NCBI GenBank assembly: GCA_018658105.1
Contig: JABHVW010000015.1
Span: 47,209 to 111,208 of the forward strand
Origin: Candidatus Peregrinibacteria bacterium
Lineage (GTDB): Bacteria > Patescibacteriota > Gracilibacteria > UBA1369 > 2-02-FULL-48-14
Direction: 5' to 3'
DNA length: 64,000 bases
The translations under genes and the position numbers were made by a program. Below, piece by piece: positions 1-64,000 of this stretch. The stretch's first letter is position 1. Each line of letters opens with the position of its first letter. Under the pieces are notes generated by a model, which did no database searches, was not told the origin of the DNA, and saw nothing but the letters and a program-made list of their open reading frames with translations.

Positions 1-3000
1 TTTTGGAGTGAAATCGAAAGGTAAGCCTGCGAATACTTCCTCCTCTTCTTCTACTTCATTGCCCTCATCATCTTCGTCGTCTTCTACTACTTCTTCTTCA
101 TCGCCACCGTCACCTTCATCGCCTTCGTCGCCTTCATCGCCACCGTCTCCTTCATCGCCTTCGTCACCTTCATCGCCTTCATCGCCACCGTCGCCTTCAT
201 CGCCTTCGTCACCTTCATCGCCTTCGTCACCTTCATCGCCGTCCTCTTCATCAGGTTCGGGCTCGCCAGCAATAGAAAATTCTTCATCGCTTATTTCTTC
301 TAATTCTTCTTCGATTTCCTCAATAATCTCTTCGTCTTCTTCAGATTCTTCCTCGGCTTCCTCTTCAGGTTCTTCCGAAGGTTCAACAACAACAACGCTA
401 CTTGAAGATGAGGATGAACTAGAAGATGAAGCACCGAATCTTTCAATAGTAGCAACGGAAGCAGAAGATGCATTCCCATAAGCATCAACAATAGTAAAGC
501 TGTAGGCAGTTGTAGCACCTAAGGCAGGGCTAACGCTGTGGCTCCACGTGCCATCGCCAGCGACATCTGTGCCGGTGTCTACTCCATCTAAATAAACATT
601 TGCACTTGCTTCTGAAGCAGAGCCGCTAACAATAGTTGAATCAGCTCCAATTGGAGTTGAATAAGAAAGGGTAGGGGCTGTTGGCGCAGCATTGTCTAAA
701 GTAAAGTCTGAACTCACGGCCGCTGTTCCAGCGCTACTGCCATCGTATGGAGTTATTTGAATCTTCGCATCGCTAATAGATGTAGAAGCCTCGTCAGTTT
801 TGGATTCCCACACAATAGAAACAGTATTCGCACCTGAAGAACTAGTAATATATGCGGCGCCTGTACCAACTTGGTAAGTAGCTGCATCATTGTCTATGCC
901 AGGATCACCATAAGTTGCGGTGGTTTCACCATCTGCAGTGCTCAAAGTTGGGTCATGAGCGTATGCATCAGAACCGCCATCATCTGAGTAGGCGACTTTA
1001 GCTTGAAGAGTATCGTTGTCATCTTCGTCATCCATTATAAAAGTAATGGTCACATCACCAGAGCCATCTGTGGCTTGGCTTGCGGTAACGGTTGTTACAC
1101 TTGGGGCTTGATTGAGGACTTCAGTAGAAATTGTTCCGTCAGCACCGTCGTCTGCACCCCCTGGCCCTGACCCCCCGGGTGCGTTTGTAGCAGTTGCGAG
1201 AGATGCTAACCAAGTACTACTATTCGTGCTGTATCCAAAATACATTCGTCCACCACCACCTCCTCCTCCATACCAAGACGAGCTTCCTCCAGCTCCTCCA
1301 TCTACACTAAATGAAGTACTTGCCCCTGCTAAGGTTCCTGCCACAATAGTAATTGTTCCTCCAGCACCACCTCCACCGATCTCACAACAATTGGTTGCGA
1401 CTCCAGTCCCTCCATCTGCTGAAAGTGATCCGCTGTTAGAAAAAGTTCCCGTAATATTTAAGTCGATCACACCACCTCCAATTCCTCCGTTTGTTCCCTC
1501 ACTACTCCCCCCTCCAGATCCGAATAAAACGGGTGCGGCTAAGACATCGTTAGTTGGCCCGAATGTTGTTCCGTTTCCTCCAGAACCACCAACTCCACCA
1601 TGACCTCCTCCACCACCAGTAGTTGCGTGATCTGCGTCGGAGTAAGTTTCACAAGCATTTGATGAGGCGTTTGGATCTTTAGACCCGCCACAACCTTGTG
1701 AGTCAGATACAATGTCTGCTGAGGCACCCACTGTCATATCTCCACCGACAGTGAGTTTTGAAATATAACCAGTTGCTACTTCATGTTCAAAATATAAATC
1801 TCCGTCTAAAGTGAAGTCGTTTGTTACAGCGAGTGTTAGGTCATTTGAAGGCCCTCCATTGTGTTCGACGGTTAATTTCGCTCCAGAACTTATTTTGAAG
1901 TCATCTGTAACGGCGCAGCTGCCTCCTGTACAAAAAGTTGAAGTGAGTGTTTGACTAAGATATGCATCACCCTCAAGAAAGAATACGTCACCACTTGTGG
2001 TGTCTTTTATGATTGCTGAACCTGCATCTCCGACCGTTCCAATGTCATTACCGCTTCCACCATTAACAGCTACTTTGTCCTCTATATCTGTTCCACTTGT
2101 GTTGGTACTGTACTTAACTGATATTGCTCCTCCGCCACCTCCACCACCATCCCAAGAATGATCTCCTCCATCGCCACCTTTTGCTTCATAGGTACCAGCG
2201 CCAGATAGCTCTCCTGTAATAATAATACTAACGGTTCCTCCGGCTCCCCCTCCACCAACTTCGGTTCCACCTGAGGCTTCCCCAGCACCCCCATTGGCAG
2301 AAACTACTCCACCATTACTAAAATCTCCGGCGACAGTCATAATTACTACTCCACCGGCTGTCCCTCCGTTTGTTCCATTACTACTTCCTCCCCCTGAACC
2401 AAAGAAAATTGGCGTGAGAATGTCTCCATGATGATCGTCTCCAACACTGGTGGCATGAGATCCTTTACCACCTTCACCTGCATGACCACCACCACCACCT
2501 GTATTTCCATGATCTGCATCTGAGTAGGATTCACAGGCATTTGTTGCGGCATTTGGGGTCGTAGATGCGCCGCAACCCTCTGCGTCAGAACGAATGGCTC
2601 CTGATGCACCGATAGTGGCGTCGTTTGTTACAGCAAGCGTGTAGTTATATCCATTTGAGACATCGTGCCCGAAAAGAAGTGAGCCATTTGCTGTTAGGTC
2701 GTTTGCTACTGTGATTGAAGTATCATTTGCATAGCCTGCATTGTATTCAAATTTCAAGCTTGCTCCACTGCTAATGCTGAGGTCGTTTGTGAAGGCGCAA
2801 GTTCCAGAACTACAAAGAGAGGGTGAGTATGCATGACTTATGTAAGCATCACCTTCTAAGAAATATACATCACCAGTTGTTGTGTCTTTTATGATTGCTG
2901 AACCTGCATCTCCGGCTGTTCCAACATCATTACCGCTTCCACCAAGTGCAGCTACCTGACCTTCCACAGCTACTCCGATTGCTGTTATGCCGTATAGAAT

Positions 3001-4689
3001 TGAAAGTTCCCCTCCACCTCCACCTCCACCATCGTAGGAATTGTCTCCTCCATCCCCCCCGTTGACTTCAAAATCTCCAGAACCAGATAAGGTACCCGTA
3101 ATAACGAGCTTAACGCTTCCACCAGATCCACCGCCCCCGACTTCAACACCACTTGTTCCTTCTCCAGCTCCTCCATTTGCCGAAATGGTACCCTCATTGG
3201 CTAGATCACCAGAAACAGTAATATTTACGGCTCCTCCACCAGTCCCTCCATTTGTAGTATTACTACTTCCGCCTCCTGATCCAAGTAGTACTGGAGTTAG
3301 AATATCTCCATGATGTACGCCTCCTGCACTACCAGCTTGAGACCCTGCGCCTCCTTCGCCTCCGTGTCCGCCTCCTCCTCCTGAATTTGCATGCTCTACA
3401 CCAGCAGAACTGTTGTCTTCACATGCATTGGTCGTGCTATTTGGCGCTACATCTGTTCCGCAACCCTCTGCGTCTGAACGAATGGCTCCGGCTGCTCCAA
3501 CTGTTACATCGTCTGTAACAGTGATGCTGTATAGATAACCATTTGTAACATCGTGCCCAATATTCAAAGTACCGTTTACCGTTAAGTCGTCTGCAACGGT
3601 GATTGAAGTGTCGTCGGCATAACCAGAATTATATTCAAATTTCATCATTGCTCCACTGTTGATGGTGAAGTCATTAAATGCGCATGTTCCACCACTACAA
3701 AAACCAGAAGTTCTTGCATGACTTGCATATGAGTTTCCTTCAAGGAAATAGACGTCATTTAGAGTGTTGTCTTTGAGTATAGCTGAACCATCGTCTCCAG
3801 CAGTTCCAATTCCTCCGCCTGTTCCTCCTGAAGGATCTAATTGACTTCCAATAGCTACTCCGATGCTGGTGATATCAAATATTATGTAAATAATTCCTCC
3901 ACTTCCTCCTCCACCATCCCAGGTTGAATCTGCTCCATTTCCACCAGTGGCTTCGAAATTTCCTGACCCAGACAATGTTCCACCAATATCTGCATAAACA
4001 CTTCCTCCAGCTCCTCCACCACCGACTTCGGTACCACTTGTAACTGTACCATCCCCTCCATTTGCTGAAATTGTTCCGTTGTTTGCTAAGTTTCCTGAGG
4101 CAGTTATATGAATAACACCTCCACCTGTCCCTCCATTTGACCCTTGACTACTACCGCCACCCGCTCCAAATTCGACAGGGCCAGATATGTTGCCGTGGTA
4201 GACTCCACCATCACTATTTGCCTGGGACCCAGTTCCTCCGTTACCTCCGTGCCCACCACCAGCACCTGTATTACTTGCTTCTTCACCCGCAGTGGTATTA
4301 TCTTCGCAAACATTTGTTGAGCTATTTGGACCTTCATCGGTTGTACAACCCTCTGAGTCTGCTTCGATTTTTGAACCTACATCAACAGTTACGTTTACAA
4401 ATTGCATCTCACCGGCCCACCCGTTTGTGGGGTCTTGGTCGATTGCTAAGGTTGTGCTGTTTGTTACGTGAAGACTGAGACTGCTGCAGTCAAAAGCTGT
4501 GCTATCAGCTGGAGTCCATGTCTCTGTCCCTCCACTATCGAGAGTAATTGTGCTGTCTGTTGCACCGTCGTCAGCGTCGGCTGCCGGACAAGATTGTGCA
4601 TGAGCTGATTCAGCCGTGAATAAGCTTAGGCACAGCGCTGCACAGCTTAATAAAGTAAAGGCGTAGAATTTAATTCTGAGTATTTTCAC
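1..4689 (-). CDS. Very large secreted Gly-rich repeat surface protein, partial (GTG start at 4689, runs off the left edge)
   Basis: Hand translation of the minus frame starting GTG at 4689 gives signal peptide MKILRIKFYAFTLLSCAALCLSLFTAESAHA, then Gly-rich modules. Long stretches were translated without finding a stop, ending in an acidic (GDE)n region. Missing from the ORF track because no stop lies in the window. Confidence 0.85.
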   Translation of the reverse strand, partial: MKILRIKFYAFTLLSCAALCLSLFTAESAHAQSCPAADADDGATDSTITLDSGGTETWTPADSTAFDCSSLSLHVTNSTTLAIDQDPTNGWAGEMQFVNVTVDVGSKIEADSEGCTTDEGPNSSTNVCEDNTTAGEEASNTGAGGGHGGNGGTGSQANSDGGVYHGNISGPVEFGAGGGSSQGSNGGTGGGVIHITASGNLANNGTISANGGDGTVTSGTEVGGGGAGGSVYADIGGTLSGSGNFEATGGNGADSTWDGGGGSGGIIYIIFDITSIGVAIGSQLDPSGGTGGGIGTAGDDGSAILKDNTLNDVYFLEGNSYASHARTSGFCSGGTCAFNDFTINSGAMMKFEYNSGYADDTSITVADDLTVNGTLNIGHDVTNGYLYSITVTDDVTVGAAGAIRSDAEGCGTDVAPNSTTNACEDNSSAGVEHANSGGGGGHGGEGGAGSQAGSAGGVHHGDILTPVLLGSGGGSSNTTNGGTGGGAVNITVSGDLANEGTISANGGAGEGTSGVEVGGGGSGGSVKLVITGTLSGSGDFEVNGGDGGDNSYDGGGGGGGELSILYGITAIGVAVEGQVAALGGSGNDVGTAGDAGSAIIKDTTTGDVYFLEGDAYISHAYSPSLCSSGTCAFTNDLSISSGASLKFEYNAGYANDTSITVANDLTANGSLLFGHDVSNGYNYTLAVTNDATIGASGAIRSDAEGCGASTTPNAATNACESYSDADHGNTGGGGGHAGEGGKGSHATSVGDDHHGDILTPIFFGSGGGSSNGTNGGTAGGVVIMTVAGDFSNGGVVSANGGAGEASGGTEVGGGGAGGTVSIIITGELSGAGTYEAKGGDGGDHSWDGGGGGGGAISVKYSTNTSGTDIEDKVAVNGGSGNDIGTVGDAGSAIIKDTTSGDVFFLEGDAYLSQTLTSTFCTGGSCAVTDDFKISSGAKLTVEHNGGPSNDLTLAVTNDFTLDGDLYFEHEVATGYISKLTVGGDMTVGASADIVSDSQGCGGSKDPNASSNACETYSDADHATTGGGGGHGGVGGSGGNGTTFGPTNDVLAAPVLFGSGGGSSEGTNGGIGGGVIDLNITGTFSNSGSLSADGGTGVATNCCEIGGGGAGGTITIVAGTLAGASTSFSVDGGAGGSSSWYGGGGGGGRMYFGYSTNSSTWLASLATATNAPGGSGPGGADDGADGTISTEVLNQAPSVTTVTASQATDGSGDVTITFIMDDEDDNDTLQAKVAYSDDGGSDAYAHDPTLSTADGETTATYGDPGIDNDAATYQVGTGAAYITSSSGANTVSIVWESKTDEASTSISDAKIQITPYDGSSAGTAAVSSDFTLDNAAPTAPTLSYSTPIGADSTIVSGSASEASANVYLDGVDTGTDVAGDGTWSHSVSPALGATTAYSFTIVDAYGNASSASVATIERFGASSSSSSSSSSSVVVVEPSEEPEEEAEEESEEDEEIIEEIEEELEEISDEEFSIAGEPEPDEEDGDEGDEGDEGDEGDEGDGGDEGDEGDEGDEGDGGDEGDEGDEGDGGDEEEVVEDDEDDEGNEVEEEEEVFAGLPFDFTPK

Positions 4690-4763
4690 AAATTTTGTGT
4701 GTGGAATTGATATCAATTTAGCCTTTTTCTTGATTTAATGCAAAGTTCTAAGTATTTTGAGGT

Positions 4764-5849
4764 ATGAGCTTTTCAAGACAAGAATTGGAGGAAAATGAGA
4801 TGAAAGTACTGAGGCCTTATGCAGTATTGAGCTCGATGAGTCGTGGGCGGGAGCATGAGGAAGCTGTGAGTGACGGAAGGCTGTGTTTTCAGCGAGATAG
4901 GGATAGGATAATTCACTGCAGGGCCTTTAGGCGGCTCAAAGCGAAAACTCAGGTTTTTGTGCCAAATTACGGGGATCATTATAGAAATCGGTTGACGCAT
5001 TCTTTGGAGGTGGCGCAGGTTTCTTCTGGAATGGCTCGCTCGCTTGGCTTGAATGAGGACTTGGTGGAGGCGATTGCTTTGGCACATGATTTGGGCCATA
5101 CGCCTTTTGGGCATGCTGGTGAGGAGGCGCTGAATGAGTGTTTGCACGAGCATGGAATGCATTTTGAACATAATGAACAGAGCAAGCGGATTGTGACGGA
5201 GATTGAGCATGTCTACCCTGGGTTTCGGGGTTTGAATCTGAGCATTGAGGTGCTGGAGGGCATGATGAAACATGAGACTTTTTGGGATAAGCCGCGTGAT
5301 GGCGCGAGCGGAGCGAGCGCTGGTGTGCGGCCTTCTTTGGAGGCGCAAATCGTGAATTTTGGAGATGAGATTGCATATCAAAACCATGATGTGGATGATG
5401 GCCTGCGTGCAGGTTTGATTTCAGAGAAAGATTTGGCTGAACTTGGCTTATGGAAGTGGGCGTGCGAGGAAGCGCGCGCGCAATATGGCAGTATTGAGGA
5501 TGAGCATGTTTGGCGCGCGCGCGTGGTAAGCAAAATGATTGGTCTGATGATGAGTGATATTATTTCTGAATCTGTTAAGCGGCTCGAGGGGATTGTTTCT
5601 TTAAATGATGTCTATGAAAGTGAGAATAAATTAGTGGGCTTTTCTGAGGAGATGTTAGACATGAATAAAAAGCTGAAGGACTTTTTGCTTACTAAAATGT
5701 ATTTGCACCCGACTGTTGTTGAAAATAGCGAAAAAGGACAGGCTAAGATTAGACAATTATTTACACATTATATTAAGTCGATGGAGCCGGCTGAGGTGCG
5801 GGATTATTTGGCTGGGATGACGGATGATTTTGCTCTTGCTGCTCTTTAA
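4764..5849 (+). CDS. Deoxyguanosinetriphosphate triphosphohydrolase-like (HD domain)
   Basis: FRRLKAKTQVF, NRLTHSLEVAQVS, LAHDLGHTPFGHAGE motifs typical of dGTPase family; GAGG upstream of ATG. Confidence 0.9.
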   Translation: MSFSRQELEENEMKVLRPYAVLSSMSRGREHEEAVSDGRLCFQRDRDRIIHCRAFRRLKAKTQVFVPNYGDHYRNRLTHSLEVAQVSSGMARSLGLNEDLVEAIALAHDLGHTPFGHAGEEALNECLHEHGMHFEHNEQSKRIVTEIEHVYPGFRGLNLSIEVLEGMMKHETFWDKPRDGASGASAGVRPSLEAQIVNFGDEIAYQNHDVDDGLRAGLISEKDLAELGLWKWACEEARAQYGSIEDEHVWRARVVSKMIGLMMSDIISESVKRLEGIVSLNDVYESENKLVGFSEEMLDMNKKLKDFLLTKMYLHPTVVENSEKGQAKIRQLFTHYIKSMEPAEVRDYLAGMTDDFALAAL

Positions 5850-6960
5850 GTAGATCCATAAGGACTTTTTGGCGTACAAGTGTGCGCATAGATTTGTCTA
5901 CTACTTTGTCTTCTCCAGCCTGGAAAAGGGCCATAATGCTGCGTTCGAGCATGGCGAGTTTTTGTTTGTCTACTGCTTGAGCTAGGAAGAGCTGCACGAC
6001 TTTGTTATCTGGGTCGCGCATTAGTAGACGCTGGCAAATGTCTATTACATCTTTGTGTTTGCCTTGCTGTGTCCACATTCCAAGAAGTTCGAGCACTACG
6101 TCTTGATCGCCGTTAGACATGCTGGAAGGGCGGCCGATTCCAGCGTAAACAAGCGCACTGGCTTTTTTGGAAAGGAGATAGATTAAGTACCCGAATCCAC
6201 CGAGTACAATTATCATTACAGGCAGGAATAATTCGAATTCGAGGAAAAAGTCGAATAAAGCATGAAGGATCATGGCAATGAACATTCCTTTTAGCAGGAG
6301 GTATTGGCCGTAGCCAGCTGGGGAATATTTGCCCATTACTGCTTTCATGAATTTCATTCCTTGCACTGATTCGCCAGATAGTTGTTGTGCTTCTATGAGT
6401 GGTTTCGCGAATTTTGAAATTCCATAGTAATAACCGAAAATTCCGGAGAAAACTATGTGTGCGGTTACCGTGAACATTGATCTGAAAATCATTGGGAAAA
6501 TTAGATCGGCGAGGCCTGAGCCGGTCCATATGATTACGAAATAGAATAAATTTTCTATAAATGAAAAACCAAGGCCGGCGAGAATTGCGTAACGGATGGA
6601 ATCATTGACTGTTTGAATTTTAATTTTTGAAAAATCTATGAAGCGCACAACCATACTTTTTGCCATTTCTTCTGAAATTCCTACAAAAACTAGCGCCGCG
6701 AAAGCTGCGAAATGCACATCTGTTATGTGTAGATCTATGTGCTTGTAAACGTCGAGGACAGGGAAAACAGTCCAAAGATTATCTAGGAGTAAGATTGGAA
6801 TTACCGTCATACAGCCTAGGTAAAAAGCCACGATGTGCGGGACTCGTGAAGTCTTTCTTCCTTTAAATAAAAATCCGAACCAAATTACGACCGGAATAAA
6901 GGCCAAAATTACGGATATAATTATCTGAAGTAGATTTTCTGATGTGAAGGCGTCGAACAT
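5773..6960 (-). CDS. PrsW-like intramembrane metalloprotease, multi-TM, with C-terminal helical extension
   Basis: GISEEMAKS motif, FIENLFYF, HALFDFF; hydrophobic segments; converges with the dGTPase gene over 77 bp. Confidence 0.75.
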   Translation of the reverse strand: MFDAFTSENLLQIIISVILAFIPVVIWFGFLFKGRKTSRVPHIVAFYLGCMTVIPILLLDNLWTVFPVLDVYKHIDLHITDVHFAAFAALVFVGISEEMAKSMVVRFIDFSKIKIQTVNDSIRYAILAGLGFSFIENLFYFVIIWTGSGLADLIFPMIFRSMFTVTAHIVFSGIFGYYYGISKFAKPLIEAQQLSGESVQGMKFMKAVMGKYSPAGYGQYLLLKGMFIAMILHALFDFFLEFELFLPVMIIVLGGFGYLIYLLSKKASALVYAGIGRPSSMSNGDQDVVLELLGMWTQQGKHKDVIDICQRLLMRDPDNKVVQLFLAQAVDKQKLAMLERSIMALFQAGEDKVVDKSMRTLVRQKVLMDLLKEQQEQNHPSSQPNNPAPQPAPST

Positions 6961-7006
6961 ATCTGAATAATATCAGAAATGGATTTTTTCCTGAAGTCTC
7001 TATATC

Positions 7007-7465
7007 ATGGGGGCGATGATTTGTCCGAAATGTAAACATAAAGGAACGCGCGTTGTAGATTCGCGAGATGCCAGTGAGGGCCGTTGTATTCGTAGAAGGC
7101 GCGAGTGCGAAGATTGCACTTATAGGTTTACTACATTTGAAAAAATGGAGACTGCGAATTTTATTGTGGTTAAAAAAGATGGTGCGAGAGAGAGCTATGA
7201 CCGAGATAAGGTTGAGCGTGGGATTTGGCGTGCTTGTGAAAAGAGGCCGGTTACGCAGGATCAGATTAATGACATGCTGGAAAATCTGGAGGAAGTGTGG
7301 AGTTCAAGCGGAAAAGAGGTTCCTGGGGAGAGGATTGGGCGAGACGTGATGCACGCTCTTAAAATGATAGACGAAGTTTCGTATATACGATTTGCCTCTG
7401 TATATAGGCAATTTAAAGATGTGGAGACTTTTGTAGAAGAATTACAGGATTTATTGGCTCGCTAA
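7007..7465 (+). CDS. nrdR: Transcriptional repressor NrdR (Zn ribbon + ATP-cone)
   Basis: MICPKCKHKGTRVVDSRDASEGRCIRRRRECEDCTYRFTTFE is the NrdR signature. Confidence 0.95.
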   Translation: MGAMICPKCKHKGTRVVDSRDASEGRCIRRRRECEDCTYRFTTFEKMETANFIVVKKDGARESYDRDKVERGIWRACEKRPVTQDQINDMLENLEEVWSSSGKEVPGERIGRDVMHALKMIDEVSYIRFASVYRQFKDVETFVEELQDLLAR

Positions 7466-7541
7466 GCTATTGTGGTGCTATTTGCCTTTACGAGAGAGGC
7501 TTTTTCTGCTATAATTATTAGATATTCAAAAATAAAAATAA

Positions 7542-8675
7542 ATGTTCAAGCGACCTATCCTCACACTATTCTTTGCCTGGTTTGCGTTCGTATCTACGAT
7601 GCTAGTTGGGATTCTTACAAATGAATCTGTGCAGGTTTCGGTATTCAACAAACAGTTAGAGTGGCTATCTGGAAATATGTATGTGGCTGAGATGAGAATT
7701 AATCCTGAAGGCTTTGATATGTTGGAGGGTTATGAGTTGTCTGATAATGCTTTTGTTGGGAAATATGGGACATGGAGTTTTTGCCAATATGACTTGCCTG
7801 AAACTACTGAATATGATGTGGATTTGATTACTGTTGAAGTTGATGAACGGATTGAGAGTGGACAAATATTCATGGTAGACATGTTGTTTGAAAATACTGG
7901 GAATACTCGTTTATTTGCTGGTGACAGCGAGTGTTACGATATGCCAGAATTAAATGTTGGAACTCAAAATGCAACAGACCGAGCAAGTGTGTTTGGAAGT
8001 GAAGAATTTGCAATTTCTGGTTGGGATGGCGCGAATCGTATAAAGATGGTGAATGAATTTGCTGATCCGGGCGAGGAGTTTCATGTAATTTTTCAAAGTA
8101 TTGCACCTGAACATGGTGATCATGCTGGAGATATTTATAGAGAATTTTTTCAACCTGTAATTGAAGGTGAAGGTTGGGTAGATGAGATGTTTGCATATGA
8201 CATTGAAATCGGCACTCCAAGTCAAGAAATGAAAGATGATATTTTCTTTGTAAGTGACCTTGCAGTTCCTGCTTCATTGCTTTCGGGGAAAGAGCGGAAT
8301 TTAGAAATCAACTTGGCTGAACAAAGGTTATATGCACAATTTGGAGATTTAAAAGTGTGGAGCATGGAAACATCTACTGGTGCATATGACACGCCAACTC
8401 CGCGTGGAAATTATAAAATTTTGAACAAACAGGAGCTAAGAATTGGTGGCGCAGCGCCACATTACAGAATGCCGTTTTGGCAGGGTTGGAGAACAGATGG
8501 ATATGGAATTCATGGTTTGCCATACCTTGGTGCGAACGATGGTGGATGGTTTTGGAAAGAAGCGGAAAACCATATTGGGATACCTGTGAGCCATGGATGT
8601 ATTCGTACTCCTGATAGAGATGCAGAAACGCTGCATGGATTTACAGTGATTGGGACTCCGATGTTTATTTATTAG
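7542..8675 (+). CDS. L,D-transpeptidase (YkuD) with N-terminal membrane anchor
   Basis: Catalytic motif HGLP…SHGCIRTPDRDAETLHGFTVIGTPM. Confidence 0.85.
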   Translation: MFKRPILTLFFAWFAFVSTMLVGILTNESVQVSVFNKQLEWLSGNMYVAEMRINPEGFDMLEGYELSDNAFVGKYGTWSFCQYDLPETTEYDVDLITVEVDERIESGQIFMVDMLFENTGNTRLFAGDSECYDMPELNVGTQNATDRASVFGSEEFAISGWDGANRIKMVNEFADPGEEFHVIFQSIAPEHGDHAGDIYREFFQPVIEGEGWVDEMFAYDIEIGTPSQEMKDDIFFVSDLAVPASLLSGKERNLEINLAEQRLYAQFGDLKVWSMETSTGAYDTPTPRGNYKILNKQELRIGGAAPHYRMPFWQGWRTDGYGIHGLPYLGANDGGWFWKEAENHIGIPVSHGCIRTPDRDAETLHGFTVIGTPMFIY

Positions 8676-8702
8676 ATGTTAATTTCGTGATAGTCTGCGT
8701 GC

Positions 8703-10418
8703 ATGAAGAATCTTGCACATGAACTGAAGCCATTATTTGTAGAAGCTGTTGCGAAAGCTTTTCCGGAGCTTTCTGAGGCTGAGTTGGTTGAAATAATTAG
8801 TGTGGAGGAGCCGCGTGAGGCGGGGCATGGTGATTTTGCTTGCCCGGTTGCTTTTCGTTTGGCGAAGATGCTTGGGAAAAATCCGGTAGAGATTGGGAAT
8901 GCGATAGTTGAGAATTTTCCGGAAGATTACAGAATTGGTGATGTTGAATTTTTGCTTCCTGGTTTTGTAAATGTACGGGTGAAAGTTTCTTATTTAGAAG
9001 AAGTTTTGAAGCAACTTGAGACTGGATTTTCTTATGAAGGTGGGCCAGCGCGAAAGCGGCCTGTGATTGTTGAGTATCCGAGCACGAATGCTGCGAAACA
9101 GATGGGTGTTCATCATATTATTACGACTTTTTTAGGAGATGCTCTGGCGAATCTTTTTGATTTTATGGGCTATGAAGTGATGAGAATTAATCATTTGGGG
9201 GATTGGGGGACGCATTTTGGAAAACTGATTTATGCGATTGAAACTTGGGGAGATAAAGCTGTGATTCACGCCGACCCGAACATGGAATTCAATAAATTGT
9301 ATGTGAAATTTAATGATGAAGCGGAAAAAAATCCTGAACTTTTGGATGAGGCGCGGGCGATTTTTAAATCTCTTGAAGAAGGTGATGAGCTCCGTTTGGC
9401 GATGTGGAATTGGATAGTGAAAGAGAGCACGGAGGATTTGGAGAAATTGCTGGCGCGGCTTGGTGTGGAGGTTGATATGCACATGGGTGAAAGTTTTTAC
9501 CTGAAAATGATGGAGCCGATTGTTGAAGAGGGGATTAAGCGTGGGCTTTTTGTTGAAGGCGAGGGCGGATCTTTGATTTACGATATGGGCGAGGATCAGA
9601 CTCCGGCGCTAATTAAGAAAAGTGATGGAACGACTTTGTATTTAACGCGAGATATTGCGACGATAAAATACAGGGTTGAAACTTGGAATCCGGCTACGAT
9701 TTTGTATGTTGTGGATCATGCTCAGTCGCTGCATTTTAAACAGAATTTTGAGATTGCTCGTGCGCTTGGCACGGCGGATGACACAGATCTTGAGCATGTT
9801 GCTTTTGGGCGAATGCGTTTTGCTGATGGATCAATGAGTACGCGAAAAGGCACGGACATTAAACTGCCAGTGCTGCTGAATGAAGCCGCGAAGCGGGCTG
9901 CTGCACTTGCGGCCGAACGCGGCACGGAGTTGCCGCGTGAAGAGTTTGCTGCGATGGCTGAATTAATAGGGAAAAGCAGTGTGAAATATGGAGTTTTGAA
10001 TCAAGATCGAGTGAAAGATATTATTTTTGAATGGGAAAAAGTTATCACTCTAGAAGGAAACTCTGCTCCTTATCTTTTATATTCATATGCACGTGCGCAT
10101 AATATTGTTGTAAAAGCTGGCGATGTGCCGCTGAGTGGTTTGCCAAAATTGACTGAAGAAGCTGAAATTGAATTAGTAAGGCATATGCTTAAATTTCCAA
10201 ATGCACTTGAGCGAGCTGTTAATGAGCGCAAGCCACATATGGTTTCGTTTTACCTTTATGAGCTTTGCCAAGAGTTCAACCGATTCTATGGGAAAGTACG
10301 CGTGATGGAAGCTGAGGAAGATGCGAAAAGAAGTCGCCTAATGTTGGTACATGCATTTATGCATCAGTTGAAAGCCGGACTGTCTATATTGGGGATTCCG
10401 GTGGTTGAGAGGATGTAA
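8703..10418 (+). CDS. argS: Arginine--tRNA ligase
   Basis: VEYPSTNAAKQMGVHHIITTFLGDALANL, SMSTRKGTDIKLP, C-terminal DALR region. Confidence 0.95.
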   Translation: MKNLAHELKPLFVEAVAKAFPELSEAELVEIISVEEPREAGHGDFACPVAFRLAKMLGKNPVEIGNAIVENFPEDYRIGDVEFLLPGFVNVRVKVSYLEEVLKQLETGFSYEGGPARKRPVIVEYPSTNAAKQMGVHHIITTFLGDALANLFDFMGYEVMRINHLGDWGTHFGKLIYAIETWGDKAVIHADPNMEFNKLYVKFNDEAEKNPELLDEARAIFKSLEEGDELRLAMWNWIVKESTEDLEKLLARLGVEVDMHMGESFYLKMMEPIVEEGIKRGLFVEGEGGSLIYDMGEDQTPALIKKSDGTTLYLTRDIATIKYRVETWNPATILYVVDHAQSLHFKQNFEIARALGTADDTDLEHVAFGRMRFADGSMSTRKGTDIKLPVLLNEAAKRAAALAAERGTELPREEFAAMAELIGKSSVKYGVLNQDRVKDIIFEWEKVITLEGNSAPYLLYSYARAHNIVVKAGDVPLSGLPKLTEEAEIELVRHMLKFPNALERAVNERKPHMVSFYLYELCQEFNRFYGKVRVMEAEEDAKRSRLMLVHAFMHQLKAGLSILGIPVVERM

Positions 10419-10424
10419 GTTAGT

Positions 10425-10503
10425 CACGAAAGGGCACCGAAGGTTCCCTCTCGTGTGCTCTCCCTCCCAGCTGTTGTTCGTCTAAATGTGTTCGCTATAG
10501 CTC
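10425..10503 (+). repeat. Intergenic hairpin repeat, copy 1 (ACGAAAGGGCACCGAAGGTTCCCTCTCGTG + TTGTTCGTCTAAAT..GTTCGCTATAGCT)
   Basis: 30-bp hairpin core identical to 10583..10612; downstream box similar to that at 43611..43642. Confidence 0.7.
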
Positions 10504-10582
10504 GTCTTTTTTTGACGTCGGGGCCCACAAGACCCACCGAAAAAAGACTACGAACGCTCTCAAATTTCTCCTCACGTTTTTT

Positions 10583-10612
10583 ACGAAAGGGCACCGAAGG
10601 TTCCCTCTCGTG
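10583..10612 (+). repeat. Intergenic hairpin repeat, copy 2
   Basis: Exact 30-bp copy of 10426..10455. Confidence 0.75.
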
Positions 10613-10833
10613 GGCTCCGAAAACGTTTCAGTTTTTATTCAGGACTTTCAAATTTTACTTTGATAAGCTTTTTGGTATCCGGGTTCTGGGGCTAGCAATT
10701 GGCTTGCACGACACCTTAGTCTCTTTTATTTTACTTGTTTTTCGCCTTTTTGGCAATACACATCAACTTCCCCTTGCCCTTATTGGCTGCTTTTCATAGA
10801 CTGTGGTGGCTTTGCGTTTAGGCGCGGCAATGC

Positions 10834-10925
10834 GGAGAGGTGGCTGAGTGGTCGAAAGCGGCACCCTGCTAAGGTGTTAGTCTGAGCAATCGGGCTCGAG
10901 GGTTCGAATCCCTCCCTCTCCGCCA
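10834..10925 (+). tRNA. tRNA-Ser (anticodon GCT), CCA encoded
   Basis: Acceptor GGAGAGG/CCTCTCC, long variable arm, GGTTCGAATCC T-loop, anticodon loop CTGCTAA. Confidence 0.95.
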
Positions 10926-11026
10926 GTTAATCATGAAGGGTAAGCTCGAGTATTTATGATATTTAATGGTGCTATTGACAAAATTAGAAAAGGTGCTAGA
11001 CTGTGCATATATTAATAAATACCCTC

Positions 11027-11725
11027 ATGCCAAAAGAATCAATAACAGGATCGAATGCACTTGTAAGCCTTACTAATGCTGTACCGAAAAATGTGACTCG
11101 TTTGGCAGCTGTTGCTGCTACTTTTACCGGTCTACTTGGTGGAGTTGCTTTCGCTGATCCAATTAAGCCAAGTGAAATGAGAAATGCTTGGCCTAAGCCT
11201 GAGGAGGTTCTTTTTTGCGAGAAAGAAGAAAATAAAAAACTCGATAAATGCCGTCCGGTTGGAAGAACCATGCCAACTGAAGCAAATATTATACATCGAG
11301 AAGGGGCCGTTGTGGCACCTGCACGAAGAACGCGAACTATAACGTATGGAAATTCGGAGCAATCAACGGCTGAAGCGCCTGAACCAAGCTCAGAAGCAGC
11401 TCCACGACCTGCGGCAGTTGCACCTGTGCGAAGAGTAACAACGCGACCTAAAAGGACTATTAGTGGTCCTGGGTCATCTGTGCAAGCAGTGGATGTAAGT
11501 GTTAAAACATTTAACCCGAAAAAAGAGTACTCTATGGAATGGTTGGTGCATTTATGCAAAGGTGATGGCTGCAACCTAAATGACGGATTTTCTGGCTTTG
11601 CACAGGGAAAAACTTGGCGTGAGTTTCAGAATTTTCTTACACAGAAAGGATACGGAGATTGTTTCAATGAAGTTTCTGCTGATCGAGTAAATGTTGTTGG
11701 ATGTACTTTAGAATACATGAAATAG
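11027..11725 (+). CDS. Secreted/membrane-anchored hypothetical protein, Cys-containing C-terminal domain
   Basis: Hydrophobic N-terminus, Pro/Ala linker, C-terminal HLCKGDGCNLNDGFSGFAQGKTWREFQNFL…DCFNEV…VVGCTLEYMK. Confidence 0.65.
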   Translation: MPKESITGSNALVSLTNAVPKNVTRLAAVAATFTGLLGGVAFADPIKPSEMRNAWPKPEEVLFCEKEENKKLDKCRPVGRTMPTEANIIHREGAVVAPARRTRTITYGNSEQSTAEAPEPSSEAAPRPAAVAPVRRVTTRPKRTISGPGSSVQAVDVSVKTFNPKKEYSMEWLVHLCKGDGCNLNDGFSGFAQGKTWREFQNFLTQKGYGDCFNEVSADRVNVVGCTLEYMK

Positions 11726-11812
11726 AGGTTGGTGAAGGGCAAGTGAAGGCTTTTTGACGTAGTTGATTAATATGCTAAAGTGAGCCTGTAATAAGCCCTT
11801 AACCAAGCTAAT

Positions 11813-12163
11813 ATGGGAGACCTAGATGGAATTAAAAGAGTAGCTGAGCCAGAATCTGCGACGAATGACAGAGACAGAGGAATTGCTGAAAGACTTGGAA
11901 GGTTATTGGCTGTAGAAGTCGCAAGTGTTACTGAGGCTATTAATGGAGTACATGGCAATCTTGATAGATTGGCACGCTCCCTTGACGGTGTTGAAGGCAC
12001 CATCGCTGACATTACATCTACATCAGAAAGGTCTAGACCTGCCAATCTTCATATTGAAGGTGGGCACTTGGGGAGTGACCGAGAACGATGGCAATCAAGT
12101 GGATGGAGCATGCAAGATGACAGGACTATTAACGCAACGGTCTACGATCCAGATGATTACTAA
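11813..12163 (+). CDS. Hypothetical protein
   Basis: ORF track, isolated between intergenic spacers; no recognised domain. Confidence 0.45.
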   Translation: MGDLDGIKRVAEPESATNDRDRGIAERLGRLLAVEVASVTEAINGVHGNLDRLARSLDGVEGTIADITSTSERSRPANLHIEGGHLGSDRERWQSSGWSMQDDRTINATVYDPDDY

Positions 12164-12254
12164 AACACTTCTAGTTTAAGCCAAATTTCTGTCAACTTGT
12201 AAAGCTTACAGAGGTGACGTAGAATACTGACAACGTCACTAACCCACCCTTTTT

Positions 12255-12668
12255 ATGGAAATTTACGTTAATTATATAGCAGTGATTCTTTCTGCTGTTG
12301 CAGCAATGATCATTGGATCAATTTGGTATTCGCCTTTAGTTTTTGGTAAAGCTTGGATGAAGCTTGCCGGAGTTAAGGAGCCAAAAAAAGATGAGGCAAA
12401 CAAGCAAATGCTGAAGGGCATGGGGCTTGGCCTTGTGACCATGCTAGTTATGGCATATGTACTTGCTCGATTCATGGACATTATGGTCGTGGTAGATAGC
12501 AATGGTGCGCTTGAAATGTCTCTATGGCTTTGGCTTGGATTCATGCTTCCTTTGACTCTTGGGTCTTTTCTGTGGGAAGGAAAAGATGTTAAATTGTCAT
12601 TTTTAAATGCAGCATACTGGCTTGTAACTCTTGAAGTTATGGCTTTGATTCTTGTGAACATGCTTTAG
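12255..12668 (+). CDS. DUF1761-like membrane protein
   Basis: IIGSIWYSPLVFGKAWMKL pattern and four hydrophobic segments. Confidence 0.75.
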   Translation: MEIYVNYIAVILSAVAAMIIGSIWYSPLVFGKAWMKLAGVKEPKKDEANKQMLKGMGLGLVTMLVMAYVLARFMDIMVVVDSNGALEMSLWLWLGFMLPLTLGSFLWEGKDVKLSFLNAAYWLVTLEVMALILVNML

Positions 12669-12805
12669 ATTTTTACGTGACCTGCCTCATCGGAGCGGGT
12701 GGCCCGGGAACACTTCGTTTCCTGCCCCGGCTTCTTCGGCAGTCACATAAAAATCAGTAAAGGCCTCGGAAACACTGCGCTTTCTACTCGACCCCCTTGA
12801 AAAAC

Positions 12806-13678
12806 CTAGAAGCCGCCGCTTGCGCCACCGCCGCCGAATCCTCCACCACCGAAGCCGCCAAATCCGCCTGAGCTTCCGCCGCCGTAGCGGCCTCCACCTG
12901 TTAAAAAGCCTGAACGATATTTTTTGCCGAGCTTTTTGTAGAAATATTTTGAGAGTATGAAGTCAATGAAAAGGCCGGCAAATGCTCCGATAGCTGCGCT
13001 GAATAAAGTGAAAGAGGCTACTAGCGCGATTGCTAGGCCGAAGAGGCCGCCGAGCCACCAGGCTTTTGTATCTGCGAGCCAGCTAAAGAAAAGCCAAACA
13101 AAGGGCATGAAAATGAAAAATAATGTTGCTAGTAAAGATAATTCATCTGGGTTTGACTGCGCTAATTCTTCAAGGTTAAATTCTTCGCCGCGAGCCAGAA
13201 TTTCTAGCTGAGCAATTCCTTCGAGCACCCCAGTGTTGTAGTCATCTTCTGCAAGATGTGGGGCGATTGAGTGGTTTAAAATTAGATTGGACTGAAGGTC
13301 TGTTATTGCGCCTTCGAGTCCGCGGCCAATTTCTAGCCGAATTAAGCGCTCATTTGGTGCGATTAGGAATACTACTCCATTATCGAACTCCTCTTGGCCA
13401 ACGCCCCAAGTACGGCCGATTTCTAGGGCAAATTTTTCTACGGGATAGCCTTGCAAGTCTGGGACTGTTACTACAACAATTTGTGTGCTGGTATCTGTCT
13501 GAAGAGTGCCAAGTTGAAGCTCCAGCTGTAATTCTGTTTCTACATCAAGGACTTCTGCTTGATCGAGGACGTAGCCGTTTGGTGCGGCTGGAACGATCAG
13601 TTCAGCAAAAGCAAGCGGGGCGAGCGCGGTTAGCGCGAGCCCCATGAGAATAATTTGAACTAATTTCTTTTTTAACAT
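12806..13678 (-). CDS. TPM domain protein (YgcG family) with Gly-rich tail
   Basis: NGYVLDQAEVL…TQIVVVTVPDLQGYPVEKFALEIGRTWGVGQEEFDNGVVFLIAPNERLIRLEIGRGLEGAITD. Confidence 0.85.
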   Translation of the reverse strand: MLKKKLVQIILMGLALTALAPLAFAELIVPAAPNGYVLDQAEVLDVETELQLELQLGTLQTDTSTQIVVVTVPDLQGYPVEKFALEIGRTWGVGQEEFDNGVVFLIAPNERLIRLEIGRGLEGAITDLQSNLILNHSIAPHLAEDDYNTGVLEGIAQLEILARGEEFNLEELAQSNPDELSLLATLFFIFMPFVWLFFSWLADTKAWWLGGLFGLAIALVASFTLFSAAIGAFAGLFIDFILSKYFYKKLGKKYRSGFLTGGGRYGGGSSGGFGGFGGGGFGGGGASGGF

Positions 13679-14274
13679 TAACGACTGAAATCAAATTCTA
13701 CTTCTGGTGCAATTTCTGAGCCTTCTTCTGACTCGAATAAAATGTGTTCATTGAAGCTAAACATTGCTGCAACAATATTTGTTGGCACTTGCCTCACTGA
13801 TTTGTTGTAATCTGTTACATCTGCATTGTAGTCATCTCTGGAAACAGAAACTCGATTTTCAGTTCCTTCAAGTTGAGCCTGAAGACTTAAAAAGTTTTCT
13901 GAAGATTTAAGGTCTGGATAATTTTCAACAGTCACTAGCAATCTTGAAATTGCTGAATCAAAAGAGGATGATGCCTCCATTTGCTCTGTAATTGTTGATG
14001 TGTCGTTTTGAGAACCCAACCAATTTGTTCTAGCTTCAGTAACTCCCATAAGCACAGAAGACTCAAAATCTGCAGAGCCTTGAACCGTTGCAATAAGCTG
14101 CGGGATTAAATCTGAGCGTCTTTGGTATTGAGTTTGAACCTCTGACCAACCAAGCTCTACCTCTGCATCTAGCCTGATCAAACTATTGTATTGGCCACCT
14201 AGCCAACCTGCTAAAGCTATGAGAAGTGCAATAATAATAAACCAAACTGGTACCTTGAGTCGTGATTTTGCCAT
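13678..14274 (-). CDS. lemA: LemA family protein
   Basis: N-terminal TM, LDAEVELGWSEVQTQYQRRSDLIPQLIATVQG; directly upstream of the TPM gene. Confidence 0.9.
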   Translation of the reverse strand: MAKSRLKVPVWFIIIALLIALAGWLGGQYNSLIRLDAEVELGWSEVQTQYQRRSDLIPQLIATVQGSADFESSVLMGVTEARTNWLGSQNDTSTITEQMEASSSFDSAISRLLVTVENYPDLKSSENFLSLQAQLEGTENRVSVSRDDYNADVTDYNKSVRQVPTNIVAAMFSFNEHILFESEEGSEIAPEVEFDFSR

Positions 14275-14510
14275 AGTGGAAAGTTAAAGTGTGCACATGT
14301 TAACGCAAGAACTTGAAAAATTCCATTGAAATCCGCGGCGTGTAGCGTTAGGCTGTTCGAGCCCTATTAAAATGGGTATTCACCAATAAAATATGAATCT
14401 TTTCCGTTCTCACATCGTTGATGCTCCTCGAAGTAGCAATTTGCTACTCCCTTGTCGCACCGCCTTGTTTGAACGAAAAATCTTCTATTTTTTATAAGGT
14501 TCAGCCCTTT

Positions 14511-16274
14511 TCAACAGGGCTCCTTAGCTGCGGAGAGATGGCAGAGTGGTCGAATGCGATAGTCTTGAAAACTATTAGGCTGGCAACGGTCTCCAGGGTT
14601 CGAATCCCTGTCTCTCCGCCATCGAAGACGAATTGAGTCCAAAGCAGCACTTTGCCCGCTTTGGCATGCCCTTTCCGCTGGTTCTAAGCTAAGGTATTCT
14701 TTTTCAAGCTCTTTGTACCCTTCATCAATCGGTATGAGCCACTCATGAGGCTGCATTTTCAGCTTTCTGTCGCGGATGAGGAAGATTGAACCGAAGCCTT
14801 GGAGGATGGTTCTACGCCCTTCAAAGTCTTCCCGTGCGTAGTTTTGTGCTGCATAGGTGATGAAGTCGAAGGTCTTTTCTGTGAGTTCTAGCCAGTTCTC
14901 CGCCCTGTTATGTGTGTCTCCCAGCTCTTCTTTCAGCTTGGTGAGATTTTTCTGCAACTTCTTCTTTTCACGCAAGTATTCTTTGTCGTCTACAAGATGG
15001 CGGTAGCGCATCTGCGTTAGACTGTCGATTTCTTTCTGGGTAGTAAGTACGGCACGGGATTGCATCTCGTGTATCTTGCTACGTTGCTGGATTTCACTAT
15101 CGTTGGACTTATTTAGCATTTCAATCGCCCACTCTTTGAACTGTGGGAGAATCGTGTAGCTTGCCATTTCAGTTGCCATTGCCTTCTTCAGTTCACGTTC
15201 TTCAATAGACCTCTGCTTGCAGTTCGCATCCTTTTTGTTGTGGGTACAATGATAGAAGGTGTACTCCTTGATTTCGCCCGTGCTCTTGATGGTTTTCTTT
15301 TTATGTTGAGCCGTAACATTCCCTGCGCACTCTCCACAAGTGAGAAGTGGCTTAAAGCAGAAGTCGTACTTCTTGGCTCGTGGATTGCCTTTTTTGCCAA
15401 GCATTCTTTGCACCCTGTCGTATTCCTCAAGTGTGACCATTGGCGTGTGTGTGCCTTTGGTCCATGTGCCGTCTTGTTGCTTAATTAAGCCCGCATAAAA
15501 TTCGTTGCTGAACATACGATAGATGCCACTTCGACTAAGAGGTTTGTCACCTGTCTTCAGCGTTTTACGTGTTCGGTAGCCCCATTCGTCATTGAGCTTT
15601 TTTAGGATTTGTGGCGGTGTGTAGCTGCCTGTGAGCATCAAGTCCCAGCACTTCCGCAGTACAGTAAAGCGCTTCTTGTCTACCTTGATTGTTTTCATCC
15701 CCTTTGGACTGATGTAGTCATTAAGCCAGCCTTGAGCAGTTCGATTAGGACGGATTCCTATTGTGAGTTTGTCGTTTAGCCCGCGCTTCACATCCTTGCT
15801 TAGCTTGGAAGAAGAGTACTGCGATTGCGAGAGTGCCATCTGGAGCATCATGATTCCCTCGGGAGAATTGTCGAAGTTGTATGAACCAAACTTCAAGTCC
15901 TTTATGACTCCTGTACGAACCAGATAGGTGATTGTGGCTGCATCAATTTCGTTACGAGAAAGTCTGTCTGGATGCCACGCTATAATTCCGTCTGCTTCAC
16001 CCGCTCGAATGCGCTCAATCATATCTAGGAAGACGGTTCGCTCGTATGGCTTGAAGGCACTTTTACTTTCTTCCAAAACATCAACAACCTTCAAGTCTGG
16101 GAATAAGCTTGCAGCTCTCTCTTTCTGTGATCCGATAGAAAGGATTTGTCTTGTTTCATCCTCCTCAGACTTTCGAACGTAGAGGAAGTATTTGTAGTTT
16201 GGATTGATTTCTTGCATGAGTCTTTGATTAGCCACCCAAATAGGACGGTCCTGAATCGTCCAACTCATGCGCAA
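14511..16274 (-). CDS. Large serine recombinase (resolvase + recombinase + zinc ribbon); C-terminal part translated from antisense of tRNA-Ser
   Basis: YFLYVRKSEEDETRQILSIGSQ, GIIAWHPDRLSRNEIDA, CGECAGNVTAQHKKK…YHCTHNKKDANC; tail RWRRDRDSNPGDRCQPNSF is antisense tRNA. Confidence 0.92.
   Translation of the reverse strand: MRMSWTIQDRPIWVANQRLMQEINPNYKYFLYVRKSEEDETRQILSIGSQKERAASLFPDLKVVDVLEESKSAFKPYERTVFLDMIERIRAGEADGIIAWHPDRLSRNEIDAATITYLVRTGVIKDLKFGSYNFDNSPEGIMMLQMALSQSQYSSSKLSKDVKRGLNDKLTIGIRPNRTAQGWLNDYISPKGMKTIKVDKKRFTVLRKCWDLMLTGSYTPPQILKKLNDEWGYRTRKTLKTGDKPLSRSGIYRMFSNEFYAGLIKQQDGTWTKGTHTPMVTLEEYDRVQRMLGKKGNPRAKKYDFCFKPLLTCGECAGNVTAQHKKKTIKSTGEIKEYTFYHCTHNKKDANCKQRSIEERELKKAMATEMASYTILPQFKEWAIEMLNKSNDSEIQQRSKIHEMQSRAVLTTQKEIDSLTQMRYRHLVDDKEYLREKKKLQKNLTKLKEELGDTHNRAENWLELTEKTFDFITYAAQNYAREDFEGRRTILQGFGSIFLIRDRKLKMQPHEWLIPIDEGYKELEKEYLSLEPAERACQSGQSAALDSIRLRWRRDRDSNPGDRCQPNSFQDYRIRPLCHLSAAKEPC
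14532..14621 (+). tRNA. tRNA-Ser (anticodon TGA), CCA encoded; integration target of element 1
   Basis: GGAGAGA/TCTCTCC acceptor, CTTGAAA anticodon loop, variable arm, GGTTCGAATCC. Confidence 0.95.
14612..14621 (+). repeat. Attachment core (tRNA side), element 1
   Basis: CTCTCCGCCA, duplicated at 26111..26120. Confidence 0.75.
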
Positions 16275-16381
16275 ACATGATTTTGGCAGAACCGCCCATG
16301 ATTGGGCGAAACGCTAAACAAAGTTTGCGACGAATTCGAGCTGGACGATTGCTTGAATTATATAGGATTTTTGATGAAAAG

Positions 16382-17515
16382 CTATAGCGATTCGCCCTCC
16401 TTACTCTCCTTTATGGCTTCTGCAAGGGCTTGCTTCATTTCTTCTTTACTGAAACCATACTTGCCCTCCACCTCCTTCTCTCCAACCTTGATGTTTTTCA
16501 CGATCTCAATTTGTCGTTCTTCCTGAATATGCCCGTATCCGTATGAGCCAAAGGTAGTTCCCGTATTCTCATGCCCGAGATTTTGGCTGATTGCTTTCTT
16601 CTCTTCCTCTGTAAGGCGAGTTTTGGCAAACTCTTTGACTACTAAGTGCCTAAAAGTGTGAGGGTGGTAGTACGGTACTTCGGCATTCAGGAAATGCTTC
16701 TGGAAAATCTTACGGACCGAATTGGAGCTTGCCCAGAAGAGGGGTTCAACTTCACCAGTATTGTAGTAAGAAATGTTCTCCTTACCGTTCTCGATTATGG
16801 ATTGTGGGAAGATTGGATCATCGGCTTTGAAGCCTTTTTTCCTTTCAAGGTACTTGTACCAGTCGAGGAAGTAGTGAATGGCTTGCTCGTACTCGATTGG
16901 AAAGAAGGTAGTAACGATGCGCTTGGAGAACTTGGTCTTCACGCCAAACTTTGGGTTCTGGTCCACCGTCAGCGTGTCAGGCTCAAATGCTTTCATGGGC
17001 AGACTGTAAATGGCGGATATGCGTGCTCCAGTAAGTAAAGTGAAGCAAAGGAGCGCACGGTCACGTTGATCTACCTCCGTTTGTACATCAATGGATTCAA
17101 TGACTTTGATAACATCTTCAAGCGGCGGAATCTTCCGCTTGTTGGGCTGAATTGCTATGCGTGTTTCCTTCTTGGAAAGCGAGAGAAACTCCACAACTGT
17201 AGGATTGATTTTGGATTTGTAATGAGGCTGCATTGAGAGCCACTCGAAGAATAGTCTAAGCCGACGTAAAACGTGATAGCGATACACAAGTGAAAGAGCT
17301 TCTCCCTTGCGGTTAGTACGGTTCTTGAGCCAATCCTTGAAAGCTCTTACCTGTTGCTTCCCGAAGCCTGCGAAGGCTTTGTTGTCGTTGGACTCTTGCC
17401 ATAGAAGTACAGCACGTTCGTGAGCATCCACGGAATTGTTGGCGAATCCTTTGACCTCTTTGAGGTAGAGGAAGAATTGCTTCTTCATTACCTCGTTCTG
17501 GAATGATTTTTTCAT
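16382..17515 (-). CDS. Tyrosine recombinase/phage integrase (the track start at 17629 is an alternative)
   Basis: TLLTGARISAIYSLP…HPHTFRHLVVKEFAKTRL…LGHENTGTTFGSYGYGH (R…HxxR…H/Y layout). Confidence 0.85.
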   Translation of the reverse strand: MKKSFQNEVMKKQFFLYLKEVKGFANNSVDAHERAVLLWQESNDNKAFAGFGKQQVRAFKDWLKNRTNRKGEALSLVYRYHVLRRLRLFFEWLSMQPHYKSKINPTVVEFLSLSKKETRIAIQPNKRKIPPLEDVIKVIESIDVQTEVDQRDRALLCFTLLTGARISAIYSLPMKAFEPDTLTVDQNPKFGVKTKFSKRIVTTFFPIEYEQAIHYFLDWYKYLERKKGFKADDPIFPQSIIENGKENISYYNTGEVEPLFWASSNSVRKIFQKHFLNAEVPYYHPHTFRHLVVKEFAKTRLTEEEKKAISQNLGHENTGTTFGSYGYGHIQEERQIEIVKNIKVGEKEVEGKYGFSKEEMKQALAEAIKESKEGESL

Positions 17516-17600
17516 TGTAGAAAATGTTAATTGGCTAAAGTGTTGATTTGGGACATTTAGATGAGAGTGAATAGAATCACTTAATCCTTTTTGACGCCCT

Positions 17601-17978
17601 CTAAAGTAGTCGTGCGATTTTACCGCCACACTCTTTACATTTCGCGTAAAGTATTTCCTGATCTCTATTCAGCTTGCCGATCTTTTTACCTGTTTTTTCG
17701 ACCTTTTGAGTGCCGTGTTTACCTTCAACTGGCTTCCTACACACAAGGCAGTAGTATTCGTTTGGGCGGAGCTTCACTTGAGTTGCTTCACGCTTTGCCT
17801 TGATGAAGGCTTTCAGGTCCTTGCCCATGATGAGGCGAGGCTTTTGCTTGGGGTCGAGGAGGGACAAGCCACCCTTAATCCAGCGAAATATGGTCTTTCG
17901 ATTGACCTCCAGTAATGCACTTGCCTCCTTTGGTGTATACGCAGACTTGGACCGAATTTTTGATAGATTGTATTTCAT
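17601..17978 (-). CDS. HTH (excisionase/MerR-like) protein with C-terminal zinc ribbon
   Basis: AYTPKEASALLEVNRKTIFRWIKGG…; CxxC…CxxC at the C-terminus (CLVCRKP…CKECGGK). Confidence 0.75.
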   Translation of the reverse strand: MKYNLSKIRSKSAYTPKEASALLEVNRKTIFRWIKGGLSLLDPKQKPRLIMGKDLKAFIKAKREATQVKLRPNEYYCLVCRKPVEGKHGTQKVEKTGKKIGKLNRDQEILYAKCKECGGKIARLL

Positions 17979-18169
17979 GATTGATTCGGATTAAGATCTA
18001 GCATTGAGAGTTGACCCTTGGAGGGCTTAGGCAGGGGACGGTAGACGAGCCTCATCATCCCGAGCAGTTTCAAGGCTTTTTCATGTGCCTCTTCCTGACT
18101 TATCTCGGTTTGAAAGCTGTCTTTCCATAGCTGCCTAAACTGCTCCAAATCTTGTGGTTCGATCTTCAT
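17975..18169 (-). CDS. Small conserved element protein (start MKIEPQDLEQFRQLWKDSF)
   Basis: ATGA overlaps with both neighbours; similar to 24472..24627. Confidence 0.7.
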   Translation of the reverse strand: MKIEPQDLEQFRQLWKDSFQTEISQEEAHEKALKLLGMMRLVYRPLPKPSKGQLSMLDLNPNQS

Positions 18170-18420
18170 CTCGTTTGGTCGGGTGATTGAGGCAAACACT
18201 CTTTATAGGTGTTCAGTAAAGCCCTTGCGTTAAGGAAGAGCTTGTCTTCCCAGTAGAGTTCGACCGACTCTAGCAGTTTCTTTGAACCGTGGAAGGTGAA
18301 GTAGACCTTCTCCGAGTTGGCATGGGAGCAACTTTGAAGTCTGAATTCCTTGACGATGAGCGCGCTTGCGAGTGCTCGATCATGGGTTATAAAGGGTAGG
18401 TTGTAGTTTGGTGCTGACAT
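18166..18420 (-). CDS. DUF5659-like small protein (copy 1)
   Basis: ALASALIVKEFRLQSC…KVYFTFHGSKKLLESVELYWEDKLFLNARALLN pattern. Confidence 0.6.
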   Translation of the reverse strand: MSAPNYNLPFITHDRALASALIVKEFRLQSCSHANSEKVYFTFHGSKKLLESVELYWEDKLFLNARALLNTYKECLPQSPDQTR

Positions 18421-18431
18421 AGCATTTTGGG

Positions 18432-18665
18432 TTAGAAGTCTGAATGTAATCGTGATTTAAGAAGCTTCTGTTGCATTAGAAACTTACGAGGTTCGACCCG
18501 TAGGTCGCCTCGCCAAAAAGCGGCGATAGCTTCATCCAGCTTTTTGTTCTGTTCAAAACAGAACTCAACACGATTTGGATTGTTTCTATCAATGCGGGTG
18601 CATGTAAAATTCAGGTAGCTCAAAACGAGAATGAGTCCCCAGTCAGAAGTTGAAAGTTCTTGCAT
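18432..18665 (-). CDS. DUF5659-like small protein (copy 2)
   Basis: LILVLSYLNFTCTRIDRNNPNRVEFCFEQNKKLDEAIAAFWRGDLRVEPRKFL, similar layout to copy 1. Confidence 0.6.
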   Translation of the reverse strand: MQELSTSDWGLILVLSYLNFTCTRIDRNNPNRVEFCFEQNKKLDEAIAAFWRGDLRVEPRKFLMQQKLLKSRLHSDF

Positions 18666-18778
18666 TTTTCATTTATTAAATTCTAGTAGCTTAATTTTGA
18701 ATCTTTCAAATACTTAAAAAAGCCCTATTTCTAGGACTTTTTATGCTTTATTTTGGCTTATTTGCCACTTATTTTGAC

Positions 18779-19933
18779 TTATTTGAACCTAAAAGCTGTA
18801 ACTGCAATTTCATCGCCCTGTAAATCAAAAAACTTTTCTGATTCAGGAAAGCCAAACCAGCCACGTAAACTTCTTCTAAAGTTACCCATGTTTTTCTTTA
18901 ATTTGCGTCTATCTTGGTCTAGTCTCAAATCATATCCCAAATCAGAAACTTTAACTTTAACATGTTGGCGAGCCTTTTTTAGTAGCTGCAATGGAAAACC
19001 ACTTTTCAGATGGTGAGATTTCTCTTCATAATGAACTGACCCATTTTTGTCGAAAACTATCAATTTGTCTGCATTTTTAATCTGGTAGAACCTGTTTTTG
19101 ACTTTCTCCATATCTACTGCCCAAGGCACATCTCCATCGAAAACACCTGAAAAATCTTCAAAGATTTTGATCCTGAAATAAGGCTCTTCTATGTATTTGG
19201 GTAGTGAGAAATCTAAAACTTCTATTACCTCGATTGCTTCCAAAAAAAACACTACAGAAATAAAATCTGCTTCGTCAGAAGCTAACCACTCAACCCTCAA
19301 ATCTTTATGAGAATACTTGGACATCAAGCCTGATAAGGTCACCAAAAATGAAGAGAGTTGTTCTTTAGGCTGTAAGATATTTTTGTACTTCCAACTTGAA
19401 CGCCTAAGTTCATCGTTCATCCATTTTTCAAGGTAATCATTGAAGTACATTTGAATCTTATCTTGGTCGATTTGTAAAAAATATCTGTATTCAAAACTAG
19501 GACGACCTCCCTCTTCTATTCCATCTCGATGATCCAAATCGTAAAAAATAATAACTTCTTCCTCTTTTTTTATGACTGACTCGGGAGAGTAATCGAATGT
19601 TTCCTCAATAGATGAGTACTCAACATCTCTTGTTTCGTTATCGCTGATTATCAGCTCCCACTTTTCGACAACCAAGCGTTTAACAAGGTTATACTTCAAA
19701 CAGGTTTGCAGGTGGTCGTCAGCCTTCTTTTGCTCATCAAAATCATCCTCTTCTACAAAATGACCCCAATATGTTATTTCTGCATCAGAACTGGAAGGAG
19801 AGTCTTCTGGTGCAAGTACAGCACTTGTTTTCAACCTTCCCATTACATTCCACAGGAACAGTAGTCTTTCGCCGTCTCCAAAGGAATAGGCTATTTTAGG
19901 CTTTTTGAGCGAAGAAGTCATATACATATACAT
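18779..19933 (-). CDS. Hypothetical protein, 384 aa
   Basis: Long ORF in element 1 cargo; no recognised motif. Confidence 0.7.
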   Translation of the reverse strand: MYMYMTSSLKKPKIAYSFGDGERLLFLWNVMGRLKTSAVLAPEDSPSSSDAEITYWGHFVEEDDFDEQKKADDHLQTCLKYNLVKRLVVEKWELIISDNETRDVEYSSIEETFDYSPESVIKKEEEVIIFYDLDHRDGIEEGGRPSFEYRYFLQIDQDKIQMYFNDYLEKWMNDELRRSSWKYKNILQPKEQLSSFLVTLSGLMSKYSHKDLRVEWLASDEADFISVVFFLEAIEVIEVLDFSLPKYIEEPYFRIKIFEDFSGVFDGDVPWAVDMEKVKNRFYQIKNADKLIVFDKNGSVHYEEKSHHLKSGFPLQLLKKARQHVKVKVSDLGYDLRLDQDRRKLKKNMGNFRRSLRGWFGFPESEKFFDLQGDEIAVTAFRFK

Positions 19934-20027
19934 CTATTTGCAGGCATTTTACACGAAAAAGCGAACTGCTGCTGGATGGAACAATACAAATGTTTCCTTG
20001 TTGGCAACAAAATGTTAGAATCCCTGC

Positions 20028-20157
20028 GTATACCCAATTTTGTCTCTTTGTTATTTCGTTTTCTTACGAGTAGACCCGCTCATCAGCAACCCCTTATTGG
20101 GCAGCGATGGGCGGCGTACCAATAAGGTTACTCGTAAGGGCAAACGATTGGGTATAC
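20028..20157. promoter_or_regulatory. Three-tier nested inverted repeat upstream of the Mod gene
   Basis: GTATACCCAAT 20028..20038 / ATTGGGTATAC 20147..20157; CTTACGAGTA 20063..20072 / TACTCGTAAG 20129..20138; CCTTATTGG 20092..20100 / CCAATAAGG 20119..20127. Confidence 0.75.
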
Positions 20158-20205
20158 TACGCCGTCCTTTTTTGTAGGCACGGCGCAAACATAACTCAAT
20201 TGTGT

Positions 20206-21885
20206 ATGCCTTCGTTTCACTTCAAAGGAAAATCCTTCCTTCAGAATTACCACCATTCGGTCAAATTTCATAAGCTTGACCCTACAAAAAGCAAAGGAAC
20301 AAGTAAGAAGCCATCTCTAAGTGACAACCTCCTAATCCAAGGGGACAACTTGAAGGCGCTCAAGGCTTTGCTTCCTACTCACGCTGGGAAAGTTAAGTGC
20401 ATCTATATTGACCCACCATACAACACAGGAAATGAAGGTTGGAAATACAACGACAACGTGGCATCGCCTATGATTCAAGAATGGCTTGGCAAAGAGGTAA
20501 ACATTGATGATCTCACACGTCACGACAAGTGGTGCTGCATGATGTACCCGAGGCTCATTTTACTACGCGAACTTCTTACTGATGATGGTGTAATTTTCAT
20601 AAGCATTGATGACAATGAAGTCCACCGTTTGAGAATGATGATGGATGAGATTTTTGGGGATGAAAACTTCATTACTGAAGTGATTGCGCAGCTTAACCCA
20701 AGGGGAAGAACTTTGGATAGATTCTTTGCAAAGACTCACGAGTACGTCCTTGTTTATGGCAAAAATGCAACGAATGAAAGCTCTATCAATCTCTTAACAA
20801 AGACAGGTAAAGCCGTTGATGAGTACAACAAAAAAGATACTGTCGGTCCATATAGAGAGCTTGGGCTTAGAAACAGAAATCCCGTCTTCAACAGAGGCAA
20901 TCGTCCGAATCTTTTCTATCCACTATACGTTGACCCTCAAACTGGAGGTATAAGCCTGAAAAAGACCGAACAATTCACAATCGAAGCACTTCCAAGAAAC
21001 TCAAAAGGAGAAGACGGCTGTTGGACTTGGGGTAAAGACAAAGTGTCAAAGGAAGGCAATCTATTGATTGCCAATACAACACGAAACGGCGAGTGGAGAG
21101 TCTTTAGAAAAGACTACTTGTATGGGGCGGATGGTGAAACTGCAAAGACGAAAGCAAAGGCATTGTGGACGGAGAAATCCATCAACAATCAGAATGGTAA
21201 ACAGATTTGTAATGAAATTTTCGATGGCTGTCCTTTCGACTTCCCTAAATCTATTGATCTGGTTAGAAAGTGTATCGGATTAGGAGCTGGCAAAGATGAC
21301 CTCATACTAGATTCTTTCGCAGGTTCAGGGACAACAGCACATGCGGTCCTTGCCCTGAATCAAGAGGATGGAGGTAATCGTAAGTTCATCTTGGTAGAGT
21401 GTGAAGACTACGCCGATGAAATTACAGGAGAGCGTATTCGTCGAGTCATTAAAGGTGTGCCAGATGCAAAGGATGAAGCCCTACGCAAAGGACTTGGTGG
21501 TTCATTCTCGTACTATGAGCTTGGGGAAGAACTTGAGATGGATAAGATTCTTGAAGGTACGGACCTGCCAAATTATGAAGAACTGGCTCGCTATGCTTTC
21601 TTTACATCTACGGGAGAAAACTGGAGTAAATCTAAGATGGAAAAGGATGCGTACTACATTGGTTCATCAAGCAGCTTTGAAGTGTACATGCTCTACGAAG
21701 CAGACAAAAAGAAACTCAAGGAGCTTGCTCTCAATTTGGACTTTGCAATGAAGGTCCAAAACCGTTTCCCAAACAAACAGAAGCTCATCTTTGCTCCTGC
21801 CTGTTTCATGGAAGAGTACCACCTCAAGGAGTACGGTATTCGCTTTGCCCAGCTCCCTTTTGAAATTTACCGAATGGCTGAATAA
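20206..21885 (+). CDS. Type III restriction-modification methyltransferase (Mod)
   Basis: DPPYNTGNEGWKYND followed later by FAGSGTTAHAV (beta-class order); adjacent to Res. Start set to ATG 20206 because the longer track ORF begins inside the inverted repeat. Confidence 0.92.
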   Translation: MPSFHFKGKSFLQNYHHSVKFHKLDPTKSKGTSKKPSLSDNLLIQGDNLKALKALLPTHAGKVKCIYIDPPYNTGNEGWKYNDNVASPMIQEWLGKEVNIDDLTRHDKWCCMMYPRLILLRELLTDDGVIFISIDDNEVHRLRMMMDEIFGDENFITEVIAQLNPRGRTLDRFFAKTHEYVLVYGKNATNESSINLLTKTGKAVDEYNKKDTVGPYRELGLRNRNPVFNRGNRPNLFYPLYVDPQTGGISLKKTEQFTIEALPRNSKGEDGCWTWGKDKVSKEGNLLIANTTRNGEWRVFRKDYLYGADGETAKTKAKALWTEKSINNQNGKQICNEIFDGCPFDFPKSIDLVRKCIGLGAGKDDLILDSFAGSGTTAHAVLALNQEDGGNRKFILVECEDYADEITGERIRRVIKGVPDAKDEALRKGLGGSFSYYELGEELEMDKILEGTDLPNYEELARYAFFTSTGENWSKSKMEKDAYYIGSSSSFEVYMLYEADKKKLKELALNLDFAMKVQNRFPNKQKLIFAPACFMEEYHLKEYGIRFAQLPFEIYRMAE

Positions 21886-21887
21886 GT

Positions 21888-24461
21888 ATGCTTCTACTCA
21901 AAGAATACCAAATCAATGCAAAGAATGTGATGGAGCAGTACTTCAAGCAGCTCTCTTTCCATGTGGATAAAATGCAAAGCATTCCTGAAGATATGCTGCA
22001 AGATTTGGGGTTCGAGTACAACTGGGCTGAAAAAGCATGGCATGACTTGTACCCCGATGGCACAACCAACAACGAATACAAAAGCAAGAAGACGGGGCAA
22101 GGTTTGGTTTGCCCTAATTTCTGCCTCAAAACCCCCACAGGAGGTGGAAAGACGCTAATGGCGACCTACGCCGTGGAATTCTACCTAGAGCACCTTAGAA
22201 AGCAGAAGACTGGCTTCGTCCTTTGGGTAGTACCGAGCGAACAAATCTATGCACAAACTTTGAGTGCTCTTCAAGACCGCTCTCATCCATACAGGGAGAG
22301 GTTGGATGCTGTTTCTGGGCATAGAGTCAAAGTCATTACAAAGACGGACCGCTTTTCTCCTAATGATATGAAAGAGAACCTTGTGGTCCTCGTGATGATG
22401 CTGCAATCTTTCTCAAGAGATAAGTTCAAGAAAGCAGACCTGAAGTTTTTCAAAGACAACGGTAAGTTTGAGGAGTTCTTCCCATTGGAAACGAATCAGA
22501 AGAAGCAGCAAGAACTTTACGAAGCCTATCCCAACCTAGACCTTGAGCAGGAGTTTGGCAGTTTGCTTGGAGGGAAGGTGAAAACGTCTTTTGGAAATGT
22601 GGTGAAAATACTACAACCACTCATCATTTTGGATGAAGGGCATAAGGCTAAAACTGAAATTGCGAGTGAAGCCATCAAGGAATGTAATCCATCTCTCGTG
22701 TGTGAGCTGACTGCCACCCCTACCGAAAAGGCAAACGTGCTGTTTTCTGTAGCGGGACGAGAGCTTGAGAAAGAAGATATGATTAAGCTGGACCTGAACC
22801 TGATTGAGAAAGATACGGTTGAGTGGAAGAGTCTTCTGAATTACAGCGCAGAACATCTGGATATGCTTCAAGAAAAAGCATCCACTTATCAAAAGAAAAC
22901 TGGCATCTACATTCGTCCCATCAACCTGATTCAAGTTGAAGCTACGGGTAAAAACCAACGTAAAGAGGGGAAAATCCATGCTGAAGATGTAAGGGAACAT
23001 CTCATTGAGACAGGGCTTGTTAGACCCGAAGAGATACGTGTAAAAAGTAGTGTTAAGAACGAGCTTGAGGGCGAAGACTTACTCTCTTCCAAGTCTCCCG
23101 TGCGCTTCATCATTACAAAGCAAGCACTTCAGGAAGGTTGGGATTGCCCCTTTGCCTACTCACTCACGGTGCTAGGAGGTTCTAGGTCCAAACGCGCACT
23201 TACGCAGCTTGTGGGGCGTGTACTTAGACAGCCCTATGCACGAAAAACCAATGTGAAGGAGCTGGATGAAAGCTATGTGTTTTGTTTAAGAGATTCTTCA
23301 AAGGACCTAGTGAAAGCTATACGGAGCGGCTTTGAATACGATGGCATGGGAGACCTTGCTATGCGTATTGCCAGCACCAGTAAAAAGACTGACCCAGACC
23401 TAGGGGAGCGCAAGTTGCAAATTGTTCGTAAGGAATACAAGCCTACTCTTGTAGAATTCAGCTTACCCGCCTTTGTGGTGAAAGATGTACTGTCTGAAGA
23501 CGGCACTAGAGTTGTAGACCCAACTTTGGACATAACGCCTTATATCCCATTCCATGAAGTAGACCTCTCTCCCCTTGAGCAGGTTCATATCAACAAGGAC
23601 GGTAAGGGTGTTGAAAAAACCGTATCCATTGGATTTAGCCGTGAAATTGCTGAAGACACCGAGGAGTTTTTGGAAATTGTTGAAATGCGAAAGCGTGTGG
23701 CTATGAAATCATCTTTCAGAAAGAGCTTCTGGGTGCAGAACATTCTAGAATACGTGCCAAACCCTTGGACCGCCCATGATCTGGTTGAGAGAGCCTTGAG
23801 CTTGTTCAAAAGCATGTTCTCCCTTGAAGACATTGAAAGTAATCAGGTCTTTTTACTGGATGAACTTCGTAAAATCTTAGGAGGTGCGGGAAGCAAAGTT
23901 GGTGAAATAGACCGACTTGCTCGAAAGGTTTTTGTAGACCGTATGGATTCAGATGAGATTCGTTTCGTTCCTAAGTTCAGCTTTAAGAAGGTACTCACAC
24001 CTGAACACTACTTTGAAAAGGAAGCACGAAGACATAGCTTGAAAGTGAAGAAAAGCCTCTTTGAACCCGTAATAAAGGAGGGTCTGAATGCACTTGAGGA
24101 TAAGGCGGTGTGGCGCATGGAAGATGGGAAAGAAACCTATTGGTGGTATAGAAATAAGGCTAGGAAGGATTTCTTCTTAGTGGCATGGAGGAAGAACCGC
24201 TTCTACCCCGATTTCATCCTGACGCTGCAAGAAAAGAACCCGAAGAGCTTTGATAAAATCTTACTCATTGAAACTAAAGGTGGGCATCTGCTTGGCAATA
24301 CAGATACCGAGTATAAGCGAGAGTTGACCAATTTGTATCAACGGAAAATTCAAAGAAGCTGGTCCAGCAATGAAGCCTTCCCAGTTATGCCAAAGGAAAC
24401 GATGTTCAAATTTGTTGAAGAGCAAAATCTTGAAAATGAGATGAATGAGATTTTTGCATAA
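21888..24461 (+). CDS. Type III restriction endonuclease subunit (Res)
   Basis: Walker A TPTGGGKTLMATYAVE, LDEGHK box, TKQALQEGWDCPFAYSL, ALTQLVGRVLRQP, C-terminal YPDFIL…LLIETKG (PD-(D/E)XK). Confidence 0.92.
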   Translation: MLLLKEYQINAKNVMEQYFKQLSFHVDKMQSIPEDMLQDLGFEYNWAEKAWHDLYPDGTTNNEYKSKKTGQGLVCPNFCLKTPTGGGKTLMATYAVEFYLEHLRKQKTGFVLWVVPSEQIYAQTLSALQDRSHPYRERLDAVSGHRVKVITKTDRFSPNDMKENLVVLVMMLQSFSRDKFKKADLKFFKDNGKFEEFFPLETNQKKQQELYEAYPNLDLEQEFGSLLGGKVKTSFGNVVKILQPLIILDEGHKAKTEIASEAIKECNPSLVCELTATPTEKANVLFSVAGRELEKEDMIKLDLNLIEKDTVEWKSLLNYSAEHLDMLQEKASTYQKKTGIYIRPINLIQVEATGKNQRKEGKIHAEDVREHLIETGLVRPEEIRVKSSVKNELEGEDLLSSKSPVRFIITKQALQEGWDCPFAYSLTVLGGSRSKRALTQLVGRVLRQPYARKTNVKELDESYVFCLRDSSKDLVKAIRSGFEYDGMGDLAMRIASTSKKTDPDLGERKLQIVRKEYKPTLVEFSLPAFVVKDVLSEDGTRVVDPTLDITPYIPFHEVDLSPLEQVHINKDGKGVEKTVSIGFSREIAEDTEEFLEIVEMRKRVAMKSSFRKSFWVQNILEYVPNPWTAHDLVERALSLFKSMFSLEDIESNQVFLLDELRKILGGAGSKVGEIDRLARKVFVDRMDSDEIRFVPKFSFKKVLTPEHYFEKEARRHSLKVKKSLFEPVIKEGLNALEDKAVWRMEDGKETYWWYRNKARKDFFLVAWRKNRFYPDFILTLQEKNPKSFDKILLIETKGGHLLGNTDTEYKRELTNLYQRKIQRSWSSNEAFPVMPKETMFKFVEEQNLENEMNEIFA

Positions 24462-24471
24462 TGCCTTGCCT

Positions 24472-24627
24472 ATGAAGCTTTCGGACGAATCAGTATCAGA
24501 GTTTCAAAGGATTTGGAAAGAAGAACACAACGAAGACATTTCGAAAGAGACAGCACGGGAATATGGAGAAAACCTTGTGGGACTTTTCAAATTATTGACT
24601 GAAATAGATAGAGGTGCAAACTCCTAA
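24472..24627 (+). CDS. Small conserved element protein (MKLSDESVSEFQRIWKEEHNEDISKETAREYGENLVGLFKLL)
   Basis: Similar to 17975..18169; start ATG 24472 preferred. Confidence 0.6.
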   Translation: MKLSDESVSEFQRIWKEEHNEDISKETAREYGENLVGLFKLLTEIDRGANS

Positions 24628-24745
24628 CCTTACACCTTTGAAGCCTCCAGATATGGCTTGCTACAGCCATTTGTTAAAACGTGGATATGTCGAAAAGGTA
24701 ATCTGACTATGGACAAGATATTCATTATTGGAGTATAATTATAGT

Positions 24746-24803
24746 AGCTCATCTACCAAGTTGTAGAAGGAGTTACGAAATCGTCTCTCACGAGGCGATT
24801 TTT
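24746..24803 (+). ncRNA. Candidate short RNA: promoter + about 58-nt transcript + terminator
   Basis: TGGACA 24710..24715, 18-bp spacer, TATAAT 24734..24739; hairpin AAATCGTCTCTCACGAGGCGATTTTT 24778..24803. Confidence 0.35.
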
Positions 24804-25273
24804 GCTTGATAGGCTTTGTACTTTCTTTCAAATTTCCTTTTAGAGTGATTGTGCTCAATATGAAATGCAGTCCATGGGATAATATAATCTCCTCTATCTA
24901 CTAGGACCACTAGGTATTCCCATTCACCGTAACAAAGATGAATACGTTCTTCAGACCCCCTAAACTCAATCCATAGTTTAATGGACTCATGCGGGTGACC
25001 TTCAATAATAGGCCTTATCCATGATAGACGTTCACACCGCCTTAAATTTGGGGTTCTTTCAGCTTCAATATCACCTTCACTTATGAAATGCCAAAATGTG
25101 GCTTCTTTCCCTTGTATAATTGGATGCTTTTTTAGCCCTAATCTCTTGCCTTGAAAAGAAGGCGTCGAATCAATGAAATCTTTTGTAAAACATGCGTGAA
25201 GAGCTGATAGATATTCATCCCAGCTCCCGCCATAGTCTTCAAGACAAATTAAATTAGGTAATATCATTGTCAT
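24788..25273 (-). CDS. Hypothetical protein, 161 aa, co-directional with DUF3800 gene
   Basis: Overlaps the 3' end of the DUF3800 ORF by 20 bp. Confidence 0.65.
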   Translation of the reverse strand: MTMILPNLICLEDYGGSWDEYLSALHACFTKDFIDSTPSFQGKRLGLKKHPIIQGKEATFWHFISEGDIEAERTPNLRRCERLSWIRPIIEGHPHESIKLWIEFRGSEERIHLCYGEWEYLVVLVDRGDYIIPWTAFHIEHNHSKRKFERKYKAYQAKIAS

Positions 25274-25973
25274 ATAAATGTGGACTCCAAATGAGAATAT
25301 TAAACTTATTTTCTTTCATAAGCGTGTTTTTTCTAAGAGAATACCCAGATCTTTTTTGTATTCTCTCAATCAATGCTTGTTTAGCTGCACTACTTTCTAA
25401 ATTGCGGTGCAGGTAACTGATTGCACCAATCAATATGTCAACAATCTGCATCATCTCAATTTCATGAGATCGAACTAACTGCAATCTTTCAATAATTTTT
25501 TTGTCAAAATCATATACAGAATTACATAATACTTGATGTAATTTTTTAACCTTATCTCCTCCTAGTGTATCTTTTATGTCAATGTAAGTGCGATACCTTG
25601 CGTCTGGCTTCAAGATAGCCTTTAACATGTTGAAGTACATTTCATAATACCAATCATTATGGTTTTGATTGAATTTAGAGTGAACAATGAGACTTTTATC
25701 TGGCACGACTAAACATCTGAAATGGAAATCATCATCGTCAAAAAAATAATCGATAATATTTCTGTACAGATCTACTTTTGAAGGCGATACCTTTGTCCAT
25801 TTCATTTCGTACCACCTACTTACTCCATGCTGTTCCTTTATTTCTCGGATACGCTCAGCAACTTCCCTTGCCTTATCTAGAGGCAACCAAACTGCCCCAA
25901 GGACCATAGGTTTTTGACCATCATTCTCTAAATGACAACTTTCATCACAGTAAATATTGTAAATTCTACTCAT
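25254..25973 (-). CDS. DUF3800-like protein
   Basis: N-terminal IYNIYCDESCHLENDGQKPMVLGAVWLP and later QIVDILIGAISYLHRN. Confidence 0.75.
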   Translation of the reverse strand: MSRIYNIYCDESCHLENDGQKPMVLGAVWLPLDKAREVAERIREIKEQHGVSRWYEMKWTKVSPSKVDLYRNIIDYFFDDDDFHFRCLVVPDKSLIVHSKFNQNHNDWYYEMYFNMLKAILKPDARYRTYIDIKDTLGGDKVKKLHQVLCNSVYDFDKKIIERLQLVRSHEIEMMQIVDILIGAISYLHRNLESSAAKQALIERIQKRSGYSLRKNTLMKENKFNILIWSPHLYDNDIT

Positions 25974-26110
25974 ATGGACATGATAATCGCATCAGGATTG
26001 GCAGTCCAGAAGATAAATTGGAAATTAAAAACCTCTCACTAGAACTGTTGTAGCAAACACATTGAACTGTGTATGATTAGCCTCGATGAGAGTTCTAACG
26101 TCGTCCACGA

Positions 26111-26120
26111 CTCTCCGCCA
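26111..26120 (+). repeat. Attachment core (distal), element 1
   Basis: CTCTCCGCCA, identical to tRNA-Ser 3' end incl. CCA. Confidence 0.75.
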
Positions 26121-26135
26121 ATACTTACGAAAAAC

Positions 26136-26162
26136 AAAGACCGCCACTGTGGCGGTCTTTTA
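26136..26162. terminator. Bidirectional intrinsic terminator; probably the original tRNA-Ser terminator displaced by element 1
   Basis: AAAGACCGCCACTGTGGCGGTCTTT. Confidence 0.85.
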
Positions 26163-26188
26163 AATATAACAATTAAGTATATTTAGAA

Positions 26189-26623
26189 TTAAGTTAGGGG
26201 AAGTTTAGGCCCTTGACCTGCAAATTTAGTTTCAATGAAGCCCATTAGGCCTCCAATGAAAATTCCATCTAGAAGTGCCCAGAATGGTGACTCAAAGCCC
26301 ATCCATGATACAAGTGATGACTCCATTACTAACTCAAGAGTTTCGTAAGTAAAGAGAACATACATAAGCATGAAAGATGCGCCAATCAATGTGCCTCGAA
26401 CCCACCAAGGCATTTTAAATTCGAGTGCTGGGTGCCTGTCGAAAACTCCCATGAAGCCTGTCATAGCTCCCATGAGAATGAACATCAACAAGGTGCCAAG
26501 CCCAAACATGCTGAACATTGGCATGTCAAAACTTGGTAAAACTAACATGACAATGACACCTACAAGGAGCCCGATGGTTTTACCGATTGCAATGCGACCA
26601 GTAATGGAGTGGAGTTTAAACAT
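26189..26623 (-). CDS. Hypothetical membrane protein
   Basis: Multiple hydrophobic segments. Confidence 0.7.
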   Translation of the reverse strand: MFKLHSITGRIAIGKTIGLLVGVIVMLVLPSFDMPMFSMFGLGTLLMFILMGAMTGFMGVFDRHPALEFKMPWWVRGTLIGASFMLMYVLFTYETLELVMESSLVSWMGFESPFWALLDGIFIGGLMGFIETKFAGQGPKLPLT

Positions 26624-26705
26624 AATAAATATGTTAATAAATAAAAAACTATAGGTATTATACTAAATTCTTATTCTTTTGTAGATAACATTACTTCTGA
26701 GTGAT

Positions 26706-27137
26706 TTACTCCTCACAGTCACCATCATGCGGCAAAGCATCAAATATTTCGCCAGTTGGAAGAACTCTTAATACAACAGGTGTTTGCCCATTTTCTGCAT
26801 CGTTTAATGTATCAGCTACTCTGTCAAAATCTTCAGTGGATTTATCGCCAGGCATCCAATAAAAAGATGATGCTGTGTTGGTGAGTAAACTGCCATCGCC
26901 TGTTACAACCATTGAACTTGTACTTTTAATACATGCGATTTCTGGCCTAGCAGCCATTGATGTGTATGCAGCTCTTGGCAATACTGCAAGGCCTGCGGCC
27001 AAAAGAATTTTGCCTTTATGATTGTAAAGCTGCTCTGCAACAAAGGCTGCAGCTAGTACTGGTGTACCAATTGTATAAACAATAGCTGCTGCCACACAAC
27101 CAAGGTAGCCAGGATCTCTATCAATTGAATCACTCAT
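26706..27137 (-). CDS. Hypothetical protein with hydrophobic N-terminal region
   Basis: ORF flanked by promoter- and terminator-like sequences. Confidence 0.6.
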   Translation of the reverse strand: MSDSIDRDPGYLGCVAAAIVYTIGTPVLAAAFVAEQLYNHKGKILLAAGLAVLPRAAYTSMAARPEIACIKSTSSMVVTGDGSLLTNTASSFYWMPGDKSTEDFDRVADTLNDAENGQTPVVLRVLPTGEIFDALPHDGDCEE

Positions 27138-27237
27138 GATCTATAAATTTTTAAATTGTCCTAGATATAACATAGGTCTGCATATCAAACAATATTTTAC
27201 GCTGAGGCAAGCGAGTAATTGCCATTTGATAAAAACT

Positions 27238-27263
27238 AAAAAACCACCTTGCGGTGGTCTTTT
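27238..27263. terminator. Intrinsic terminator
   Basis: AAACCACCTTGCGGTGGTCTTTT. Confidence 0.8.
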
Positions 27264-27283
27264 ATGATTGTTAAGCGATTCTC

Positions 27284-28813
27284 TTAGTAAACGAATTCCT
27301 GACAGTTGTTATCTTCGTTGCTTTCGGTAACTATGTTAAGCGTATCTACACAAACTTTAACTGTGCGATCGCCGTGGCGGAAAGCTGGAAGGCCAGATGC
27401 CTCTATCATTGATTCACCGAAGAAATCGTGACTCAAGAAGTAATTATTTGGATAGAATTGTGCTCCGTAATAGTCATCAACGATGTCTGGGTCACCAAAA
27501 GTGTGGATTAATTCGTCGTCGAGGTAAACGTCTGTAAGGATAAGGTCTACTTCGCCATATTCGTATCGAGTGTAAATATCTGCATCAATGTCGATGTCAC
27601 CTGTGTTGTCGATGTAAACATGTTGGCTTGATGGGCTAATACGAGTTGGAACTAAATCTGGGAAATCTACCTCAAGGAAAACTACATCGCGAAGTGTACA
27701 ATTGTTCTCTTCGTCGCGCTCGTCGTATCTACCCTCTTCGTCAATACAGAGTTTTATTGTGCTGTCTTCAGATATTTCAAGATCGAAACTTAGCTCGTCA
27801 TCGCGGAAAGGTGAACCAGGGAATGGCTCAGAGAAATTTGCGATTTTTTCTTCGTTCACATAAACAGTGAAGTCGAAGCTGTCGTATTCTGCCTCTGGAT
27901 CATCTGATAAATGAGTGTTGAAATAACGGAAATATGCTTCGCTAAGTGAAACGTCGTAAGTAAGATAATCCACTCTTAGATCAGGGAGATTTTCTAAACG
28001 AATATCTGTAGCACAGTTGTTTGCTTCATTTTCTTCCATGATTAAGCCCTCGTACCCTTCGTCGCCTTCTTCAAAATATGGATCTGTTGAGCCTGGAGTT
28101 GCGCTTGTTATGCGATCTACACAGAAAGAAAATTCCGTATAACTTGTGTCTAGATCTGTCATTACTAATGTTTGTTCGCCACCTGCACGAAGTGTGTGTG
28201 AATCAAAGACATCATCTGACATGAATTTTTGAGATGGCTCATGGCTCGGGTAATGCTGCCAACCAGTTATTTGAACTGACTCATCGCTTAAAACTAAATC
28301 GCCATCTCCAATATTTTTAACAGTGAACCAAACATTGTTTGTTCCTGGCTCACGCCCATAATCTGAAATCGTAAGGTCTACTAATTGAATTTCTCTTATT
28401 AATTTATTATCTACTTCGCTAGCTTCTGGAATTACATTTTCTGAGTCAACAAAAGCCACCACCGTATATGAGCTGCCATCTGGAAGTACCACTCCTGTAT
28501 CCCATTCGTACTTGCCACCTGCTGGAATTGCTCGTGCTGTTTCTGTTTCACGTACTTCGCCATTAACCGCGAAAGTTAAAGTCACTTCTTCTTCGACTGG
28601 CATCACAGATGAGTTAACAACTGTTACCACTAGTGGTGCATCTACGGATGCTCTTGTAATGTTTAAAACCGCAAGGTTTGGCGCTTTACCGCCTCTTACT
28701 GGTGAGCCTAAACGCCCTTGTAAGTTTGAACCGCTTGAGAAAACAAGGCTTAAACCTGCTGCTACTATTAGCGATACAAGTATGAACCAAAATAGTGATT
28801 TGTTTTTTGCCAT
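27284..28813 (-). CDS. Secreted CARDB-type repeat protein
   Basis: Signal/TM N-terminus; repeated adhesion-like modules with VCVDTLNIVTESNEDNNCQ, LCIDEEGRYDERDEENNC, EENEANNC. Confidence 0.75.
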   Translation of the reverse strand: MAKNKSLFWFILVSLIVAAGLSLVFSSGSNLQGRLGSPVRGGKAPNLAVLNITRASVDAPLVVTVVNSSVMPVEEEVTLTFAVNGEVRETETARAIPAGGKYEWDTGVVLPDGSSYTVVAFVDSENVIPEASEVDNKLIREIQLVDLTISDYGREPGTNNVWFTVKNIGDGDLVLSDESVQITGWQHYPSHEPSQKFMSDDVFDSHTLRAGGEQTLVMTDLDTSYTEFSFCVDRITSATPGSTDPYFEEGDEGYEGLIMEENEANNCATDIRLENLPDLRVDYLTYDVSLSEAYFRYFNTHLSDDPEAEYDSFDFTVYVNEEKIANFSEPFPGSPFRDDELSFDLEISEDSTIKLCIDEEGRYDERDEENNCTLRDVVFLEVDFPDLVPTRISPSSQHVYIDNTGDIDIDADIYTRYEYGEVDLILTDVYLDDELIHTFGDPDIVDDYYGAQFYPNNYFLSHDFFGESMIEASGLPAFRHGDRTVKVCVDTLNIVTESNEDNNCQEFVY

Positions 28814-28881
28814 TTGTATTTATTAAGAGCTAAATCGTCTCATTTTAGCATGGCTTATTTGAGGGTCAAAATTTTGTATTT

Positions 28882-28908
28882 AAAAAGAGGCCCCGAAGGA
28901 CCTCTTTA
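28882..28908. terminator. Intrinsic terminator
   Basis: AAAGAGGCCCCGAAGGACCTCTTT. Confidence 0.75.
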
Positions 28909-28924
28909 AGATTGGAAATTGAAA

Positions 28925-29476
28925 TTAGTATTGAAGGGTATTACCTACTACTTCTTCACCATCTCTGGTTTTGAATGTAAATACAACTGGATCATCTACA
29001 CCTCCTGCTTCGTCTAGCAACATTCCTGTATCTAGTACCAAAGTGTAAGTTGAAGTTTTAAAAGCGTCTGTAACCAAGTCTTGACTTGCAACAATAGCAA
29101 CCACGGCTTGAGAAGATGAATTTACGGTTACGTAACCCTCACCTACTACTTCACCAAGTGACTTAATACTTGCAAGCATTCCTTCTGCTTCTTCACTAAT
29201 ATTTGCTGAAGCTGCATTAATAGAGAATCCCATTATACTTCCGCTTTCAACCATTGTCTCAGAGTCAACAGAAAAATCTAATATAAATACTTCATCTGAA
29301 GCACTTACCGTATGAGCGCCTGAAGGACTAGCTGGGTTTAATTCGTATTCAACATCAACTATACCTCGGCTAACAATGCGACCTTGTAATTCTTCGCTAT
29401 CTGATTCACTAAGTAAAAGGGCACCTAGTACTACAATAACGAGTACTAAAAGACCAATAATATGGTTCTTTTTCAT
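28925..29476 (-). CDS. Secreted hypothetical protein
   Basis: N-terminal TM followed by beta-rich sequence. Confidence 0.65.
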   Translation of the reverse strand: MKKNHIIGLLVLVIVVLGALLLSESDSEELQGRIVSRGIVDVEYELNPASPSGAHTVSASDEVFILDFSVDSETMVESGSIMGFSINAASANISEEAEGMLASIKSLGEVVGEGYVTVNSSSQAVVAIVASQDLVTDAFKTSTYTLVLDTGMLLDEAGGVDDPVVFTFKTRDGEEVVGNTLQY

Positions 29477-29513
29477 GTGGAGGGTGTTAAAAAATAGAAA
29501 AAGTGCCTACAGG

Positions 29514-30800
29514 TTACTCTTTTATCTTTTTAAGTTCAACTTTAAAAATTGTGTGGCGCCACATTTGAGTTACTTTGAAGCTCCAGCCTTCAATTTCTAC
29601 GCTTTGCCCTTTGCGAGGTAGGCGGCCCATTTGCTCAGTGATTAGAAAGCTGACTGTTTTGTATTCTGGGTGGTTGAATTCAAGGCCAGTAAGTTCATGT
29701 AATTCGTCTAGTTCAACACGGCCGCTGAGTTCAAAAACTCCATCGCCTATAGTTTTAATTCTGTCTTCTGTTGAGTCTTCTTCATCTTCGATGTCTCCAA
29801 CTAGCTCTTCAAGAAGATCTTCCATTGTGATTAGGCCGGCTGTTCCGCCGTGTTCATCGATCACGATTGCCATGTGCGTTCGCTTTGTTTTGAACTGATG
29901 AAATAGGTCGTGGATAGGCATGCTGTGCAGCACCTTGAGCGGCGTTGCTGTTTTGATTTGACGCACCGTGAGCTCTTCTGTGTCGTCATCATTATGCATG
30001 CATTTGATAAGCTCTTTGACTGTTAGGATTCCAACAATGTTGTCTACTGTTTCTCTGTAAACCGGGATTCGGCTGTGTGTTTTGTGAATGATAAATTGAG
30101 CTGCCTCAGCAACTGAATGATCTTCTGGCATTGCGTCCATGTGGACACGAGGTGTCATGATTTCTTCGACTCGAATGTCGTTAAACTCAAGTACGTTCTC
30201 GATTAGTTCGCGTTCGTGTTCGTCGATGGTCCCTTCTTCTTCGCCAATTGCTGCCATTGCGATTAACTCTTCGTCGGTTACTTGCTTTTGTTTTTTTGTA
30301 CCCAAAAGGAGTAGAAGGAATTTTACTAGTCCATCTAAGATCCAAATGAGTGGTGTGATAATTATTGCGAACCAAAATAAAATGGGTGCCACTAAAAGTG
30401 AGAGTTTGTTTGCATATGTTGTTGCGAGTGATTTTGGAATAACTTCACCAAAAATTAGCACTACAATTGTTAAGAGCCCTGTTGCAACTCCTACTGCGGC
30501 AGAACCGTAGTAATCTGTCATTAAGAGGGTTGTGAGCGATGCTGCAGTTATGTTCACTAAATTGTTCCCTATCAAAATAGAGATTAGGGTTTTGTGATGA
30601 TGCTTTTTAAGTAAAGCCAGATATTTAGATCCTGGTTTTTTTGAGTCTACAAGTGTGCGGACTTTTGCCGGTGTGATTGTCATTAGGGCAGTTTCGCTGG
30701 CGGAGAAAAATCCGGAGAGAAATAGTAGCCCAATAATGATTAAAATTTGATAATCCATAAGTACGTCGATCATGTTAGCGGTAACCTGATGAAGACGCAA
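29514..30800 (-). CDS. CNNM/DUF21 + CBS pair + CorC_HlyC transporter-associated domain protein
   Basis: ILLFLSGFFSASETALMT, MTPRVHMDAMPEDHSVAEA, DEHGGTAGLITMEDLLEELVGDI. Confidence 0.9.
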   Translation of the reverse strand: MRLHQVTANMIDVLMDYQILIIIGLLFLSGFFSASETALMTITPAKVRTLVDSKKPGSKYLALLKKHHHKTLISILIGNNLVNITAASLTTLLMTDYYGSAAVGVATGLLTIVVLIFGEVIPKSLATTYANKLSLLVAPILFWFAIIITPLIWILDGLVKFLLLLLGTKKQKQVTDEELIAMAAIGEEEGTIDEHERELIENVLEFNDIRVEEIMTPRVHMDAMPEDHSVAEAAQFIIHKTHSRIPVYRETVDNIVGILTVKELIKCMHNDDDTEELTVRQIKTATPLKVLHSMPIHDLFHQFKTKRTHMAIVIDEHGGTAGLITMEDLLEELVGDIEDEEDSTEDRIKTIGDGVFELSGRVELDELHELTGLEFNHPEYKTVSFLITEQMGRLPRKGQSVEIEGWSFKVTQMWRHTIFKVELKKIKE

Positions 30801-30811
30801 GCAGCTAAGAC

Positions 30812-31531
30812 TTAAAAGTATTGAGGCTCTTCTTTAATGCCGGCGTTGGCTTTTTGGATAGAGCGGTTCAAAATGAAGGCCATGTACCCGATAAGTGGGA
30901 AAATCATGTACATGAGCAGCGTGACATTTGTGAAGAGCAGGAGGTCGTAAAGTCCGTGAAAAAACACTGCAGCCATAAGACCTCTTCTTATTAATTTCTT
31001 TTCTTTTTTCTTGTTTTTTTCGAATTTTGCCATGCCAATATAGAAGCCCATTATACCTGAAAATAAGGCGTGGGCGGGTATGGCAGTGAAGCCGCGGAGT
31101 ATGCCAACTTCTATTCCATAATTGAGAGTGTAAAGTATGTTTTCGAATACTGCGAAACCCATACTGGCAAGCACAGCATATGTTATGCCATCCATTATTT
31201 CGTTGAATTTAACGTTTTTGTAGGTGCTGTTTAAAACTACCCAAAGTTTTGCGCCTTCTTCTGGGAGTGCGATTATTAGGAATGGCATTATGATTAGATA
31301 TACATCTAAAAATGGTAGCCTATGTTTTACGAAAAGTTCGAAGAAAACTTCTGCAACTCCTACTGGAAGCGTTACAAGAATTCCGAATAGGAAGGCTTTG
31401 CGCATTAGTTTGAATGGCTCTTTTTCGCCTTTGTCTCGGTGCCAAAAATACCAAATAACTATTGCAACTGGCAGTGTTGCAATTCCAAGAGAAATTAATA
31501 CGTTATATGTAGGGGATAGTGTGTCCATCAT
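30812..31531 (-). CDS. PrsW-like intramembrane metalloprotease
   Basis: ALPEEGAKLWVV, GFAVFENILYTLNYG, ALFSGIMGFYIGMAKF, HGLYDLLLF. Confidence 0.88.
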   Translation of the reverse strand: MMDTLSPTYNVLISLGIATLPVAIVIWYFWHRDKGEKEPFKLMRKAFLFGILVTLPVGVAEVFFELFVKHRLPFLDVYLIIMPFLIIALPEEGAKLWVVLNSTYKNVKFNEIMDGITYAVLASMGFAVFENILYTLNYGIEVGILRGFTAIPAHALFSGIMGFYIGMAKFEKNKKKEKKLIRRGLMAAVFFHGLYDLLLFTNVTLLMYMIFPLIGYMAFILNRSIQKANAGIKEEPQYF

Positions 31532-32727
31532 TCAGAAAGTATTTTAATAGCTGCGTCCATTTGTATGTCGTTTTCGCCTTCGATTTCGGCTGGCAACATT
31601 TCTATAACTTGATCTGGCGTCACACCAACGTCGTTAATGCTGATGTCGGCTGGCGTGTACCATTTTGCGATTGTGAGCTTTAAACTAGAGCCATCGCTGA
31701 GATCGTTTAGCTCTTGAACACTTCCCTTTCCAAAACTTTGCGTACCCATAACTGTTGCCCTTTCGTGATCTTGAAGAGCACCGGCTACAATCTCTGAAGC
31801 AGATGCTGATGCACCTGAAATGAGTACAACCATTGGCACTTCTGAAAGCTTACCGTGGCCGCTCGTGTATAAAATTTCATTCTCTTCATTTCTACGCTTT
31901 ACAATAACTGCCTTAACTTCGTCATCGAAAAATTCACTAATTAAGTCGACAGAAACATCAAGGAAACCTCCCCCATTTAAGCGCATGTCTAGAACCAAGC
32001 CGTCTATATTATTTAGGATTGCCTCATTGATTGCTTGGCGAAGTTCTTTAATTGTGTCATCTGAAAATTGGTAAAGCGAGAAGACAGCAATTGTCTTTCC
32101 ATCTTGCTCCTCAAAGCTCCATTCTAAACTTGGGATATCAATTTTTTGTCTAACAATAGATATAACTACAGGTTCGTCCTCACCTTCTCGCAGCATTGTG
32201 AGAGTTACTTCTGTTCCGCGCTCACCTCTAATTAACATAATTGCCTCCCAAAGTGTCATGTCTATAGTTGGCTCGTCGTCGATAAGAAAAATGTGGTCAC
32301 CAGGAAGCACCCCAGCTTTTGACGCTGGCGAATCTTTCAAAGGTGAAACAATGACTAGTCTGTCGTCTTTTGTGGTGAGTTCTGCGCCGATACCTTCGAG
32401 TTCGCCGGTTAGACTGCTTTGAAATTGTTCAGTTTCGTCTGGTGTCATGAAGACTGAATATGGGTCATCTAGTGCGTCGACAAGACCGCGGACTGCACCA
32501 TATGTTAAATCTTCTTCTGCTAGGCCTTCTAGATCAATATATTCGTTTTGAAGCTCGGAATATACATCCCAGAAGATTTCTAGATTTAGGTCTTCAGAGC
32601 CAAGTGTGTTTGCTTGCTTTGTATCTTCTGTATCTGCGGGTGACATTCCGCTTAGAAACCAACCTGCAAGAGCTCCAATAAGAAGCCATGCTATAAAAGT
32701 AGGTTTTGATTTTTCTTGTTTGTACAT
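31528..32727 (-). CDS. S41 family C-terminal processing peptidase with PDZ domain
   Basis: DDPYSVFMTPDE, GVLPGDHIFLIDDEP, DMRLNGGGFLDVSVDL, ASASASEIVAGALQDHERATVMGTQSFGKGSVQ. Confidence 0.92.
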   Translation of the reverse strand: MYKQEKSKPTFIAWLLIGALAGWFLSGMSPADTEDTKQANTLGSEDLNLEIFWDVYSELQNEYIDLEGLAEEDLTYGAVRGLVDALDDPYSVFMTPDETEQFQSSLTGELEGIGAELTTKDDRLVIVSPLKDSPASKAGVLPGDHIFLIDDEPTIDMTLWEAIMLIRGERGTEVTLTMLREGEDEPVVISIVRQKIDIPSLEWSFEEQDGKTIAVFSLYQFSDDTIKELRQAINEAILNNIDGLVLDMRLNGGGFLDVSVDLISEFFDDEVKAVIVKRRNEENEILYTSGHGKLSEVPMVVLISGASASASEIVAGALQDHERATVMGTQSFGKGSVQELNDLSDGSSLKLTIAKWYTPADISINDVGVTPDQVIEMLPAEIEGENDIQMDAAIKILSE

Positions 32728-32943
32728 GGTGGATTTTTTAAGTATGCCGAAGCATTGTAGCGGATGGCTAGAATGCGTGTAAGTGCAAATGTTACCGTTT
32801 AAGTGTTTGTTCAGGTTTTTTTCAGGAAAAATTCAGCTTTTTTTCAGGTTTTTATAAAGGTCGGTGTGTTAAAAAAGAGAGGCCAATTGATCTTTGATTT
32901 TTATTGCAAAAACGTTTAACCCGCAGTGCAAAGGAGTTATCCT

Positions 32944-34239
32944 ATGCTGCATTTGAGCCGAAGGATCATTACGATTCTTCTCACTTTCCTTCTGGTTACC
33001 CTTGTGGGTTGCCAGGCCGACACTACCGAGGGCCAACAGGCTCTTGGTGCAAGTGGCGGTGGAGAACCGAGGCTGACGCTGCCCTTCCCATCTGGAGAGT
33101 ACTGGCAGCTGACGCAGAGCTACGGTGGTTCCAGTCATCAGGACTGGGGCCATGACTACTACGATGACCGCTACGCGCTGGACTTTGCGCAAGTGGGCTG
33201 TAAGCCCTATGGCAAAGATGTGACGCCCATGGCGGCTGGTCAGGTTCGTACTGTGACTACCGGCTATGGTGGTGGCTACGGCAAGTCCGTGGTCGTGGAT
33301 CATGGCGGTGGTTATGCGAGTCGATATGCCCATCTCTCGAAGGTCAATGTCAGTTCCGGCCAGTGGGTCGAGGCTGATGATGTGATCGGCGAGGTCGGGA
33401 ATACCGGCAATGTGCGAGGTACTGCTTGTGGGGATCACCCCGGCACTCACCTGCATGTCGCCTACTACTACCTTGGTGCGGCCGAGGAGCCCGAGCCGCT
33501 TTCTGGCATCTACAGTCTTCAGACTGGGTGCTGGTATGCACGTGAAGGTCAGGAATCCTGTAGTGGAGATCCTGGCTCGTACGGCTCTCCCGGTGGTGAT
33601 TCTTCACCGTCGTCTCATGGAGGCGACTTTGAGGTCACCGATGTTGAGGTTAATCCCAAATATGGTGCAGCGACTGACACGAACTTCGTGTGGTCAGCCA
33701 TCGTGGATAGCCCAGGCGACAAGCCCGATGTGACGCTTTGGGTTCACAATCCAGAGCATGGTGTGGACTACGACTTCGAGATGGAGACCGAGAGTGAAGA
33801 GAACCCTTGGGTCTTCACCTACCGTAAGACGCTCAGCGGAGCGCTGGACTACAGCTACTGGGTTGAGGCCGAGAGCTCGCGTGGACGCGACAGCTCGAGG
33901 CATTATGGCCTGGATGTGGACCGGAGCGACAACGACGCTCCGTGGTACTACAGTTTCTACAACAGGCCGAGTGATGGCGCTGCTGGAAGCAAGCGCTTCA
34001 AGTGGGATGTGATCTTCTATTCGGAAGACAAGCCACAGCTCACTCTGCAGATCGCGAACCCTAGCGACGGTATGGTGTACGACTTCCCCATGACTGTGCG
34101 TGACTATGGTTACGCGCCGTACTGGTTCGGCACCTACTCCAAGTCTCTGCGAGATGAGACGATCTACAGCTACTGGGTAGTGGCTGAGAACAATGACAGC
34201 ACCGATGCGAGTACCGTGTACAGCGTCGAGGCTTACTGA
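32944..34239 (+). CDS. M23 (LytM-like) metallopeptidase lipoprotein with two C-terminal repeat domains
   Basis: AAGGAG 8 nt before ATG 32944; lipobox LVGC; VVVDHGGGYASRYAHL…GNTGNVRGTACGDHPGTHLHV; two tandem SYWV(E/V)AE repeats. Confidence 0.85.
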   Translation: MLHLSRRIITILLTFLLVTLVGCQADTTEGQQALGASGGGEPRLTLPFPSGEYWQLTQSYGGSSHQDWGHDYYDDRYALDFAQVGCKPYGKDVTPMAAGQVRTVTTGYGGGYGKSVVVDHGGGYASRYAHLSKVNVSSGQWVEADDVIGEVGNTGNVRGTACGDHPGTHLHVAYYYLGAAEEPEPLSGIYSLQTGCWYAREGQESCSGDPGSYGSPGGDSSPSSHGGDFEVTDVEVNPKYGAATDTNFVWSAIVDSPGDKPDVTLWVHNPEHGVDYDFEMETESEENPWVFTYRKTLSGALDYSYWVEAESSRGRDSSRHYGLDVDRSDNDAPWYYSFYNRPSDGAAGSKRFKWDVIFYSEDKPQLTLQIANPSDGMVYDFPMTVRDYGYAPYWFGTYSKSLRDETIYSYWVVAENNDSTDASTVYSVEAY

Positions 34240-34342
34240 CTCAAAGATAGGCCTAAGTAGCGTGACAAGTCCTAGGGTGAGCCCTATGAATCTTGCGATG
34301 CTTTGAGCTGAAGGCCGCGCCAGAGGTGCGGTGAACTGCTGA

Positions 34343-34371
34343 GCTCCCGCCCGCCGAAGGTGGGTGGGAGC
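34343..34371. terminator. GC-rich hairpin downstream of M23 gene (no clear U-tract)
   Basis: GCTCCCGCCCGCCGAAGGTGGGTGGGAGC. Confidence 0.5.
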
Positions 34372-34415
34372 GAATCACTTGTTATAAATTTATTTATTTT
34401 TTAAACTAAAATTGT

Positions 34416-34889
34416 ATGAAAAAATTCTTATTACTTTTTGTTCTTTTGGCTGCTTGCCAAACAAATGTGCCGGTGGCGAATCAGTCTGTTGAGACTGATG
34501 AGCCTGCTGAGCTTGTTGAGTTTGCTTTGGGCGAATTTACTGAGCCTGAATGGATAGAAGTTTCCTTTGCAGACCTTCCCTTTTCAACTGAAATGCCGGA
34601 TAGCTGGGAGCTTATTGAACTGGAAGACAAGTACACTATGAGCGGCCCTTTCGGCGGCCATTTGATCTTTGATCGCGAAGCTATGCCTGTTAATTTAAAA
34701 ACTGCTTTTGGGCCTGATGTTGTTGGCTTTGATGCAGGTGAAAATGTGAATGCACATTGCTTTGAGGAATATTGTTATATTTCTTCGAAAAATGCTGAGC
34801 TTGAAGATGCGGTGGAATATAAAATCCATCTGGTGGATGTGAATGGCGTTGCTCGTGAAGTGCTGGAGAGGTTGGAGTTTACTGAGTAA
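34416..34889 (+). CDS. Small lipoprotein, hypothetical
   Basis: MKKFLLLFVLLAACQTN lipobox. Confidence 0.75.
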   Translation: MKKFLLLFVLLAACQTNVPVANQSVETDEPAELVEFALGEFTEPEWIEVSFADLPFSTEMPDSWELIELEDKYTMSGPFGGHLIFDREAMPVNLKTAFGPDVVGFDAGENVNAHCFEEYCYISSKNAELEDAVEYKIHLVDVNGVAREVLERLEFTE

Positions 34890-34956
34890 CTTGCAGATGA
34901 CAAAGAAATAGCATATAATATGTACGTACGCTTTATAGTACATAATTTGACTAAAT

Positions 34957-35214
34957 ATGAATACAATTACTGCAACAAAAGCTCGAATGAACTTATTTCA
35001 ACTGTTTAAGAAAGTTCTAAAAAGCCATCTTCCGGTAAGGATAAATTCAAAAGATGGCACCTTAGTGCTTATCCCTGAAGAAGATTATGAGAGCCTTGTT
35101 GAAACGGCTGAACTTCTTTCTGTTAAAGGCTTTAAGGAATCGATCAAGAAGGCTGACAAAGAGATTAAAGAGGGGGATTTATATTCATTAGAAGATGTAT
35201 TTGATGGCCAGTAA
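34957..35214 (+). CDS. Phd/YefM-type antitoxin
   Basis: MNTITATKARMNLFQLFKKV…INSKDGTLVLIPEEDYESLVET. Confidence 0.85.
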   Translation: MNTITATKARMNLFQLFKKVLKSHLPVRINSKDGTLVLIPEEDYESLVETAELLSVKGFKESIKKADKEIKEGDLYSLEDVFDGQ

Positions 35215-35464
35215 TTTTGAAATTCTTTTCACAAAACAGGCGAAAAAAGACATTCAGTCTTTAAGCCCAAAGCTAAAAGCTAAACTGAGGCTGATAATTC
35301 TTGATGTGATTTCTGTTGACCCATTTCAGGGTAAAAAGCTTATGGGAGATCTGGATGGAAATTTTTCTTATAGGCTGAGCCTGAAAGATAGAATTGTTTA
35401 TAGCGTAAACAAAAAGAAGAAGATTGTTTATGTGAAACGTGCGAGGTCACATTACGGAGACTAG
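35204..35464 (+). CDS. Txe/YoeB-type toxin
   Basis: FEILFTKQAKKDIQSLSPKLK…GNFSYRLSLKDRIVYSV; overlaps the antitoxin 3' end. Confidence 0.85.
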   Translation: MASNFEILFTKQAKKDIQSLSPKLKAKLRLIILDVISVDPFQGKKLMGDLDGNFSYRLSLKDRIVYSVNKKKKIVYVKRARSHYGD

Positions 35465-37626
35465 ATCTTTGTAAGCGGTGCAATGCTGAGGGCGAGCTTC
35501 TTAACTCCTGCACGTGGGCTTTTGAAGGCTACGGTAACTATTCCACCCTGAACATTGAGCACAACCCCTTCCCCAAAACTGCGGTGACTGACGCGGTCGC
35601 CATCTTTTAAATTTAGATTTTCTGCTGCTTCGTAGGTGTATTCATCTTCCTCTGGGATTGGGCGGTCGCCGAAACTTTGATGATCGCGGTCGCTGATAAG
35701 TGCGCCTTCGACTAATTCTTCTGGTATGTCTAGAAGGAATTGTGAAGGTGCGTTTTGCTTGAATTCACCGAAAAGCATGCGTTGTTTTGCGTGTAGCAGG
35801 TAAAGATGGTCTTTTGCGCGGGTTATGCCGACGTACATTAAGCGGCGTTCTTCTTCTAACTCTTGGGGCTCAAAGAGGCTACGAGAATGTGGGAATATCC
35901 CCTCCTCCAAACCTGTTAAAAATACTACTGGGAACTCGAGGCCTTTTGCACTGTGGAGAGTCATGAGGGTTGCTACATTTTGCTGCTCGTCTATTGAGTC
36001 TAAATCGGAGATCAGTGCAATTTCTTCAAGGAATGTGCCGAGCGAAACATCTGGCTCGAGGCCTTCATATTTGTCTGCGACCGTTATGAGCTCCTGAATA
36101 TTCTGTAATCGGGTTTCGCCATCTGGGCTTTTGTCGCGGAGTAGAGCGTCTTTGTATCCTGACTCTGAAATTACATGCTTAATTAGGCCAGCTACTGAAA
36201 ACTCTTGGCTGAGGTTTTGAAAATGGCGAATCATGCGAGTGAACTTCGTAATGATAACTTGTTTTGAAGCTAACTTTGGTTCTTCGATGATTCTTTCTGC
36301 TGCGCGAAATAGAGAGATATTGTTTTGGACAGCGAAATACTGGAGGTGTTCTAGACTCTTTGCACCAATTTTTCGTGCTGGATTGTTGATAACTCGTGCA
36401 AAACTTACATCGTCGTCTGGATTATGGATGATGCGCAGATATGCGATGATGTCTTTGATCTCTTTGCGGAGGTAGAATTTGACACCACCGACGATTTTAT
36501 AAGGTATGCCGTAACGCATGAAGGCTTCTTCGAGGGCACGGGATTGGGCGTTTGTGCGATATAAAATTGCGAATTCTTTATAATCTGGTGCTTCGTGCTG
36601 TCTAACATGTTCTGTGATTGCTTGGGCGACACGAAGTGACTCGTCACGCTCGTTTTCGGCTGTCCAGACACGTATCTTTTCGCCGCCTTCCCTATCTGTC
36701 CAGAGCTGTTTTTCTTGTCTATTTCTATTTCTTTCGATGATAGAATGGGCGGCGTCTAGAATTGTCTTTGTGGACCTATAGTTTTGTTCGAGCTTGATAA
36801 TCAGCGCCTCTGGGTAGTCCTTTTCGAAGTCGAGAATGTTTTGCATATTTGCGCCGCGCCAGGAGTAAATACTTTGATCTGGGTCCCCTATCACACAAAT
36901 ATTTCGGTATTTTTCGGCCAGCATTTTGACAATAGTATATTGAGAATGATTGGTGTCTTGGTACTCATCTACAGATATAAAACGGTAGCGCTCTTGGTAT
37001 TTGTCTAGAATGTCTGGATATCTTTGGAAGAGTTCGACTACCTTCATTAGGAGGTCGTCAAAGTCTAGAGCTTGGGCTTTGGCTAGACGGATTTGATATG
37101 GCTCGTAGAGCTGTCCAACTTTTTCTGTGAAATAATTGTGAGACCGCATTTGGTAGTCTTGCCAGGTTATAAGCTCATTTTTTGCCTGAGAAATGTGACC
37201 GAGCACAGCCTTAGGGTTGAGTTGCTTTTCGCTGATATTATGATCTCGCATGATCTGCTTCATGAGTACGACCTGGTCGTTTGCGTCGTAAATGACGAAT
37301 TGATTCTCGTAACCAAGCATATGAATGTGTTTTCGTAGTAGTTGAGCACAAATCGAGTGAAATGTTCCGACAGTTGGAAGTTCATTTGAATCGGCTCCTA
37401 CCAGATCAGCAAGGCGATGTTTCATTTCGGCAGCAGCTTTGTTTGTAAAAGTCACAGCAAGAATATTCCAAGGCGCGACTTTCTTCTCTTTTATTAGATA
37501 TGCGATGCGGTGGGTAAGGGCTCGGGTTTTGCCGGAGCCGGCGCCGGCCACAATAAGCACAGGGCCTTCAGTCGCCAAAACGGCTGACTGCTGCATTTTG
37601 TTTAGATTTTCTAGTAAAATGGACAT
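35461..37626 (-). CDS. pcrA: ATP-dependent DNA helicase UvrD/PcrA
   Basis: LNKMQQSAVLATEGPVLIVAGAGSGKTRALTHRIAYLI, VDEYQDTNHSQY, DPDQSIYSWRGA, LMTLHSAKGLEFPVVFLTGLEEG. Confidence 0.95.
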   Translation of the reverse strand: MSILLENLNKMQQSAVLATEGPVLIVAGAGSGKTRALTHRIAYLIKEKKVAPWNILAVTFTNKAAAEMKHRLADLVGADSNELPTVGTFHSICAQLLRKHIHMLGYENQFVIYDANDQVVLMKQIMRDHNISEKQLNPKAVLGHISQAKNELITWQDYQMRSHNYFTEKVGQLYEPYQIRLAKAQALDFDDLLMKVVELFQRYPDILDKYQERYRFISVDEYQDTNHSQYTIVKMLAEKYRNICVIGDPDQSIYSWRGANMQNILDFEKDYPEALIIKLEQNYRSTKTILDAAHSIIERNRNRQEKQLWTDREGGEKIRVWTAENERDESLRVAQAITEHVRQHEAPDYKEFAILYRTNAQSRALEEAFMRYGIPYKIVGGVKFYLRKEIKDIIAYLRIIHNPDDDVSFARVINNPARKIGAKSLEHLQYFAVQNNISLFRAAERIIEEPKLASKQVIITKFTRMIRHFQNLSQEFSVAGLIKHVISESGYKDALLRDKSPDGETRLQNIQELITVADKYEGLEPDVSLGTFLEEIALISDLDSIDEQQNVATLMTLHSAKGLEFPVVFLTGLEEGIFPHSRSLFEPQELEEERRLMYVGITRAKDHLYLLHAKQRMLFGEFKQNAPSQFLLDIPEELVEGALISDRDHQSFGDRPIPEEDEYTYEAAENLNLKDGDRVSHRSFGEGVVLNVQGGIVTVAFKSPRAGVKKLALSIAPLTKI

Positions 37627-37671
37627 AGGAGGTCCATCATACTATGATGGAGGCAGCTTTTCCACGCTAAT

Positions 37672-38310
37672 ATGTCGAAAAAATTCAAATGGGTGCTTTC
37701 TGCGCTCGCTATAGTTGTACTTATTACTTTTGTTTCTATTTTATTGGAGGGGATTCCTTCCGAAAAAATTATAGATGAAGAGGTAGAATTGACTGAGGAA
37801 CTTATTGAGTTGACTGAGATAAAAGATGTGAATTTGCAGATTTTCAGTGAGGCGGTTTTACCACTGCGCTTTGGGAGCCAATCTGAAGTATATGAGTTCA
37901 CCTTAAAAGGGGATGCTCCTTATACATTGCGATATCTGACTATTGGGATTGAGGCTTTTGGGCTTCAAAAAGTTCATTTAGAGTCGCCGCAATATTGGAC
38001 GGTTTATGAGCTTGAAAAGGGCGCTACTGATTATAAAAATGCGGTTGGGCGAGGCGAGGCATTTAAAGATGGTGAGTTGAGAGTGCGCATGTTTTCAGAT
38101 TACGAAAGGCCATATTTGGCCGAGAAAGGGCGTACAACTTTTATTCTTGTTGGGACTGTTTTGAAAGATCCTAATATAGAAGAGGATGCGAATTTGAATA
38201 TATTTATGCCAGAGTCTTCTCAAGTTTTTGACTGGGCTTGGCTGCCGGGGCACCTTGAAAGTTCATGGCTTGGCGCAGAAGATTATTATGGGCTTGAGAA
38301 TTTACAGTAA
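37672..38310 (+). CDS. Membrane-anchored hypothetical protein
   Basis: N-terminal TM then beta-rich sequence. Confidence 0.65.
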   Translation: MSKKFKWVLSALAIVVLITFVSILLEGIPSEKIIDEEVELTEELIELTEIKDVNLQIFSEAVLPLRFGSQSEVYEFTLKGDAPYTLRYLTIGIEAFGLQKVHLESPQYWTVYELEKGATDYKNAVGRGEAFKDGELRVRMFSDYERPYLAEKGRTTFILVGTVLKDPNIEEDANLNIFMPESSQVFDWAWLPGHLESSWLGAEDYYGLENLQ

Positions 38311-38355
38311 ATATGTTATAATTAGAGGATTTAAAAACAAAAATAAATTCTCACT

Positions 38356-39870
38356 ATGGCTAAAAGATTTAAAAAACTGTTTGCTCTAAGCGCTCTGACC
38401 CTACTATTAGTTGGTACACAAAGTGCATTAACTTTTGCTGCTGATGACGAGTCATCTCCATCGGATGTTGAAAATCTTGCAGCTTTTCCTGGTGACTCTC
38501 AAGTAACTCTTTCGTGGGATCCTGCGACTGATGACACTGGAGTTGCTGGTTATTTTCTTTATTCTGGACTTAGTTCAGTTGAAGATGGTGGTGGATCTTA
38601 TACATTTGGAGCTCTAGATGTTGAGGATGTGACTAGCTATACAATGGAAAGCTTGTCTAATAACATTACATATTATTTTGCTGTTACCGCTTATGATGCG
38701 GCTGGAAATGAATCTGAATTCTTCTCTGGTGAGGCAGAATCTACTCCTGAAACATCTGAAGTTGGTGACTTTACTGAGCCAACTGTAACTAGTGCAAGCG
38801 CAACGACAAGTACTCTTGTTGAGGTGCAATTCTCTGAAGAAGTTGAACTTCCTGCAGATGGATCTACTGCATTTAGTATTGAAGCTCAGGCTGGTGGCGC
38901 TCTAGAAGTTTATGACGCTTACCTAACTGCGGATGCTTCTGCGGTATTTGTTTTGACTGCTGATCAAGAAGGTGGTGCAGACTATATTTTGACTGCGAGT
39001 TCATCTGTAACTGATCTGGCTGGGAACCCTGTAGTGAGCGGAACTTCTGACACTGCGCTTTTCACTGGTAGCTCATTAGTAAGCACTGAACCTGTCGATG
39101 ATGGGGAAGATGTTACTGCTGATGCTGAGCCGGTTGAGCCTGCTGAACCTGTTTTGAAAGATGATACTACTAGTATGACTTTCGAACTTGAAGAAGTTGA
39201 AGCTAAAGATTTAAATGAAATTATTCTGACTTTCTCTGAAGAAGTTGATTATGTTGATCCTGATGCATTCTCAATTCAACTTTTAGACGATGCATCTACT
39301 TCAATTGAAGTTCTTGCAGTGAGTATTATGGACGATGACGCACATATGCTTAACCTGTTAACTGAAGATATGGAGGCTGGATACGAATATGTCGTTTCAG
39401 TTGATGATACAATTTTGAATTATGCTGGAAGCTCTGTGAGTGAAGATGGAAATGAAATGGAATTTGAGGCTCCTGTTTTGGACCTTGCTGACCTGATTGC
39501 TCCTGAAGATATTACAAATCTACTTGGTAGCATTGCAAATTCAACTAGTGTAGCTCTTAGCTGGGCTGGAAGTATTGATTCAGCTGGTGATCTTGCCGAA
39601 TACTTTGTTTACCAAAGTGGAAATGGTGGATTAACATTTGGAAATCCTACTGCGCTTGGAAATTCTGCTACTGGATATACAGCTGATGGGCTGACTCCAG
39701 GCTCTACTTACACATTTAAAGTGACTGCGGTTGATATGGTTGGGAATGAATCTCAAGGTCTTATGACTACTGTGACTCTACCTGAAACTGGCCCTGGCAT
39801 GATTGCTATGGGAATGTTCTCACTGATGGGAGCAGGAGCTGTGACTCGTCGTAAAAGAAAGCGTCAATAA
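38356..39870 (+). CDS. Fibronectin type III / Big-like surface protein with LPXTG-type C-terminus
   Basis: Signal peptide; FnIII-like VTLSWDPATDDTGVAGYFLY and VALSWAGSIDSAGDLAEYFVY; C-terminus LPETGPGMIAMGMFSLMGAGAVTRRKRKRQ. Confidence 0.85.
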   Translation: MAKRFKKLFALSALTLLLVGTQSALTFAADDESSPSDVENLAAFPGDSQVTLSWDPATDDTGVAGYFLYSGLSSVEDGGGSYTFGALDVEDVTSYTMESLSNNITYYFAVTAYDAAGNESEFFSGEAESTPETSEVGDFTEPTVTSASATTSTLVEVQFSEEVELPADGSTAFSIEAQAGGALEVYDAYLTADASAVFVLTADQEGGADYILTASSSVTDLAGNPVVSGTSDTALFTGSSLVSTEPVDDGEDVTADAEPVEPAEPVLKDDTTSMTFELEEVEAKDLNEIILTFSEEVDYVDPDAFSIQLLDDASTSIEVLAVSIMDDDAHMLNLLTEDMEAGYEYVVSVDDTILNYAGSSVSEDGNEMEFEAPVLDLADLIAPEDITNLLGSIANSTSVALSWAGSIDSAGDLAEYFVYQSGNGGLTFGNPTALGNSATGYTADGLTPGSTYTFKVTAVDMVGNESQGLMTTVTLPETGPGMIAMGMFSLMGAGAVTRRKRKRQ

Positions 39871-39909
39871 TTCAGCTTTAATTCAGCTGGGGAGTGTTAG
39901 GCTTTTAGT

Positions 39910-40719
39910 ATGAAGAAGAGCTTATTAATAGTGGCGTTTTTGTTGACCCTGAATATTGGGCTTTTGTCGTCGATTTGGCGGGTGAGTGGGGAGTTTGAGC
40001 TGCATATGCTGAATATTGGGCAGGGGGATGCGATTTTGCTGGTGACGCCAGATGAGCATCATATTTTGGTAGATGGTGGGCCGGGGCGATCTGTTCTGAT
40101 GGAGCTGGCGGCGACTGTGCCGTATTTGTTTAATGAGATTGATTTGCTGGTTTTGACGCATCCGCATTTGGATCATATGGAGGGATTAGTTGAGGTTTTG
40201 AAGCGTTTTGAAGTGAAGGCTGTTTTGATGGGCTTTCCGGATTATGAAAGCGAAGTAAATATGGCCTTTTTGCAGGAGCTGGATGTGCCAATATATGTTG
40301 CTGAGGCTGGGCGGGATTTTGTGTTTGGAGAGGTGTTTTTGGACGTTTTATACCCTTTTGAACCTATTTCGGGTGAAATGGAGAATGTGAATAATGCCTC
40401 GCCAGTGATTATGGTGCATTTCGGTGATGAGCGGATTTTGTTAACTGGAGATGCTGAACATGAAGTTGAGGAGAAGCTTTTGGCTGCTGGGGTGGATTTA
40501 CGTGCGGACATTTTAAAGGCAGGACATCATGGAAGTCGTACAAGTAGCACTTTGGAGTTTTTGGAGGCTGTAGGGCCTGAAATCATGCTTATTTCGGCTG
40601 GTGAGGACAATAGCTATGGGCATCCACATGAAGAGACACTGCAAAAGGCCGCTGAGCTGGGAATTGAGGTGAGGCGGACGGATTTAGAGGGTAGAATTTC
40701 GCTCTATTTTAGCCCCTAG
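39910..40719 (+). CDS. ComEC/Rec2-like metallo-beta-lactamase fold hydrolase
   Basis: MLNIGQGDAILLVTP, LVDGGPG, LTHPHLDHMEGL, LLTGDAE, LKAGHHGSRTSS. Confidence 0.9.
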   Translation: MKKSLLIVAFLLTLNIGLLSSIWRVSGEFELHMLNIGQGDAILLVTPDEHHILVDGGPGRSVLMELAATVPYLFNEIDLLVLTHPHLDHMEGLVEVLKRFEVKAVLMGFPDYESEVNMAFLQELDVPIYVAEAGRDFVFGEVFLDVLYPFEPISGEMENVNNASPVIMVHFGDERILLTGDAEHEVEEKLLAAGVDLRADILKAGHHGSRTSSTLEFLEAVGPEIMLISAGEDNSYGHPHEETLQKAAELGIEVRRTDLEGRISLYFSP

Positions 40720-41946
40720 GCTGCGGAGTTTTTCGTCGAAGGCTTCGTAGCCGCGATCTGTGTATTTAATGTCGTGAATTACTGTTTCGCCATCTGCAAT
40801 TAGGGAGGCGAGCACCATTGCTCCGCCTGCGCGAATATCGCAGCTGAAGATGTGGGCACCTTTGAGTGGCGTTGGGCCATTAATTGTGGCTTGGTGTGGG
40901 TTGAGTATTTCTGTGTTTGCACCCATTTTATTGAGTTCGTCGAGGTAGCCAAGGCGGCCATCGAATAGGGTTTCGTGGACATGACTTGTGCCTTCACATT
41001 GAGTTAGCAAAACGGCAAAAGGTGCCTGTAAATCTGTTGCGAAACCTGGATAAACAGAGGTTTGCAGTTTTTTGATTGGCTTTAAGCCATTGTGCTTTTT
41101 AACGTGGACTTTGTCTTCTTCACAGGTGAAATTTGCGCCGATTTCTTCGAGTTTTTGGAAAAAGCTGTCTAGTTGACTAGTCGGGCAGTTGTTCACTGTG
41201 ATTTCGCTGTTGGTTAATACACCAGCGAGAATAAATGTGCCGGCTTGTAGGTAGTCAGAGGTGACAGAGTAGTCAGTGCCGGTGAGGGCCTTTCCACCTG
41301 TTATTTTAAGGGTATGAGTGCCAATTCCTTCGATTTGTGCGCCCATTGTCACCAAGAAATTACATAAATCTTGTACGTGTGGCTCCATGGCTGCCCAGCG
41401 GATTTCGCTTTCGCCATCTGTCATTACGGCTGCCATAATTGCATTTTCTGTAGCAGTCACGCTGGCTTCGGTCATAATAAACTTAGCTGCGGTGAGATTG
41501 TCTGCTTTCATGTGTATATTTTCGCCATTTTCAAGTGTTTTTGCGCCGAATGCCTCTAAAGCGTTGAGATGGGCATCTGCAGATCGTTTACCGAGCACGC
41601 ATCCACCAGGAAAAGCCAATTTTAACTCTTTAAAACGGCCTAAAAGTGGGCCGAAGAGTAAAAAGGAAGAACGCATGTGCGTTACTAGTTTGTCGTCTAT
41701 TTCACCAGGTTGAATTGCAGAATTGTCTACTTTTACAGTGTTGTCTTCAAAAGTGACTTTTGAGCCTAAACTTTCGAGAATTTTCAGAAAATTATGTACA
41801 TCTGAGATGTCTGGCACGTTATGAATAGTACAGGGCTGATCTGTTAAAAGGGTAGCGGCGAGTATAGGTAGGGCGGCATTTTTCGCGCCACCAATATCTA
41901 CCTGTCCACTGAGCTCATTTCCTCCTTGTACAATGAATTTTGACAT
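40684..41946 (-). CDS. murA: UDP-N-acetylglucosamine 1-carboxyvinyltransferase
   Basis: GGNELSGQVDIGGAKNAALPILAATLLT, FPGGCVLGKRSADAHLNALEAFGA, YPGFATDLQAPFAVL. Confidence 0.95.
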   Translation of the reverse strand: MSKFIVQGGNELSGQVDIGGAKNAALPILAATLLTDQPCTIHNVPDISDVHNFLKILESLGSKVTFEDNTVKVDNSAIQPGEIDDKLVTHMRSSFLLFGPLLGRFKELKLAFPGGCVLGKRSADAHLNALEAFGAKTLENGENIHMKADNLTAAKFIMTEASVTATENAIMAAVMTDGESEIRWAAMEPHVQDLCNFLVTMGAQIEGIGTHTLKITGGKALTGTDYSVTSDYLQAGTFILAGVLTNSEITVNNCPTSQLDSFFQKLEEIGANFTCEEDKVHVKKHNGLKPIKKLQTSVYPGFATDLQAPFAVLLTQCEGTSHVHETLFDGRLGYLDELNKMGANTEILNPHQATINGPTPLKGAHIFSCDIRAGGAMVLASLIADGETVIHDIKYTDRGYEAFDEKLRSLGAKIERNSTL

Positions 41947-42070
41947 AGGCTATAAGTCTCCCATATTTATGAGATTTTCTGCAAGCTTTAAGTTGTTCGA
42001 GATGCATACCCTTGACAAAAGAGTTTAGATGGTGTATAAAGAAATACTCTAACAAATAACCCAAAACATT

Positions 42071-43405
42071 ATGGGTAACAGAACTAGGGGGCCTAAATTA
42101 GGAGGAGGAGCACAAAGCTTACGTGATATGCTTATAGATCGTGGCTTGAGTGGAGAGGAACTGTCAAAAGCTTTAATTGCTGCAGGGACTCAGCTTGCTG
42201 TAGCAGAAATGCAAAAGCAAGAAGCAGCTGCAAATGAAACTCCAAGAGAGATCAAACGAGCTAAAGCCGCTTTGACTGCATTTGCTGATGCTGTTGTCGC
42301 CGCATATAAAGCAGCTGGAACGACTGATGATTTTATGACGGCAGTAAAGGCTATGACTCCAATGATTTCTGATCTTGTTGTTGCTGTTAAAACAACAGCG
42401 GCGGCAAATGAAAGAGCATCTGATGCTGGACTTTCTCCTACTCAAACTAAATATGTTACTGCTCCTTTTAAGACAGATGCAGCGATAACGATCGTACCTG
42501 AGGTTGTTGCGGGCGCAATTGCTGCACCGTTTGGTATTTTTGGTGGACCTGCGGGGATGGTTGCTACTGGTGGATTTGCTGCTTCAGCGATTAGTGTGGC
42601 GATGGTACCTGTCGATTTATTACATACTGCTGGTAGATATTCAGCTGATAGATTTTATGAACTTTTCTTCCAAAGAGTAGAAGAAGCGAGAGCCGCTGGT
42701 GTTGATGATGATTCTATTGAAGAATTAGTTGAGAAAGTTAATAATGCAAGAATAAGACATGCTGGGAGGGGAGTTGAGTGGGCGAAAAATGCCTATGCAA
42801 ACTGGAGAAGAGGACATAAAGGGCAGCCTGCTCGCCGTGCTGCTGGTCCACGATTGATCACTGCAACTGAGGTTTTAGATGGGACATATACTGCCCCTAC
42901 ATCTACGAATGCAGCTGGTGAAATCATTGACGTTAACCCTGAAAGACCTGTTGCTACCGGCAGTTCAGTTGCTTCAAAGGCAGTAGGCTGTGCTAGATAT
43001 AGCACTGTGGCTGCGGTTGGAAGTGTGGTTGGACTTGGTGCAGGGGTTGCTGAGGGCCCAATTCTTGGTCTTTTCGCCGCAGGTGTAGGTTCAGGAATAA
43101 CATTGGCTGCTACGAATCCTAGGGTTGTTACTGGCCTTATAGGCGCTGCTCTTAGAGCAACGTTTAACAGATATACTGCCATTGGTGGTAGTGCTGTTGT
43201 GATTGATGCATGTGCTGGTGGTGATCTTGCAGAAATGGCTGTTGCTGGTGGAGCTGCTGTCTTAGCTACTGCATTAGGAACTAAAGCATTGGATCGCAGA
43301 ATCAGCCAAGATCCAGAAGCAACTCGTTTAAATGATGCACTTGACGCTGAAGCGGGAAGTACTGCTGACCCAAGCGTTTGGGATGATGGTAGTGAAAACT
43401 TTTAA
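42071..43405 (+). CDS. Ala/Gly-rich hypothetical protein with Gly-zipper-like hydrophobic segments
   Basis: Long ORF; VAAVGSVVGLGAGVAEGPILGLFAAGVGSGITLA. Confidence 0.7.
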   Translation: MGNRTRGPKLGGGAQSLRDMLIDRGLSGEELSKALIAAGTQLAVAEMQKQEAAANETPREIKRAKAALTAFADAVVAAYKAAGTTDDFMTAVKAMTPMISDLVVAVKTTAAANERASDAGLSPTQTKYVTAPFKTDAAITIVPEVVAGAIAAPFGIFGGPAGMVATGGFAASAISVAMVPVDLLHTAGRYSADRFYELFFQRVEEARAAGVDDDSIEELVEKVNNARIRHAGRGVEWAKNAYANWRRGHKGQPARRAAGPRLITATEVLDGTYTAPTSTNAAGEIIDVNPERPVATGSSVASKAVGCARYSTVAAVGSVVGLGAGVAEGPILGLFAAGVGSGITLAATNPRVVTGLIGAALRATFNRYTAIGGSAVVIDACAGGDLAEMAVAGGAAVLATALGTKALDRRISQDPEATRLNDALDAEAGSTADPSVWDDGSENF

Positions 43406-43468
43406 GAGAGTAATTGAATTTGCCTTCTTGCTTAATTTCGCTATAATCGCAGGGCTTTTTGAAAAAAT

Positions 43469-43553
43469 GGGTCGGTACTCAAGCGGTCAACGAGGGCAGA
43501 CTGTAAATCTGCTGGCTTAGCCTTCGAAGGTTCGAATCCTTCCCGGCCCACCA
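43469..43553 (+). tRNA. tRNA-Tyr (anticodon GTA), CCA encoded
   Basis: GGGTCGG/CCGGCCC acceptor, ACTGTAAATC anticodon loop, variable arm, GGTTCGAATCC. Confidence 0.95.
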
Positions 43554-43556
43554 TTA

Positions 43557-43645
43557 CACACGAAAGCAAAACCTAGCGGTTTTTCTCTCGTGGGCTCTCT
43601 TTTCCCTATATTGTTATTCGTCTAAATTCGTTCGCTATGGCTTTC
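43557..43645 (+). repeat. Variant intergenic hairpin repeat, copy 3, containing the tRNA-Tyr terminator
   Basis: CACGAAAGCAAAACCTAGCGGTTTTTCTCTCGTGGGCTCT…TTGTTATTCGTCTAAATTCGTTCGCTATGGCT, similar to 10425..10503. Confidence 0.55.
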
Positions 43646-43702
43646 TTGCAAATGTTGATTTTGCGAACTATAATTTCGTGTGTAATTCTAAATCTACACC
43701 AC

Positions 43703-43879
43703 ATGACACACTATATTTGTAAAGGAGGTTGCGAGGGAGTCGCTATTGCTGAAGGGCAGTGCCAAGCTCCTACTTGCCCACATTTCAACCATGATTTGCT
43801 TGTTTGCGAATGCCAAGAACAAGAACATCTTTCAAAATTAGAGACTCAAAACCCTACCGAAAATAATGAATCAGTATGA
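43703..43879 (+). CDS. Small Cys-rich protein (58 aa)
   Basis: MTHYICKGGCEGVAIAEGQCQAPTCPHFNHDLLVCECQEQEHL; stop overlaps the next start region. Confidence 0.65.
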   Translation: MTHYICKGGCEGVAIAEGQCQAPTCPHFNHDLLVCECQEQEHLSKLETQNPTENNESV

Positions 43880-44387
43880 TGACTTAAGTCGGGATGAACT
43901 TGTTCAAAAGCTGCAAGATTTGCAGCGTGCTTTGGAGAAATCTATGAATGGAATTATGGTTATTGCTCCTGATGGCATGATCACTTTTGTGAATAAAGAG
44001 GGAGCACGGCTGAATGGCTATGCACCTGGCGATCTTCTTGGGAAGAATGTTTCTTTGTTTTTTGAAGGAAGAGATGATTTTACGCTAGATGGCCTGTTTG
44101 CTAAGACTAAAGAAAATGGAGAAATTAGAATTGAGGCGCCAGCGACAAGAAAAGATGGCCGCCATGTGATGCTCTCGATGAATATTTCAGTTTTAAAGAA
44201 TGAGAATGATGAACTGACTGGATATTTAGCTGTGGCTCAAGATATCACTAAACAGAAAGAGAGGGAGAAAGAGCTTGAGAATAAGAATGCTGAATTGACG
44301 AAAACAAATGATCTTATGGTTGGGCGTGAGCTGAAAATGGTTGAGATGAAAGAAGAATTAAAAAAACTAAAGCCTAAAGAGGAATAA
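43866..44387 (+). CDS. PAS domain protein
   Basis: GIMVIAPDGMITFVNKEGARLNGYAPGDLLGKNVSLFF…YLAVAQDITKQKEREKELE. Confidence 0.85.
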   Translation: MNQYDDLSRDELVQKLQDLQRALEKSMNGIMVIAPDGMITFVNKEGARLNGYAPGDLLGKNVSLFFEGRDDFTLDGLFAKTKENGEIRIEAPATRKDGRHVMLSMNISVLKNENDELTGYLAVAQDITKQKEREKELENKNAELTKTNDLMVGRELKMVEMKEELKKLKPKEE

Positions 44388-44446
44388 TCGCTGTGCCGCT
44401 TTTTTGCTAGACAAGCTTCGATGCAATTGATATAAATCCTTCACGA

Positions 44447-44522
44447 GCCATCTTAGCTCAGTTGGTAGAGCAACGGATTTGTAACCCGTAGGTCACCAGT
44501 TCGACTCTGGTAGATGGCTCCA
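44447..44522 (+). tRNA. tRNA-Thr (anticodon TGT), CCA encoded; integration target of element 2
   Basis: GCCATCT/AGATGGC acceptor, TTTGTAA anticodon loop, GTTCGACTC T-loop. Confidence 0.95.
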
Positions 44523-46144
44523 TACAATGTTTTCAACTTATTTTTAGAATCCAGCTCATCCTTAACGGATTTAGGGACACGGAGCTCAAGTTGTACATTG
44601 GTCCCGTCGAAGGTGATGGACTTAATTATCTCCTGTAGAAGTTCACGCTTTCTTTCGTATGAAGGCTCTTTCAGACTACTCTTGTACTTCTTGGCCATGT
44701 CTTTGAGTGAAGCGATCTTTTCGCCCTTGTCTTGCTCTACAGTCAGCTGGGAGTTAATTGCCTCAAGTTGTTCTGCGATTTCATCAGCTTCATCATCGAT
44801 GAGCTTTCTTTCTCCTTCTAATTCATCAATCTCGAATACCCCTCGCATGTAAGCTTCCTTTGCTCGTTTTCGCTTGTGCTGTAGCTCAGACTTACGATTT
44901 TCTAAAATCTCTCGTTCATCCATAAGTGACTGATAGTAGGAATCTTTCTTCAGGTCCTTTTCCATCTTCTCTAAAACACCTTTGGGCCTTTTTAAGATAT
45001 CTTCAACGATTTTCCACGTTGGCTCTGCGATGAGTTTTTCAGAGATATGAGGCACTTTACAGGGAGTCGTTGTCTTGTGCTTCGAGTACTTCCCGCACCT
45101 GTAATTCTTAGTCTTTTTAGCAGACATATAGCCTACAAAGTTGGACCCGCATGCGCCACACTGAATTTTCCCTGAGAGCAAGTAAATGTGCTTGGCATTA
45201 TTGGATTCTTTTTTCTCCTTTGCCATCTTCTCTTGGGCTTTTTTAAAAGTTTTCTGGTCGATGACTGCTGGGCATGAAAAATCTACCCATTCAGATCTGG
45301 GCTTCTCAACACGCTTTCCATTCTTGTCCTTTCCCGTTTTGTTGTAAAAATAAACACCCGTGTAGTGAGTTGCCCCCAGAATAAGCGTCACCTTTCTTCG
45401 ATCCCAAAAATGCTCTGGGTTTTTAGTTCTTTTGCGACCCCTCCTGGTACTGTCATGCGTTACTCGTAGCTTTGTCAGCTTTTGAGCAATTTGGGACCTG
45501 GTGTAACCCTGTTTTACGTACCAAACATATATTCTCCTTACCCATTGCTCTTCCTTCTTGTTCACTATCAGCCTTTGGTCCTTAACGTCGTAACCAAAAG
45601 GCACATTTCCACCTACATAATTTCCATCTTTTGCTGCTGCGAGTCTTCCTTCCGAAGTCCTAGATATGATGAGAGAGCGTTCAAACTCAGCCAGCATACC
45701 GAATAGTGTGAGCATCATCTGTTTTTGCGCTCTTTCCATTTCTGGTGCTAAATCTGAAACTGTTGTGTCCAGCGATTCCGTAACAGAAGTAAAGCCAACA
45801 TCACTTTTACCCATCTCCTTTACCGCTTCCAAAAGACCCAGGGTGCTCCTGTAAAGGCGATCCACTTTCATCACCGCTACGACATCCACTCGTTTATTTC
45901 GCACGTCTCTCATTAACCTGTCGAAGGCAGGTCTACTTTTTAAGGCACCTGAATAACCATCATCTTTGTAGACAAGTTTTTCATCGAATACCCAGCCGTG
46001 GGATTTCTCTCGTGCCTCGATGTATCCCTTGAGCTTGTTGAGCTGAACTTCAAGACCATAACCCTCCTTAGCTTGTTCGTTCGTGCTCACACGTATGTAG
46101 CACGCTATACGCTTTTTACTTGGCTTTTTTATATCTGTTGGCAT
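44453..46144 (-). CDS. Large serine recombinase (resolvase + recombinase + zinc ribbon); C-terminal tail translated from antisense of tRNA-Thr
   Basis: IACYIRVSTNEQAKEGYGLEVQ, KVDRLYRSTLGLLEA, CGACGSNFVGYMS; tail YGAIYQSRTGDLRVTNPLLYQLS is antisense tRNA. Confidence 0.93.
   Translation of the reverse strand: MPTDIKKPSKKRIACYIRVSTNEQAKEGYGLEVQLNKLKGYIEAREKSHGWVFDEKLVYKDDGYSGALKSRPAFDRLMRDVRNKRVDVVAVMKVDRLYRSTLGLLEAVKEMGKSDVGFTSVTESLDTTVSDLAPEMERAQKQMMLTLFGMLAEFERSLIISRTSEGRLAAAKDGNYVGGNVPFGYDVKDQRLIVNKKEEQWVRRIYVWYVKQGYTRSQIAQKLTKLRVTHDSTRRGRKRTKNPEHFWDRRKVTLILGATHYTGVYFYNKTGKDKNGKRVEKPRSEWVDFSCPAVIDQKTFKKAQEKMAKEKKESNNAKHIYLLSGKIQCGACGSNFVGYMSAKKTKNYRCGKYSKHKTTTPCKVPHISEKLIAEPTWKIVEDILKRPKGVLEKMEKDLKKDSYYQSLMDEREILENRKSELQHKRKRAKEAYMRGVFEIDELEGERKLIDDEADEIAEQLEAINSQLTVEQDKGEKIASLKDMAKKYKSSLKEPSYERKRELLQEIIKSITFDGTNVQLELRVPKSVKDELDSKNKLKTLYGAIYQSRTGDLRVTNPLLYQLS
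44504..44523 (+). repeat. Attachment core (tRNA side), element 2
   Basis: ACTCTGGTAGATGGCTCCAT. Confidence 0.85.
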
Positions 46145-46320
46145 GGATGTTCATTACTTTTCTAAAACAATTATATATTAAACTGGAGGAGAATATAATA
46201 CTGCAACTTTTTGGGTCTATTTTTGCCCCATACGGCCCCTTCAATTCCATTGATTGCCAAAGACGCATTCACAAAGTTTGCGGGCGGATATGAGTACCTT
46301 AAGGGTTGAATTCTTTAATC

Positions 46321-47952
46321 TTAGCCCATAAAACCCGTACGGAAATTCTGCACCTGGTGATCTCTTCCCTTTGGCTGATGATTAAACATCACCAACTGCC
46401 CGATTTCACAAACTATTTTTTCCAATTCTGTCTTTCTCTTGCCGCCTCTCTTCGTGCGCTTCTTGATTAGAATGTCCACCAAAACTTCTGGTAATTTTTC
46501 TTTACGTATCTTTAGCCCGTATCTGCCTACAATAGCCTCTATAAGTCCTTTTTTCCGTGAAGTGTTTTTTCGGACATCTCGAACTTGTTTGACAGTTATT
46601 TTATTACTTTTATTTTGCCTTTTGATTGCCTCAACAATTTCAGTATTAGTGAAATTAGCTTCTTCGAATGATGAGTTCTTTTTTTTAGCTCCCCAAATTT
46701 TGATTCGAAGTGGATCCAATGTCCTTTTCAAGTGTGGATGCTCATTAATCCTATTCTTTTTTGTTTTAAATTTATTTCTAGCCTGTCTAGCATTATTTTC
46801 ATCATCTATTAAAAAAAACATATACGTCTGCTTCTCATGCATATACTCAATGAACTGAATCCACTTTTCATACTTTAATTTATCACTTCCTAAAGCCCTG
46901 AATTCAATCCCTAATAATTTCGGTGAATACCCCATAAATGCGAATAATTTTGAGATTGCCTTCCACTCTTGCCCCTCAGTGAAAATAATAGCCCTTGGCT
47001 TTGGGTTTATATTGAATTCATTGGTTAGAAATTCCAACATTTTGTATGGAGCGGTGAAAATCTCCTCTCCATACATTCTTTCCTTCCATATTGGCAGGTG
47101 AGAAGTCTTAGCTCTCTTGGAAAGATCAAACCAATCATATGCATCGCGGACCCCTTTTTTAGATAAATCTTCTCCTAAATCTTTAAGAAAAAGGAAAAGA
47201 ATATCTACAATGCCATGTAAGTCTTGTGCAACCAATGCATCACCTCTTAACTTCTGCTTTTTTTCGAAATCAACATATTTAAGAACTAGATGCCAATGTG
47301 CCAATGGATTTAATCCTTTCAATATTAGTGCTACTTTCTTTGTCCATTTGACTACTTCTTCAACACTTAGATTTATGCTGTCTAAACTTTCTTTAGGCTT
47401 GAATTTTCCCGCCGTTATTGCAGTATTGCGGTATCGTTGTAAAGCGCTTAAGACTACACGTTTTTTACTACACATAAATGTACCCCCTAAGATTAGGGTT
47501 CCATAGTCACGAAGTTCTCCAACTCTACCGTCGCTCATCACCTCTGGTAAATAATAATCTTGGATTGCAATTAACAGCTTAAGGAGCTTACTAAATTCAA
47601 TATTTTCTTCCCGTAAATGCTCTTTATTTGCTTTTAACATTTGCTTCCAATCTCCACATTGTAATTCAGAATTAAGAGACAAGGATTTTTCTCTGAATTC
47701 TTCTAGAATAAAAAGGTTAAAAACTTGAAAAGTAGAGTAATAGCTTTGCTTCTCGTGAATGAATACAGGTGAAAAAAGTTGCTCATCATTGTAAAAATCT
47801 AATAGTTTAACAAAATTATCTTTTGATCTTCCAATATTGTGAAACCTACGTAAGCATAACTTGAAAAATGCCTCTTCAGACAAAAGAGGATTTTGCGAAC
47901 TTCTTGGAATTTCTTTACACAATGCCTTTGAGTTTTTTCTATAGCCCTTCAT
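46321..47952 (-). CDS. Hypothetical protein with possible TOPRIM-like C-terminal domain
   Basis: RAIIFTEGQEWKAISKLFAFMG … YMFFLIDDENNARQARNKF resembles TOPRIM E…DxD layout; weak. Confidence 0.5.
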   Translation of the reverse strand: MKGYRKNSKALCKEIPRSSQNPLLSEEAFFKLCLRRFHNIGRSKDNFVKLLDFYNDEQLFSPVFIHEKQSYYSTFQVFNLFILEEFREKSLSLNSELQCGDWKQMLKANKEHLREENIEFSKLLKLLIAIQDYYLPEVMSDGRVGELRDYGTLILGGTFMCSKKRVVLSALQRYRNTAITAGKFKPKESLDSINLSVEEVVKWTKKVALILKGLNPLAHWHLVLKYVDFEKKQKLRGDALVAQDLHGIVDILFLFLKDLGEDLSKKGVRDAYDWFDLSKRAKTSHLPIWKERMYGEEIFTAPYKMLEFLTNEFNINPKPRAIIFTEGQEWKAISKLFAFMGYSPKLLGIEFRALGSDKLKYEKWIQFIEYMHEKQTYMFFLIDDENNARQARNKFKTKKNRINEHPHLKRTLDPLRIKIWGAKKKNSSFEEANFTNTEIVEAIKRQNKSNKITVKQVRDVRKNTSRKKGLIEAIVGRYGLKIRKEKLPEVLVDILIKKRTKRGGKRKTELEKIVCEIGQLVMFNHQPKGRDHQVQNFRTGFMG

Positions 47953-47962
47953 AGGGTGAGGA

Positions 47963-48565
47963 TTATACTGGCGAATATACGCCTTTTACTACACCTTCAA
48001 TATACAGGTCACCTTCTTCAACAAGTAAAGGGGCATATTTTGGATTCAAAGATTCTAAGAAAATCTGCCCTTCACTCTTACGATACACCTTGATCATGGC
48101 CATTTCTCTGTAGACACAAACAATAATGTCACGGTCACTTACCACGTTGCTACGCTGAGCGATGATCAGGTCACCACTTGCAATCTTTGGCTCCATTGAA
48201 TCGCCTCGTGCTTTAATCATAAAAGCTTCTGAGGCAGAAAATCCAAAGATTCGCGAAGATATGGGCATTTTTTCGATTGGATTTCCATCTAGAATGGCTC
48301 CACTTGGCCCACATTGTGCAAGTCCATAAAGGTTCACGTAGGTGACAGGATTTTCTGGGTTGTCACTGAGCACCTGGTAGTCGTTGGGATTCGACGGGTT
48401 CCTTCGTAAAAGCCCCTTTTTCTCAAGCTGCCCAATGTGATGGATGACGAGAGTATGGCTAGAAAGATTCAACTTCTCCTGAAGTTGTCGTAATGTGAGA
48501 GGTGCTGACTGGTATTCCTGAAGCAAATCAAGAAGCTGTTGTTGTGTAGCGTGGAGTTTTTTCAT
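47963..48565 (-). CDS. LexA/S24-type autocleavable repressor with winged HTH
   Basis: N-terminal wHTH; cleavage-site-like LAQCGPSG; ARGDSMEPKIASGDLIIAQ (Ser) and MAMIKVYRK (Lys). Confidence 0.88.
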   Translation of the reverse strand: MKKLHATQQQLLDLLQEYQSAPLTLRQLQEKLNLSSHTLVIHHIGQLEKKGLLRRNPSNPNDYQVLSDNPENPVTYVNLYGLAQCGPSGAILDGNPIEKMPISSRIFGFSASEAFMIKARGDSMEPKIASGDLIIAQRSNVVSDRDIIVCVYREMAMIKVYRKSEGQIFLESLNPKYAPLLVEEGDLYIEGVVKGVYSPV

Positions 48566-48671
48566 GCTTTCATTATAGGAACTAATGCTACAAAAGTGAA
48601 GCCCAAATCATTTTCTATTTGCCTTGGTCAATGTTTTGGTCTAAGATGCTCACTGTTATTAAATTTCACTT

Positions 48672-48890
48672 ATGGCAAACATAATTCATGGCAACCAGGA
48701 TGGAGAGAACGGAGAGAATCAAAGCTACAAAATCCCTGGGAGAGGTACGGTCTCAAGGCCAAAGCTGGCGAAAGAAGTAGATCAAGGGAAGCATCCAAAC
48801 TTTCACACAATAAAAGTCGGGAATAAAAAGTTCGTACGGGCAAATCCAGACAACAAAAAGAAGAACAACGTAGACCCTAACCAGTCCTAA
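48672..48890 (+). CDS. Small basic protein (72 aa), first gene of TIR operon
   Basis: NQSYKIPGRGTVSRPKLAKEVDQGKHPNFHTIKVGNKKFVRANPDNKKKNNVD; stop/start TAATG overlap with next ORF. Confidence 0.7.
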   Translation: MANIIHGNQDGENGENQSYKIPGRGTVSRPKLAKEVDQGKHPNFHTIKVGNKKFVRANPDNKKKNNVDPNQS

Positions 48891-49279
48891 TGGAGAACAA
48901 GCTTAAACATCTCGAATTTATTCAAGGTATAATCAGTAGAATGGCTGCTAATTCATTCTACCTAAAAGGTTGGTCCCTCACGGTGTTTTCTGGATTATTA
49001 GCTTTATCTGTAGATCAGGGTGAAGTCGCTCTGCTACTGGTTGCGGTATCATCAAGCGTCCTCTTTTGGCTCCTAGATGGATATTATTTGTGGCAAGAGC
49101 GATTATTCCGACATCTTTATGACTCAGTTCGGCTTCTCGAAGAAACGCAGATTGATTTTGCAATGAAGATTGACTCTTCTAAAGAGAAATACTTGTGCGT
49201 ACTCACCTCTAAGACAATTTTTTTATTTTACTTTGGCATGCTATCAGCAGCAGCTTTAACATATTTTTTAACCAAATAA
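48890..49279 (+). CDS. Small membrane protein (129 aa), putative effector
   Basis: LKGWSLTVFSGLLALS, VALLLVAVSSSVLFWLLDGYYL, and C-terminal IFLFYFGMLSAAALTYFL hydrophobic segments. Confidence 0.78.
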   Translation: MENKLKHLEFIQGIISRMAANSFYLKGWSLTVFSGLLALSVDQGEVALLLVAVSSSVLFWLLDGYYLWQERLFRHLYDSVRLLEETQIDFAMKIDSSKEKYLCVLTSKTIFLFYFGMLSAAALTYFLTK

Positions 49280-49282
49280 CAA

Positions 49283-49726
49283 ATGGCAAGGAAAGTTTTT
49301 TTTAGTTTTCATTACTCACGCGACCATTGGCGTGTATCTCAAGTTAGAAACTCCAAGATTGTAGGCTTCGAAAAAAGTCCGTTCTATGATCACGCTCAAT
49401 GGGAAAAAATTAAGAGAGGAGGAGATCAGTCAATCAAAAACTGGATCGAAGATCAGCTAAAGGGAAGCTCCGTAACGGTGGTTCTAGTTGGAAGTCAGAC
49501 TGCTTCTCGTAGATGGGTGAAGTATGAAATCCAACGGAGTATTGCGCTTGGAAAGGGGTTGATTGGCGTAGACGTCAGTAAGATCAAAGATCAAAATGGA
49601 CAAACCGATGATACTGGAGCAAACCCTCTACCAAGTGGCTACCCTTTGTATAGATGGAACTCTGACAATGGACGTCAAAATTTAGGCTCATGGGTAGAAA
49701 AGGCAGCTCAAAGGGCTGGTAGATAA
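49283..49726 (+). CDS. TIR-like DUF1863 (ThsB-like) protein
   Basis: KVFFSFHYSRDHWRVSQVRNSKIVG…DQSIKNWIEDQLKGSSVTVVLVGSQTASRRWVKYEIQRSIALGKGLIGVDV. Confidence 0.82.
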   Translation: MARKVFFSFHYSRDHWRVSQVRNSKIVGFEKSPFYDHAQWEKIKRGGDQSIKNWIEDQLKGSSVTVVLVGSQTASRRWVKYEIQRSIALGKGLIGVDVSKIKDQNGQTDDTGANPLPSGYPLYRWNSDNGRQNLGSWVEKAAQRAGR

Positions 49727-49728
49727 CA

Positions 49729-50598
49729 TCAATGCTCTACTTTGTTCTGTAAATCTTGCAATCTATTTTGCGTATAACCTGTAGTAGTGTTCAGATTGGA
49801 ATGTCCAAGCAACTGAGCCAGGCCCACTAAATCTCCTGGGTGCCGCTGCAAGTAGCGATAGGCGAAGGTGTGGCGTAGACAATGCGGCGAGCACTTCACT
49901 TGAGCATGATTGGCATACTTATCCACTACCTTGTTTATAGTCACAGTGCTTTTAAGTGGACCCCGTTGGCCATGAAGTAACTTTGGCCCATCTACTCGCT
50001 CTATATACTCACTCAAAATGGGGCGAATCTTTAGGCTGAGAGGCACTATTCGAAATTTATTACCCTTTGATGCTCGAATATTTACGATGCCCTTCTTTGG
50101 GCTCATTTCAATGTCCTCTAAACGAAGCGCCATGACTTCGGACGCCCGCAGTCCACCAAACAACATAAGGCAAATAATCACTTTGTCGCGCAGGGAGCCT
50201 CGTAATTCTAACTCTTTCAGAAGCTTTCGCGTGTCTTGCTCTGTAAGAGAGCGAGGTGCTAGTGATTGCAAGGGGAGGGATTTTACTTTTCTTGTTGGGT
50301 CTTTCAGTTCGGGCTGCTCTTCTTGGGCAATTTTGAATAGCATTTTGAGAGTAGCGAGCCTTCTGTTTATCGTGCTGGGTTTGTGGGAAGTCAAATACTG
50401 GTTTTTGTAGTCGATCACATCCATTGGAAGTATTTGCTCTAACCTTAGCGCTTCACCATTCATAGTTTCATACCACTTTTTGAAGTGTCGAAGGTCTGAC
50501 AATAAGGCCTTTACAGTACTGGGTGCTAAGTCTTGCTCCAGCAACTTTTCTAGCCACCAACTGTTATTTTGCGAGTTTTCTAGTGCGTACTGGGTCAT
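49729..50598 (-). CDS. Tyrosine recombinase (XerC/D-like)
   Basis: SAM-like N-terminal domain; LMLFGGLRASEVMALRLEDI, CSPHCLRHTFAYRYLQR, LAQLLGHSNLNTTTGYTQ. Confidence 0.92.
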   Translation of the reverse strand: MTQYALENSQNNSWWLEKLLEQDLAPSTVKALLSDLRHFKKWYETMNGEALRLEQILPMDVIDYKNQYLTSHKPSTINRRLATLKMLFKIAQEEQPELKDPTRKVKSLPLQSLAPRSLTEQDTRKLLKELELRGSLRDKVIICLMLFGGLRASEVMALRLEDIEMSPKKGIVNIRASKGNKFRIVPLSLKIRPILSEYIERVDGPKLLHGQRGPLKSTVTINKVVDKYANHAQVKCSPHCLRHTFAYRYLQRHPGDLVGLAQLLGHSNLNTTTGYTQNRLQDLQNKVEH

Positions 50599-50696
50599 AA
50601 TGTGAGGGTTTTAGATGCTTTTGGGGCGGAACTGTATTAATAATTGTAGTTATTTAGCGAGTCAAAATTTGGAAAAGAACGCGGACTTATAAGGCC

Positions 50697-50978
50697 TTAT
50701 AAGTCGGGTCTAGCAATTACGAGAGCAACAATGCCATCATGAAGTGCTTGCGCACCAAGCTCTTCATAATGCAGGATTATGAAATCTGCTATTTTACTGT
50801 ATGAAACTCTTTTCGACATGAAGCCTCTTTTCTGTTCTTCTAAGTTTTTCTTTACTTTAGTTACGAGCTTAATTTTATGTGCTGTTTCGTTGTCGTAGTT
50901 TTTCTGAACCCATAAATTGTGAAGTTCCTCTTGGATTCTCCAAAGCTGCCCTAAACGTTTGAGTGTTGGTTTGTTCAT
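50697..50978 (-). CDS. Hypothetical protein, 93 aa
   Basis: ORF in element 2. Confidence 0.55.
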   Translation of the reverse strand: MNKPTLKRLGQLWRIQEELHNLWVQKNYDNETAHKIKLVTKVKKNLEEQKRGFMSKRVSYSKIADFIILHYEELGAQALHDGIVALVIARPDL

Positions 50979-51082
50979 ATCCTGTACTAAGTCAGCAGGC
51001 CTAGCCAGCGACGTTACTTTTACTGTTTAAAGTCTAGTTCCAGGTTGGAGAAAGGACAATGTCAAAGTGGCTAATTTCAGGT

Positions 51083-51568
51083 TTACCACACACCTATGTC
51101 TTCCATAAGACTCCGAAATTCGTAGTCATTACACATGTCTCTGTAATCATTAAACTTCTTGAGGCTCTTACATGTAGTTCCCAGAACATTAACGACACAA
51201 ACGTAGTCAGATCGAACTATTGCTCCATAGCCATTCGTTGCATCTACAGTATATTGGACTGTATAGAAGTTCTCAGCTGGATTTTCAGGCTTCTTTCCGT
51301 CTAATTCCCCCATTGATCCACAGTAATAAATTCCCTCCATTTCTCCTTGCAGAACATCTGGCTTACCAATGAATTTGGCATCAGCAGGATTCTTTAGGGA
51401 ATTGAGAAGCACTTCACGTGTATCTCTAATGAGCTCCTTTTTAAAACTAAAAGGTTGAGTAACAGCTAGAGTTAAAAGAATGAATGCAGCTGCTGCTCCT
51501 GCGCCCCAAAAGATGTGTTTTTTTGAAAGTCTAATTTTGTTCATGATGTACTGGTTATGAGTAGACAC
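51083..51568 (-). CDS. Membrane-anchored hypothetical protein
   Basis: N-terminal TM (HIFWGAGAAAAFILLTLAV). Confidence 0.6.
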   Translation of the reverse strand: MSTHNQYIMNKIRLSKKHIFWGAGAAAAFILLTLAVTQPFSFKKELIRDTREVLLNSLKNPADAKFIGKPDVLQGEMEGIYYCGSMGELDGKKPENPAENFYTVQYTVDATNGYGAIVRSDYVCVVNVLGTTCKSLKKFNDYRDMCNDYEFRSLMEDIGVW

Positions 51569-52000
51569 TCATGCACGTCAAAAAGAGCGCGTTAGAGGAC
51601 TCACCCAATACTTTGAATATCCACAAGGGACAATTCTAGACTGGACCGCTAAACGCGCTCCAGATTGACCAGAATTGATAGTATCCGAAGATACCGTGTA
51701 AATATTCATTATGTTTGGGTGAGTACTGCGAGTATAGCTTCAAGCTTATCCCACCACAAGTACCCCCCCCTTATCATCGTTTAGACCGTGTAAGAACAGG
51801 TTTTAAGCAGGCTTCAGGTTAGGAATGCAGTAAAAAGCTTTTTAACTTTCGAGCTTTTTTTATACTTTCTATAGTTTTATTACTTTTTCTATGGTTTGGC
51901 TCAATAAGTTTTCTGGACAAAGATTTATTTTTTTTCAGGTGCGGCGTTTTTCGCCGCAGTTTTATTAAAGTTAATAGTTTTATTATTATATCTTTAATAC

Positions 52001-52081
52001 ATTAACTCTATTTAACGACCCATTAACTCCAGTTAACGGTTTTCTATTAACTCCAGTTAACACCCATTAACTCAACTTAAC
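52001..52081 (+). repeat. Four iteron-like repeats ATTAACTCCAGTTAAC (20-24 bp spacing)
   Basis: 52001..52016 attaactctatttaac; 52022..52037 and 52046..52061 attaactccagttaac; 52066..52081 attaactcaacttaac; AT-rich flank to the left. Confidence 0.8.
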
Positions 52082-52101
52082 AGCTCTTCACCATATCAAT
52101 A

Positions 52102-52479
52102 TTACCCCTCCTCTGAAAGCTCAACACCTCCATTCCATTCGAGCAGATCAACCTTTTCAGTTAGGCAGATAAATTTTCTGTTGGTTATATTTTCTTGTAT
52201 TCCAATAACAAATCCAGCTTCTTCTAGACGAGTAATTGCATAGCTAACTGATGCAGTAGATTTATAACCTAACATAGGCATTTCTTTCAATAGATGCCTA
52301 TAGTTTATCCAAGTATACAATTCGCCGTCCGATTCCGCACTAATAACTTTTCTAAGAACTTTTTTTGATGAAGATTCGCATAAACCTTGTATATAACCCA
52401 AGATTGCAGCATCTTTTATTCCAATTTCTGGAGCTATTTCTTGGAATAGCTTTTGGTTAATAAATATTGAGAATTTCAT
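52102..52479 (-). CDS. Winged-helix-like small protein, possibly replication- or regulation-associated
   Basis: INYRHLLKEMPMLGYKSTASVSYAITRLEEAGFVIGIQE resembles a wHTH; stop lies next to the iteron-like repeats. Confidence 0.55.
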   Translation of the reverse strand: MKFSIFINQKLFQEIAPEIGIKDAAILGYIQGLCESSSKKVLRKVISAESDGELYTWINYRHLLKEMPMLGYKSTASVSYAITRLEEAGFVIGIQENITNRKFICLTEKVDLLEWNGGVELSEEG

Positions 52480-52656
52480 AATGAGTGGGGTTTTTGTAAA
52501 ACAAATAGATTAAGAAACCTTTCTAGTTTTAAATATTTAAAGTTTTAAGTGGGAGACAAATATGCCCCTGTGGACTCCACCCTTGGATTCCTGGAACAAC
52601 TATAATTTTGTTCACGCCTAAATAGAGTGTTGGCTTTGCTGATGCTATAAGCTCTT

Positions 52657-53046
52657 CTATTCCAAATTTTTAATAGGTTGTACTTCATTACGTTTTAATA
52701 GGGTATTAAATTTTTCGGTTACATTTTGTTCGATCAATAACCCCACCTCCTTATTTATTGGGTGGAAGCAGTCGATCTGTCCTTTTCTGGGGTAAACCAA
52801 GCGCATACCTTCTCCGTCTAGCCTGGAAAAGATGGCCACATTACCCACGTAGAATTTCTTGTCTACTACGAAGGAAGCGAAGCCAATGAGTCCATCCTTG
52901 GGTTTCACAGGAATAATGTTGATTTCCGAGATATTAATGACATTTTTCATATTGGTGTTACTTAAAAGGGCCCTTTTGATCTCCATCTGAAAGGAGTATT
53001 CGAACCGCATTCTCAAATGCGATTTGGTTTTCCTCTTCGTCTTCAC
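52657..53046 (-). CDS. SpoVG-family protein
   Basis: ISEINIIPVKPKDGLIGFASFVVDKKFYVGNVAIFSRLDGEGMRLVYP…CFHPINKEVGLLIEQNVTEKF. Confidence 0.65.
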   Translation of the reverse strand: MKTKRKTKSHLRMRFEYSFQMEIKRALLSNTNMKNVINISEINIIPVKPKDGLIGFASFVVDKKFYVGNVAIFSRLDGEGMRLVYPRKGQIDCFHPINKEVGLLIEQNVTEKFNTLLKRNEVQPIKNLE

Positions 53047-53197
53047 AAAAGACTACGGTGAAGTTGAGTTTTCGTTTAGCAGGTTTCCTCATGTTCATTA
53101 AATTTTGAGCGTGTTTGGAGACTATCTAAACAGGCGTAAAAAAATAATAAGACATAAAACCGACTTTATATCCCATGGCTAAAAGGGTGAGTTACCT

Positions 53198-53929
53198 CTA
53201 CCCTAAAAAGGTTTTTTTGAATCCTGATATTGTACTTCTAAAATCATCAGATGTGTAATCCCTCTTTTTCCCTAAAAGCTCTTTGGCTTTTGCTACTAAA
53301 GCAGATGACACCTTTGGTGGAATACCCTTAGGATGTTGTTTTTTTAGCTCCAGATACTTCTTCCTTAGGGCAAATTTCTCGTCAAAGAACTCAATAGGCT
53401 CCACTTGCTGGTATTCACAGGGTTCTTTAAATAAACCAGAATTCCATTCTGTAATTTGCTTAAACAAGTGCTGCAACTTTGGCTCGTTTAGTTTTTCTAT
53501 AAAAGTAATTTTTATTGTTTTTTCTCCACCATTTACTTCGAAGTCATATGGCAAAAAACGGTGCCTTTTCATAAGTACGTGTTGCAGCGGTTTGATCGGC
53601 AAATCAAAGTAATCAACTATTTTTTCCTGTATATGTGGGATCACTGTGCCCATTAAAAAAAGCGTGGCGGATTGACCATTCAATTCTTTAACCGTTCTAG
53701 TTTTTTTCTTTCCACTTGCTCCAATTATGATTTGCCCTTGTAAAACAGAGACTAAATATTCATTTTTCTTCAGTCCAAGCATACTTCTAGCTTCAGTGAC
53801 TCGATCGCTGCTTATTAGGAGCTTTTGAATTTTTTCTGATTCAGTTTTCATGGGTTTCATTACTTCTTCACACGTAAGTTTAAAGCACAAAGCTTCACGG
53901 CAAAAGGGTATCAGAACCATCTTCTCCAA
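53198..53929 (-). CDS. Hypothetical protein
   Basis: ORF, 243 aa, element 2. Confidence 0.6.
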   Translation of the reverse strand: MEKMVLIPFCREALCFKLTCEEVMKPMKTESEKIQKLLISSDRVTEARSMLGLKKNEYLVSVLQGQIIIGASGKKKTRTVKELNGQSATLFLMGTVIPHIQEKIVDYFDLPIKPLQHVLMKRHRFLPYDFEVNGGEKTIKITFIEKLNEPKLQHLFKQITEWNSGLFKEPCEYQQVEPIEFFDEKFALRKKYLELKKQHPKGIPPKVSSALVAKAKELLGKKRDYTSDDFRSTISGFKKTFLG

Positions 53930-53946
53930 AAAACTGTACTCAATGC

Positions 53947-54540
53947 TTAAGAGGTCTGCTGAAACTTTTCATTAAGCCATTCTTTCATTTCTGGCCACCA
54001 TATTTCTGCTACGTCCTTTTCTTTTGGAAAATCCATTGAAACATCTTCTTGAAATTCGCGATCATTCGGCACTTCTACAGTTGAACCCCAGTATGGATTG
54101 CGCTTCAGAGACGGGATGGCAGGGTTTTCACTCACTGAATCAATATTGCCGTCTATGATTTCATTCTCTGTCTCCACCCAGGCATGCCTCCACCGAAAAA
54201 CCTCCTCACCATTATGGAAGTATCTTGCCTGGCCAATTACTGACCTTGCTTCGATACCAAGGTGGACCAATGCTCGTTCCAAAAGGTCTGCGAATTGGAT
54301 GCACATATCAGAACGTCCACCAAGACTTTCATCAACAAAAGCGGCTACTTTATCAAGAAGTAGTCTTCGCCTTTTGCTATCGAGTAGGTTCGATTCGTCA
54401 ATCAAGCTCGTTGATGGCTTGGGTCGTGACCCAGCTCTTTTTTGGGCTCGAATTCTATCTACATGCTGTCTAGCTTCTGGCAGCAGCAGGTTCAAGAATT
54501 CTTCAGCAGATAAGTTTACAGCAGGTGATATTTCTCTCAT
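53947..54540 (-). CDS. Transglutaminase-like protein
   Basis: SDMCIQFADLLERALVHLGIEARSVIGQARY…RWRHAWVETENEIIDGNID (Cys/His/Asp layout). Confidence 0.6.
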   Translation of the reverse strand: MREISPAVNLSAEEFLNLLLPEARQHVDRIRAQKRAGSRPKPSTSLIDESNLLDSKRRRLLLDKVAAFVDESLGGRSDMCIQFADLLERALVHLGIEARSVIGQARYFHNGEEVFRWRHAWVETENEIIDGNIDSVSENPAIPSLKRNPYWGSTVEVPNDREFQEDVSMDFPKEKDVAEIWWPEMKEWLNEKFQQTS

Positions 54541-55124
54541 GAGTTCAAGGGAAATTGCTTAGAATTATCTAAAATATAGTCCGCATTTACTTTTGGCGAA
54601 AACTTTTCAAAGCATTGGAGATCATTCTTTTGCCAGATGCCCTCCCAGTATTCATCTTGCGGACAATTATATTCCTCTCGATCTCTTTTCTTGCCACGCT
54701 CAGTTGCTTCTTCAATTGGGCAATCTACCCAAATTGTATAAGAAAAATACTGCATCAGCTCTGGTCTCAAAAGACCTACACCTTCAACAATGAGAACACC
54801 TCTGTTTTTAAACGAGCGTTCTTTCCCTATAGAATTCTTTTCCCAGTCAAATTCATTGTAAGCAATCTCCTGTTCACCCAAAGTAAAGGGGGTTAAAACT
54901 TCCTTCTCTAGTCGTGAGTAGTCCATCACTTTCCATAGCTCGTAAGCTTCATGAACATTACTTTTAGAAAAAGAATCAATCCCTACTACTGGCGCATTCA
55001 ACTTTTTACCAAGCTTTATAGCAACTGTAGACTTACCAGAGCCACCAAACCCTGAGATTCCAATGATTATTGGCTTATCCAAAGTATTTATGCTTCCTGC
55101 GATTGAATCAAGTATTTGTTTCAT
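54537..55124 (-). CDS. Uridine kinase-like P-loop kinase
   Basis: IIIGISGFGGSGKSTVAIKLGKKL; VLIVEGVGLLRPEL; 4-bp overlap with next ORF. Confidence 0.8.
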   Translation of the reverse strand: MKQILDSIAGSINTLDKPIIIGISGFGGSGKSTVAIKLGKKLNAPVVGIDSFSKSNVHEAYELWKVMDYSRLEKEVLTPFTLGEQEIAYNEFDWEKNSIGKERSFKNRGVLIVEGVGLLRPELMQYFSYTIWVDCPIEEATERGKKRDREEYNCPQDEYWEGIWQKNDLQCFEKFSPKVNADYILDNSKQFPLNS

Positions 55125-55130
55125 GGTGAG

Positions 55131-55589
55131 TTATAAATCCTTTCCCATCAGTAATAAATATTTCTTAGGTTTATCTATAGTTTTGTAGCCTAAACGTTTG
55201 TATAGATTTTTGGAAGGATTGTCTGTAAAAACATGCAGCTGAACACTTTTCTTCTTTAATTTTTTTGCTTTGCGCTCAATCAACTCAAGTAATTTTGTAC
55301 CTACACCTTTCCCACGAATCAAACCTGATATCTGTAATTTATCAATATACAAGTTTTTGGGATTTATTGTCACCATATAGTAGCCAAGACGCTTATTATT
55401 CTTCGTAAGTACCTTTACTTTTTCAGGGTCAAACTCTCCTCTATATGCAGAGGGGCTCCATTGCCCTAGATGTTTAATAGCATAATGTTTCATATGCCTT
55501 TTTGTAATGCCATAACAAAATTTATAGTCCTGCCGAGTAGCGTTTCTAATCTTCAACTTATTGTCTCCAATTGTGATTTCCATGGACAT
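55131..55589 (-). CDS. GNAT N-acetyltransferase
   Basis: LYIDKLQISGLIRGKGVGTKLLELIERKAKKLKKKSVQLHVFTDNPSKNLYKRLGYKTI. Confidence 0.88.
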   Translation of the reverse strand: MSMEITIGDNKLKIRNATRQDYKFCYGITKRHMKHYAIKHLGQWSPSAYRGEFDPEKVKVLTKNNKRLGYYMVTINPKNLYIDKLQISGLIRGKGVGTKLLELIERKAKKLKKKSVQLHVFTDNPSKNLYKRLGYKTIDKPKKYLLLMGKDL

Positions 55590-55694
55590 TGTTCCTAGTA
55601 ATTTTTAAGCTAAGTAAATTTTATATTAGCTTCTTCCCTCAATGGGATTGTATCAGGTATTCCCATGTCCATTATATTTTACATCAAAGAACTG

Positions 55695-55768
55695 AAAGAA
55701 AACTGCTTCCCCCTGCGACAAAACCCAAATACAAACATAAAATAAGTTGAAAACATTGTGCTTCCATT
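55695..55768 (+). repeat. 74-bp direct repeat, copy A, flanking 55942..57210
   Basis: aaagaaaactgcttccccctgcgacaaaacccaaatacaaacataaaataagttgaaaacattgtgcttccatt. Confidence 0.85.
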
Positions 55769-55941
55769 GGCATTAAAAAGAACTAGACTTTTTGGCTTAC
55801 ATAAAGGCAAAAGCTGGATCTATTCAACATCAGCGCAAAGTTTTTAACTTAATTCTGTACAATTGCGACTTCAAACCTCAAGACCTTTACGGGGGCTAGC
55901 TTTTGTGTTATAATTGTCATAGCTCAATTACCAAAATAAAT

Positions 55942-57210
55942 ATGGCAACACAACACGAACAAAAATCTTTTACTGATCCTACAGCCTTTGTAGGCTCTCT
56001 GGTTGATATCTTGAATGTAGATGATGTGGAGGATTATTCTGCAGCATTGGATACTGTAGCTGGTCAATTAGAGGGACTAACTTCTCAAGGATTGCAAAGT
56101 TTAGTGCCTGTAATTGAAGCTAGAATGCAGTCTATGGAAGCTGTTCAGTTAAATTTGCAGGTTCGTGAAGGCACTCAGCCATTTAGAGCAAAAATAGCTG
56201 CTGCTTTGGCTAAGGTTTCTAGCAAGCCTAAATTTGAAGAAGAATATCATGATAACGAGATGCGGTTGGATAATTTACGTCATTTGCTTGATATGGTTAG
56301 AGGTGACATTGAATCGGCTGAATTTGATGAAGAAAGGCAAGCTCAAGATGCTCAATTTGCGAAAGAGAGACTTGTTTCTGAAGAACTTTCTACAGATTTA
56401 CATAGATTGGTTCTTTTTGGGGATGAAAATGTAGCTCCAACTGAAGATGGTTGGGGAATTATTATTGTAGATCGTAGTCTAGGAGAGGATGAAATGAGAA
56501 CTTTTATTCAGGCTAACGAAGCTGCTGCTTTACAACGTACTAGAGAAGTTGATGATATTTTAGGGCGAGTAGATGACCCGACTTTTGATCGAGATGCTAC
56601 TTTCTGCGTGTATGGTGCTGCTAATTTCAATGCGTATACAATGGAGAAAATGATTAGGTCAAAAGGGAATTTAGATGATATGCCAACATTGGATGAAGTT
56701 ACTACTCGTATGGCAGCAATTGAAGAAGCTATTCAAGGTAATTTTAGCGAATTGATTGACAGACTTCCTTACCCACAATGTAGTGTTGTTGTTGGTTTAT
56801 ATAGTGACACTTCATTTGCAAATGCAAGTTACTGGTTGACTGTTGATATCAATAAATCTGTTGAAGATAATATTGCGTTTGTTGCTTCTGTATTGGGGCG
56901 TCAGAATCCAGAAGAGGTTGAGGAGTTTTTAGTTGGACAAGGCTCTCAGGCTAAAACGGCCGAAAATATGCAACGGCAACTTTTGGATTATGCTTGTGCC
57001 ATGACCTGTAAAGAAGTTGATATTCCTTGGTTTGCTGTGGATAAAGGAGCTGAATCTCAAACACCAGCAGCAGATTCAAGGAGAGCTGGGGGTATTGTTT
57101 TGTTTGTAGACGAAAATGCTAGTCCTGAACAAGCTACTCAATTTATTCGCGATCATGCTGAAGAGTGGAAGCGACTAGATGCTGATCATAGAGCTAGTTT
57201 GGCTGGATAA
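55942..57210 (+). CDS. Hypothetical acidic protein, 422 aa
   Basis: ATG 55942 preferred; TATAAT at 55909 region; flanked by 74-bp direct repeats. Confidence 0.75.
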   Translation: MATQHEQKSFTDPTAFVGSLVDILNVDDVEDYSAALDTVAGQLEGLTSQGLQSLVPVIEARMQSMEAVQLNLQVREGTQPFRAKIAAALAKVSSKPKFEEEYHDNEMRLDNLRHLLDMVRGDIESAEFDEERQAQDAQFAKERLVSEELSTDLHRLVLFGDENVAPTEDGWGIIIVDRSLGEDEMRTFIQANEAAALQRTREVDDILGRVDDPTFDRDATFCVYGAANFNAYTMEKMIRSKGNLDDMPTLDEVTTRMAAIEEAIQGNFSELIDRLPYPQCSVVVGLYSDTSFANASYWLTVDINKSVEDNIAFVASVLGRQNPEEVEEFLVGQGSQAKTAENMQRQLLDYACAMTCKEVDIPWFAVDKGAESQTPAADSRRAGGIVLFVDENASPEQATQFIRDHAEEWKRLDADHRASLAG

Positions 57211-57224
57211 AGCTGCTCTGAACA

Positions 57225-57298
57225 AAAGAAAACTGCTTCCCTTCGCGGGAAAACCCGAACACAAACATAAAATAAGTTGAAAACATTGTGCTTCCATT
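57225..57298 (+). repeat. 74-bp direct repeat, copy B
   Basis: aaagaaaactgcttcccttcgcgggaaaacccgaacacaaacataaaataagttgaaaacattgtgcttccatt. Confidence 0.85.
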
Positions 57299-57450
57299 TT
57301 TAATGGAGCCCGAAGGGTGCCAGTGAAAATGGATGTATTCTGAACAGAGGCGAACGTAGTTCGAAGCTGGCTAGGAACGAGAGTCGCGGGGGAGCTTGCT
57401 CACCCATGACCGAGTGACGACGACAGTGCAAGTTGAACAAAGTGAAACTT

Positions 57451-57470
57451 ACTCTGGTAGATGGCTCCAT
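57451..57470 (+). repeat. Attachment core (distal), element 2
   Basis: ACTCTGGTAGATGGCTCCAT, identical to 44504..44523. Confidence 0.85.
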
Positions 57471-57496
57471 TTTGAAGTGGCCAACCGTGGGTGGTT

Positions 57497-58483
57497 TTAT
57501 GAAATAATTTCTTTAACACGCCGCCCCATATCATCTTGTAGTTCATGGACTTTGGCCTGATTTAGCCTTAATACAGGGACATCTCCAGTTTTTTTATTTA
57601 TTGTGCTCTGCTGCTTTAAATCTGCATCCCATCCAAGTGCCTTCAAAACTGCCATGTAACTTTCTGCACAGACATTTGCCAATTCTGGGCTTGCCTGGCC
57701 TGGCAAACGGACTCTGTAGAAAGCTCCTTCTTTTGTTCCATTTAAACTTAAATATACCTGCATGAAATCCATCATTAAACTGCGTGCCAAAAGAGCCTCC
57801 CTTCTTTCCTTTGCATCTAGGCTGTTTTCAGCAAGTTCAAAAAGGTGAGGGAAGGGCCTTTGCCTTTGATCTTCCCAAGCACCTTCATTGGCTAGATGCA
57901 AAAGGCGAGCCAAAGCCATTTCTGGTCTCATCATAAATTTACTCTTGTTTTTCACTTCACTACTAGCGAGCCATCCACGCTTTGCTAAGTGCTCTACCAA
58001 AGGTAGAAAAGTGGCTCTTTGCTGATCATTACTTCGCTTTAATGTTTCCATGTTGAATGTCTGACGACCTCTGACTTTTCGAGTCGAGCCAGAAGAATGG
58101 TGAACTGCGCATAGCAGCGCTATGAGTTCAAAATGTGGATTGTTTGCGTCAAAATCTGCCAAGGCATCAAAAAGAATATGTGGCTCTGGCTGCAGCAAAT
58201 TAGGCGAAGTAGTTGGGAATAAGCCATAATCATGTAATTGCCATAGTTGAGGCACTGGCTTAGGTGGATTTCCTAGCTGGACTCTTTTTGCCCATTTTTG
58301 TTCACGCTTATAGTCATTGCTGTGTGTTGGACCATATCTCCTTGCAAAATCTGCAGGCCTAATATTACGAGCAACTACGTTAGGATAATGCTCTCTATAT
58401 CTTTCCAGACTTGCAGTTCCACCAACATATGTAGCTGCAATGTCAGCAGGACTTATTTGAAAATCTTTTAGTCTTTCATTCAT
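57497..58483 (-). CDS. Hypothetical protein
   Basis: 328-aa ORF immediately outside element 2. Confidence 0.7.
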   Translation of the reverse strand: MNERLKDFQISPADIAATYVGGTASLERYREHYPNVVARNIRPADFARRYGPTHSNDYKREQKWAKRVQLGNPPKPVPQLWQLHDYGLFPTTSPNLLQPEPHILFDALADFDANNPHFELIALLCAVHHSSGSTRKVRGRQTFNMETLKRSNDQQRATFLPLVEHLAKRGWLASSEVKNKSKFMMRPEMALARLLHLANEGAWEDQRQRPFPHLFELAENSLDAKERREALLARSLMMDFMQVYLSLNGTKEGAFYRVRLPGQASPELANVCAESYMAVLKALGWDADLKQQSTINKKTGDVPVLRLNQAKVHELQDDMGRRVKEIIS

Positions 58484-58560
58484 ATTTAGATAGATAGCAT
58501 AGGTGATTTTTACTATTTGTCAAGCTTGACTCTTCTGGTGAGTCGGGGAAGAATGGGTGT

Positions 58561-59421
58561 ATGGAAATTTTGGAGAATCATTTATTGGGGCAATATGGGA
58601 CCTTTCAGATAGGTGGACTGGCGGATTATTTTTTGGAGGCCAAATCTGTTGAAGAGCTGAAGGATGGTTTGAAGTGGGCGGAGGAGAAAAATCTGCCTTA
58701 TTTTGTGTTTGGGATGGGGAGTAATTTGCTGTTTGATGATGCTGGATTTCGAGGTTTGGTGATAAGGGTGAAAACGTCTGAAGTTGAGGTGAAAGGGGAG
58801 GAAATCCATGCAGATGCTGGGGTTTTGGCTGCGGTTTTGGTTATGGAGGCGGCGAAGGCGGAATTGACCGGTTTAGAGGAATGGAATGGGCTGCCTGGGA
58901 CAGTTGGTGGAGCTGTGTTTGGTAATGCTGGATGTTTTGGTGTGGAGGCGAAAGATGTTTTGAAAAGTGCTGAGATTTTTGTGCCGGGTGAAGGCATTAA
59001 AAATGTTGATGTGGACTATTTTGAATATGGGTATAGAGAGTCTAAATTGAAGCGTGAGCCTGCAGTGGTATTGCGAGCTGTTTTTGGCTTGAAGAAAGGG
59101 GAAACTAGTGAAATTTTGGTGAAAATGAATCAGATCTTGAAGGATAGGGCAGGTAAGCAGCCGGCGGGTTTGACGACTGGCTCTTTCTTTAAAAATCCTA
59201 GCCCCGAAAAACCGGCTGGAATGTTGATTGATCAGGCGGGGTTGAAAGGCCATGCTTTAGGTGCAATGCAAATATCAGATCAGCATGCAAATTTTTTCTT
59301 TAATCGTGGTGGTGCGACGGCGGCAGATGTGAGAGGTATTTGTGAATTTGTACAAGAAAAAGTAGAGGAGAAATTTGGTATTAAGCTGGAGCCGGAACTA
59401 ATTTTTGTACCCGTGCAATAA
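58561..59421 (+). CDS. murB: UDP-N-acetylmuramate dehydrogenase
   Basis: FGMGSNLLFDDAGFRGLVI, LPGTVGGAVFGNAGCFG, TTGSFFKNPSPEKPAGMLIDQAGLKG. Confidence 0.95.
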   Translation: MEILENHLLGQYGTFQIGGLADYFLEAKSVEELKDGLKWAEEKNLPYFVFGMGSNLLFDDAGFRGLVIRVKTSEVEVKGEEIHADAGVLAAVLVMEAAKAELTGLEEWNGLPGTVGGAVFGNAGCFGVEAKDVLKSAEIFVPGEGIKNVDVDYFEYGYRESKLKREPAVVLRAVFGLKKGETSEILVKMNQILKDRAGKQPAGLTTGSFFKNPSPEKPAGMLIDQAGLKGHALGAMQISDQHANFFFNRGGATAADVRGICEFVQEKVEEKFGIKLEPELIFVPVQ

Positions 59422-59488
59422 GGAAGACTTGATGTTGGATTATGAATCTGCGTATAATACGCAAGAAATCGTTTATAACCCACGCACA

Positions 59489-59902
59489 ATGAACGCAATT
59501 ATAAAATCACAGTTTCTTAGAGAGGTTCTTCTTTTTACAGGACTACTTGGAGCTGCACTTCTTATTTCCGCACTATTCGCTGAACCTAGTTTGGCGGGTG
59601 GCCTGATTGATCCTTCAGACAATCCTAGCCTAATTTCTGGCGCAACTGATGGAGATGGAGACCTTAAGTCTCTTGTTCAAACTATGCTTAACTTCTTCCT
59701 TGGATTCCTCGGATTCGTTGCTACGGTGATGGTTATTTATGGAGGTGGACTTTATGTGACTTCTCAAGGTAAAGACGAACAAGTTGGAACAGCGAAAAAG
59801 GTACTTCTATACGCGATTATCGGTATAATTATCATCCTTCTTTCATTCGCAATTATCAACACCGTTCTTGGATCAGCTTCAAGCGGAAGCTTGGGAGTTT
59901 AA
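59489..59902 (+). CDS. T4SS_pilin/TrbC-like small membrane protein
   Basis: Signal sequence then two long TM helices: MLNFFLGFLGFVATVMVIYGGGLYVTSQG and LLYAIIGIIIILLSFAIINTVLG. Confidence 0.75.
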   Translation: MNAIIKSQFLREVLLFTGLLGAALLISALFAEPSLAGGLIDPSDNPSLISGATDGDGDLKSLVQTMLNFFLGFLGFVATVMVIYGGGLYVTSQGKDEQVGTAKKVLLYAIIGIIIILLSFAIINTVLGSASSGSLGV

Positions 59903-59920
59903 GAGCTAAAGATTAATTTT

Positions 59921-59948
59921 AAAAGAGCCTGCGGTGCAGGCTCTTTTT
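59921..59948. terminator. Intrinsic terminator
   Basis: AAAAGAGCCTGCGGTGCAGGCTCTTTTT. Confidence 0.9.
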
Positions 59949-59958
59949 GTTTGGCTTT

Positions 59959-60462
59959 TTATACTGAAGTGGCCTGTGCGGTTTCGCCCACACGCTCTTT
60001 TTGTTCTGGGTCTATTTTTAGGTGGATAGTGTTTGCCTGTATTTCTGAGATGTCTGAGGCATCGAATTGCCTATGGTTCCATTCTAGCCTTATAAAGCGT
60101 CGGCATGAGGTCAAATTTAATATGCGGTTGCTTTCTGTTTCGTAGGTGAAATCTTGTACTCTGCCGAGGTATTTGCCAGATTTTGCTACAACTTTTTTGC
60201 CGTTTAAAAGGCAGCGTTTCATTCCGAATTGTTTGATTCTGAGTATGTCGAGAGGCGAGAGTAAGCGATTTTTATCTGCGATTTTCAGTGGATCTCCCCA
60301 TTTCTCTATATCTGTGGGGGCAATTGCCTTTGAAATCCCTACAAGAAAGGCTAAAACTGCGCTGTTTTCGGGATTCATGAAGACTGCGCTAAGAGTGCCA
60401 CAAGGAGCATTATCATCATCTCTGATTGAAGTACCTGTGAGCTTTGACCAAAGTATTTGCAT
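59959..60462 (-). CDS. PRC-barrel-like domain protein
   Basis: WSKLTGTSIRDDDNAPCGTLSAVFMNPENSAVLAFLVG; KKVVAKSGKYLGRVQDFTYETESNRI. Confidence 0.7.
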   Translation of the reverse strand: MQILWSKLTGTSIRDDDNAPCGTLSAVFMNPENSAVLAFLVGISKAIAPTDIEKWGDPLKIADKNRLLSPLDILRIKQFGMKRCLLNGKKVVAKSGKYLGRVQDFTYETESNRILNLTSCRRFIRLEWNHRQFDASDISEIQANTIHLKIDPEQKERVGETAQATSV

Positions 60463-60514
60463 ATTGCCAATTTACCATATTTTTGGTATAATTAGCAGAT
60501 TAAAACACTTTTAT

Positions 60515-60826
60515 ATGGCGACAGCTGATGAAGTTATAGCACTGGCAGAGAAGATTCCTGCGATTCCTGAAGGAATGCTTAAGGAAATTCGTGTTGATGC
60601 TCCGAAGATGACAGATGAGCAGCTTACGATTTTCATGAAGAAGCTGGAAAATATTGCGAAGATACAACTTGAAGATACAAAGCAGAAAATTGCTTTATTT
60701 AAGGGCTTCAAAGGGCACTTGGAAGGTGAGAAAAAGAAAGAAATGCGTAAAGAACGTGCGGAAACTGAAAAGGCAGAAAGAATAGTGGAGCTTGAGGAAG
60801 CACAAAAATTACTTGATGAAATTTAA
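60515..60826 (+). CDS. Small charged coiled-coil hypothetical protein
   Basis: ATG 60515 after TATAAT-like box; precedes the next ORF by 2 bp. Confidence 0.65.
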   Translation: MATADEVIALAEKIPAIPEGMLKEIRVDAPKMTDEQLTIFMKKLENIAKIQLEDTKQKIALFKGFKGHLEGEKKKEMRKERAETEKAERIVELEEAQKLLDEI

Positions 60827-60828
60827 TT

Positions 60829-63800
60829 ATGGGTGAAACAAATGAAAATTTAGGTGATTTAGAGACTAGCTTAGATTTAGATGCACTTGGTGAAGAACTT
60901 GTTAAATTGGCTTCGCTGTCTGAAGATTTGAAAGATGTGGATCAATATATGTTAGAATCATATGTTGAACATGACAAGGATGCGGAGCTGCTGGTTGCAG
61001 CTTTACGTAATCCTGAGGACACAAGTTTGAGGCTTGAAGTTTCTATACTTGATCTAGAACAATATTTGACTGCTGCTAAGCGTGGTTATGATTTTGAGGA
61101 TAATCTAACTAGCCCTGGCGTAGGAATTTATCATAAAGTTATTGAAGGCGTATATATTGAAGCAAGCGATTTGGATGGTGAACGTGGATATATTATCCAA
61201 ATGGAGGGGGTTCCTAATCAACATATTTGTCGTAAAGGCGAAAAATTTCAATATGGTGGTTTTGATGATTTGGCCGAGTGGGAAGCAATTTTAATGGCTT
61301 CATTAGCCGCTAAGGCTTTGCAAACTAGTATAGATAAAAAACCAGTGGTCGGCGTAGATAATCCATTTGCATTTTCTCCAATTAATGGAAGGCCATATTT
61401 TTACTCTAATAATGGGCAAGATACTCTTGCTTATGGATTTTCAACTGTGAAATTTTCGAGTACTGGCTACAAAAGTCTTGATAGACATATGGGAAAAGAA
61501 TTTATTGATCATATCAATGAAGAATATAATGCAAAGATGAAAAAGGCAAAGCCAAAAGCGGCTCCTGTGAAAAAAGCAGCTCCAAAAGTAGTTGAGGAGG
61601 TGGCTGAGGAGGTAAAGAACCCCGAAGCTATTGCTCTAAGCGAGAAACTAAAATCTATGACTGAAATAGAAAGGGCATGTGTTGTGAGTGGCATGAAAGG
61701 CAGCAAACTGGATAATAACGACAGTTTAATTAGGGCTGTCTTAAGTGCTGATGAATGGATGATTGGAGACAATATCGAGAATGTTAAAGCTGCGTTAAAG
61801 AACCATGATGAAGTAGTGGCCTATGCAATAGATGATGCGACATCAAATAAATCTATAGGGATTTCTGCAGAACAGATTTTGACGGCTTTGGCTAATGAAA
61901 ATCCTGAGCTTTTGGAAGCTTTTTATAGTCAATTATATCAATATGCTACTGCTGATCAGCTTACAATGTTTGATGATTTGAATGCTTTTGTAGGATCTAT
62001 GGAAAAAATAGACAAGACACAATATCGTCGTTTGCAAACTACTGATGATAAGTTTTATATGGCTGAAATTGTTTCATCGGAGACTGATGGATTGCGATTT
62101 AAAACTAATGATAGCAAAGAGATTTTTCTACCATATGAGCAGTTAACAAATATGCAGCCAATTGATAAAAATCAATTTATGAGTGCAGAGTCTGAGCCCA
62201 TATCTGTACCGGCATCTACAGCTAGTACGACTGCGAGTGAAGCTCCTGCACCTAGGCCTAGTGCTTCTGTAAGCTCTGCGGCGCCAAGACCTACAGCAAA
62301 ACGTGTAGAAAAACCTGCACGTAATATGTGGGAAGCTGTAAAAAAGAAAAATGGTGGCTTTACATATAATCCGACAAATGCGGCTGAAAATGCCATTAGG
62401 ATTGAGAAAGTTGTTGGAAAGCTTAAGATTGATAAAGATGCTGTTTTGACTTCGAGTGCTTATAAGGGGAAAGAGTTTGCAGCACACAAAGGTTCGTATT
62501 ATGAAAAACTTGCTAATGGTACATTTGGCTCACAAAGACTCGTTTTGAGAAAGGGTGATGGGGTTAGTGTAAAAAAAGCTGAGGCTCCGAAAGTTGCTGA
62601 AGCTGATGTTGCACCTGCTGTGGTTGCTGCGAAGCCAGAGAAAAAAGTTGTTAAGAAAGCTAAGAGGCCTGTTGCACCTATGGCAAAGCCTGATGTAGTG
62701 GAGGGCCTTAAGGGTACAGTGGCAGTTGTTGAATTAACGCAAATGATTGGAGATAAGCTAGGTTGGAATCCTGCAACAAGGAATAAATTTAGTCGACTGT
62801 TTATACCAAAACTTGGACGCGATTCCATTAAAGATTTGGAAGTAAATCTAAATTTTGGTGTTGTTACAGTTTCTTATGCTCTGGCTGATACAAAGGAGAT
62901 TAAGACTTTTTCTGTCTTTCCAAACAACTTTGAGCTCTCGGATTTGGCTGACCCTAATAAAATGAAGAGGAAAGCTGGGAAAGCTTTAATGGATGCAATG
63001 TTTAAGAGCAATCCTGAAGGTAAAATGGTGGATGCAACAGAGGCTTTTACTGCTGAGGTGGAGACTAAAATGGAGAGTGCTGTAGCAAAATTGAATAAGA
63101 AGACTGAAAAATATGCGGCTGTTAAGGTAGGGGGCTTTAATACAGTTAGTAATGTGAAGGCTCAGGAAATTAGCCGCCTGACTAATGACATATCGTTTGC
63201 GGTGGATAATATTTCGGATTATGACCCTAAATTGATGGAAAGCATCAATAATGAAAAAGGCATACTTGATGCACTTGCGAATGCTGAACGTGCACTTGAA
63301 GGTCATGAGGGTAGTGAACGAGTTGCAGGATGGAGGGTTTTGCGTAGCCCTAAAATGCCTGTGACCGTTGAGCACAGTGGTGTTTATAAGAAAATGCAAG
63401 AAATGGGACTGACTATTGCAGGTGATAAGCTATATGGCCCTGGGAAGCAGGTTGATATTGGTGATGCCGATTATGTTTATATTAATACTTCGGGTACAGA
63501 CCTATATATCTCTATGAGAATGCCTAACAATGAGAGATTGAGAGTTACGGAAAGTAATGGTGCTGACTTATTAGCTGGAGTTGCACTTGCAAATTTTGCC
63601 GATAAATACAGGAGAGGCTTGATTCCTGAAGGTCAGTTTGCAACGAGTAAACTCACATTAATTGGTGATTTGTCTGGCACTAAATATGCAGCAGAAGCGC
63701 CTGCTTTTTTTGCAAAACTTGATGACACTCCTGAGAATCCAAAAGCACCTTTTAGGATTGCTGATTTGCTTCCAAAATTCAAGAAGAAGGGGGAAGAAGA

Positions 63801-64000
63801 ACCTACAGAGCATGTGGCTGATACAGCTGCAAAACCTGAGCAAAGACTGGAAGATATAATGGGACATGTTGCGACGAGTCAAGATTCAACATCGGTTACA
63901 ATTCAGGAATATGAAACTGCAGAATATATGAAGAAGAATCAATTATTTTTGCAGGGTAATAAACTTTTGAAGAGTTCAAAGCCTATTAGTTATAGAATGC
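60829..64000 (+). CDS. Very large hypothetical multidomain protein with Ala/Lys/Pro linkers, partial (runs off right edge)
   Basis: Frame from ATG 60829 (MGETNENLGDLETSLDLDALGEELVKLASLSEDL) appears open to the window end (at least 1057 codons; several lines checked by hand); absent from the ORF track because no stop lies in the window. Confidence 0.8.
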   Translation, partial: MGETNENLGDLETSLDLDALGEELVKLASLSEDLKDVDQYMLESYVEHDKDAELLVAALRNPEDTSLRLEVSILDLEQYLTAAKRGYDFEDNLTSPGVGIYHKVIEGVYIEASDLDGERGYIIQMEGVPNQHICRKGEKFQYGGFDDLAEWEAILMASLAAKALQTSIDKKPVVGVDNPFAFSPINGRPYFYSNNGQDTLAYGFSTVKFSSTGYKSLDRHMGKEFIDHINEEYNAKMKKAKPKAAPVKKAAPKVVEEVAEEVKNPEAIALSEKLKSMTEIERACVVSGMKGSKLDNNDSLIRAVLSADEWMIGDNIENVKAALKNHDEVVAYAIDDATSNKSIGISAEQILTALANENPELLEAFYSQLYQYATADQLTMFDDLNAFVGSMEKIDKTQYRRLQTTDDKFYMAEIVSSETDGLRFKTNDSKEIFLPYEQLTNMQPIDKNQFMSAESEPISVPASTASTTASEAPAPRPSASVSSAAPRPTAKRVEKPARNMWEAVKKKNGGFTYNPTNAAENAIRIEKVVGKLKIDKDAVLTSSAYKGKEFAAHKGSYYEKLANGTFGSQRLVLRKGDGVSVKKAEAPKVAEADVAPAVVAAKPEKKVVKKAKRPVAPMAKPDVVEGLKGTVAVVELTQMIGDKLGWNPATRNKFSRLFIPKLGRDSIKDLEVNLNFGVVTVSYALADTKEIKTFSVFPNNFELSDLADPNKMKRKAGKALMDAMFKSNPEGKMVDATEAFTAEVETKMESAVAKLNKKTEKYAAVKVGGFNTVSNVKAQEISRLTNDISFAVDNISDYDPKLMESINNEKGILDALANAERALEGHEGSERVAGWRVLRSPKMPVTVEHSGVYKKMQEMGLTIAGDKLYGPGKQVDIGDADYVYINTSGTDLYISMRMPNNERLRVTESNGADLLAGVALANFADKYRRGLIPEGQFATSKLTLIGDLSGTKYAAEAPAFFAKLDDTPENPKAPFRIADLLPKFKKKGEEEPTEHVADTAAKPEQRLEDIMGHVATSQDSTSVTIQEYETAEYMKKNQLFLQGNKLLKSSKPISYRM

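Follow-up and report, generated by a model that had tools for sequence, protein, structure and literature searches.

Serine integrases are in wide use for genome writing, and the basis of their one-way action is a central question. Genomic islands mobilized by tyrosine integrases, tycheposons among them, insert at the 3' ends of tRNA genes, carry defence cargo and have short non-autonomous relatives. In mycobacteriophage integration-dependent immunity (BPs and others), attP lies inside the repressor gene and the tail is an ssrA-like degron (PMC4557955, PMC9934374), while the archaeal suicidal integrases (SSV1, pTN3, pT26-2) are tyrosine recombinases that are split in two by integration (PMC8371274). 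The C-terminus of serine integrases sits close to the direction-setting coiled coil, and a directionality factor fused at this C-terminus drives attL x attR recombination (PMC5737554).

The locus described here lies in a 64,000-nucleotide stretch of a Candidatus Peregrinibacteria genome (the window; the host genome is 1.12 Mb in 15 contigs). As in the mycobacteriophage switch, the attP core lies in coding sequence, with a frame that is open in both states, and integration exchanges or removes a C-terminus, which could thereby report the integrated state; unlike that switch, the gene encodes a recombinase rather than a repressor, and the tail is a conserved, predicted helix without a common terminal degron. 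The archaeal suicidal integrases are similar in that attP falls within the integrase gene, tRNA genes are frequent sites, and integration alters the integrase, but the serine recombinase keeps all of its domains and loses just ~28 C-terminal residues. Insertion site, defence cargo and short non-autonomous relatives are shared with the tyrosine-integrase islands and tycheposons, which differ in recombinase class; here, recombinase, att site and antisense tRNA overlap in frame. In a limited search of open papers we found no report of serine recombinases with an integration-swapped tail, and papers behind subscription may describe int genes that overlap attP.

Element 1 and its attachment sites

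Features of the two elements in the window are given in Table 1 (asterisks in sequences denote stops). The minus-strand recombinase ORF of element 1 spans 14511..16274, with a likely ATG start at 16217. It crosses the core as TGG CGG AGA G, just as the first-pass annotation had read it, and ends WRRDRDSNPGDRCQPNSFQDYRIRPLCHLSAAKEPC*, antisense to tRNA-Ser(tga); its final 36 codons (WRRDRDSNPG...) are antisense tRNA-Ser plus flank. The 10-bp core is found at 14612, 26111 and 10916 (+), against a chance expectation of 0.01 copies per 64 kb, and the copy at 10916 forms the 3' terminus of a further tRNA-Ser (gct). The core is flanked by arms that repeat each other, imperfectly and in inverted orientation (TTCGTCTTCGA - core - TCGTGGACGAC, 8/11), which fits the expectation for a serine-integrase attP.

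Joining 14622 to 26110 over the core yields a conceptual attP that reads WRR-VVDDVRTLIEANHTQFNVFATTVLVRGF*, and the circular-form recombinase would terminate WRRVVDDVRTLIEANHTQFNVFATTVLVRGF*. The open frame and WRR tail predicted earlier thus stand, while the end of the tail, placed at about 26024, is corrected to a stop at 26027..26025. The attP junction of element 1 was absent from all sequences examined; the tail swap in this element rises above chance because 89 of 94 relatives share its frame and attP tails are conserved, as described below.

The flank beyond attR is probably the former downstream side of tRNA-Ser. Within the element, the tyrosine-type recombinase adjoins an HTH protein. 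The PDC-M04A/B pair is near the type III restriction-modification genes and, in the circle, would lie directly downstream of the native recombinase tail, where it is possibly co-transcribed with the recombinase.

Table 1. Coordinates of features in the window.
Feature	Position	Strand	Remarks
Element 1, integrative	14622..26120	.	~11.5 kb, defence cargo; at tRNA-Ser(tga) 3' end
Large serine recombinase, integrated-state ORF	14511..16217	-	Resolvase, Recombinase and Zn_ribbon_recom domains
tRNA-Ser(tga)	14532..14621	+	Target gene, kept intact
att core at attL	14612..14621	+	CTCTCCGCCA, tRNA 3' end including CCA
attP left arm	14622..14641	-	...GGACTCAATTCGTCTTCGA, within recombinase coding sequence
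Second recombinase of element 1	16382..17629	-	Tyrosine-type
Type III restriction-modification genes	20107..24461	+	mod, res
PDC-M04B / PDC-M04A	24788..25973	-	Candidate defence pair (DUF3800)
Native recombinase tail	26025..26110	-	VVDDVRTLIEANHTQFNVFATTVLVRGF*, in recombinase frame only once excised
attP right arm	26091..26110	-	TCGTGGACGACGTTAGAACT, codes VVDDVRT of tail
att core at attR	26111..26120	+	
Host flank	26121..26161	+	Terminator-like hairpin (AAAGACCGCC..GGCGGTCTTT)
Element 2 recombinase	44453..46144	-	Second subfamily, into antisense tRNA-Thr, different phase

Recombinase class and predicted structure

Judged by its domains, the element 1 enzyme is a large serine recombinase. Its Pfam matches are PF00239 (4e-14), PF07508 (4e-6) and PF13408 (7e-7), each past the cut-off, its relative of solved structure is A118 integrase (6dnw/4kis, E 3e-10), and a short-core attP with inverted arms adjoins the gene. 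Enzymes of this class recombine attP with attB unaided and excise with the help of an RDF; no RDF was recognized here. With A118 integrase (4kis/6dnw) and models of CcrB and XisF it shares the Resolvase, Recombinase and zinc-ribbon domains, the coiled coil and an inverted-arm attP; unlike these, it has a C-terminus that is ~40 residues longer up to the core and then continues through it, and it targets tRNA 3' ends.

The AlphaFold2 models, whose confidence is moderate (pTM 0.42-0.45), have two extra C-terminal helices. In the window protein, the last of these (518-534) stops at the core, the model is ordered up to residue 535 and the antisense-tRNA tail, with pLDDT <50, is predicted to be disordered. 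In the model of L103, the tail-bearing example, the last helix continues through the core into the tail.

Frame conservation among relatives

Genome searches and fetched regions provided 94 non-redundant recombinase loci beside a tRNA. The MAGs with the closest recombinase relatives carry the labels Gracilibacteria and Peregrinibacteria, i.e., Patescibacteria. In 89 of the 94 loci the recombinase ORF enters the antisense tRNA 3' end in the same frame, in which the anti-CCA is TGG (Trp), or the equivalent where CCA is not encoded; an earlier, smaller set gave the same frame in 54/54 loci. The target tRNAs are of 18 types (Ser, Gln, Gly, Lys, Glu, Phe, Asn, Trp, Asp, Arg, Cys, Thr, Leu, Pro, Val, Ile, Tyr and His). 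The distance from zinc-finger motif to core takes 26 values, with the frame kept in 85/87 loci, so that some 25 or more length changes respected the frame. Two loci taken as off-frame, L147 and L151, were rejected: they have stops before the tRNA and no real overlap. L078, at first sight frame-broken, aligns codon by codon (AGG AAC for AGA ACT).

Antisense-tRNA tails of these relatives range from WSG* (3 aa) to >300 codons. Recombinase ORFs that have no neighbouring tRNA mostly terminate near ...EEKRELLxxLKSKLxLxDG, which identifies the core-crossing C-terminal stretch as an addition of the tRNA-targeting forms. In its tail swap element 1 is no special case: the pattern holds throughout the family.

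Element 2 (12.9 kb; copies of its 20-bp core lie at 44504..44523 and 57451..57470) carries a recombinase of a second subfamily, with a predicted attP tail of YGAIYQSKFHFVQLALSSSLGHG*. Its subfamily keeps a phase of its own in 18 of the 20 relatives that have a nearby antisense tRNA. Two subfamilies, each frame-locked in its own phase, argue against accident.

Native tails and coding constraint

For elements with both ends in hand, attP-form tails were read after the second core had been located; with a shared core of just 7-10 bp, attR is missed in most elements by core search alone. The rebuilt attP tails include WQRVVDKVRTLILTHSTEFSLFAKTSLAL* (L063), WWRLVEEVRTALQSSDMIPYIPKLI* (L073), WQGVIEQVRTLLTTPAS* (L093), WRAIVELTATRIS* (L060), LRGVRDYIRTEMREKGNKY* (L086) and WGELIDDVRTILLQLHYGNV* (L162), and have in common the motif W-x-x-h-h-[DE]-x-[VI]-R-T. 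This motif follows the element's own core in 21 of 221 matches and the cores of other elements (the control) in 101 of 7087, a comparison in which the tail plays no part in the selection. Once 356 genomes had been searched with the pattern and the fetched loci scanned, the set came to 53 distinct sites.

The R position of the motif may also be A, T or M, within a shared DNA hexamer. Beyond codon ~12 the tails vary between subfamilies (10-45 aa), and L187 has a stop immediately after W. Tail ends include VRGF, SLAL, PKLI, KGFA and QFNLL, and many are hydrophobic or small residues; no common terminal degron was found among the attP tails examined. The tails of L073 and L188, which use code 25 (TGA = Gly), stop at the same codon (PKLI*).

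The attP arm reaches to about codon 10 of the tail, and conservation of the first ten codons, which overlap it, may therefore be at the level of DNA. We thus analyzed the codons beyond. In the WIN-like group (WIN, G298, G240, G264, G265 and G266), dN/dS for codons 11-27 is 0.31 in frame 0 versus 0.77 and 0.91 in the shifted frames, and the BLOSUM sum is 696 versus 308±112 (sd) and was reached in 0/2000 column shuffles, a permutation that retains sequence relatedness and takes columns as exchangeable. For the code-25 group (codons 11-23) the sum is 191 versus 20 (0/2000 shuffles), and in both groups frame 0 is stop-free and the best among the six frames. Half of the WIN-like tails (G264, G265 and G266) sit in recombinase-free cassettes, and their coding signal must be inherited; with only WIN, G298 and G240 kept, the result is still 0/2000 shuffles.

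Synonymous, frame-specific conservation accordingly extends 13-17 codons beyond the arm in two groups. An explanation of the tail by DNA constraint only was kept for codons 4-10 and rejected from codon 11 onward in both groups, and the tail is very probably under selection as protein. Conservation passes the core, where the proposed swap would have been undercut by a conserved C-terminus ending before it.

Natural junctions

The first-pass annotation had suggested searching for relatives that end in native-like tails. Three such junctions were found. The L103 recombinase, on a virus contig, ends ...SWLHELYIFRTL* (...WLHELYIFRTL*), and that of L053 reads ...WLSEWDTIRTLVHNALF at the contig end, neither running into a tRNA. 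In L152 (G130:C32) two tandem elements lie at a tRNA-Asn: the tRNA-proximal recombinase ends WLPRLDSNQ*, and the older recombinase, 14.9 kb away, crosses the same core into the arm of the newcomer (WLPRLGVIRTFFLIS*). These junctions indicate that genuine recombination swaps the tail, and L152 demonstrates that tandem insertion can give a tail back to an older copy.

The circular contigs that the same suggestion envisaged did not turn up: phage and plasmid records gave distant matches only (24-26% identity), and an attP in a closed circle was not among them. L103 was considered as a closed circle and rejected, because its first gene runs off the contig. A search of viral contigs with a single recombinase protein gave no relative, and one with an alignment gave two. 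Two IMG/VR contigs, L103 and L104, resemble inoviruses (Zot-like ATPase, replication initiator) and encode recombinases of the element 1 family; L104 lies in a tRNA-Thr gene to which ARAGORN assigns an intron.

Recombinase-free cassettes

Cassettes that have no recombinase carry the same att arm motif at their borders. At tRNA 3' ends, successive arms of this signature border recombinase-free stretches of one or two genes, as in L091 (sites at 3098, 4645, 6117 and 8015) and L213 (G254:C5; 133, 1232, 3531 and 4945); further cassette loci are L192/L214 (G138), L092, L241, L231 and L237. These are apparently integron-like cassette arrays moved in trans by serine recombinases, an action that the lack of a recombinase implies. 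They differ from integrons, which have a tyrosine integron integrase, attI and folded attC, in that the arrays here use a serine-recombinase att arm. In L230 (G266:C33, ~8355..8453) a cassette junction retains no more of a WIN-like recombinase than its final 33 codons, followed by the core and native tail, as if arrays arise by deletion of everything except the att arm.

Discussion

That integration trades a native tail for an antisense-tRNA one, as originally proposed, is almost certainly real, and by dN/dS and column shuffles the native tail is a conserved protein segment. Whether the swap also changes recombinase activity or direction we consider an even question. A role for the tRNA-encoded tail, suggested at the outset, finds no footing: anything from three residues to hundreds is accepted and the tail is predicted to be disordered. 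Since its length and sequence are arbitrary, this tail is not the signal, and it looks like junk.

We lean slightly toward a state switch in which the circular-form enzyme needs the tail, and its loss on integration alters or silences the enzyme. The recombinase gene ends inside its own attP, whose 5' half codes the end of the protein body; W-R-R comes from the core, and the 3' half with ~60 bp further codes the conserved C-terminal tail. Made from the excised circle, the enzyme would have this tail, lengthening its last helix. Recombination between the core and the tRNA-Ser 3' end leaves the tail at the far end (attR), and the integrated gene runs into the antisense tRNA, acquiring an arbitrary, probably unstructured tail. 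If the circular-form enzyme does need the native tail, the step concerned is most likely attP x attB integration; loss of the tail may then silence the enzyme or free it for excision, in which case the gene would be a built-in integration-state (directionality) switch. The C-terminal position near the coiled coil and the effect of the fused directionality factor (PMC5737554) favour this switch.

A passive overlap would dispense with any effect on the enzyme: attP would lie at the gene's 3' end for compactness, and the tail would be a by-product of the DNA-binding constraint on the right arm and of common descent. The arm motif does border recombinase-free cassettes, the integrated state tolerates antisense tails of any length, and the R/A/T alternatives at one tail position follow a DNA hexamer. 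Against this stand the synonymous, frame-specific conservation 13-17 codons past the arm in two groups, the end codon shared by L073 and L188 (PKLI*) and a frame that has survived many linker indels; we give the passive reading about one chance in four. Antisense-tRNA peptides are frequent annotation artefacts, and the overlap could in principle be a misassembly, or else a spurious read-through of a gene that really stops ahead of the core; such a reading is contradicted by the same frame in 89/94 loci of independent assemblies and by the linker-length data, nearly all loci have no in-frame stop before the core, and we regard it as extremely improbable.

One branch of the favoured switch is a lock of suicidal type, in which the enzyme does nothing without its tail, integration thus switches it off, and exit needs a tail-bearing relative in trans or a tandem insertion that re-supplies the tail. 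It would parallel the archaeal suicidal integrases (PMC8371274), the older recombinase of the L152 pair regains a motif tail from the newcomer, and recombinase-free cassettes imply action in trans, but just the last ~28 of ~560 residues change, the catalytic and DNA-binding domains are all intact and integrated ORFs stay open. This branch is on a par with the passive overlap, and is similarly doubtful. Rather less probable still is that the native tail is a proteolysis signal, so that the circular form turns over quickly and the integrated form persists, or vice versa. The mycobacteriophage BPs repressor is an exact precedent for such a stability switch (PMC4557955) and many tails end in hydrophobic or small residues, yet the tails have no common terminal degron and conservation lies in the helix, not at the extreme end.

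For annotators, the swap is a warning that deposited (integrated) sequences of such recombinases have a non-native C-terminus. The tail and arm also provide a sequence signature for locating attP sites and mobile cassettes in Patescibacteria, whose mobile elements are poorly known. A broader and more tentative reading, which we judge possible but somewhat against the odds, is that whole clades of tRNA-targeting serine recombinases in Patescibacteria are self-reporting, the right half of attP being a conserved directionality tail that is removed by integration and restored by excision or tandem insertion, and that the same att signature mobilizes recombinase-free cassettes into tRNA-gene arrays, a serine-recombinase counterpart of integrons. 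If the switch is true, recombination itself would edit the C-terminus of the enzyme, beside the coiled coil thought to set direction, in a simple single-protein switch, and the tail swap may be the element's means of sensing that it has landed.
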